The notes under the pieces are model-generated. The model made no database searches and was not told where the DNA came from. It worked only from the letters and a program-made list of their open reading frames with translations. The translations under genes were made by a program, and so were the position numbers. This document shows, piece after piece, positions 1 through 34,191 of a stretch of 34,191 nt of DNA (positions are counted from its first letter, which is position 1; each line of letters opens with the position of its first letter). This DNA is from an uncultured Bacteroidota bacterium (GTDB taxonomy: Bacteria > Bacteroidota > Bacteroidia > AKYH767-A > JABDAW01). The stretch spans positions 1 through 34,191 of the forward strand of contig CAIMUP010000042.1 of assembly GCA_903844645.1 (NCBI GenBank), in the 5' to 3' direction.

Positions 1-17
1 ATTTCCAGGAGATTTCC

Positions 18-317
18 AATACTGCTATTCTATTCAAAATCCATTTTCGCTTTAATATCATTAATGAAGTACAGTGGAAACTACAGTATGGAATGGACTT
101 CATTAATGAAGTACAAACAAAACTAAAGTATTCCTTGTACTTCATTATTGATGTTTTATCAAAACCACAGTTTTTATCGTACTTCATTAATGAAGTTCAA
201 ACAAAACTAAAGTTTTTATCATGCTTCATTAATGAAGTCCATTCCATACTGTAGTTTCCACTGTACTTCATTAATGATATTAAAGCGAAAATGGATTTTG
301 AATAGAATAGCAGTATT
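18..317. repeat. Array A: 42-bp period dyad array inside a 94-bp perfect inverted repeat
   Basis: The palindrome CTTCATTAATGAAG, or a close variant, begins at 56, 98, 140, 182, 224 and 266, exactly 42 bp apart. Midway between copies, on a 21-bp grid (centres about 83.5, 125.5, 167.5, 209.5), sits a second dyad of the form AAAACTnnAGTTTT. Bases 18-111 are the perfect reverse complement of 224-317 (94 bp, no mismatch), so the whole array can fold on itself around a 112-base loop that contains further copies. It lies about 235 bp downstream of the patatin-like gene, which reads leftward. The rest of the gap (318-551) is AT-rich and holds nothing I recognise. No transposase or cas gene is visible. 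Confidence 0.95.
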
Positions 318-551
318 AAGAATCTGGAGAAACGCTACTAATAATAGAATAGGAGTATTAGGAATCTTGTGGAAATTCGTTATTGGCTTAATAGCAATAA
401 TCGGAATTTAGCGGAACTTAATTTTCGATCATAGTTCCAAAAGCGAAACGTATCAAGAATCAATTTTTAGGTAAAAACCGAATTGTAATAGTTGCTAAAA
501 CAGGGTTTTTAGGTCTTTCGCTTTATTGCTTATTTCTTAAAACCGAAGTTC

Positions 552-2819
552 TTATTTATCAGTATCTAACAAGGTTTTGAGTTTGTCAAGATTTGCCTGA
601 TTGACCTGATATTGGGTGCTTTGGGTAATGATAATTTTCTCCTTCGTAGTAAGATGCCAATTCATCGAAACCTGTTCTTTGGAATAAGGTAATTGGAAGG
701 TTATCCAATCTATTTTATTCGGAAACCAGGCGGAGGAATATTGCATATATTCATCGAAAGAATAGTCTTGAAACTTCATGTAATTACTGTAAATAGTGCC
801 CAGCGGCGTGAAGATACTGTGGAGCAATCCGCGTTCATCAGATTCCTCGAGAGGGCTCTGTTTGTAGGTGTCTCGAATTTGGAGAAAGATGACGCCGCTG
901 GTATTTTTAGCGATCCATTCTCTGAAAACGTAGAGAAATTTGATGGATGTTTTCATCCCGAAATTATCGCGTACGCCGGCATCCATAACGTCCATCACTG
1001 GTTTGGTCGGCAGGGACACATTTGGGAGGATGTACGGGAAGGTAGAATTCATGCGGATGATGCTCATGAATTTCGTATTCATCGGGTCGTGGTCTTTTAA
1101 TAATCTGGTATATTCTACGCCATCCTGAAGTGGGTTAAAGGTAAGATGGTTGTGGAGATTGGTGTTGATAAGATAAGAAATATTTTGTGGAGAAATCAAT
1201 AATCTTCTGCCATCTTCAACAATGGTCGGGGAGAAAATCATCATCGGTATTTCGGCATTGGCTTCGGCATATTGGTAGTCTTTTAATCGTTTATCCATCA
1301 CGAAATCGGTGTTTTCATTTAATGTTTTTTCGAAGGCATACGCCCTGTCTTTTTTATATTCATAAGTACCATCTTTAAATTTCTCTATGCTCACTAATAA
1401 ATCATTCACCACAATCGAGAAAGCGATAGGGTTTAAGAGGTCTTTACTTATTTTTGATTCATAGAAATACCGTTGCTTCGTATTGGTAGAAGTAAACAAA
1501 TGGCGGTAAAACAATTCTCGGAAATAACTGGCACCGATCATCCCGCCAGAAGCCCCGCTGATGACCATAGTATTCTTCAAAAGCCTGCCATTCATCATGC
1601 TATCCGCCATGCTCAATACATGGAATGTCCATAGTGCAGATCGCAATCCGCCACCACTTACATCAATGAATATCATCTTCGGTTTTTCGGTTGGAGACAA
1701 GGTGTTTTTGTCCTTCCACTTCTCTAAGGTAAGTAATGTGTTTTTAATATCCGCATCGTTGAATTTATGCTGGAGTTGATCTATATCCGAGATATTATAA
1801 GGAGTAGATTTATGTCCATAATCCAAGCCGTAAGCCGAGTTAATCTTGGCAAAGAATGACCTACCAGATAAAATACTGATGATAATAAAAGCCCCTATCA
1901 CCATCGGTATTGCCCATCCCTTCAGCCAATACCTTATGGCACTGCCAAGCATGATAAGGATGGATAAAATCAACATGATGCTTGCCCCGGCAGGAATCCT
2001 GAAGAAGGGAACTTCCTTAAATAATCCGATGCTTAATATCAATACCACGGAGGTAAACTCAAAGATAAAAGCATTACGATGATTTTGCTGATAAACCTTA
2101 GCAAGCGTCTTGGCATCGTAATGCTCTGTTCCCCGAACCAAACGTATTTGCCGGAAGTTGCTTAGATAGGTTTCGATGCGCCATTTAATATGGATTCCTT
2201 GATCTATATTTTTATCTTGAGGTTTACTTTTTTCATACTCTTCAAAGCTACCAAACGAAGGATGTTCGGCAGGGGTGGCACCATAAGAAAGAATATCCTT
2301 GTTGGTGGATGAAAAGTAAATAATAGTGGTGATGACAATTCCCAATATCCCTGAAAAGAAGCCCGCCACCTTGAATAATATGTCGGAAATATCTTTGTAT
2401 TCATTGTTCATCTGAAAAGAAATAAAGTTTACCAGATACACGATGATGAAAGCTATTGGGACAATGGAATTATTCACCGTGAACTTATAAAAAGGCTTTG
2501 AAAGGGTTGCCAGGAAAGGGAAGCGGCGAGCATTGATAATATAACTGGAGATATTAAATGCCATAATGACAGCCCCCGTAGCAAGCCCGATGACGAACAT
2601 AGACCAGAAGTCCACCTTACCAAGATATTCGGGGTCGAGGAAGAGATAAGGGATACCGTATTTAACGCCAATTTTATTAAGAATAAAGCAGAACAGAACA
2701 ATCCAATACAATAGAAACAGGTAGTTCCTTTTGATGAGAACGGTAAGCAACTGGAACGGAAAAAAATAGATGAACCTATTAAACCTGATTCTATATGATT
2801 TTGTATCGCGGCGTACCAT
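552..2819 (-). CDS. Polytopic membrane protein with C-terminal patatin-like phospholipase domain
   Basis: 755 aa. The first ~330 residues hold about eight hydrophobic membrane segments, in two groups separated by a charged stretch. The C-terminal half has the patatin-type Ser-Asp lipase signature: a glycine-rich oxyanion loop SGGGLR near residues 387-391, the nucleophile elbow GASGG with Ser424, and the catalytic DAG triplet with Asp613. Family knowledge predicts lipid acyl-hydrolase activity at the inner membrane; the substrate is unknown. Most bacterial patatins are shorter and soluble, so the large membrane half is notable. The start is the first ATG of the frame and is followed by a basic stretch before the first membrane segment. 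It lies 72 bp downstream of ftcD on the same strand and may be cotranscribed with it. Catalytic domain call is firm, function is inferred. Confidence 0.85.
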   Translation of the reverse strand: MVRRDTKSYRIRFNRFIYFFPFQLLTVLIKRNYLFLLYWIVLFCFILNKIGVKYGIPYLFLDPEYLGKVDFWSMFVIGLATGAVIMAFNISSYIINARRFPFLATLSKPFYKFTVNNSIVPIAFIIVYLVNFISFQMNNEYKDISDILFKVAGFFSGILGIVITTIIYFSSTNKDILSYGATPAEHPSFGSFEEYEKSKPQDKNIDQGIHIKWRIETYLSNFRQIRLVRGTEHYDAKTLAKVYQQNHRNAFIFEFTSVVLILSIGLFKEVPFFRIPAGASIMLILSILIMLGSAIRYWLKGWAIPMVIGAFIIISILSGRSFFAKINSAYGLDYGHKSTPYNISDIDQLQHKFNDADIKNTLLTLEKWKDKNTLSPTEKPKMIFIDVSGGGLRSALWTFHVLSMADSMMNGRLLKNTMVISGASGGMIGASYFRELFYRHLFTSTNTKQRYFYESKISKDLLNPIAFSIVVNDLLVSIEKFKDGTYEYKKDRAYAFEKTLNENTDFVMDKRLKDYQYAEANAEIPMMIFSPTIVEDGRRLLISPQNISYLINTNLHNHLTFNPLQDGVEYTRLLKDHDPMNTKFMSIIRMNSTFPYILPNVSLPTKPVMDVMDAGVRDNFGMKTSIKFLYVFREWIAKNTSGVIFLQIRDTYKQSPLEESDERGLLHSIFTPLGTIYSNYMKFQDYSFDEYMQYSSAWFPNKIDWITFQLPYSKEQVSMNWHLTTKEKIIITQSTQYQVNQANLDKLKTLLDTDK

Positions 2820-2891
2820 GTTACTCTCGTTTTAGTAAAGTTAATTATTGTACGTTTTGATGAGGGTATCGTTTCAAGTAAGGCTTCTATT

Positions 2892-4586
2892 TTATTTTAT
2901 CTTATCCGATACAACGGCAAGGATTTCCGCTTCCAGAGATATTGCTTGTTGTTCAAGGATAGCGCCTTTTTCGAGAATATCTTTTACATACTCTTTATCA
3001 TCTAAGCTGGCAGCATTAATTTTTACATTGAGGAAGGCACCCATTACCGCAGACCGTGCACACAAAGCTCCTACACCGGCATCGCTAACGGAATTAGGGT
3101 TGCCATTTGTTGCCATCGCCTTGATGATTTCCATCGAGGCGAACACATTTTCCATAACCTTGAAAGGAATCTCGATGGCGTATTTGGTAGCTGCTTGAAT
3201 GGCTGCCTTACGAGCGATCTTTTCTTCTTCATTGCCTTTCGGCAGGGAGAAGGCTTCCATAATTTTATTAAACGCGACCGTATCCTCATCCAAAAGATGA
3301 AGCAAGGTATCCTTGAGCCTTTGTCCTTGCTCTGCAAAAGCAGAAAATTCTACTACACGATGCTCCCATCCTTTCTTGCCTGCCGAAAGATTCGCTACCA
3401 TCGTCGCTAACGATATTCCCAATGCCCCGATATATGCCGCAATAGAGCCACCACCAGGAGCAGGAGAATCGGAGGCTGTTTCATTAGCAAAGGAAGCGAG
3501 GGTCATGGAGGCTAATTTGTTATTCACACTATCTTTCTGCAACTGGTATTCGATAATGCGGTCCTCGGCATTGAACGGAGATAGCTCATCTAACCCCATT
3601 GACTTGACCGCGATATGGATCAGTTCTTTCTCTGAAACCCCTGAGGACAAGCCTTGCTTGTGAAGGAAATATTTTCCGGCATCTATCATGGCAGATAGCG
3701 GAATTAAACCTACCAATTCCGATCCTGTAGCACGTAAACCGCGGTCGGTGGCACTTTTATTGGCTTCCTCGAAAACAATATGCAGAGGCGTCTCACGGAA
3801 GTTGGTAATATTTATCGAAACTTGCGCGATGCCGTATTCCGCTATGTACCATCCGATGGCTTTTACGCCTTTCAGCTTGCCGGGAATGCGTATTTCATTG
3901 CCATGTTCATCTTTAGCGATGGCACCTGATACAGGATCACCGATACGCTTCACGCGTCCTGCCTCCCGAATGTCGAAAGCTACGGAATTAGCTCGTTTGA
4001 CGGACTTGGTATTGAGGTTCACATTGTAGGCTATCAGGAAGTCTCTCGCTCCTATGACGGTTGCCCCTGATTTCGCATTAAATACAGCAGCACCATAGTC
4101 GGGTTGCCAATCCGGCAGCATGATTTTCTTCGCGAAGCCCTCATATTCCCCGTGGCGAATGATAGCCAGGTTCTTCCGTTCTTCATTACTTTGAGCAGCC
4201 TCATAAAGATAGACAGGAATTCCCAATTCTTCTCCGACCCGTTGCCCAAGTTTCTTGGCGTAAGCCGCTGTTTCCTCCATGGTGATGCCGGCAACGGGAA
4301 TCAGAGGGCATACATCGGTAGCACCCATGCGAGGATGTTCACCTTTATGCTTGGTCATATCAATTAATTCGGCAGCCTTCATAATCCCTGCGAAGGCGGC
4401 TTCGATAACTTGTGCTGGCGGTCCGACCATCGTCATAACAGTGCGGTTGGTAGCCTTGCCGGGATCTACATTAAGGAGTTTTACGCCTTCTATTGACCGG
4501 ATGGCGTCAGCGATTTGGTTAATTACATTCATATCGTTCCCTTCGCTGAAGTTGGGAACGCATTCTATCAGTTGTTTCATCATCAT
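2892..4586 (-). CDS. ftcD: Bifunctional glutamate formimidoyltransferase / formimidoyl-THF cyclodeaminase
   Basis: 564 aa, the usual length of the fused enzyme. The N-terminal half begins with the hallmark IECVPNFSEG of formiminotransferases, which move the formimino group from N-formiminoglutamate (histidine degradation) to tetrahydrofolate. The C-terminal ~200 residues, with the SPAPGGGS and AALxG-type helical region, are the cyclodeaminase that releases ammonia to give 5,10-methenyl-THF. Cytoplasmic. The frame opens with three Met codons; the third (start at 4580) gives MKQLIECVPN, the common family N-terminus, and is as likely as the first. A TAnnTTTG-type -7 element lies on the minus strand at 4606-4613. 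No other histidine-utilisation genes are nearby, so the gene is detached from its pathway here. Confidence 0.95.
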   Translation of the reverse strand: MMMKQLIECVPNFSEGNDMNVINQIADAIRSIEGVKLLNVDPGKATNRTVMTMVGPPAQVIEAAFAGIMKAAELIDMTKHKGEHPRMGATDVCPLIPVAGITMEETAAYAKKLGQRVGEELGIPVYLYEAAQSNEERKNLAIIRHGEYEGFAKKIMLPDWQPDYGAAVFNAKSGATVIGARDFLIAYNVNLNTKSVKRANSVAFDIREAGRVKRIGDPVSGAIAKDEHGNEIRIPGKLKGVKAIGWYIAEYGIAQVSINITNFRETPLHIVFEEANKSATDRGLRATGSELVGLIPLSAMIDAGKYFLHKQGLSSGVSEKELIHIAVKSMGLDELSPFNAEDRIIEYQLQKDSVNNKLASMTLASFANETASDSPAPGGGSIAAYIGALGISLATMVANLSAGKKGWEHRVVEFSAFAEQGQRLKDTLLHLLDEDTVAFNKIMEAFSLPKGNEEEKIARKAAIQAATKYAIEIPFKVMENVFASMEIIKAMATNGNPNSVSDAGVGALCARSAVMGAFLNVKINAASLDDKEYVKDILEKGAILEQQAISLEAEILAVVSDKIK

Positions 4587-4605
4587 AATTTTAAGTTATA
4601 CCGTG

Positions 4606-4613
4606 CAAAACTA
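4606..4613 (-). promoter_or_regulatory. Probable -7 box for ftcD
   Basis: Minus-strand TAGTTTTG matches the Bacteroidetes -7 consensus TAnnTTTG and lies 19 bp before the first ATG of ftcD. I see no good -33 TTTG at the expected distance, so this is a single-box call. Confidence 0.4.
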
Positions 4614-4894
4614 ACTTTTTGGGAAGTATTTATTTGGGGGAATGCCAGTTATTTTAAGGAACTGAATTTTTATCCCATAGCGGCGGCGAGCAAAACCGAT
4701 GCGTTACCCGTTTTTGGGATGGGCAGGGATGTGGTCATCGCTTTTTATCCTTTTTTTATCACTGATAAGGGCTTCGCAAGGAGGCGATGCGACATTCTTT
4801 ATTCCTGATTGGAGATTGCCATTCAGGATTCACTCTGAGAGAATAATGCAATATAAGAGGCGATAATTTATTCCCTGTACTCCCCCACAGCCTC

Positions 4895-5035
4895 CCATAA
4901 AAACATCAAGTATTGCCGCCAATCATCGATAAAAACATCAAAGGCAACGATAAAAACATCAAAACCGACGATAAAAACATCAAAGGGCTTGAACAAAACA
5001 TCACTGCCAGCGGCAAAAACATCACTGGCGGGAGG
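4895..5035. repeat. Array B: 21-bp period repeat after the M4 protease stop codon
   Basis: The core AAACATCA occurs at 4901, 4933, 4954, 4975, 4996 and 5017. The last five are exactly 21 bp apart; the first is offset by 32 bp. A core of about 10 bases (AAAAACATCA) is conserved while the ~11-base linker varies. Only a weak dyad (GAT six bases before ATC) is visible in three units. The array begins directly after the stop of the minus-strand M4 protease gene, so it would be the start of that gene's 3' untranslated region. The rest of the gap (4614-4894) has mixed composition with possible hairpins but no gene I can support. Confidence 0.85.
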
Positions 5036-8000
5036 TTATTCTTTGACGATCTTCTTCACCATTTTCCCGTTCGCGCCCTCCATTTCCAAGATATAGATTC
5101 CTTGCGGCAGGCTGCCGATATTCATATTGAATACGTTTTGCCCGACCGTAGGATGGATGGTATTCGATGCCATAATTTGCCCAACCATATCCATTATTTT
5201 AATGGAGAACGGGGAGGTAACGGCGGAAAGTTGGAGTTCGATGGTCAAAAAATCATTCGCCGGGTTCGGAAAGATGCTGAATGAAACGCTGTTGTCGAAC
5301 GTGCTGATACCGACATTGCTGATCACAATCGTCTCGGTAACCGAATCGGTACAACTACCATTCGACACTCTTAATGTAACGTGGTAAGTGCCATACGCGA
5401 GGTAGGTATGCACCGGATTTTGCATCGTGGAGGTATCCCCATCACCAAAACTCCAGTTCCATGTCGTAGAATTGGTAGAAGTATTCGTAAAAGTATAAGT
5501 TAAGGAGCTTTGAACAGAAGTAAAAGACGGGGTAACGCCATTATTCACGACCACCACGATTGGTACACGAGCACTGGTGCATGGCGCAGGGCTAATCTCC
5601 CAATCATAATAGAAATAGAAACGGGTTTGGTCAGCATCGTTGCCAGTAATAGAAATAGAACCGGAAGGATCGGTATAAGGATAAACCGCCCCCTGGGAAT
5701 TACGGTATAAATGGACGTTGCCTTCGCAAGAAATAGTATAACCAGGGGCAGTAATCAATGGGAAGTTGAGGGTAATACGGCTCTCCCCGATAGGAAGATT
5801 AGCGATGACGGAATCTATTAAGTTGCCAGCAGGATCATATAGCCTCACAATGCGATCGCCAGTACCCTGTGCATATACTTTCACAGAAACTAAGGTACAT
5901 GGAGCATTCACATCGAAGAAAATATAGTGGTCATAATTATTAAAACTACCCCCACCCAATGCACTGTCGTGCGGAGTGTCAAACACATTCGCATTCGCGA
6001 TGGTCGTAGCCACATAATAGGTAGTGCTGCCATTCAGGGGAGGTGTTTGGAAGGTGGCTCCGGTATCTATCACACTGCCTCCCGTCGGTTGATGATACCA
6101 ATACTGAACTAAAGGACCATTAGCGGTAAGTAAAAGGGAGTCTCCGCAGTTGATGGTATCAGGAGAAGTAACCGTAGGCTGTGCAGGAGGATTAATGGTG
6201 ATGTAATCCACACGAATCAAAGAATCAGTGCCGCAGGTACCTCCATCCACGAATAACTCCACCGTGAATGTGCCGGCAGTATTGTAGATATGAGTAGGAT
6301 GAGCAGCAGTGCTGGTATCGCCATCACCAAAATGCCAAAGGAATGTACCGGCATTAGAACTGGTATTGGTAAACATCACCGCATCAGGTAGGCTACAGGA
6401 ACTCTGCTGAATGGTCGCGAAGTTACTGGTAACGACAGGGGAGAACTTAGCCCCCACCCCGACAGCATACCAAGCATTGGTAACTGTAATAACCTCTGGT
6501 GTACATGCCCCGTAAAGGTCTGTCGCAGCTTGGATGGAATAGGTTCTGGCATCGGCGTATTGTGCATTAGGGAATAGGTACACGGTTTGCATCCTAAACC
6601 AGATTGCCTCTGCCTTCGCGATGCCCAGCCCCACCACGTTGAAGGTATCGGTGTTGTCATTCACGCCACTGTCTCTCATCGTAACGATGTAATAACAATG
6701 GCTAAGGATGGTACTATTTTGATGAACCTCTTGGGTAGCGAAATCCCAGTATTGCCCAAGGTATGTATCGGGGTTTTGCAAGGACTTCGGGTTCTTCATA
6801 TCGCGGAAAGGGGCACCGCCAATCTCATCTGCAATTAACCAATCTATCGTGGTAGATTGTTTGCCAAAGTGCCGAATAGAATTCCCCATACAATCGCTGA
6901 ATCCTTCATTCATGGCTCCTGGTTCGTTGCCACCGGCAAGTGCTGCGGTGTATTGCGTCAAGCCATGTGTAATCTCATGTCCGGTAATATCCAAGGCTGT
7001 CAAAGGATTATATGTTCCACTGCCATCGCCATAAGTCATCCTTGTTCCATCCCAAAAAGCATTCAGGTAATTCGTGCTGTAATGAACATAAGACAATAGT
7101 TTCAAGCCAAGGTTATCAATACTGTTCCTGTTGAAGGTGGAATCATAAAAATCATACGTCTTCTCGGCACCCCAATGTGCATCTGTGGCATATTGGTCTT
7201 GTGCGGCATTCACATTATTCCAGGTGGTGGTGGCATTGGTGAAATCGGTGGTGGTGTAATTCATGGTGGTCGTCATGTTATACGTTTCGATACCGTTGCC
7301 GCGACCCGTTTCTCTCAAACGATAATGCCCTGCGGTACTATCGGTCATCATTGTTTTTGCTCCGCTATAAACCGTCATGGCGGTAGCTTGAATATTGACA
7401 TCGAGGATTCTATTCTGCTCTAAAACGATGGCTCCGTTCGCTGCATCCACAAAGATATAACTCCGTTTCAAAGGCGATGAGGCATAAACATCGAAGCGGT
7501 ATGCCAGTCGGTAGTTATCGGCTTGGAAGTTGCCATTCAGCGGAGCACAAAACAATTCGCCATGTGGGTAATAGGTCGCATTCGGATTGCCGGTTTCTAA
7601 TTTTAATTGAGCCTCGTCTTGCTGCGATTCCCAACGGTAGCTTTCAGCATTCATGGATCTCAAAGCAACTTGCAAAGCCGATGATTCATTGAGCGAAGCG
7701 ACAGCAGCAACATTGCTTACTGCTCCGAAAAACATCCCATTCATTGAAACAACCTTGTTGTTTTTGGTGTGGACGATCAGCATGGTTCCTTCCATCGGGA
7801 AGCCGTTGAGCGTTTCTTGATAGCGGTAATGTTGCATCCCGATTTTATCTGTTTCGGTGCTTAATAACTTCATGCCGAGAGCGGAATTTATCTTAAAAGT
7901 TACATGAAACCAATTATCGAAAGTCTCGATAGCGACCTCTGATCCTTTACGGAATTGGATGAATGTGGGAACGGTCGAAACATCGCTGGTTCGGATTAGT

Positions 8001-8134
8001 TCGGCTCCGCGAATCAGTTGCTGTGCGTCATTCCCCGTGATGGTTTTTACAGGATTCAGGATGGTAAATCCTGAACAGCAGATGGTAAATCCTGAACAGC
8101 AAACGGCGAGCAGGAGGGTGTACATTTTTTTCAT
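5036..8134 (-). CDS. Secreted M4 (thermolysin-like) metalloprotease with PKD repeats and T9SS sorting domain
   Basis: 1032 aa. In order: signal peptide (~1-28); an FTP/PepSY-type propeptide (~30-230); an M4 catalytic domain with zinc motif HEITH (His386, Glu387, His390) and the third ligand Glu410 in NEGFSD; a PKD domain with FGDGDTS near 600; an Ig-like segment with [10 protein letters not shown]; a lectin-like beta segment; a second PKD domain with FGDGDTS near 900; and a T9SS type A sorting domain from FSIFPNPAN to the lysine-rich end. Predicted to be exported by Sec, moved over the outer membrane by T9SS, then surface-bound or released, degrading extracellular protein. The signal peptide contains a perfect tandem 7-residue duplication (CCSGFTI twice) encoded by a 21-bp repeat. 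Array B follows the stop codon directly. Family assignment is firm. Confidence 0.95.
8060..8101 (-). repeat. Perfect 21-bp tandem duplication inside the M4 protease signal peptide
   Basis: Bases 8060-8080 are repeated exactly at 8081-8101. Because 21 is a multiple of three, the frame is kept and the signal peptide gains seven residues. The first copy together with its flank forms a dyad: TTCAGGAT and ATCCTGAA around five bases. This is the same unit length as the intergenic arrays of this window. Confidence 0.95.
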
Positions 8135-8177
8135 TCTATTTTATTTTATGTTAGTAATTATTTATTTTATGAAGTGC

Positions 8178-8185
8178 CAAAACTA
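8178..8185 (-). promoter_or_regulatory. Probable -7 box for the M4 protease gene
   Basis: Minus-strand TAGTTTTG fits TAnnTTTG, about 44 bp before the start codon at 8134. The nearest TTTG upstream is only about 16 bp away, shorter than the usual ~19-20, so the -33 element is uncertain. Confidence 0.4.
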
Positions 8186-8226
8186 TAAATCTTATCGGAA
8201 ACAAAAGTAGCCCGAATAATTCTCCC

Positions 8227-8694
8227 CTACCCTTTTTTCAGATTATCCATCACCTTTTTTCTATCCACGCAAATCGCGATTTCGGAAGGAAGCATAACGG
8301 AATATTGATACCCGTTTTTGGTCGTTTTTTGGATTGTTCGACAGATTACATCTTTAGCTTCCAGCCCCTCGATGGCTGTCATGGCAGCGCGATAGCCTAA
8401 AAATTTCGCCCTCCCACTTCCTGAACTGATGACTTCAAAATCCTTGCACAAATCAGCAACATAAAACCGAATGTCATTGCTCCTGTTTTTGACGATGCTA
8501 TTCTTAAAAAGATACCAATAAACCGCCGCCTCGTTGGGCAATAAAAGCGGTTGCAGATAATCCACAATATCACAAACCACTTTCGGCAATTCAATATTGA
8601 TAAAATTTTCCTGGCTGGATTTAATTTTTTCTTCCTGAAGTTCGCTCTCGATTTTATCGCATGCAGCACGGATATTTTTTAATTCTTCTTCCAT
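8227..8694 (-). CDS. Hypothetical protein, possible winged-helix DNA-binding protein
   Basis: 155 aa, not recognised with certainty. Residues 1-25 are acidic/basic heptad-like and may form a short coiled coil. From about 40 the pattern LPNEAAVYWYLFKNS, then a basic FYVADLCKDF and a helix SGSGRAKFLGYRAAMTAIEGLE followed by a beta-hairpin-like DVICRTIQKTTKNGYQYSVML, resembles the helix-turn-helix plus wing of replication-initiator or MarR-like folds. No enzymatic motif, signal peptide or membrane segment. It stands 92 bp upstream of the M4 protease on the same strand, and array C lies directly upstream of it, so it could regulate either, but that is speculation. Confidence 0.7.
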   Translation of the reverse strand: MEEELKNIRAACDKIESELQEEKIKSSQENFINIELPKVVCDIVDYLQPLLLPNEAAVYWYLFKNSIVKNRSNDIRFYVADLCKDFEVISSGSGRAKFLGYRAAMTAIEGLEAKDVICRTIQKTTKNGYQYSVMLPSEIAICVDRKKVMDNLKKG

Positions 8695-8804
8695 TTATTT
8701 CTAATTTATAAGATTGCAATAGTAGCAATAAATTGGGAGGGCACCAGTTTCTAAAATTTTATTTTGTAGAAATATCACAATTTTGGATGCTAAAAATCAG
8801 AATA

Positions 8805-9110
8805 ATGCCCCTCGATAGGCTGTGATGACCAACCCAACTTTATGGCATGGTAGCAAATAGGTTATGATGACCAACCCAACTTTATAGCATGGTAGTAAAT
8901 AAGCTGTGATGACCAACCCAACTTTATGGCATGGTAGTAAATAGGCTATGATGACCAACCCAACTTTATGGCATGGTAGTAAATAGGCTATGATGACCAA
9001 CCCAACTTTATAGCACGGGGGAGAATACGCTATGATGACCAACCCAACTTTATGGTATGGCATCAAATAGGCTATGATGACCAACCCAACTTTATAGCAT
9101 GCCATCCCCA
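8805..9110. repeat. Array C: seven copies of a 42-bp repeat
   Basis: The core GACCAACCCAACTTTAT begins at 8827, 8869, 8911, 8953, 8995, 9037 and 9079, exactly 42 bp apart with no indels. The second half of each unit (GGTAGTAAATAGGCTATGAT-like) is more variable. 42 is twice the 21-bp period of the neighbouring arrays. In some units GCTAT and ATAGC flank the core as a weak dyad. An open frame runs through it only because 42 is a multiple of three. The remainder of the gap (8695-8804 and 9111-9367) is AT-rich with no gene or clear terminator. Confidence 0.95.
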
Positions 9111-9367
9111 ACGTTTTTTTAGGCTGCACATTAATCCGGCATCGGCATCCCAACGATTTTTTATCCCGCCCAAAAATTTAACACAAACCAGACACCCTTT
9201 TTTTATCCCACCCTGAAATTCGGCATTGATAAATTTTTAATTTTTTATCTTAATAATGAAATCATCAGGACATCAAGCAAAGGGTTTTAGCTTGGCTTGA
9301 AATTTTATTGGAGGGGATTCTACACCTCGTACCGATCCAAAACTACAGCGATTGAGTTTATGAGAGT

Positions 9368-10123
9368 TTATTGCTTGCAGCCAAAATTACCAGACATTTT
9401 AATGATAGTACTTGAACTGTCTTGCTTTGCATCAATGTTATTATAAACTGCCTGAATATGCCCATTGTTAACATATATTGCAAGAGTTCCGGATAATGAT
9501 TTACAGTTTTGACCAATGAAGCCCATATCAGGATTTCCAGAATGCATAAACACACTTGCACTATTATTTGATAGGTTAGATGAATCGGACTGTAAAGAAT
9601 AATAACCACTGGAAGTTGGAGGATGCGAATCAGGTAAAATAACATCAGCTGTCACTTCCCATAATTCTGAAATGTAATCAAAATTGTAAAATTCCAATAT
9701 CCAATTATTGCCATTGGAAAAAGAATAAATATAAAGATCATTAATCGGACTTTTAGTATTAATGGCTGTTCCCCATTCAATTGCACTATCTTTTATGATT
9801 GCGACAATCTCAACTGGAATTGAATTAGAAACAGAATTACTTTTCTTTCCATTTTTTGAGAATACCTGAAGGGTAAAAGTTCGGTTGCCAAACGATTGGT
9901 TGGTATCAATCATATAATCGGCATTTTGAGAAGTTAATGTAGAGCCATCAGGCATCGTCCAGATATAAGAATAAGCATCCGATGAAGTATTTTTAAGATG
10001 AATTGTTTCACCTTTGTTATAGGCACCTTTATCTGATATGAAGGATGCTTTGGGGTCGCTCGCGCAACCAGTAATTGTCAGGATAATTGCCAAGCTAAGG
10101 AATGTTGAGGTAAGGTTTTTCAT
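9368..10123 (-). CDS. Lipoprotein with N-terminal PKD domain
   Basis: 251 aa. A type II signal peptide ends in the lipobox LTITGC, so Cys20 should be lipidated and the protein anchored to a membrane, probably the outer one. Residues ~27-110 look like a PKD/Ig-like beta-sandwich (GETIHLKNTSSDAYSYIWTMPDG), typical of surface adhesion or binding modules. The remaining ~140 residues are beta-rich with conserved-looking aromatic positions but match nothing I know. No catalytic motif. It stands alone between a 673-bp gap with array C and a divergent gap. Lipoprotein and PKD calls are from sequence; the role is unknown. Confidence 0.8.
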   Translation of the reverse strand: MKNLTSTFLSLAIILTITGCASDPKASFISDKGAYNKGETIHLKNTSSDAYSYIWTMPDGSTLTSQNADYMIDTNQSFGNRTFTLQVFSKNGKKSNSVSNSIPVEIVAIIKDSAIEWGTAINTKSPINDLYIYSFSNGNNWILEFYNFDYISELWEVTADVILPDSHPPTSSGYYSLQSDSSNLSNNSASVFMHSGNPDMGFIGQNCKSLSGTLAIYVNNGHIQAVYNNIDAKQDSSSTIIKMSGNFGCKQ

Positions 10124-10231
10124 TGCATATTATTTTTATAAAAGACAAAAGAAACAGGCAAAGGTTTAATTGTCGAATTCATTGACCGTATTATTTAAGG
10201 AAGCAAAATTAAGAAAAGGAAAGGAATGAAA

Positions 10232-10261
10232 AAGCCTCTTGATAGAAATATCAAGAGGCTT
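10232..10261 (-). terminator. Intrinsic terminator hairpin pointing left, with no gene behind it
   Basis: AAGCCTCTTGAT and ATCAAGAGGCTT form a perfect 12-bp stem with a 6-base loop. The T-run is on the minus strand (GGCTTTTTC), so termination would act on leftward transcription. However, both flanking genes diverge from this gap, so no annotated leftward transcript reaches it. Confidence 0.75.
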
Positions 10262-10295
10262 CCGAGCCATGCTATTTTATTCCACCATCATTTTA

Positions 10296-10303
10296 TAAGT
10301 TTG
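10296..10303 (+). promoter_or_regulatory. -7 box next to the methyltransferase start codon
   Basis: TAAGTTTG matches TAnnTTTG and ends only 4 bp before the ATG at 10308. If used, the transcript would start at or near the A of the start codon (leaderless). The -33 region is AT-rich without a clear TTTG. Confidence 0.45.
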
Positions 10304-10307
10304 CGGC

Positions 10308-11204
10308 ATGAAATTTTTATCCCCCCAGAACTTTAATGACTACGAATTGCTCGACTGTGGCGACTTCCAAAAGCTCGAACGATTCGGCAATTATATCACC
10401 ATCCGCCCCGAACCGCAAGCCGTTTGGGACCCTCGTTGGACAATGAATGAATGGGAACAAAAGGCACACGTAAAATTCATTCCCCAATCGTCTGCCGCAG
10501 GCATCTGGAAGAAATTAAAAACCATGCCCGACCAATGGCAAATTAAGTATGGAATCAATTCCGAAGCAGGAAAACCTGCAGTTATCAAGTTTCGGCTCGG
10601 CTTGACATCCTTTAAACATGTCGGCATTTTCCCAGAGCAAAGCACCAATTGGGATTATATTTTTAATAGCATCCACAAGATGAAAACCGATGCCCCACGG
10701 GTATTGAATTTGTTCGCCTATACCGGCGGAGCATCCCTCGCCGCCAAGGCTGCCGGAGCCGATATTACCCACCTCGACAGTATCAAACAAGTAGTATCAT
10801 GGGCTAATGAAAATATGGAATTAAGTGGCTTGGATAATATCCGATGGGTGGTCGAAGATGCCATGAAATTCGTGAAGCGAGAACAGAAACGAGGAAAGAA
10901 ATATCATGGAATCATCCTCGACCCACCGGCTTATGGTCATGGTCCTAATGGCGAATCGTGGAAGCTCGAAGAACAGATTAATGAGATGATGAAATCGGTC
11001 GCCACCCTGCTCGATGAAGAGGAATATTTTATCATCCTCAATACCTACTCTCTCGGCTTCTCTTCTTTGATTATTGAGAACCTTTTCCAGGATTCCATCT
11101 GCGGTAAAGAGATTGCAAAAGCAGAGATTGGGGAACTGTTTCTTGCCGCTACTTCGGGGAATAAATTACCCCTCGGAGTGTTCGGACGATACCGAAACTT
11201 TTGA
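10308..11204 (+). CDS. Class I SAM-dependent methyltransferase, rRNA-methyltransferase type
   Basis: 298 aa. An N-terminal beta-rich substrate region (~1-110) is followed by a Rossmann-type methyltransferase domain: SAM-binding motif NLFAYTGGASLAAKAAGA around residues 135-152, an acidic residue ending the next strand (THLDS), and the catalytic-type loop LDPPAYGHG near 200. The DPPxxG form is shared with RlmI/RlmK-like 23S rRNA cytosine and guanine methyltransferases (Methyltrans_SAM family), so an RNA base is the likely substrate; the exact position cannot be told. Cytoplasmic. The start codon is the first ATG and is preceded at once by a -7-like box. Separated from the next gene by 57 bp that contain another promoter. 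Confidence 0.88.
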   Translation: MKFLSPQNFNDYELLDCGDFQKLERFGNYITIRPEPQAVWDPRWTMNEWEQKAHVKFIPQSSAAGIWKKLKTMPDQWQIKYGINSEAGKPAVIKFRLGLTSFKHVGIFPEQSTNWDYIFNSIHKMKTDAPRVLNLFAYTGGASLAAKAAGADITHLDSIKQVVSWANENMELSGLDNIRWVVEDAMKFVKREQKRGKKYHGIILDPPAYGHGPNGESWKLEEQINEMMKSVATLLDEEEYFIILNTYSLGFSSLIIENLFQDSICGKEIAKAEIGELFLAATSGNKLPLGVFGRYRNF

Positions 11205-11231
11205 TGGTTTCCGATTTATGTTGTACTTTTG
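11200..11231 (+). promoter_or_regulatory. Promoter for the cytochrome/copper oxygenase operon
   Basis: TTTG at 11200-11203, a 20-bp spacer, then TACTTTTG at 11224-11231: a full match to the Bacteroidetes sigma-ABfr promoter TTTG-N19/20-TAnnTTTG. It overlaps the stop codon of the methyltransferase gene and lies 30 bp before the ATG at 11262. Confidence 0.7.
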
Positions 11232-11261
11232 TCGCATTAAAAATTATTAGAACTTATATCA

Positions 11262-12935
11262 ATGAAATTAAATCTACGAATTCTTTTAGCCGGCATCCTC
11301 CTGTTTGCCGCCAATGTTAATGCGCAAAGCACTTACAACATTGTTTATAATTTAATGCAAACCAACTGTGCCGTGGCTTGCCATAATAACTCAAACAACT
11401 CTGGCAACCTGAATCTGGCAGCGAGTATGTCCACCGTTTATTCTAGTTTGGTGGGTCATGCACCGGTGAATCCTGCCGCTGTTGCAAGGGGATATTTAAG
11501 AGTAGATCCGGGTGCTCCACACAACAGTTATTTGTTTCATAAAGTGAATGGTATAACGAACTCCATTGATGCCGATGTTACCTTGGATACCTTGACAGAA
11601 GGAGCTTATATGCCCAGTAATCAGGCAAATCTTAGTAAGAAAAATATAGAGATTATCCGTCAATGGATTCTCTTTGGTGCACCCCAAACTGGCGATGTGA
11701 TAGATACTGTTTCTATTAATAAATTCTACAGCGGGCTGGGCATAGAAAGTGTTCCTGTTCCTCCTCCTGCACCACCAACTAACCAAGGATTTCAGATTCA
11801 TTTAGGTAAAATATTTATCCCTGAAGGCGGCGTAGAGCATGAATATTTTATTAAACAATATTTGAATCTCGCAGATACCATAGAGGTCAACAGAACGGAT
11901 TTATACATGTCCACCACTTCTCATCATTTCATTCTTTATAAATTAATGCCGGGTGTCGCTCCTTTCTTCCCGAATGGTTTGAGATTGCAGAATCCACAGA
12001 ATGGAAATGGTTCTTCGACAGGATATAATACGATTGTTGCCGCTTGGCAAACCCCAAGCGACAGACCACTTCCCGTAACTACCGCCTATAGCTGGGAAAC
12101 GAGTTCAGTGCTCGATTTAAATTACCATCTCTTTAATCTCAATCCAGATTCAGTCTTAGGGGCTGATGTTTATATCAATGTTTATACTCAGCCGAATCAT
12201 ACAGCCCAAAGCATCATGTATTCTTTGATTGTTAACAATCAGGATCTGCATATTCCTAATGATAGCGTTGAACATTCATACGCACTTTGGTCAAAGGATT
12301 CTAGCCAAACACAATTGTGGAATATTTGGTTGCTGTCGTCGCATACACATAAGTATGGGACTAACTTCGGTATCTTTGAAAGCGATGCGTCGGGCAATCC
12401 TGTGGATACCTTGTTTAATGGATTATATAATTCTACTTATACGTTCAACGAAGGATATTATGATTGGGAGCATCCTCCGGTACGATTGTTCTCCCCTTTT
12501 CACACCATCAACCCTCGCAATGGGTTGATACAAAAGGCTACTTATCTCAACAATGGACCTGTTCCCGTTTCATTTGGGCTGACTACAGAAGATGAAATGA
12601 TGTTGTTTTTTATTCAATTTACATTGGGTGCAACTATCTTGAGTAATGGTGATTTAGGTAAAGAACAAGCCGGAGAAATCAGTTTGCATATTTATCCAAA
12701 TCCGTTCACCACATCTTCTACAATAGCTTATAAACTTAAAGAATCATCGCAAGTGAATATAGAACTTTTTGATGTTCTTGGGAATAAGATAAAGACCTTT
12801 GCCAATGAAATTCAAAACGAAGGAAGTCATCAATACCATATCAACACTAATGATGGTATTGATGCAGGGGTTTATTTTGTAAAGTTTATGGTTAATGGAA
12901 ACAGCTTTGCGGAAAGGCTTATCCAAATGAAATAA
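11262..12935 (+). CDS. Secreted cytochrome c / copper type II monooxygenase-like fusion with T9SS sorting domain
   Basis: 557 aa. Signal peptide (~1-22), then a cytochrome c-like domain with a haem-type site spaced Cx3CH (Cys36, Cys40, His41) instead of the usual CxxCH, and a possible axial Met in YMPSNQ. From ~175 the sequence matches the copper type II (PHM/DBH-like) monooxygenase layout: His-His pair at 221-222 and His289 fit the CuH site, HTH at 361-363 and Met446/447 in DEMM fit the CuM site. The end is a T9SS type A sorting domain (YPNPF to LIQMK). Predicted to be exposed at the cell surface and to bind haem and two coppers; substrate unknown. The next gene starts 7 bp after the stop, so they form an operon. 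The metal-site assignment is inference from spacing. Confidence 0.82.
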   Translation: MKLNLRILLAGILLFAANVNAQSTYNIVYNLMQTNCAVACHNNSNNSGNLNLAASMSTVYSSLVGHAPVNPAAVARGYLRVDPGAPHNSYLFHKVNGITNSIDADVTLDTLTEGAYMPSNQANLSKKNIEIIRQWILFGAPQTGDVIDTVSINKFYSGLGIESVPVPPPAPPTNQGFQIHLGKIFIPEGGVEHEYFIKQYLNLADTIEVNRTDLYMSTTSHHFILYKLMPGVAPFFPNGLRLQNPQNGNGSSTGYNTIVAAWQTPSDRPLPVTTAYSWETSSVLDLNYHLFNLNPDSVLGADVYINVYTQPNHTAQSIMYSLIVNNQDLHIPNDSVEHSYALWSKDSSQTQLWNIWLLSSHTHKYGTNFGIFESDASGNPVDTLFNGLYNSTYTFNEGYYDWEHPPVRLFSPFHTINPRNGLIQKATYLNNGPVPVSFGLTTEDEMMLFFIQFTLGATILSNGDLGKEQAGEISLHIYPNPFTTSSTIAYKLKESSQVNIELFDVLGNKIKTFANEIQNEGSHQYHINTNDGIDAGVYFVKFMVNGNSFAERLIQMK

Positions 12936-12941
12936 ATCAGT

Positions 12942-15398
12942 GTGAAGGTCAGGTTTTGTTTCCTCCTTTTACTTTTAACTTCTTGCCCGGTTATCTTCGC
13001 TCAATTTAATATTGAGGGGATTGTTGTAGATGAGAATACACACAAACCATTAGCCTTCGTTTCGGTTATTGTTCCAAATAAAAATCAGGGAACCATGACC
13101 GATATTGTCGGAAAATATTCATTAAAGTCTGAAATGCCTTCCGATTCAGTATTATTCTCCTATATGGGTTATGAAGTTTTTAAATATAAACTCTCCAAAG
13201 AGAAAATGCTCCATAATCACTTAACTCTTAACATCGCGCTGAAACCTACCAATTATACTTTGAAGGAAGTTGTCTTTAAGGCTGGCGAAAATCCTGCCCA
13301 TCGAATTATCAATAAGGTGATCGAGAATCGGGACAAGAACAATCCCGAGAAGTTGCATAGCTATACTTATAAATCATACAACAAATTTTTCTTCACTACC
13401 GATGTTGATTCTGCTATCAAAGGAGATAGTTTGGAAGGAAAAGGTATGACCGATAGCTCGCGGCAAAAGACGAAGGACTTCTTAGATAAGTCGTATATCT
13501 TTCTCGTGGAATCAATTACTGAAAAACGTTTTCTCTATCCTGATAACAATAAGGAAGTGGTCATCGCTTCTCGCGTTTCGGGATTACAGGACCCTTCGTT
13601 TTCTCCTATTGCAAGCGGGATGCAAAGCTTCAGTTTTTATAACGATTACTTTGTTTTAAGCGAACGGAACTACCTGAATCCGATTAGTAAAAACAGTACA
13701 CACAAATATTTCTTCAACATTGAAGATACTACCTGGAAGGGCAAGGACACCGTCTTCATCATTTCATTTAAGCCACGGTCAGGAAAAAATTTCGATGGCT
13801 TAAAAGGAATATTATACATCAATACTAATGGCTATGCTATCCAAAATGTAATTGCCGAGCCTAATGAAACAAAAGGTAAATTAACGATGAGGGTGCAGCA
13901 ACAATATGAACTAATGCAAGGTGGGCATTGGTTTCCGAGGCAGTTGAATACCGATTTAATTATGCACAAAGCCGTAAACGGGTATGCCGATTTATCCGGT
14001 ATCGGTAGGACTTACATCCAGGATGTTCAGTTCGATACCACATTAAGTAAAAAGCTTTTTGATGACATTGTCTTGGACTACGAACCGGGCATGAAACCTC
14101 GCGATGAAGCCTTCTGGAATGAATACCGCCACGATACCCTGACAGAGAAAGAAAAGAATACTTACACCGTCATTGACAGTATCGGGAAGAAGGAAAACAT
14201 AGATGGTAAAATCAAATTCTTCCTCGCTCTCGGGAACAATCGTTTACCGTACAGTATCTTCGATGTGAACCTCGATAAACTCCTCAACCAAAACGATTAC
14301 GAGGGATTTCGGCTGGGCTTGGGAGTGCATACCAACGATAAGTTGTCTCGCCATTTTGCCATTGGGGGATATTATGCTTATGGCTTCAAGGATATGAAGA
14401 ATAACTATGGTGCCGATGCCAATATTCTTCTTTCCAAGAGGCGAGATATACGCATCGGAGCTGCTTACATTCACGATGTTGCAGAGTCCGGGGGGCAGGG
14501 GTTTTATGATAATACCAAATCATTCCTCAACGAAGAATTCCGGAAGTTCTCTATCAAGAAAATGGATGCTGTGAAGGAAGCTAAATACTTCCTTAGCGGC
14601 AATCTTCTTCGATATGTCAACGCCAGTATTTTCATTAAACAAAACCATACCACGGCTACCGATGGTTATAAATACCTAAGTTTCCAAAGACCTGCCGTAG
14701 GGTTGTATAATAACTTCTATTTTACCTCCGCTGGCATCGAATTGAAGTATGCTTACAAAGAAAAATTCGTCAAAGCATTTGATCAGAAGTTCTCGAACGG
14801 AACTAAGTATCCCGTGGTGTGGTTGAACATTTCTCATGGCTTCAATAATTTATTAAATGGCGAATACCAGTACACCAAGTTCGATTTTCAGGCAGAGAAA
14901 TCCTTCCGAATTCGGAATACTGGCAAGTCATCTTTTATTATTAATGCAGGTCTTACCAATGGCAGCGTTCCCTACCCGATTCTCTTCAATGGTAAGGGGT
15001 CTAATTCCTCAATTCAGGGCATTTATCACACCTCGTTTTATTCCGGCAACAGTTTCCAGACGATGGGGATGAATGAATTTCTCTCCGACCGATTCGCCGC
15101 AATATTTTATACACATCACTTCGGGCATTTATTGTTTAAGAGCAAGAAATTTCAGCCTACGATGAGCGTTGTTACCAATCTCGGCATCGGTTCATTAAGC
15201 CATAAGGAGCAGCATGAGGGGATCGAATTCCGGACAATGGAAAAAGGTTTTTATGAATCTGGAATGGTGATTAATAATCTCTATAAACTAACCTTCTTGC
15301 GATTCGGGGTGGGGATATTTTACCGGTACGGACCTTATTCCAATGCTTTGCCACAGGATAATTTCTATTTCAAAATGTCCTGGACCTTCTTTTTATAA
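12942..15398 (+). CDS. DUF5686-like outer-membrane protein with carboxypeptidase-like N-terminal domain
   Basis: 818 aa. GTG start, 7 bp after the preceding stop; an alternative ATG further in would remove the signal peptide, so GTG is preferred. Signal peptide (~1-20), then a CarboxypepD_reg-like beta-sandwich (FNIEGIVVDENTHKPLAFVSVIV, ~21-105), as found at the front of TonB-dependent receptors, then the DUF5686 region with RIINKVIENRDKNNPEKL, FLYPDNNKEVVIASRVSG and QSFSFYNDY, and a beta-barrel-like C-terminus ending in Phe (FKMSWTFFL), typical of outer-membrane insertion. No TonB box or plug is seen. Common in Bacteroidota, with no established function. Operon partner of the cytochrome/copper protein; a strong bidirectional terminator follows. 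Confidence 0.85.
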   Translation: MKVRFCFLLLLLTSCPVIFAQFNIEGIVVDENTHKPLAFVSVIVPNKNQGTMTDIVGKYSLKSEMPSDSVLFSYMGYEVFKYKLSKEKMLHNHLTLNIALKPTNYTLKEVVFKAGENPAHRIINKVIENRDKNNPEKLHSYTYKSYNKFFFTTDVDSAIKGDSLEGKGMTDSSRQKTKDFLDKSYIFLVESITEKRFLYPDNNKEVVIASRVSGLQDPSFSPIASGMQSFSFYNDYFVLSERNYLNPISKNSTHKYFFNIEDTTWKGKDTVFIISFKPRSGKNFDGLKGILYINTNGYAIQNVIAEPNETKGKLTMRVQQQYELMQGGHWFPRQLNTDLIMHKAVNGYADLSGIGRTYIQDVQFDTTLSKKLFDDIVLDYEPGMKPRDEAFWNEYRHDTLTEKEKNTYTVIDSIGKKENIDGKIKFFLALGNNRLPYSIFDVNLDKLLNQNDYEGFRLGLGVHTNDKLSRHFAIGGYYAYGFKDMKNNYGADANILLSKRRDIRIGAAYIHDVAESGGQGFYDNTKSFLNEEFRKFSIKKMDAVKEAKYFLSGNLLRYVNASIFIKQNHTTATDGYKYLSFQRPAVGLYNNFYFTSAGIELKYAYKEKFVKAFDQKFSNGTKYPVVWLNISHGFNNLLNGEYQYTKFDFQAEKSFRIRNTGKSSFIINAGLTNGSVPYPILFNGKGSNSSIQGIYHTSFYSGNSFQTMGMNEFLSDRFAAIFYTHHFGHLLFKSKKFQPTMSVVTNLGIGSLSHKEQHEGIEFRTMEKGFYESGMVINNLYKLTFLRFGVGIFYRYGPYSNALPQDNFYFKMSWTFFL

Positions 15399-15427
15399 TC
15401 TAATTCTTGGCGAAACTTGTATCCAAC

Positions 15428-15460
15428 AAAAAAGCCTTCTCATCTCGAGAAGGCTTTTTT
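15428..15460. terminator. Bidirectional intrinsic terminator
   Basis: AAAAAAGCCTTCTC and GAGAAGGCTTTTTT form a perfect 14-bp stem with a 5-base loop and a T-run on both strands. It sits between two convergent genes (stops at 15398 and 15480), so it would serve both. Confidence 0.92.
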
Positions 15461-15479
15461 ATTTTTACTCTTATTATTC

Positions 15480-16151
15480 TTAAATAATGGTGAAGTAAAG
15501 CACCAAACTTTCGGGGCTGCGATTGTCTCCTTTAGGGTTTTCAAACCAGAAAACGACGCAACATTTTTTACCCACATCGTCTGCCGAAAAACTCATGTCG
15601 AAATCGACCGTACTGGTAGCTGGATGAGGCAAAAAAGTAGAGGTCGGAGGGATCGGTGCATCTTGATTAATAATTAATCGCTTCATGCCGATTCTTGCCA
15701 CATCTACTGGCTTCTTGCCGTCATTTTCATGACCTTCTTCGGTGCTCGAAATGGCGATAGAATTTATTAAATGACTACTTCTCATCACCTCGCCATGCGG
15801 AGCAAAAGGGTAGGCAGGAATTTCGCCGCGTGGATCGGCATCAATATGGATTTCGAGGACGGTAGTGTCGTCGCCAGAAAGCTCCACATTCATGTCGTGC
15901 TTCAATTGCATCTTGACGCGCTCCATATAGTTATGGTCAGCGTCGTAGAGGTCGTTAATGTCTTGAATACTTCCATGCGTTTGCGTCGCGATGTGAGAGT
16001 ATTTCGTCCACTTCGGAACCCAAGCTTCTTCCATCGCATTCAAAGCGGTAATTTGTCCGGTTGAGATTCTTAATCTCACGGCATTTAAAATCAGGTAGGC
16101 GATGGCTACCGAGAACCAGGTGTTGAAGTTGTTAAATCTTTGGCTTATCAT
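15480..16151 (-). CDS. Hypothetical protein, unrecognised
   Basis: 223 aa, not recognised. It opens with MISQRFNNFNTWFSVAIAYLILNAVRL, a weakly hydrophobic helical stretch that is not a classical signal peptide. The middle (~80-150) is acidic and His-rich (DTTVLEIHIDADPRGEIP), and the last 60 residues (TVDFDMSFSADDVGKKCCVVFWFENPKG) look like one strand pair of an Ig/FN3-like beta-sandwich. No catalytic motif. Flanked by the bidirectional terminator on its 3' side and by array D upstream. Codon use looks like that of the neighbours. Could be a structural or extracellular protein; function not assignable. Confidence 0.7.
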   Translation of the reverse strand: MISQRFNNFNTWFSVAIAYLILNAVRLRISTGQITALNAMEEAWVPKWTKYSHIATQTHGSIQDINDLYDADHNYMERVKMQLKHDMNVELSGDDTTVLEIHIDADPRGEIPAYPFAPHGEVMRSSHLINSIAISSTEEGHENDGKKPVDVARIGMKRLIINQDAPIPPTSTFLPHPATSTVDFDMSFSADDVGKKCCVVFWFENPKGDNRSPESLVLYFTII

Positions 16152-16380
16152 TTTATTATGTTATTTTATGATTCCCGTTCTAACGGGCATTTGTTATTAG
16201 GGATGGAAAGATATAAAACCATCGGTAATGAAAAATCGGCTGAAATAAATTTCGATATTATATTTTGTAGAAAAAGTTTTTTAAAGACCGTTCAGGATTT
16301 CCATGATTTATTTTTCTGTAAAATAATGACCTGTTATTCAAAGTATTATTCCATTCAAAACATTCCTTTGGGGGATGAAA

Positions 16381-16590
16381 AAAAGAAAATATTCACCGTC
16401 AAAAAGAAAATATTTCGCCAAATATTTTCTTTTTTGGTCCACTCAAAACTTTTGAGTACACACTCAAAACTTTTGAGTACACACCCAAAACTTTTGAGTA
16501 CACACTCAAAACTTTTGAGTACACACCCAAAACTTTTGAGTACACGCCCAAAACTTTTGAGTGATTACTCAAACTCGTGTTCCGTACCAA
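16381..16590. repeat. Array D: seven 21-bp palindromic units plus a 15-bp hairpin
   Basis: ACTCAAAACTTTTGAGT, a near-perfect palindrome around a central base, starts at 16441, 16462, 16483, 16504, 16525, 16546 and 16567 (exact 21-bp steps; some copies are ACCC or GCCC at the left end). Just before it AAAGAAAATATT occurs twice, 21 bp apart (16382, 16403). The second copy makes a perfect 15-bp stem with 16420-16434 around a CGCC loop; its centre (16417.5) is 31.5 bp, three helical turns, from the first palindrome centre. The array lies in a divergent gap. The rest of the gap (16152-16380) holds only a short hairpin, CCCGTT-ct-AACGGG, at 16174-16187. Confidence 0.95.
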
Positions 16591-16706
16591 ATTTTTCTTC
16601 CTCGGCAGCGAAAATTTCATTCCCAGAGCGGCGAAATCATGATTAATAACAGCCAACAGCGTTGTTTTCATCGGATTTCGGACTTGTAATAATGAATGAA
16701 AATTGT

Positions 16707-16738
16707 TTTGGAGAATACCATTTTCCTCCCTAATTTTG
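16707..16738 (+). promoter_or_regulatory. Promoter for the exported protein / lipA operon
   Basis: TTTG at 16707-16710, 20-bp spacer, TAATTTTG at 16731-16738. A second pair with the same spacing follows (TTTG 16755-16758, TAATTTTG 16779-16786), ending 5 bp before the ATG at 16792; the latter would give a leaderless mRNA. The first is the more conventional position. Confidence 0.65.
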
Positions 16739-16791
16739 CAGTCTTAAAACAGGCTTTGGTGATTAATAAAAAAAATAGTAATTTTGTCGCA

Positions 16792-17535
16792 ATGAAAAAT
16801 GTACTTCTTTTGGTCCTCCTGGCAGCCCTTTTTGGGAGCGATATTGTTGCGCAACAATTGTATCAGGAGAACCCTCCGGTGCTGATAAAAAAGGAAGGCG
16901 AGGGCGGTATCATCCTGCATTCAGACGGGATTGGCGTGAATTACCGGAGAATGAAAAATGTTACCGCCAATACGAAACGGTTCTGGGATTTTGATGCCGT
17001 AACGATGAATCATCCGAAGGAAATGAGCACCATTAATCCCGCCATTCCCGATGCTAAATCGTATATTTATGGCAAATTGAATAACGCTTTCTTTTTGAGG
17101 ATGGGTGTCGGCAGAGAAAAGATTATGTACGAAAAAGAGGAACGAAACGGGATACAGGTGCGGTATAATTTTTCTGGCGGATTGAATATGTGCGTTACCA
17201 AACCGATTTATATCGAAGTTTATACGCAAGAAAACCCTGGCGGCGACCTCCAAAAGTTTGATGCGGTGAACCCGCAAAGCCCCGATGTCATTATCGGCAA
17301 GGCATCTTTTACTTACGGGATGGATGAATTGGCTTTTCATCCCGGGCTGTATTATAAAATGGGCGTCAGCTTCCAGCAATCGAACGAGAATTTGAATTTT
17401 TATGTCCTCGAAACGGGCTTTGTATTGGATGCTTTTCCTAATAAAATCCCGATTATGGTACAAGCCGATAACAACAAGTTCTTTTTATCTTTTTATATCA
17501 ACATCATGCTCGGCAAAAGATGGCACAACGATTAA
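16792..17535 (+). CDS. Exported beta-rich protein, probably envelope-associated
   Basis: 247 aa with the start at 16792, chosen because it puts a clean signal peptide ([20 protein letters not shown]) at the N-terminus; an upstream in-frame ATG at 16696 would add 32 residues that overlap the promoter. The mature part has alternating amphipathic strands ([68 protein letters not shown]), as in a small outer-membrane beta-barrel. This type often sits just upstream of lipA in Bacteroidota, from memory. The stop is 7 bp before the lipA start, so the two are very likely cotranscribed. No enzymatic motif. Confidence 0.8.
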
Positions 17536-17542
17536 AATAACC

Positions 17543-18415
17543 ATGGCAGAATTAATAGAAATAGAACAACCGCCGAAAGGAAAGAAACCAGATTGGCTGA
17601 AAGTAAAGCTACCAATCGGGAAAGACTATGCCATGGTTCGGGAGGTGGTTAATTCCAATAAACTACACACCATCTGCGAGAGCGGAAACTGCCCCAACAT
17701 GGGCGAATGCTGGGGAGCCGGCACCGCTACTTTTATGATTCTTGGAAATATCTGTACCCGCTCCTGCGGATTCTGTGCCGTCGCTACTGGAAGACCATCA
17801 GCCGTGGATTTAGGCGAACCGTTGCGGGTGGCAGAGTCAGTGAAGCTGATGAAGGTGAAACATTGCGTGATTACTTCGGTGGATAGGGACGATTTAAAAG
17901 ATGGCGGCTCGGAAATATGGGCAGAAACCATCCGTGAGGTAAGAAGATTGAATCCTAAAACAACCATGGAAACATTAATACCGGATTTCGCGGGTAACAT
18001 GGAGAATCTGCAACGGGTAATTAATGAACATCCAGAGATAATATCCCACAACCTCGAAACGGTCAGGAGATTAACCAAGGAAGTACGCATCCAGGCAAAG
18101 TACGACCGCAGCCTCAAGGTATTAAAAAGAATAAAAGATTCCGGCATCAGAACCAAATCCGGCATCATGCTCGGCTTGGGCGAGTTGCGGGAAGAAATTC
18201 TGGAATCCATGGATGATTTATTAACTGCCGGAGTGGACATTCTCACGCTCGGGCAATACCTGCAACCGACGCGGAATCATTTGCCGGTTTTTGAATTCAT
18301 TACCCCGTCGGCTTTCGCGGAATTAAAGGTGATAGGGATGAAAAAAGGATTCAAATATATCGAAAGCGGACCCCTCGTTCGGTCATCTTATCATGCCGAG
18401 AAACATCTATTATAA
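17543..18415 (+). CDS. lipA: Lipoyl synthase (radical SAM)
   Basis: 290 aa. Inserts two sulfurs into octanoyl groups on lipoyl-dependent enzymes (pyruvate and 2-oxoglutarate dehydrogenases, glycine cleavage H protein). Both iron-sulfur clusters are visible: the auxiliary cluster ligands Cys45, Cys50, Cys56 in [12 protein letters not shown] and the radical SAM triad Cys71, Cys75, Cys78 in CTRSCGFC. The conserved C-terminal RSSYHAE that supplies the serine ligand of the auxiliary cluster is also present. The start MAELIEIEQ at 17543 was chosen over a longer frame beginning at 17402, which would overlap the preceding gene by 134 bp. Cytoplasmic. No lipB is adjacent. Array E follows after about 140 bp. 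Confidence 0.97.
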
Positions 18416-18558
18416 GGACTATGAATTTTGTAATTAAATCTGCTTTTTATATGTTTGCCCCGTTAAACAATCAAAATACGTCAGGTTTTTTTTATCTGAA
18501 AATAATGAATAGGAGCTATTCGACATATAATTTATCCTTCAGTTCTGGAAAAGCAAGT

Positions 18559-18697
18559 TTTCTGTCATGGGACAGGAAAGTTCTGTCGTGGGACAGGAAA
18601 GTTCTGTCATGGGACAGGAAAGTTCTGTCATGGGACGGGAAAGTTCTGTCGTGGGGCGGGAAAGTTCTGTCGTGGGACAGGAAAGTTCTGTCCTTGA
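18559..18697. repeat. Array E: seven 21-bp units with a CTGTC/GACAG dyad
   Basis: TCTGTC starts at 18561, 18582, 18603, 18624, 18645, 18666 and 18687, exact 21-bp steps. Each unit reads CTGTC-4 bases-GACAG-GAAAGTT, so a 5-bp dyad is centred on the same grid; two units have point changes (GACGG, GGCGG) in the right arm, and the last keeps only the left arm. It lies between lipA and the BNR protein gene. The 363-bp gap also has ATAAATCTGT twice, 18 bp apart (18733, 18751), which is off the grid. No promoter box is obvious before 18779. Confidence 0.95.
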
Positions 18698-18778
18698 AGA
18701 AAACGGGCTTAAAAAGCCAATTTAGAAGTATAATAAATCTGTTATTAAAAATAAATCTGTTACTAAATAATTATTAAA

Positions 18779-21484
18779 ATGAAAACTAAAAATGTTATCG
18801 GTAGTTTATGCGTGTTGGGAATGCTGGCTTTTGCCTTTTGTTCCATGCCTGGTTTAATAACCAAAAACAACACGAACGCCAACAAAAAATCCTCCGCAGA
18901 ACGTGAGGAAAAAGAAAGTTATAACGATGCTGCGAAGTATCTTTTGAGCTTGAGGATGAACCCTGCAACAGGGAAAGTGGACCCCGCCGATGTGGCTGCC
19001 GCGAATCGCGAAGTAGATGCAATGATGGCTGCCAGCAAAGCAAACAGGATGAAGTCCGCATTCCAATTTAATTGGGAAGAATTAGGTCCTGATAATGTGG
19101 GAGGACGGACACGAGCCATTCTCTTCGACAGAAGCAACCCGAATAAGATGTTTGCAGGCGGTGTTTCGGGAGGCTTGTGGCGATCCACCAATCACGGGCA
19201 ATCGTGGTATAAGCTGAATGATTCGTTGCAGAATCTGAATGTATCCTGCATCACCCAAGCTGCCAATGGCGACATTTATTTCGGCACAGGGAATGGGTTT
19301 GATGACTACAACGCGAATCCTTTTCCGGGAGATGGTAGCAGCGGTTTTGCCGGTCAAGGTGTTTGGAAATCTACCGATGACGGAGCGACCTTCAGCAGGC
19401 TTTCTTCCACCGTTTCTTGGGTTATTATTAATAACATCTATGCCGACGCGACCAGTTCATCCCGTATTTATGCTGCGATGGATCATGGTTTACGCATGTC
19501 GGATGATGGTGGAGCTACTTGGATCAACCCTGTTCATTTGAATTTGATAGGAGGGTCCGTAACCTCTGTTGGGCTTACCGTAAAAGTTTCCTCCGATGGC
19601 TCTGTGCTTTGTTGCGTAGGCGGTCAGCTGTATCTATCCGATAGTATTGGCCATAAAGGCGATGACAAGACCTTCAAAAAGATTACCACCGTACCTGCCG
19701 AAACGAGAATTGAGGTGGCTATCGCTCCCTCCAATCCGAATGTTATGTATGCAGCAGCTATTTCCGGAGGATCGTTGTACAATGTTTATCGTACTACCGA
19801 TAAATTCCAAACAGTTACCGTGATCGGTCCTGGTGGTGGCAGCTTTGACCCTTTTACTGAACCCAGCTCTCAACAAGGGTTTTATGATTGTGCCATTGCT
19901 GTTGCTCCCGATAATCAAGATAAGATATTCGTAGTAGGCGTTACCGCCTGGAAGTGGACCTTAAATACAAGCTGGGTACAGATGAATGGCTACACTGCTG
20001 CCACTTACATCCACCCAGATATGCACACCGTTATTTTTAATCCAAACAATGCACAAGATTTCTTTATCGGCACGGATGGCGGTTTATTTGAATCTCAAGA
20101 TCAAGGCTTGACCTTCGCTGCGATGAATAGAAACTACAATGTAACCCAATTCTACTCCGTCTCGGCAGGATATGTTCAGGGAACGCATGATTTTATCGGC
20201 GGTACGCAAGACAATGGCTGCCTATATATAGACGGTTTAGGAAATACCAACCAAGCGGCACACAGCATTCATGGTGGCGATGGTTTCCAGACGGCTACCT
20301 CCTTCTATAATCCGAATGCCTTCTTCGTGGAATCACAGTTTGGTGGTATGGGTCGTTCCTCGAACAGAGGTACCAGTGCCGAAGACTTCTACGATTCTAA
20401 CATTGACTCTCTCTTAGGAACAGGTAATGATCCTGTAGGCGTTAGCGGCTCTTTTTCTCCATTCAATACCTGCTTCCACCTTTGGGAAAATATGCTTCCG
20501 AATGCGCCGATGGATACTTCTTTCTTCATCGGAATACAAGGAGGAATTTGGATGACGAAAGCCGCTTTGGATTTCTCTAAAGGTCCGAAATGGTATAAAA
20601 TAGCATCCACCCAATTCGCCGCTACTTGTATGGATGTTGCTAACGATGGTAAGACCTTATTTGCCGGTACTGGCGACGGAAAGGTGTGGAGAATCAGCCA
20701 CCTGGATTATGTGAATAACAACATTGATACTTCTGGAACCAATTACAACCTGACCGTAGGTACTGCCATTACCAAACAGCAACTAACAGGACTGCCGACC
20801 TCACAAGCGGTAACCAGTATTTCCGTAGATCCGACTAACAAGAACCATGTTATCGTTACTTTCGGGAATTACGGAACGGGGCTGAAACATGTCCTCCAAT
20901 CTCACAATGCGATGAATACCGCGACAAACCCTACCTGGACTGATATTACCCACAATCTCCCCGCCACACCGGCTTATTCTTCCATGATTGATAAATGGGA
21001 TTCTACCAAACTCCTCCTAGGTACCGACCTCGGGTTATTCACCTCGAATGACGGCGGCGCAACATGGAATTATCAAGATGAATTTCCTCGCGTAGCGACT
21101 TATATGATCAAACAAATTTCCCAATATACCAATGGTGCACCGGCAGAGGATATTTATGTCGGGACCCACGGTCGGGGCTTGTGGAGGTCCACCACGCTCA
21201 CCGGAATTCATACCAATCCGAGCGTGAAAAACCAAGTCAATATCTATCCAAATCCTACCCAAGAGGTCGCCAATATTTCTTATTCCACAGCGAAAGCCGA
21301 CCATGTGATGTTGGAAATTTATAACATTCAGGGAAGGAAAATCAAGACCGAAGATTTGGGCATTCAATCCTCCGGCAGCCATATTTACGCCATGAATGTA
21401 TCCGGCATCGCTACCGGAACGTATTTTATGAACGTCATCATTGGCGACGAGAAATCAGCTACCAAGTTTGTCATTGCGAGATAG
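18779..21484 (+). CDS. Secreted BNR/Asp-box beta-propeller protein with T9SS sorting domain
   Basis: 901 aa. Signal peptide-like N-terminus (~1-25), then a pro-region, then a sortilin/sialidase-type propeller carrying at least five Asp-box motifs: STNHGQSW (~136-145), STDDGATF (~198-206), SDDGGATW (~241-249), SQDQGLTF (~438-446) and SNDGGATW (~755-763), plus THGRGLWRST before the C-terminus. The end is a T9SS type A domain (VNIYPNPTQE to FVIAR). Such proteins are surface-displayed in Bacteroidota and may bind glycans or proteins; no complete sialidase active site (arginine triad) can be claimed. Array E lies upstream and a terminator downstream, so it is probably monocistronic. Confidence 0.9.
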   Translation: MKTKNVIGSLCVLGMLAFAFCSMPGLITKNNTNANKKSSAEREEKESYNDAAKYLLSLRMNPATGKVDPADVAAANREVDAMMAASKANRMKSAFQFNWEELGPDNVGGRTRAILFDRSNPNKMFAGGVSGGLWRSTNHGQSWYKLNDSLQNLNVSCITQAANGDIYFGTGNGFDDYNANPFPGDGSSGFAGQGVWKSTDDGATFSRLSSTVSWVIINNIYADATSSSRIYAAMDHGLRMSDDGGATWINPVHLNLIGGSVTSVGLTVKVSSDGSVLCCVGGQLYLSDSIGHKGDDKTFKKITTVPAETRIEVAIAPSNPNVMYAAAISGGSLYNVYRTTDKFQTVTVIGPGGGSFDPFTEPSSQQGFYDCAIAVAPDNQDKIFVVGVTAWKWTLNTSWVQMNGYTAATYIHPDMHTVIFNPNNAQDFFIGTDGGLFESQDQGLTFAAMNRNYNVTQFYSVSAGYVQGTHDFIGGTQDNGCLYIDGLGNTNQAAHSIHGGDGFQTATSFYNPNAFFVESQFGGMGRSSNRGTSAEDFYDSNIDSLLGTGNDPVGVSGSFSPFNTCFHLWENMLPNAPMDTSFFIGIQGGIWMTKAALDFSKGPKWYKIASTQFAATCMDVANDGKTLFAGTGDGKVWRISHLDYVNNNIDTSGTNYNLTVGTAITKQQLTGLPTSQAVTSISVDPTNKNHVIVTFGNYGTGLKHVLQSHNAMNTATNPTWTDITHNLPATPAYSSMIDKWDSTKLLLGTDLGLFTSNDGGATWNYQDEFPRVATYMIKQISQYTNGAPAEDIYVGTHGRGLWRSTTLTGIHTNPSVKNQVNIYPNPTQEVANISYSTAKADHVMLEIYNIQGRKIKTEDLGIQSSGSHIYAMNVSGIATGTYFMNVIIGDEKSATKFVIAR

Positions 21485-21508
21485 TTTAATAACGAATAAT
21501 AAATTAAT

Positions 21509-21540
21509 GAAAGCCTTCCTTCGGGGAGGCTTTCTTGTTT
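21509..21540 (+). terminator. Intrinsic terminator after the BNR protein gene
   Basis: GAAAGCCTTCC-ttcg-GGGAGGCTTTC forms an 11-bp stem with one T-G pair and a UUCG loop, followed by TTGTTT. It begins 25 bp after the stop codon at 21484. Confidence 0.88.
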
Positions 21541-21578
21541 AATACAAGTTAAGATGAAACTATTCGAGCCGAAACGAT

Positions 21579-21824
21579 GTGAGGGAAAACCGTTTTCCTT
21601 CACATACGAACACTTTTCCTTTACATACGACGAGGTTTCCTTTACATACGAGCAACTTTCTTTTGTATACGAGTAGCTTTCCTTTGCATACGATGAGGTT
21701 TCCTTTGCATACGACGATGTTTCCTTTATATACAAGCAACTTTCTTTTGGATACGGGGAGCTTTCCTTTATATACAAACAGCTTTCCTTTGGATACAACT
21801 TAGATTCCTTTAGAGAAAATTGTT
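21579..21824. repeat. Array F: eleven 21-bp units with exact spacing
   Basis: TTTCC (or a one-base variant) begins at 21594, 21615, 21636, 21657, 21678, 21699, 21720, 21741, 21762, 21783 and 21804, with no indel over 210 bp. Consensus TTTCCTTTnnATACGA with two variable bases in the middle and a 4-5 base variable linker. No clear dyad inside units, but the left end carries GGAAAAC-C-GTTTTCC (21584-21598). It follows the BNR gene terminator and precedes the fbaB promoter. Both strands are open across it only because 21 is a multiple of three. Confidence 0.95.
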
Positions 21825-21864
21825 ATTTCTGATGGTGAGGAATTGGAATCTTCCAATGAATCCC

Positions 21865-21893
21865 TTGAATTCACCAAAATTTTTATACTTTTG
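21865..21893 (+). promoter_or_regulatory. Promoter for fbaB-accD
   Basis: TTG at 21865-21867, an 18-bp spacer, then TACTTTTG at 21886-21893. It lies 28 bp before the ATG at 21922 and just downstream of array F. Confidence 0.6.
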
Positions 21894-21921
21894 CCCTCCC
21901 AAAAACAAAAAATATACGATA

Positions 21922-22974
21922 ATGAACAGAACTATTGAACTCCTCGGTGCCGAAGCCGAGAATTTATTGAATCACAAATGTAATGGAATTAAAAAAGAGG
22001 ATATTCATCATCCGGGTAAGGATTTTATTGACCGCACTTTCGTGAATTCTAATCGCAATAACCAAGTCCTGCGAAGCCTCGATGCTATCTATAATCATGG
22101 GCGATTGAAGGGTAAGGGATATGTTTCTATTCTGCCTGTGGATCAAGGTGTGGAACATTCTGCGGGTGCTTCTTTTGCCCCGAATCCAATTTATTTTGAC
22201 CCTGAAAACATTATTAAATTGGCTATTGAAGGCAATTGTAATGCCGTTGCTTCGACCTTCGGGGTGCTTGGCGCGATGTCTCGCAAGTATGCTCATAAAA
22301 TTCCTTTTATCTGCAAGATTAATCATAATGAATTCTTGTCTTATCCCAATAAATTCGACCAGATTATGTTCGGCACTGTGAAGGAAGCTTGGAATATGGG
22401 AGCCGTTGCCGTGGGTGCTACCATTTACTTTGGTTCAGATGAATCTGCTCGTCAGATTGTGGAAGTCGCAGAGGCTTTTGCTTTGGCTCATGAGTTGGGA
22501 ATGGCGACCGTGCTTTGGTGTTATCTCCGCAATCCTGGGTTCAAGAAAGATGGTGTGGATTATCATGCTTCCTCTGATTTGACAAGCCAGGCAAATCACC
22601 TCGGCGTAACCATTCAGGCAGATATTATTAAACAAAAATTACCAACCAATAATGGTGGATATAATGCCATCAACTTCGGCAAAACCAATAAGAAAGTTTA
22701 TTCTGATTTAACCACCGATCACCCTATTGATTTATGCCGTTATCAAGTGGCGAATTGCTACATGGGACGTGTGGGTTTGATCAATTCCGGTGGCGAATCC
22801 AAGGGTGCCTCCGACCTTGCCGATGCAGTAGCAACAGCAGTAATTAATAAGCGAGCCGGCGGTCATGGATTAATCTCCGGTCGCAAAGCCTTCCAGAAAC
22901 CGATGAAGGAAGGTATTGAATTGTTGAATGCGATTCAGGATGTGTACTTAGATAAGTCCATCACCATAGCATAA
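21922..22974 (+). CDS. fbaB: Class I fructose-bisphosphate aldolase (FbaB/DhnA type)
   Basis: 350 aa, the family's usual length. Cleaves or forms fructose 1,6-bisphosphate in glycolysis/gluconeogenesis by a Schiff-base mechanism, without metal. Recognised by [18 protein letters not shown] near the N-terminus, [14 protein letters not shown], the strongly conserved [20 protein letters not shown], and the phosphate-binding INSGGES with GLISGRKAF near the end. The start at 21922 is chosen since the upstream in-frame ATG at 21820 would include the promoter and the end of array F. accD follows after 15 bp, so the two are very likely one operon linking carbon metabolism with fatty-acid synthesis. 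Confidence 0.95.
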
Positions 22975-22989
22975 ACCAAAAACTAAAAT

Positions 22990-23835
22990 ATGAGTTGGTT
23001 CAAACGGATTAAAACTGGCATTACCACTTCGACGGTTGAGAAGAAGGAAACCCCGGAAGGCTTGTGGTTTAAATGTCCGTCGTGTAAAAATATCATGACC
23101 ACTACCGAACATGAATTGCAGAGTTATGTGTGCGTAACGTGCAATTATCACAGCCGAATCGGGTCGGAGGAATATTTCAAGGTTCTCTTTGATGACAATG
23201 ATTTCGAGGAACTGAATCCTGAATTGGAATCTGCCGATCCCCTGAAATTCACCGATACAAAAGCCTATACCGACCGCCTCGTGGCTACGATGGAAAAGAC
23301 TCAATTGAAAGATGCCATCCGCACTGCTATCGGAAATATTGATGAGCAGAATTGTGTGATTGCTTGTATGGATTTTTCATTCATCGGCGGTTCGATGGGA
23401 TCAGTAGTTGGCGAGAAAATCGCGCGGTCAATAGATTATTGTGTGGCGAATAAAACCCCGCTCCTCATCATCTCCAAATCTGGCGGAGCAAGGATGATGG
23501 AAGCCGCATATTCGCTCATGCAAATGGCAAAAACATCCGCCAAACTCACGCAATTAGCAGCAGCCGGCATCCCTTATATTTCGCTGATGACCGACCCGAC
23601 AACAGGCGGCGTTACAGCGTCCTTTTCAATGCTCGGCGACCTCAACATAGCGGAGCCGGAAGCCCTCATCGGCTTTGCCGGACCGAGGGTGGTGAAAGAA
23701 ACGATAGGCAAAGATTTGCCCAAAGGTTTCCAAACCGCCGAATTCGTTTTAGAGCACGGTTTCCTCGATTTAATAGTGGACCGCCGCCAGTTAAAACCGA
23801 CCATTTCCAAGCTGCTGAAACTGTTTGCGAATTAA
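22990..23835 (+). CDS. accD: Acetyl-CoA carboxylase, carboxyltransferase subunit beta
   Basis: 281 aa, the usual length. With AccA it transfers the carboxyl group from biotin to acetyl-CoA, giving malonyl-CoA for fatty-acid synthesis. The N-terminal zinc ribbon is intact (Cys29, Cys32, Cys48, Cys51), followed by the crotonase-like carboxyltransferase fold with [38 protein letters not shown] and [13 protein letters not shown]. The first ATG is used, 15 bp after fbaB. accA is not in the window. Array G begins about 55 bp after the stop, and I see no classical terminator before it. Confidence 0.97.
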
Positions 23836-23889
23836 ATACCTTCGAGGAAAAGGCGGTCTGTCTTTTTATGGCATACTATTCAATACCGC

Positions 23890-24121
23890 CGACTTTAAAT
23901 AAAACCTGCCCGTACTTAAATAAGGTCATAGACTTATTTAAATACGGTCAGGTATTATTTAAATACGGTCAGCCCCAATTAAAATAAAGTCAGCCCGTAT
24001 TTAAATAAGGTTATAGACTTATTTAAATACGGTCAGGACAAACTTAAATACGGTCAGCCCCAATTAAAATAAAGTCAGCCCGAACTTAAATACGGTCAGC
24101 CCGAATTAGAATAAGTTCAGG
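23890..24121. repeat. Array G: about eleven 21-bp units built on TTTAAA and GGTCAG
   Basis: The stretch TTAAATACGGTCAG and variants recurs with steps 21, 22, 21, 21, 21, 22, 21, 21, 21, 21 from 23895. Dyads TATTTAAATA or ATTnnAAT are centred on nearly every unit (for example 23939.5, 23960.5, 23981.5, 24002.5, 24045.5, 24066.5, 24087.5, 24108.5). A larger block of about four units is duplicated 85 bp away: the segment with TAAGGTCATAGAC near 23922 recurs as TAAGGTTATAGAC near 24007, which accounts for both 22-bp steps. TTAAATAAG and CTTATTTAA also pair around an 8-base loop. Gap between accD and the 24253 gene; the promoter follows. Confidence 0.93.
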
Positions 24122-24201
24122 TTTAATGTTCGACTGGGGAGATTTTCTCGTTATAAAAGAGGAATTTCAGGTGTAAAAAGGGAGGTTTTCTCAAAATGCC
24201 A

Positions 24202-24234
24202 TTTGCCGGAATCATTCCCTTTTTCCTAATTTTG
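24202..24234 (+). promoter_or_regulatory. Promoter for the small exported protein at 24253
   Basis: TTTG at 24202-24205, 21-bp spacer, TAATTTTG at 24227-24234, ending 18 bp before the chosen start. Confidence 0.6.
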
Positions 24235-24252
24235 CCGCTTATTAATAAAATA

Positions 24253-24699
24253 ATGATGATGAAAATCGGAAGGGGGTTGATGATGGTATTCTCAATAATC
24301 TTAACATTTAATGGTTATGGGCAAAATAAAAAATACGATAGCAGTTTACCTCGAGAAGGCAATGTTGAATTCAAGGACACATTGTTGAGTATGGTTACGG
24401 ATTCATTTGTTACTAATTTGGGGAATCGCCCTGATACAAATTTGAAGCTTACAAAATATTTTAAATACCTTGGTAAGGACGCTCCTTTTATTATAAGAGC
24501 ATGGACCGGCGACCCTCATTACATTTGTGAATACCCCAAACATGGCTTAATAAAAGACAAGATTTATTCCATGAAAATATGTTTTGCTTTTAAGCATAAA
24601 CGCGGGCTGTTTTCAAAAGATATGGGACTTGTTTTATCAAACGGAGACCGTATTGTTTTCCGATTTAAAGGCAATATTATTCCTGAAGAAAAAGAATAA
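24253..24699 (+). CDS. Small exported protein, unrecognised
   Basis: 148 aa from the start at 24253, chosen because it follows a promoter and opens with MMMKIGRGLMMVFSIILTFNGYG, a signal peptide; a longer frame from 24196 would cover the promoter. Two further Met codons lie within the first residues. The mature part has a short proline-free helical region (DTLLSMVTDSFVTNL) and then beta strands (FIIRAWTGDPHYICEYP, KIYSMKICFAFKHKRG, RIVFRFKGNIIP). No domain or catalytic motif recognised. It converges on the small lipoprotein gene, with 49 bp between the stop codons. Probably periplasmic. Confidence 0.72.
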   Translation: MMMKIGRGLMMVFSIILTFNGYGQNKKYDSSLPREGNVEFKDTLLSMVTDSFVTNLGNRPDTNLKLTKYFKYLGKDAPFIIRAWTGDPHYICEYPKHGLIKDKIYSMKICFAFKHKRGLFSKDMGLVLSNGDRIVFRFKGNIIPEEKE

Positions 24700-24748
24700 A
24701 GCGGTATCGGAAAATGATGGTTGAATAGTTTAAAACTTCGGCAACAGA

Positions 24749-24967
24749 CTACTTCTTTTTCGGAACAGTATCCGCCGGACCAATCTTCGCATCACTGCCT
24801 CCACCCATCGAATTGGCAAGGGAATCAACATTGGAATCGGTCTTCTTTTGATCTTGTTCAGCCTTGGCTTTTTCTTTCGCTTTCTCCTCGGCATTTGGTC
24901 CGCAAGAAACGGTAATCAGCAATCCTGACATCAGGAAAGCGGCAACTAATTTTTTATAAGTATTCAT
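24749..24967 (-). CDS. Small lipoprotein with charged low-complexity tail
   Basis: 72 aa. Type II signal peptide with lipobox ITVSC, lipidated Cys22 predicted, then GPN and an Ala/Glu/Lys/Gln-rich segment (EEKAKEKAKAEQDQKK) likely helical, ending in Lys-Lys-Lys. Small lipoproteins of this type are common in Bacteroidota with no known function; possibly an envelope spacer like Lpp, but that is a guess. A full promoter lies upstream on the same strand. Confidence 0.8.
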   Translation of the reverse strand: MNTYKKLVAAFLMSGLLITVSCGPNAEEKAKEKAKAEQDQKKTDSNVDSLANSMGGGSDAKIGPADTVPKKK

Positions 24968-24982
24968 ATCAAATATTTTTTT

Positions 24983-25013
24983 GCAAAAGTATAAAACAAA
25001 AGATAAATGCCAA
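24983..25013 (-). promoter_or_regulatory. Promoter for the small lipoprotein gene
   Basis: On the minus strand TTTG (25010-25013), a 19-bp spacer, then TACTTTTG (24983-24990), 15 bp before the ATG at 24967: a full match to the Bacteroidetes consensus. Confidence 0.65.
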
Positions 25014-25186
25014 AACAGGCTGGCATAAAAGGGATGAAAAAATGTGCTGGATGTAACCTAAAACTAAAGCCATTCGTTGAAAATTATCGAACCGAAAACA
25101 GAGAAATAATCCATCAAAAAACCATGAAAATACATCATCGTGAACTTTTTTTTAACAAAAATTTCTTTCATTACTAACTATTTTCC

Positions 25187-25194
25187 TATATTTG
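25187..25194 (+). promoter_or_regulatory. -7 box for the first DUF6089-like gene
   Basis: TATATTTG matches TAnnTTTG, 20 bp before the ATG at 25215. No exact TTTG at -33. Confidence 0.5.
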
Positions 25195-25214
25195 CAGTCG
25201 TAAATAAAAATTTG

Positions 25215-26102
25215 ATGCGGAAAATATACCTTTTATTGCTCCTGATTATACCCTTAATCAGTTCAGCTCAAACCAATGATTGGAGGCGGTATCGCTATGA
25301 AATCATTCTAAATGCGGGGGTTTCAAACTTCCTTGGCGATTTGGGCGGAGCCAATCAAATCGGGACACATTACTTCAGAGACCTTGAGTTTTCGGAGACG
25401 CGATTTGCCTGCGGAATAGGGCTTCGGTATAAAATAAGTCCCCGATTGGCGATGAAATATAATTTTACATACGGAACCGTTGCAGGAAATGATGCCTTGA
25501 CTTCTGACCCTGCGCGTCAAAATAGAAATCTTAGTTTCAGATCAAGAATTTATGAATTATCCGGAAATTTTGAAGCCGCTTTTTTAAAGGACAGAGGCGG
25601 ACATCGTTACAAACTTCACAATGTAGTTGGGGATAAGGCGTATGAAATTTATTCTTATGTTTTTATTGGTTTGGCATTTTATCATTACAATCCTCAAGCC
25701 ATGTATATTGATGGCAGATGGTACGATTTGCAGCCATTGGGTACGGAAGGACAGAATGTTGATCCAAGCCAAAAACCATATTCTCTTTGGCAGTTTTCAA
25801 TTCCTCTCGGCATCGGTTTTAAATATGCTTTCGATAAGCAATGGGGTATTGGTTTGGAGTATGGTATTCGCAAAACTTTTACGGATTATATTGATGATGT
25901 AAGCACCAATTATGCAATTGTTGATGGAGCCATTCCTGGTCACCTTGCAAACAGGACTGATGAAATTAAAGGAAATCTTAGCTGGGTTCGACCAGGCGAC
26001 CAACGTGGACAGCCGCTGTACAAGGATTCTTATATGTTCTTGATGGTGAATATCAATTATAAAATTAAAAAGAAACGCCAAAATAATTTCTTCCAAACTT
26101 GA
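25215..26102 (+). CDS. DUF6089-like outer-membrane beta-barrel protein, first paralogue
   Basis: 295 aa. Start at 25215 (MRKIYLLLLLIIPLISSAQ, signal peptide), preferred over a frame opening at 25140 that would cover the -7 box. The mature protein is a chain of amphipathic strands with many aromatic ends, as in 8- to 10-strand outer-membrane barrels. Shared motifs with the next gene: SNFLGDLGG versus SNYNGEL, NLSFRSRIYELSGNFEAAF versus NLSFFSHVLDVSGVMEF, and EYGIRKTFTDYIDDVSTNY versus ELGVRKTYTDYLDDVSGTY. In Bacteroidota this family commonly precedes uppS and bamA, so a link to envelope assembly is plausible but unproven. Confidence 0.85.
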   Translation: MRKIYLLLLLIIPLISSAQTNDWRRYRYEIILNAGVSNFLGDLGGANQIGTHYFRDLEFSETRFACGIGLRYKISPRLAMKYNFTYGTVAGNDALTSDPARQNRNLSFRSRIYELSGNFEAAFLKDRGGHRYKLHNVVGDKAYEIYSYVFIGLAFYHYNPQAMYIDGRWYDLQPLGTEGQNVDPSQKPYSLWQFSIPLGIGFKYAFDKQWGIGLEYGIRKTFTDYIDDVSTNYAIVDGAIPGHLANRTDEIKGNLSWVRPGDQRGQPLYKDSYMFLMVNINYKIKKKRQNNFFQT

Positions 26103-26186
26103 TTCGTTCATCAGTCGGATTGGCAATATTTTACATCAGGTGGCGTTCCTATTTCCCAAGTTTAAAATTCAATTTTTAAAATCAAA

Positions 26187-26999
26187 ATGTTAAAAAAAAC
26201 AGGTATAATTATGCTGTTATCATTCGCTTTTATTTCTACCACTACCGCTCAAAGGAATGAGATGGGTGTGTTTGTAGGAGCATCGAATTATAATGGCGAA
26301 TTGAACCCTGCTCCTTTGAATTTAAAATTCTTGCATCCTGCTTTCGGCATAATGTATCGGTTTAATAAAAGCAAACATGTATCCTACAAACTGAATGCCT
26401 ACTACGGCTGGGTTTCGGGGGAGGACTTCCGGTCGGCAGATTCTTTTCAGATCAAAAGAAATCTTTCCTTTTTCTCTCATGTTTTAGATGTTTCGGGGGT
26501 GATGGAATTCAACTTCTTTCCTTACGTTCCGGGAACGCAAGAGATTTATTTTACGCCTTATGTTTTTGCCGGTTTTAGTTTCTTCCATTTCAACCCGACT
26601 GCAAATTACGGAAAGTATAATTACGAATTGTGGAATATGCACACCGAAGGAGAGGCAACGTATTCAAAAATATCTACCGCCTTCCCGTTTGGTGGTGGAT
26701 TCAAATTGTCGTTGACGCAGATTATCAATATCGGTTTTGAATTGGGTGTTCGGAAGACTTACACCGATTATTTGGATGATGTAAGCGGCACTTATCCCGA
26801 TCCGAAAATATTCAGCGACCCTGTGGCGGCAGGGCTTTCTAATAAGTCAACCATTCTGTCATCGGAGACATTGAAAGGAAGGCAACGGGGCAATCCGAAC
26901 GACAACGATTGGTATATGTTCACGGGCTTTTGGATCACTTTTAATATGTTTAAAATCGGAAAGCATTCTTGCGATGCCTTCCCTCCTTTCAGATTTTAA
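26187..26999 (+). CDS. DUF6089-like outer-membrane beta-barrel protein, second paralogue
   Basis: 270 aa. Signal peptide MLKKTGIIMLLSFAFISTTTAQ. Same architecture as the preceding gene: N-terminal glycine/aspartate strand (GVFVGASNYNGEL), NLSFFSHVLDVSGVMEFNF, PYVFAGFSFFHFNPTANY and GVRKTYTDYLDDVSGTY. It ends with a Cys and Pro-rich tail (KHSCDAFPPFRF) after the last strand. 9 bp before uppS, so cotranscription is near certain; the tight spacing is typical of this cluster. Tandem duplication of an ancestral gene is the likely origin of the pair. Confidence 0.87.
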   Translation: MLKKTGIIMLLSFAFISTTTAQRNEMGVFVGASNYNGELNPAPLNLKFLHPAFGIMYRFNKSKHVSYKLNAYYGWVSGEDFRSADSFQIKRNLSFFSHVLDVSGVMEFNFFPYVPGTQEIYFTPYVFAGFSFFHFNPTANYGKYNYELWNMHTEGEATYSKISTAFPFGGGFKLSLTQIINIGFELGVRKTYTDYLDDVSGTYPDPKIFSDPVAAGLSNKSTILSSETLKGRQRGNPNDNDWYMFTGFWITFNMFKIGKHSCDAFPPFRF

Positions 27000-27008
27000 G
27001 ATTATAAA

Positions 27009-27761
27009 ATGACGAGCCTCAAAGATAAAATCAACATGGACAAATTGCCTCAACACATCGCCATTATCATGGATGGCAATGGCAGGTGGGCAAAGCAAAA
27101 AGGCGAACTTCGGGTGTTTGGACATAAAAACGGAACGAAGTCGGTGAAGGAAACAACGGAGGCATGTGGCGAGCTGGGTATTAAATATCTCACGCTGTAT
27201 GCCTTCTCAACCGAGAATTGGAACCGCCCGAAATTCGAGATTAATTTCCTCATGGAATTGTTGGTTTCGACCATTAGCAGGGAGACCAAGAGGCTGATGG
27301 ATAACGATGTTCGGCTGCTTGCCATTGGCGATTTGGATTCTTTGCCGAGTGCTTGTTATCGCGAATTGATGAGTGCTATCGAGCAGACTAAAAACAATAA
27401 AACCTTGACCGTGATCCTGGCATTAAGCTATAGTTCTCGGAATGAAATTGTGGAAGCGACAAAGAAAATCGGCGAAGCCATCAAGAATGGGAAAATGAAG
27501 CCAGAAGATATTACCGAGCAGACGATTATTGAGAATATTTATACCAAAGATATTCCCGATCCGGAACTTTTGATAAGGACGAGTGGCGAGCATCGGATCA
27601 GCAATTTTTTGTTGTGGCAGTTGGCATATACCGAGCTTTATTTCACCGAAACTTTGTGGCCCGATTTCGGCAAGGAACAACTTTATGAGGCGATTATTGA
27701 TTACCAAAATCGGGAGCGGAGATTTGGGATGACGAGCGAACAGGTTACCGTGAAAAGTTGA
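27009..27761 (+). CDS. uppS: Isoprenyl transferase (undecaprenyl diphosphate synthase)
   Basis: 250 aa, usual length. Condenses isopentenyl diphosphate units onto farnesyl diphosphate to give the C55 lipid carrier of peptidoglycan and O-antigen synthesis. The active-site signature IAIIMDGNGRWAK holds the Mg-binding Asp22; the other family blocks are YLTLYAFSTENWNRP, LALSYSSRNEIV and the C-terminal PDPELLIRTSGEHRISNFLLWQ with YTELYFTETLWPDF. An internal ATG at 27036 (MDKLPQHIAI) is an equally plausible start. Cytoplasmic. Normally bamA follows closely; here 500 bp with array H intervene. Confidence 0.97.
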   Translation: MTSLKDKINMDKLPQHIAIIMDGNGRWAKQKGELRVFGHKNGTKSVKETTEACGELGIKYLTLYAFSTENWNRPKFEINFLMELLVSTISRETKRLMDNDVRLLAIGDLDSLPSACYRELMSAIEQTKNNKTLTVILALSYSSRNEIVEATKKIGEAIKNGKMKPEDITEQTIIENIYTKDIPDPELLIRTSGEHRISNFLLWQLAYTELYFTETLWPDFGKEQLYEAIIDYQNRERRFGMTSEQVTVKS

Positions 27762-27889
27762 AAGTGATAAAAGAAAAATTTACAAAATCTTATCCCCAGA
27801 AATTTTATCAGACAAAAAAGAAAATGAAAGCCTTATATATAATAGCATCCAAAATGAGATTTTTAACCTTCCATGAAGCTGTTTTTCCA

Positions 27890-28145
27890 CTTTTGGGAGC
27901 CAAAATATTGGCTTATATTTCCAAAATATTGATCAATATTTCCAAAGTTTTGCCTTATATTTCCAAAATATTAATCAAAATTTTCCAATCATTAATCAAT
28001 ATTTTGGAAGTTTTGATCAACATTTTGGAATCATTGACCAATAAAATCTTTTCATTGGTCAATGATTCCATTTCATTGATCTATAAAGTTGTTTTATTGC
28101 CTAATAAAATGATTTTATTAACCACTATTTTACCTTTTGCAGGCA
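27890..28145. repeat. Array H: twelve 21-bp units between uppS and bamA
   Basis: A pentamer of the GATCA/GCCTT/GACCA type falls at 27910, 27931, 27952, 27973, 27994, 28015, 28036, 28057, 28078, 28099, 28120 and 28141, exactly 21 bp apart. Around it dyads recur though their bases differ: AAATATTGATCAATATTT (centre 27932.5), TTGATCAA (28016.5), ATTGnnCAAT (28037.5), TCATTGnnCAATGA (28058.5), TTTTATTnnnnAATAAAA (28100.5). The left units carry TTTCCAAAATATT and the right ones the reverse AATATTTTGGAA, so the array is itself roughly inverted. The flanks of the gap (27762-27889, 28146-28261) are AT-rich without a gene or clear promoter box. Confidence 0.9.
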
Positions 28146-28261
28146 ATAAAAACCGACCTTTTACAGTTAAAAGCCCTTCTATAACCCCTATTTATACCTT
28201 ATATAATACTATACAAACGATCCGAAACGCTTCTTAAATTACACTAAAACAGAATCCCCCA

Positions 28262-30802
28262 ATGATAAATCATAATAACCTAATGAATAAAAAACTTTGT
28301 TTAACCCTCCTTTTCTGCTTCGCGATTTTCATTGCCTCGGCACAAATAAAAATCGGTTCAGGAGACACCTCTTTGATAGATTACAGCATCCAAAAAGAAT
28401 ATGAAATCGGTGGAATTACGGTCTCCGGTTCCCAGTTTTTTGACGAGACTTCCATCATCGGAAGCACCGGCTTAAAAGTCGGAGATAAGATTACCATCCC
28501 TGGAGATAAAATCGCAAAAGCCATCGAAAATCTTTGGAAGCAAGGATTGTTTGCCGACATTAAAATTCTCGCTCCAAAAATTCTCGGAACACAGATTTTT
28601 TTGGAGGTCGTAATCGAAGAACGTCCGCGACTTTCGAGCTTTACTTTTACTGGGGTAAGCAAGGGCGAAACAGATAAATTGCGGGATAAAATTAATCTTG
28701 TAAGAGGCAAAGTGGTTACCCAAAATGTGATCAGCAATACCATTAATATTTGTAAAGCCCACTTCCTTGACAAGGGTTTTTTGAATACCGAAGTAACCAT
28801 CAAAGAGGCATTGGATACGACTGTAACCAATAGCGAAACCTTGACAATTATGGTGGATAAAAAGAAACGGATTAAGGTGAATAAAATCATCTATAACGGC
28901 GTAACCGCACTGAAACCACGTAAGCTCCGCAAAGCCATGAGCGATACGAAAGAGAAACATTGGTATCATATTTTTACCGCCTCGAAACTGATTGCCGAAG
29001 ATTATGAAAAAGGCAAGCAGAAGATTATAGAAAAATATAAAGAAATCGGTTATCGCGATGCTAAGATCGTGAGCGATACGGTGTATAAGGTTTCGGACAA
29101 ATTGGTGAATATCGAAATCAATATCGCGGAAGGGAATAAATATTATTTTGGGAATATTAATTGGATAGGCAACACGAAACATACCACTGCGGAATTGAAT
29201 GCAATACTGGGCATCAAGAAGGGCGATATTTTCGATCAATCGCTGCTTGATCAACGATTATTTATGAGCGAAAATAGCAGAGATATAAGTTCTCTGTATC
29301 TCGATGACGGGTATTTGTTTTTTGGCGTTACTCCTGTGGAATTATCGGTGAGTAATGATACGATAGATTATGAAATGCGCATCACCGAAGGCAAGCAAGC
29401 AACAATCAATAAAGTAACTGTTGTCGGCAATACGAAGACGAATGATAAAGTTATCCTGCGAGAACTGAAAACCAAGCCGGGTATGCTTTTCAGCCGCTCG
29501 GATATTATTCGTTCGCAGCGGGAACTGGCGCAGTTAAATTATTTTAATGCAGAGAAATTGGGTGTTAATCCGAAGCCTAATCCGGCAGATGGAACAGTGG
29601 ATATTGAATATGTCGTGGAAGAAAAACCATCTGATCAAATTGAACTTTCAGGCGGGTGGGGAGCAGGTTCTTTGGTAGGGACGTTGGGAGTTTCGTTTAA
29701 TAATTTCTCTGCCAAGAACTTTTTTCATAAGGATGCTTGGACTCCGTTGCCTTCTGGTGATGGACAGAAGTTAAGTCTTCGTGGACAAACCAACGGAAGT
29801 TATTATCAGGCATACACCATGTCCTTCACCGAACCTTGGCTTGGAGGAAGAAAACCGAATGCGTTGAGTGGAACGGCATCTTATTCCATTCAGACCAATG
29901 GAAGAGCAACAAGTGATGCTTTGTATGGACGATTAAATACGCTGACTTTGTCATTAGGTCTTGGGAAACGATTAACGTGGCCCGATGATTATTTTTATCT
30001 TTACAGCGATTTGATGTATCAGAATTTTAATCTTAAAAATTATCCCTTGGCATTTCTTTTCAGAGATGGGCGAGCAAATAATTTTAGTTTGAGAGAGACT
30101 TTTTCGAGGAACTCTATTGACCAGCCTACTTATCCTCGTTCGGGTTCGTCGTTTTCATTAACCATGCAATTGACCCCGCCCTTTTCATTGTTGAATCATA
30201 AAGATTATTCTACCATGTCTTCCACCGATCATTACAAATGGATTGAATACAACAAATGGGAATTTGCAGCATCATGGTTCACGAATATTGTTGGGAATTT
30301 GGTTGTGAATACTCGTGCACGGTATGGTTTTTTGAATAATTACAGTTCGAGTTATGGGCAATCGCCTATCAATCGTTTCTTTGTTGGAGGTGATGGTATT
30401 TCGGGCTTTGCATTAGATGGTCGGGAGTTGATTCCTTTGCGGGGATATGCAAATAATTCTGTTACTCCTCGTGGTTATTTGGGCAGTTCTTATGATTATA
30501 TCGGGGCTTCAGCATTCGATAAATATACTTTAGAATTACGCTACCCAATTTCACTAAATCCACAAGCGACTATTTACATGCTGACTTTTGCTGAAGGAGG
30601 AAATGCATGGTTAAATATCAGTGAGTTTAATCCTTTCAATTTACATCGGTCGGCAGGTGCAGGGATAAGAATTTTCCTTCCTATCTTCGGAACACTGGGG
30701 CTTGATTGGGGTTATGGTTTTGATCATTTACCGAACGATCCTACCAATGCAAATGGTAAGGCTCAATTCCATTTTTCAATTGGTGGTTCCATAGACCAAT
30801 AA
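28262..30802 (+). CDS. bamA: Outer-membrane protein assembly factor BamA (Omp85)
   Basis: 846 aa. Central channel of the machinery that folds beta-barrels into the outer membrane. Signal peptide ending near FIASAQ; an ATG at 28283 gives the cleaner N-terminus MNKKLCLTLLF and may be the true start. Five POTRA-type repeats fill ~45-475 (GGITVSGSQFFDETSI, LSSFTFTGVSKGE, KVNKIIYNGVTAL, YFGNINWIGNTKH, TINKVTVVGNTKT). The barrel follows, with the lid-loop-type motif FFVGGDGISGFALDGRE and a C-terminal strand FHFSIGGS. Residues 476 on contain ELSGGWGAGSLVGTLGVSFNNF, the first barrel strands. Followed after 63 bp by the first ompH gene. Confidence 0.96.
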   Translation: MINHNNLMNKKLCLTLLFCFAIFIASAQIKIGSGDTSLIDYSIQKEYEIGGITVSGSQFFDETSIIGSTGLKVGDKITIPGDKIAKAIENLWKQGLFADIKILAPKILGTQIFLEVVIEERPRLSSFTFTGVSKGETDKLRDKINLVRGKVVTQNVISNTINICKAHFLDKGFLNTEVTIKEALDTTVTNSETLTIMVDKKKRIKVNKIIYNGVTALKPRKLRKAMSDTKEKHWYHIFTASKLIAEDYEKGKQKIIEKYKEIGYRDAKIVSDTVYKVSDKLVNIEINIAEGNKYYFGNINWIGNTKHTTAELNAILGIKKGDIFDQSLLDQRLFMSENSRDISSLYLDDGYLFFGVTPVELSVSNDTIDYEMRITEGKQATINKVTVVGNTKTNDKVILRELKTKPGMLFSRSDIIRSQRELAQLNYFNAEKLGVNPKPNPADGTVDIEYVVEEKPSDQIELSGGWGAGSLVGTLGVSFNNFSAKNFFHKDAWTPLPSGDGQKLSLRGQTNGSYYQAYTMSFTEPWLGGRKPNALSGTASYSIQTNGRATSDALYGRLNTLTLSLGLGKRLTWPDDYFYLYSDLMYQNFNLKNYPLAFLFRDGRANNFSLRETFSRNSIDQPTYPRSGSSFSLTMQLTPPFSLLNHKDYSTMSSTDHYKWIEYNKWEFAASWFTNIVGNLVVNTRARYGFLNNYSSSYGQSPINRFFVGGDGISGFALDGRELIPLRGYANNSVTPRGYLGSSYDYIGASAFDKYTLELRYPISLNPQATIYMLTFAEGGNAWLNISEFNPFNLHRSAGAGIRIFLPIFGTLGLDWGYGFDHLPNDPTNANGKAQFHFSIGGSIDQ

Positions 30803-30808
30803 TTTATT

Positions 30809-30816
30809 TATTTTTG
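30809..30816 (+). promoter_or_regulatory. -7 box before the first ompH gene
   Basis: TATTTTTG matches TAnnTTTG and is followed by CACG, similar to other promoters here. It begins 7 bp after the bamA stop and lies 49 bp before the ompH start. No clear -33 TTTG at the right distance. Confidence 0.45.
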
Positions 30817-30865
30817 CACGCTCCAAAGAAGAAAATTAATGTATATTATAAATTAAAAAACAAAA

Positions 30866-31501
30866 ATGAAACGTAGAAATTTAATGAAATCAATCGCCGC
30901 ACTTGCGTTGCTAATGGTATTGTTTGTGCAAGTTAATGCCCAAAAAACATGTTATGTAAATTCAGATTATATTCTTGCCAATATCCCGGAGTATAAAACA
31001 GCACAGACAGCTTTAGATCAACTGTCGGCGCAATGGCAAAAGGAAATCGAAGCGAAGTATTCGGAGATAGATAAACTTTATAAATCGTATCAGGCGGAAC
31101 AAATTCTTTTGACTGATGATCTGAAGAAAAAGAGAATAGGCGAAATAGAAGTAAAAGAAAAAGAAGCGAAGGAACTTCAGAAAACAAAGTTCGGTTATGA
31201 GGGTGAATTATTCAAGAAGAGACAAGAATTAGTGAAGCCTATTCAAGATAAAATATATGCTGCTGTTAAACAGTTTGCGGAAGATGGAAGCTATGCTTAT
31301 ATCTTTGACAAATCAAGCGATTTGATTATGCTTTATACCAATCCGAAGTATGATAAGAGCGATGAAATCCTTTTAAAGATGGGCTTCAAAGCTGGTATCA
31401 AGGATGATGCAGGTAAATCAACCAATACGCCTAAAGGAAATACGCCGGGACAGACTCCCGGGCAACAACCAACGAGAGAAATGCCAACAAAGAAACAATA
31501 A
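30866..31501 (+). CDS. ompH: OmpH/Skp-family periplasmic chaperone, first copy
   Basis: 211 aa. Signal peptide MKRRNLMKSIAALALLMVLFVQVNA, then CYVNSDYILANIPEYKTAQ, the conserved start of Skp/OmpH, a long charged coiled-coil arm (~40-120; EIEAKYSEIDKLYKS to ELQKTKFGYEGELFKKRQ), and the trimerisation strand-helix region SYAYIFDKSSDLIMLYTNP. Binds unfolded outer-membrane proteins and hands them to BamA, encoded just upstream. The tail (~188-211, NTPKGNTPGQTPGQQPT) is low-complexity Gly/Pro/Thr and longer than in the second copy. Its own promoter box precedes it, but read-through from bamA is likely too. Confidence 0.93.
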   Translation: MKRRNLMKSIAALALLMVLFVQVNAQKTCYVNSDYILANIPEYKTAQTALDQLSAQWQKEIEAKYSEIDKLYKSYQAEQILLTDDLKKKRIGEIEVKEKEAKELQKTKFGYEGELFKKRQELVKPIQDKIYAAVKQFAEDGSYAYIFDKSSDLIMLYTNPKYDKSDEILLKMGFKAGIKDDAGKSTNTPKGNTPGQTPGQQPTREMPTKKQ

Positions 31502-31534
31502 TCATAAATTAATAATACCAAATAAAAATTCATA

Positions 31535-32086
31535 ATGACAAACAAATTAAATACACTGACTGTAATAATCCTTTTGACCCTCTCTTGCGTTATTACCAAT
31601 GCTCAAACTCCTTTGAAGTTCGGGCATATCAATTCAACATTACTCGTTTCGATGATGCCAGATGCCAAGGCTGCCGATTCGATGTTAGAAAAAATTAACA
31701 AAGAGGTAGAATTACAATTAAAAACCATGTACGCCGAGTATCAAACCAAGATGGGCGATTATCAAAAGACCGAAGCCGGACTATCGGAACTGGTAAAGCA
31801 AGCTAAACAAAAAGAACTTGCCGATTTAGAGCAAAGAATCAGAGATTTCCAGCAGACTGCGCAGGAATCATTTCAAAAGAAAAAGGAAACCATGTACACT
31901 CCTATCTTTAAAACCGCGAGTGATGCAATCCATGATGTCGCTAAGGAGAATGGATACTCATATATCTTCGATTCATCCCTTGGTGTGTTGCTTTATGCCC
32001 CTGATGGCGACGATGTTATTGACATTGTGAAGAAGAAATTGAAGATTACGATTGAAACACCCAAAGGTACTCCGAAAAAGAATTAA
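31535..32086 (+). CDS. ompH: OmpH/Skp-family periplasmic chaperone, second copy
   Basis: 183 aa. Signal peptide ending near ITNAQ, then LKFGHINSTLLVSMMPDAKAAD, a coiled coil (KINKEVELQLKTMYAEYQTKMGDYQ to RDFQQTAQESFQKKKE) and SYIFDSSLGVLLYAPDGDDV, the family's conserved C-terminal end. Starts 34 bp after the first copy, so both form an operon. A duplicated pair of ompH genes after bamA is standard in Bacteroidota. A strong terminator follows. Confidence 0.94.
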   Translation: MTNKLNTLTVIILLTLSCVITNAQTPLKFGHINSTLLVSMMPDAKAADSMLEKINKEVELQLKTMYAEYQTKMGDYQKTEAGLSELVKQAKQKELADLEQRIRDFQQTAQESFQKKKETMYTPIFKTASDAIHDVAKENGYSYIFDSSLGVLLYAPDGDDVIDIVKKKLKITIETPKGTPKKN

Positions 32087-32110
32087 TAAAGGTAGTAATC
32101 CTTTAATAAA

Positions 32111-32156
32111 AATAATCCCGATACCGACTTAGGTTGCTATCGGGATTATTTTTTTA
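32111..32156 (+). terminator. Intrinsic terminator ending the bamA-ompH cluster
   Basis: AATAATCCCGATA and TATCGGGATTATT form a perfect 13-bp stem around a 14-base loop that can itself pair ACC/GGT; a run of seven further T-rich bases follows. It starts 24 bp after the second ompH stop. Confidence 0.92.
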
Positions 32157-32165
32157 CTAATTTTG
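32134..32165 (+). promoter_or_regulatory. Promoter for murI
   Basis: TTG at 32134-32136, 21-bp spacer, TAATTTTG at 32158-32165, 8 bp before the murI ATG. It overlaps the terminator, so murI is probably transcribed on its own with a very short leader. Confidence 0.5.
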
Positions 32166-32173
32166 CCATCCTT

Positions 32174-33013
32174 ATGCACGAATTAAACAACACTAATTAC
32201 CATCCTATCGGCGTCTTCGATTCAGGATTCGGAGGGCTTACCGTTCTCAAAGAAATCGTGAAGGTATTGCCCGATTACGACTACTTATATCTCGGCGATA
32301 ATGCCCGTGCCCCCTACGGTAACCGGTCGTTTCACACCGTTTATGATTATACATTGCAATGCGTCAAAATGTTATTCGACAATGGCTGCCACCTGGTAAT
32401 CTTAGCATGCAATACATCCTCTGCGAAGGCATTAAGAACCATCCAACAGAAGGATTTACCCATGATTGATTCCGAAAGAAGAGTGCTTGGAGTCATTCGA
32501 CCCACTACCGAGATGGTTGGATCCATCTCTACAACCAAAAATATCGGTGTTTTAGGCACTTTAGGCACCGTTGCTTCGCATTCATACCTTACGGAGATTA
32601 AAAAATTCGCCCCCGATTGCAATGTATTCCAACATGCCTGCCCGATGTGGGTTCCGTTGGTCGAAAATAACGAACATGAAAGCGATGCTGCCGACTATTT
32701 TATTCAGAAAGATATTGAACTTTTATTATCACAATCCGATTCGATTGATACCATCATTTTAGCCTGTACACATTACCCTTTATTGATCAATAAAATCATT
32801 AAATATTTGCCGCAAGGCATCAAATTAATGCCGCAAGGAGAGGTTGTGGCGAACAGTCTCGTCAATTATTTGCAGCGACATCCTGAAATGGAATCGCGAT
32901 GCAGCAAAGGCAAGTCGCGACACTTTTTTACCACCGATTCAACCGTCCATTTCGATAGTTCTGCCGAACTTTTCTTCGGAGAACGCGTGGAATCAAAGCA
33001 TCTGAAGTTCTAA
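32174..33013 (+). CDS. murI: Glutamate racemase
   Basis: 279 aa. Makes D-glutamate for peptidoglycan stem peptides. Signature IGVFDSGFGGLTVLKE near the N-terminus, GDNARAPYGNRS, and the two catalytic cysteines Cys79 in LACNTSSA and Cys198 in ACTHYPLL. Cytoplasmic. Placed at the end of the uppS-bamA-ompH-ompH-murI order that is typical of Bacteroidota. The C-terminus (LFFGERVESKHLKF) is complete. A possible hairpin terminator follows at 33014. Confidence 0.97.
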   Translation: MHELNNTNYHPIGVFDSGFGGLTVLKEIVKVLPDYDYLYLGDNARAPYGNRSFHTVYDYTLQCVKMLFDNGCHLVILACNTSSAKALRTIQQKDLPMIDSERRVLGVIRPTTEMVGSISTTKNIGVLGTLGTVASHSYLTEIKKFAPDCNVFQHACPMWVPLVENNEHESDAADYFIQKDIELLLSQSDSIDTIILACTHYPLLINKIIKYLPQGIKLMPQGEVVANSLVNYLQRHPEMESRCSKGKSRHFFTTDSTVHFDSSAELFFGERVESKHLKF

Positions 33014-33060
33014 AAGGAATACTTGCCACTTATTTCGATGATAAGTCGCGTTCTTTCCTT
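33014..33060. terminator. Possible hairpin between convergent genes
   Basis: Two nested stems share one centre: AAGGAA/TTCCTT outside and ACTTAT/ATAAGT inside, with partly paired spacers. It fits a bidirectional terminator between the stops at 33013 and 33088, but there is no T-run beyond TTGG, so the call is weak. Confidence 0.35.
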
Positions 33061-33087
33061 GGAATGAAACCTCTTTTTAGAAGATTA

Positions 33088-33780
33088 TTACGAAACCGTA
33101 GTCGGATCAAGATTCGTTCCTGGTCCAAAACCCGAATTATTAAATGGAAAAGACGTTCCTGCCAGTTTAACACCGGAAACTGCACTCCGAACTTCGGTAT
33201 TATTTTTCATTATCACGTTAATATTGATAATTCCTTGGGGAGTTACGATTCCTATTTGATCATCCGAGATATTTGTAAGCGTTAATCCGCCAGTAATGGT
33301 AGAAGTAATCAGCAAAGTGCCTTTTGTAGTAGGCTTTGCCTTAGATGAAAACAATAATTTTTGAATAACATCTTTAATGGTGCTTAGTTTTGCACCGATG
33401 CTTGCCAGGGGCTTGCCGGTACTGGTCGAAACATGTTTATAAGCCTCGAATCCAGCCAGATTAACAATCGTTTTCGAGCCGCCAGCCGTCTCATCCACAA
33501 AATCAAACAACTCTTTAAACACACCATTAATTATCTCGATTTGATCGAGCAATGTATTTTCATTTTCTTCCGTTTCGCTTTCGGCATAAGTGTTGATCGC
33601 AGCATTAAAAGGCGTTTTGAAACCCGCCAATGTCGTCAAAGAATATGGAAGTTTGGCGGCTAAAAATACGGTCGGGTTATTCGTGAACCGAGTGATGATG
33701 ACGCCGAGCAAAGTATTCTTCGGACCGGCATCTAAGTAGATGCAATTTTGCTTCACTTTCCAGTAAGGTGCTGCTGCCAT
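33088..33780 (-). CDS. Hypothetical protein, unrecognised
   Basis: 230 aa with the start at 33780 (MAAAPYWKVKQNC), chosen because the upstream in-frame ATG at 33825 adds a Lys/Ser-rich stretch without helpful features. No signal peptide or membrane segment. Residues ~25-70 alternate hydrophobic and small (LLGVIITRFTNNPTVFLAAKL); ~70-110 are acidic and helical (YAESETEENENTLLDQIEIINGVFKELFDF); the C-terminal ~70 residues are beta-rich and Thr/Gly/Asn-rich (LLITSTITGGLTLTNISDD). The overall feel is of a structural or secreted protein in the manner of the unknown at 15480-16151, but I cannot show homology between them. Array I begins upstream at the window edge. Confidence 0.65.
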   Translation of the reverse strand: MAAAPYWKVKQNCIYLDAGPKNTLLGVIITRFTNNPTVFLAAKLPYSLTTLAGFKTPFNAAINTYAESETEENENTLLDQIEIINGVFKELFDFVDETAGGSKTIVNLAGFEAYKHVSTSTGKPLASIGAKLSTIKDVIQKLLFSSKAKPTTKGTLLITSTITGGLTLTNISDDQIGIVTPQGIININVIMKNNTEVRSAVSGVKLAGTSFPFNNSGFGPGTNLDPTTVS

Positions 33781-34158
33781 TTTTAGATTTATTTTTGAAC
33801 TATTAGTTTTAGGTATCGGCTGCAAATTAATAAAAATATATCTACATGACCAAATTTATTTCACATTTTTTTTAATTTATCTCCCGTTTTTTTGTTCAAA
33901 AATGATGTCAAGCCCTCTGTTCAGTGCATTGTAGCATCCTACTAATTTTTGATAATTTTTTTATTTCGCATCCTTTTTTTTGTAAGATTTCTCTTTTTTA
34001 GATAAGAAAAAGTCTTTTTGGAGAGATTATTTATGATTATTTTTCTTCGATTCATCATCCAAAAACGATGATTTTTGAATCAGTTTTTAATGCCCATTAA
34101 TGCCTTAAAATATCTCCTTATTTCGGGAATAAAATTCATCAAAAAAGGAAAAAGACGG

Positions 34159-34191
34159 GTCATTCGGAAGTAAAGATTCGTCATTCCAAAT
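34159..34191. repeat. Array I: start of a 21-bp array cut by the window edge
   Basis: GTCATTC occurs at 34159 and 34180, exactly 21 bp apart, then the window ends. With only two copies this is weak alone, but it matches the period of the other arrays and lies in the last gap longer than 300 bp. The gap from 33781 is otherwise very AT-rich. A hairpin at 34049-34081 (GATTCA/TGAATC with inner TCATC/GATGA, then GTTTTT) is visible but belongs to no known transcript. Confidence 0.5.

What the first reader, a model, noticed from the sequence alone, without database searches (positions are those of the whole stretch)
18..317. Two alternating palindromes, phased every 21 bp, inside a 94-bp perfect inverted repeat
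CTTCATTAATGAAG centres and AAAACTnnAGTTTT centres alternate exactly 21 bp apart from 62.5 to 272.5. The linker bases differ, yet the centres do not move. In addition 18-111 and 224-317 are perfect reverse complements, so one half was recently copied from the other (gene conversion, inversion or hairpin templating), because even the variable linkers match. Perfect arms over 94 bp need a homogenising process.
Basis: seen in the sequence. Interest (0 to 1): 0.75.

Follow-up and report, generated by a model that had tools for sequence, protein, structure and literature searches.

The report
Genus-wide 21-base-pair intergenic repeat lattices
The mirrored repeat at the start of this window is one of an estimated 800 short repeat arrays between genes in this uncultured bacterium; each has its own sequence but nearly all share a 21- or 42-base-pair rhythm (two or four turns of the DNA helix) that is kept far more strictly than ordinary mutation would allow, in a pattern for which I found no description.

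Summary
In detail: eleven palindrome centres exactly 21 bp apart (62.5 to 272.5), and 18-111 is the perfect reverse complement of 224-317 (longest inverted repeat in 20 shuffles: 20 bp). It is not a lone curiosity. In 816 kb sampled from this 3.84-Mb genome there are 170 arrays of at least 80 bp with period 21/42, about 800 genome-wide, each with its own unit. Two same-genus genomes have them; a same-family genome has none in 105 kb. They lie between genes, outside promoters. Successive 42-bp blocks stay in register in 706 of 738 comparisons at 17% mismatch, while 46% of equal segments of other dispersed intergenic DNA change length. Similarity decays with distance in 42-bp steps, so arrays grow and shrink by in-phase duplication; contig C87 carries a version shorter by exactly 168 bp. 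A sibling on contig C14, also 226 bp, has perfect outer arms of different sequence, so arm homogenisation recurs, most likely by template switching. Long mirrored arms are rare (3 of about 170 arrays). RNA hairpin, coding, curvature, REP transposition and artefact readings are tested and disfavoured. What holds the register (a protein lattice, or the duplication mechanism itself) is inferred, not shown.

The parts
55..280 (.). 226-bp core array: six CTTCATTAATGAAG-type and five AAAACTnnAGTTTT-type palindromes alternating at 21 bp
18..111 (+). left arm of the 94-bp perfect inverted repeat
224..317 (-). right arm of the 94-bp perfect inverted repeat
112..223 (.). imperfect inner part of the inverted repeat (hinge region)
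1..54 (.). decayed outer 42-bp-period units of an older array, continuing into contig C87
281..551 (.). decayed outer 42-bp-period units on the right side (lag-42 identity 0.53)
   Evidence: the repeat finder D2
8815..9101 (.). another intergenic array of the same class, period 42
16440..16562 (.). another array, period 21, palindromic unit CACTCAAAACTTTTGAGTACA, between divergent genes
18560..18692 (.). another array, period 21, between lipA and the next gene; this gap is short and array-free in G002
21594..21798 (.). another array, period 21/42/63/84
23897..24114 (.). another array, period 21/42/85
27900..28124 (.). another array, period 21/42, palindromic units around AATATTTCCAAAATATT
4927..4986 (.). 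short array of the class, 2.9 copies of 21 bp

Best explanation
The element is one of several hundred intergenic two-turn lattices of one uncultured Bacteroidota genus: tandem arrays of a locus-specific 21-bp half-unit, usually as an alternating 42-bp double unit and often with a palindrome in each half-unit. Shown: fixed period across unrelated sequences, intergenic position outside promoters, register kept despite substitutions, decay of similarity with distance in 42-bp steps, an in-phase shorter version in one contig, and independent perfecting of mirrored outer arms in two sibling elements. Inferred: (1) units are duplicated or lost by slippage or unequal recombination in whole 42-bp steps; (2) where a palindromic array forms a long hairpin, template switching (quasipalindrome correction) or arm-to-arm conversion copies one arm onto the other, giving the 94-bp perfect arms; (3) register is held by selection because 21 bp is two helical turns, so every half-unit presents the same DNA face, most plausibly to a repeating nucleoid-type protein assembly or another DNA-level boundary structure between transcription units. 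Step 3 is the least certain.
For: Period: mean self-identity is 0.73 at lag 21 and 0.83 at lag 42, against 0.23-0.31 at neighbouring lags. Class size: 170 arrays in 816 kb, 4.0% of bases. Position: 122 of 131 placeable arrays are intergenic, in tandem, convergent and divergent gaps; the TAnnTTTG promoter motif lies between array and start codon in 75 of 144 cases on the sense strand against 12 antisense, and is rare inside arrays. Register: 706 of 738 successive 42-bp blocks exactly in phase at 17% mismatch, 70/70 in G001 and 66/66 in G002; control intergenic homologues change net length in 46% of 42-base segments at 14% mismatch, and gaps per mismatch are 0.041 against 0.113. Stepwise growth: identity 0.82, 0.77, 0.73, 0.69, 0.65 at lags 42 to 210, with odd multiples of 21 lower. 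In-phase contraction of exactly 168 bp at the end of contig C87. Mirrored arms. DNA-level symmetry: palindromic consensus units 25% against 6% for random 21-mers; double changes inside palindromes 33 complementary against 23 not.
Against: No binding protein was found; only archaeal-type histones (absent) and a Y1 transposase (one match) were looked for. Units of different arrays share no sequence, so one sequence-specific protein cannot read them all. Arrays are not helically phased with the promoter and show no 10-11 bp AA/TT phasing. Most arrays are not strongly palindromic. Detection by TRF may favour arrays without indels, which would exaggerate the register effect, and comparisons within an array are not independent.
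Confidence: 0.5

Rival explanations
1. Purely mutational arrays: a lineage-specific replication or recombination process duplicates DNA in steps of 21/42 bp (for example with both breakpoints on one face of a helical nucleoprotein complex), and the arrays have no function; register persists because arrays turn over quickly.
For: Locus-specific units, steady decay of identity with distance, an in-phase contraction seen in one contig, an array present at one gene pair here and absent in G002, and placement in DNA where little is constrained.
Against: Decayed outer units (lag-42 identity 0.46-0.53) still show a peak exactly at 42, and 17% mismatch with almost no net length change is hard to get without constraint unless copying is unusually error-prone without indels. 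GC of arrays (0.427) is above that of other intergenic DNA (0.353).
Confidence: 0.34
2. Repeated operators: a dimeric transcription factor binds each palindrome, with 21-bp spacing for same-face cooperativity.
For: Palindromes with two half-sites and an unpaired centre at two-turn spacing.
Against: About 800 arrays with unrelated units; also present in 21 of 61 convergent gaps, where no promoter is driven; no phasing with promoters.
Confidence: 0.05
3. RNA hairpins (terminators, mRNA stabilisers or small RNAs) transcribed from the arrays.
For: The element folds strongly; some arrays lie downstream of genes.
Against: No G-U excess over A-C at non-Watson-Crick positions in gene-oriented arrays (122 against 114); no Rfam match in the window; no terminator-like site in 1-600; arrays lie upstream of promoters.
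Confidence: 0.05
4. REP/BIME or MITE-type mobile elements spread by a transposase.
For: Alternating palindromes resemble BIMEs; a few arrays are homologous copies (C42/C14; the L005-L182-L197 group), and dispersed REP-like hairpins lie near some arrays.
Against: Most arrays share no sequence with each other; only one Y1 transposase match in the genome; the shared flanks are a promoter-like sequence on one side and a REP-like hairpin on the other, and many copies of the hairpin families lie far from arrays.
Confidence: 0.04
5. Assembly or library foldback artefact at a contig end.
For: The element lies 18 bp from a contig end.
Against: Mid-contig sibling of the same length and layout; the left arm is also in contig C87; perfection is in the outer arms and not next to the hinge; 17 arrays of the class in G001 and 22 in G002, from separate assemblies.
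Confidence: 0.02

Closest known systems
Quasipalindrome-associated template-switch mutation (PMC7202029, PMC8794818, PMC8604942)
   Same: Perfects one stretch of an imperfect inverted repeat by copying one arm from the other, which fits perfect 94- and 59-bp outer arms with imperfect inner parts.
   Different: Explains the mirrored arms only, not the 21/42-bp register or the hundreds of arrays without long arms.
Tandem repeats of Borg elements (PMC9879509)
   Same: Pervasive tandem repeats, locus-specific units, fast turnover, many intergenic.
   Different: Borg units are perfect with varied lengths, about half in ORFs, A-enriched and head-to-tail; here period is fixed at 21/42, units diverge, arrays are intergenic and often palindromic.
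REP/BIME elements (PMC3733652)
   Same: Intergenic clusters of alternating palindromes.
   Different: REPs fall into shared sequence families dispersed with RAYT transposases; here every array has its own unit, a fixed two-turn spacing, and no RAYT expansion.
TAACTGA heptamer arrays of Beggiatoaceae, Cyanobacteria and some Bacteroidetes (PMC4679880)
   Same: Abundant intergenic tandem repeats in particular lineages.
   Different: One fixed heptamer, in the main species mostly within several nucleotides upstream of start codons; here no shared sequence and a position outside the promoter.
Alpha-satellite layers of primate centromeres (from own knowledge)
   Same: Younger homogenised units in the middle, older decayed layers at the edges, as around window 55-280.
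   Different: Very long arrays at one locus per chromosome with centromeric chromatin; here about 200 bp between operons.

Membership tests
REP/BIME elements | Shared palindrome sequence across copies | tested here: not met
   Units of the listed arrays are unrelated apart from a few small homologous groups
REP/BIME elements | Associated RAYT (Y1) transposase | tested here: inconclusive
   One PF01797 match in the whole genome at C138, its neighbourhood not studied
Quasipalindrome template-switch product | Imperfect inverted repeat with an internal tract made perfect | tested here: met
   94 of 94 bp in outer arms, inner 112 bp imperfect; sibling 59 bp with different sequence
Quasipalindrome template-switch product | Ancestral imperfect state seen in a close relative at the same locus | not testable with these tools
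   No genome closer than about 90% LipA identity is held; the element motif is absent from 60 relatives
Borg-type tandem repeats | Perfect head-to-tail units of varied length, about half within ORFs | tested here: not met
   Fixed 21/42 period, 17% mismatch between 42-bp blocks, 122 of 131 intergenic
TAACTGA heptamer arrays | Heptamer TAACTGA repeated just upstream of start codons | tested here: not met
   No TAACTGA-repeat unit among the array units listed; median array distance from start codon about 170 bp
Phased A-tract curved DNA | AA/TT recurring every 10-11 bp | tested here: not met
   AA/TT autocorrelation 0.81-0.82 of expectation at lags 10-11
Structured RNA element | G-U pairs tolerated in stems on the transcribed strand | tested here: not met
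   122 G-U against 114 A-C in gene-oriented arrays; no Rfam match in the window
Coding heptapeptide repeats | Third-position bias of substitutions | tested here: not met
   mod-3 max/mean 1.30 against 1.36 in shuffles; open frames slightly above expectation, 2.84 against 2.21

The most novel reading that the evidence does not exclude
This genus carries a chromosome-wide, sequence-independent, helix-phased DNA lattice: hundreds of inter-operon arrays kept at exactly two (or four) helical turns per unit, read by a repeating protein assembly that recognises periodic self-similarity or shape and not a sequence, in effect a bacterial chromatin or boundary code.
Probability: 0.2. Interest if true: 0.9.

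Novelty: new variant of a known kind. Interest (0 to 1): 0.66.

Why it matters
Bacterial intergenic tandem repeats usually have either one sequence or varied periods. Here an estimated 800 loci of one genome share the period but not the sequence, and hold it against indels. If selection holds the register, there is an unknown reader of two-turn periodicity between operons; if mutation does, there is an unknown duplication process with a 42-bp step. Either can be tested directly. The arrays also break short-read assemblies and produce spurious short ORFs with seven-residue repeats.

Tried and rejected
Assembly foldback (sibling on C14, separate assemblies of G001 and G002). Coding heptads (no third-position signal). 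RNA hairpins (no G-U excess; no Rfam hit). A-tract curvature. Phasing with the promoter (no Rayleigh signal at 10.5 or 21). An early idea that the arrays are the core of a mobile element with two conserved ends was dropped: one end proved to be a promoter-like sequence of the next gene and the other a REP-like hairpin, many copies of which lie far from arrays. Archaeal-type histones: none in five genomes. My first gap count by whole-array self-alignment was invalid because the aligner dropped the 42-bp shift (second line); it was redone block-wise. Literature searches for fixed 21-bp intergenic arrays found nothing; only open-access papers were searchable.

Full report
The observation. The window is the whole of contig C42 of a 3.84-Mb, 143-contig genome. 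Positions 56-279 hold eleven palindrome centres exactly 21 bp apart, and 18-111 is the perfect reverse complement of 224-317. Three of six first-type palindromes are perfect and three match 12/14; of the second type one of five is perfect. The longest inverted repeat in 20 shuffled windows is 20 bp.

It is one of a class. Tandem Repeats Finder lists several more arrays of period 21 or 42 in this window alone. In 816 kb of this genome (21% of it), 170 arrays of at least 80 bp have period 21, 42, 63 or 84, out of 180 tandem arrays of that length: 2.1 per 10 kb, 4.0% of bases, about 800 by extrapolation. Mean self-identity is 0.73 at lag 21 and 0.83 at lag 42, against 0.23-0.31 at neighbouring lags. 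The consensus units differ from array to array. The median length of arrays inside stretches was 211 bp in the first 323 kb; an upper limit near read length may be an assembly effect, since 39 arrays sit at stretch or contig edges.

Distribution. Two same-genus genomes have the class at 1.4 and 1.2 per 10 kb; a same-family genome has none in 105 kb; short stretches of ten order-level relatives gave one array; 80 named Bacteroidota loci (1.28 Mb) gave two. A LipA tree groups the window with G002 and G001 at full support. The organism is an uncultured Bacteroidota lineage; no name is available from the tools.

Position. Of 131 placeable arrays 122 are intergenic by a simple codon-model gene call, in tandem, convergent and divergent gaps. 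The Bacteroidota promoter motif TAnnTTTG lies between array and start codon in 75 of 144 cases on the sense strand against 12 on the antisense strand, and is rare inside arrays. Arrays thus sit outside promoters and 5' leaders. They are not helically phased with the promoter motif.

Register. Comparing each 42-bp block with the next, 706 of 738 are exactly in register although 17% of positions differ; G001 gives 70 of 70 and G002 66 of 66. In other dispersed intergenic homologues of the same genome, 46% of 42-base segments have a net length change at 14% mismatch. Gap openings per mismatch are 0.041 in arrays and 0.113 in that control. TRF may under-detect arrays with indels and the comparisons are not independent, so the size of the effect is uncertain, but it is large.

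Growth. Identity falls steadily with distance, 0.82, 0.77, 0.73, 0.69, 0.65 at 42, 84, 126, 168 and 210 bp, and odd multiples of 21 stay lower: arrays change by local steps of 42. The edges fade into decayed units. Around the window element an older 42-bp array of another unit continues on both sides. The end of contig C87, which matches window 1-109, then jumps to the window's closing motif at 266-284, a contraction of exactly 168 bp (8 x 21) at a shared CTTCATTAATGA; this looks like a shorter version in the sampled population, though reads were not available. At lipA the gap to the next gene is 364 bp with an array here and 102 bp without one in G002; in G001 an array with another unit follows lipA, though the same next gene was not found there.

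Mirroring. The C14 sibling (41892-42117) has the same 226-bp length and the same end motifs. Its outer arms are perfect over 59 bp but differ from those of C42; 15 of 150 aligned arm positions are shared within and different between elements. In both elements the perfect tract ends at the second palindrome. This is what template switching at a quasipalindrome produces (PMC7202029, PMC8794818, PMC8604942); arm-to-arm conversion is an alternative. Only three of about 170 arrays have perfect arms over 50 bp, so mirroring is an occasional outcome, not the rule.

Symmetry and readout. 25% of consensus units are strongly palindromic against 6% of random 21-mers, with an unpaired centre and arms out to about 8 bp. 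Non-Watson-Crick positions show no G-U excess on the gene strand (122 against 114 A-C), so symmetry is a DNA-level and not an RNA-level property. Double changes within palindromes are complementary in 33 of 56 cases, where about a third is expected, though several come from one array. AA/TT does not recur at 10-11 bp and substitutions show no codon pattern.

Interpretation. Shown: the class, its fixed period, its register, its placement and the recurrent arm homogenisation. Inferred: in-phase unit gain and loss, template switching, and selection on two-turn register through a DNA-level structure or protein lattice. The main rival is a duplication process with an intrinsic 21/42-bp step and no function. 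Open-access literature searches found no description of such a class; subscription papers were not searchable.

Noticed in passing
L202 (G002 C3:20001-40000) and L120 against G000: Gene order between two same-genus genomes (LipA 90% identical) is scrambled at the scale of one to a few genes: one 20-kb stretch of G002 maps to C25, C107, C1, C98, C69, C96 and C105 of G000. Whether breakpoints coincide with arrays was not tested.
   Followed up: partly
L175 6234-6259, L180 4725-4856, L009 8624-8797, L190 9722-9801 and others: Two dispersed REP-like hairpin families (CCTGAAAGG..AGAAAAA..CCTTTCAGG and CATCGTTTT..GCAATCACAAAACGATG) shared by G000 and G002, often close to gene ends.
   Followed up: partly
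L119 3578-3951, L118 5026-5267: Long 7-bp tandem arrays (GAATAGT x53, TATAGTA x29) in G002 and G001; 7 is a third of 21.
   Followed up: no
window 8060-8101: Exact duplication of 21 bp at the 5' end of the gene 5036-8134 (repeated CCSGFTI in its N-terminus), a possible newborn two-copy repeat.
   Followed up: no
L005 19429-19526: 98 bp that is 97% identical to G002:C90:3685-3782, far above typical gene identity between the two species; not a tRNA.
   Followed up: no
G000 C87:3503-3618: Contig C87 ends in a version of the window's array that is shorter by exactly 168 bp, suggesting length variants in the sampled population.
   Followed up: yes
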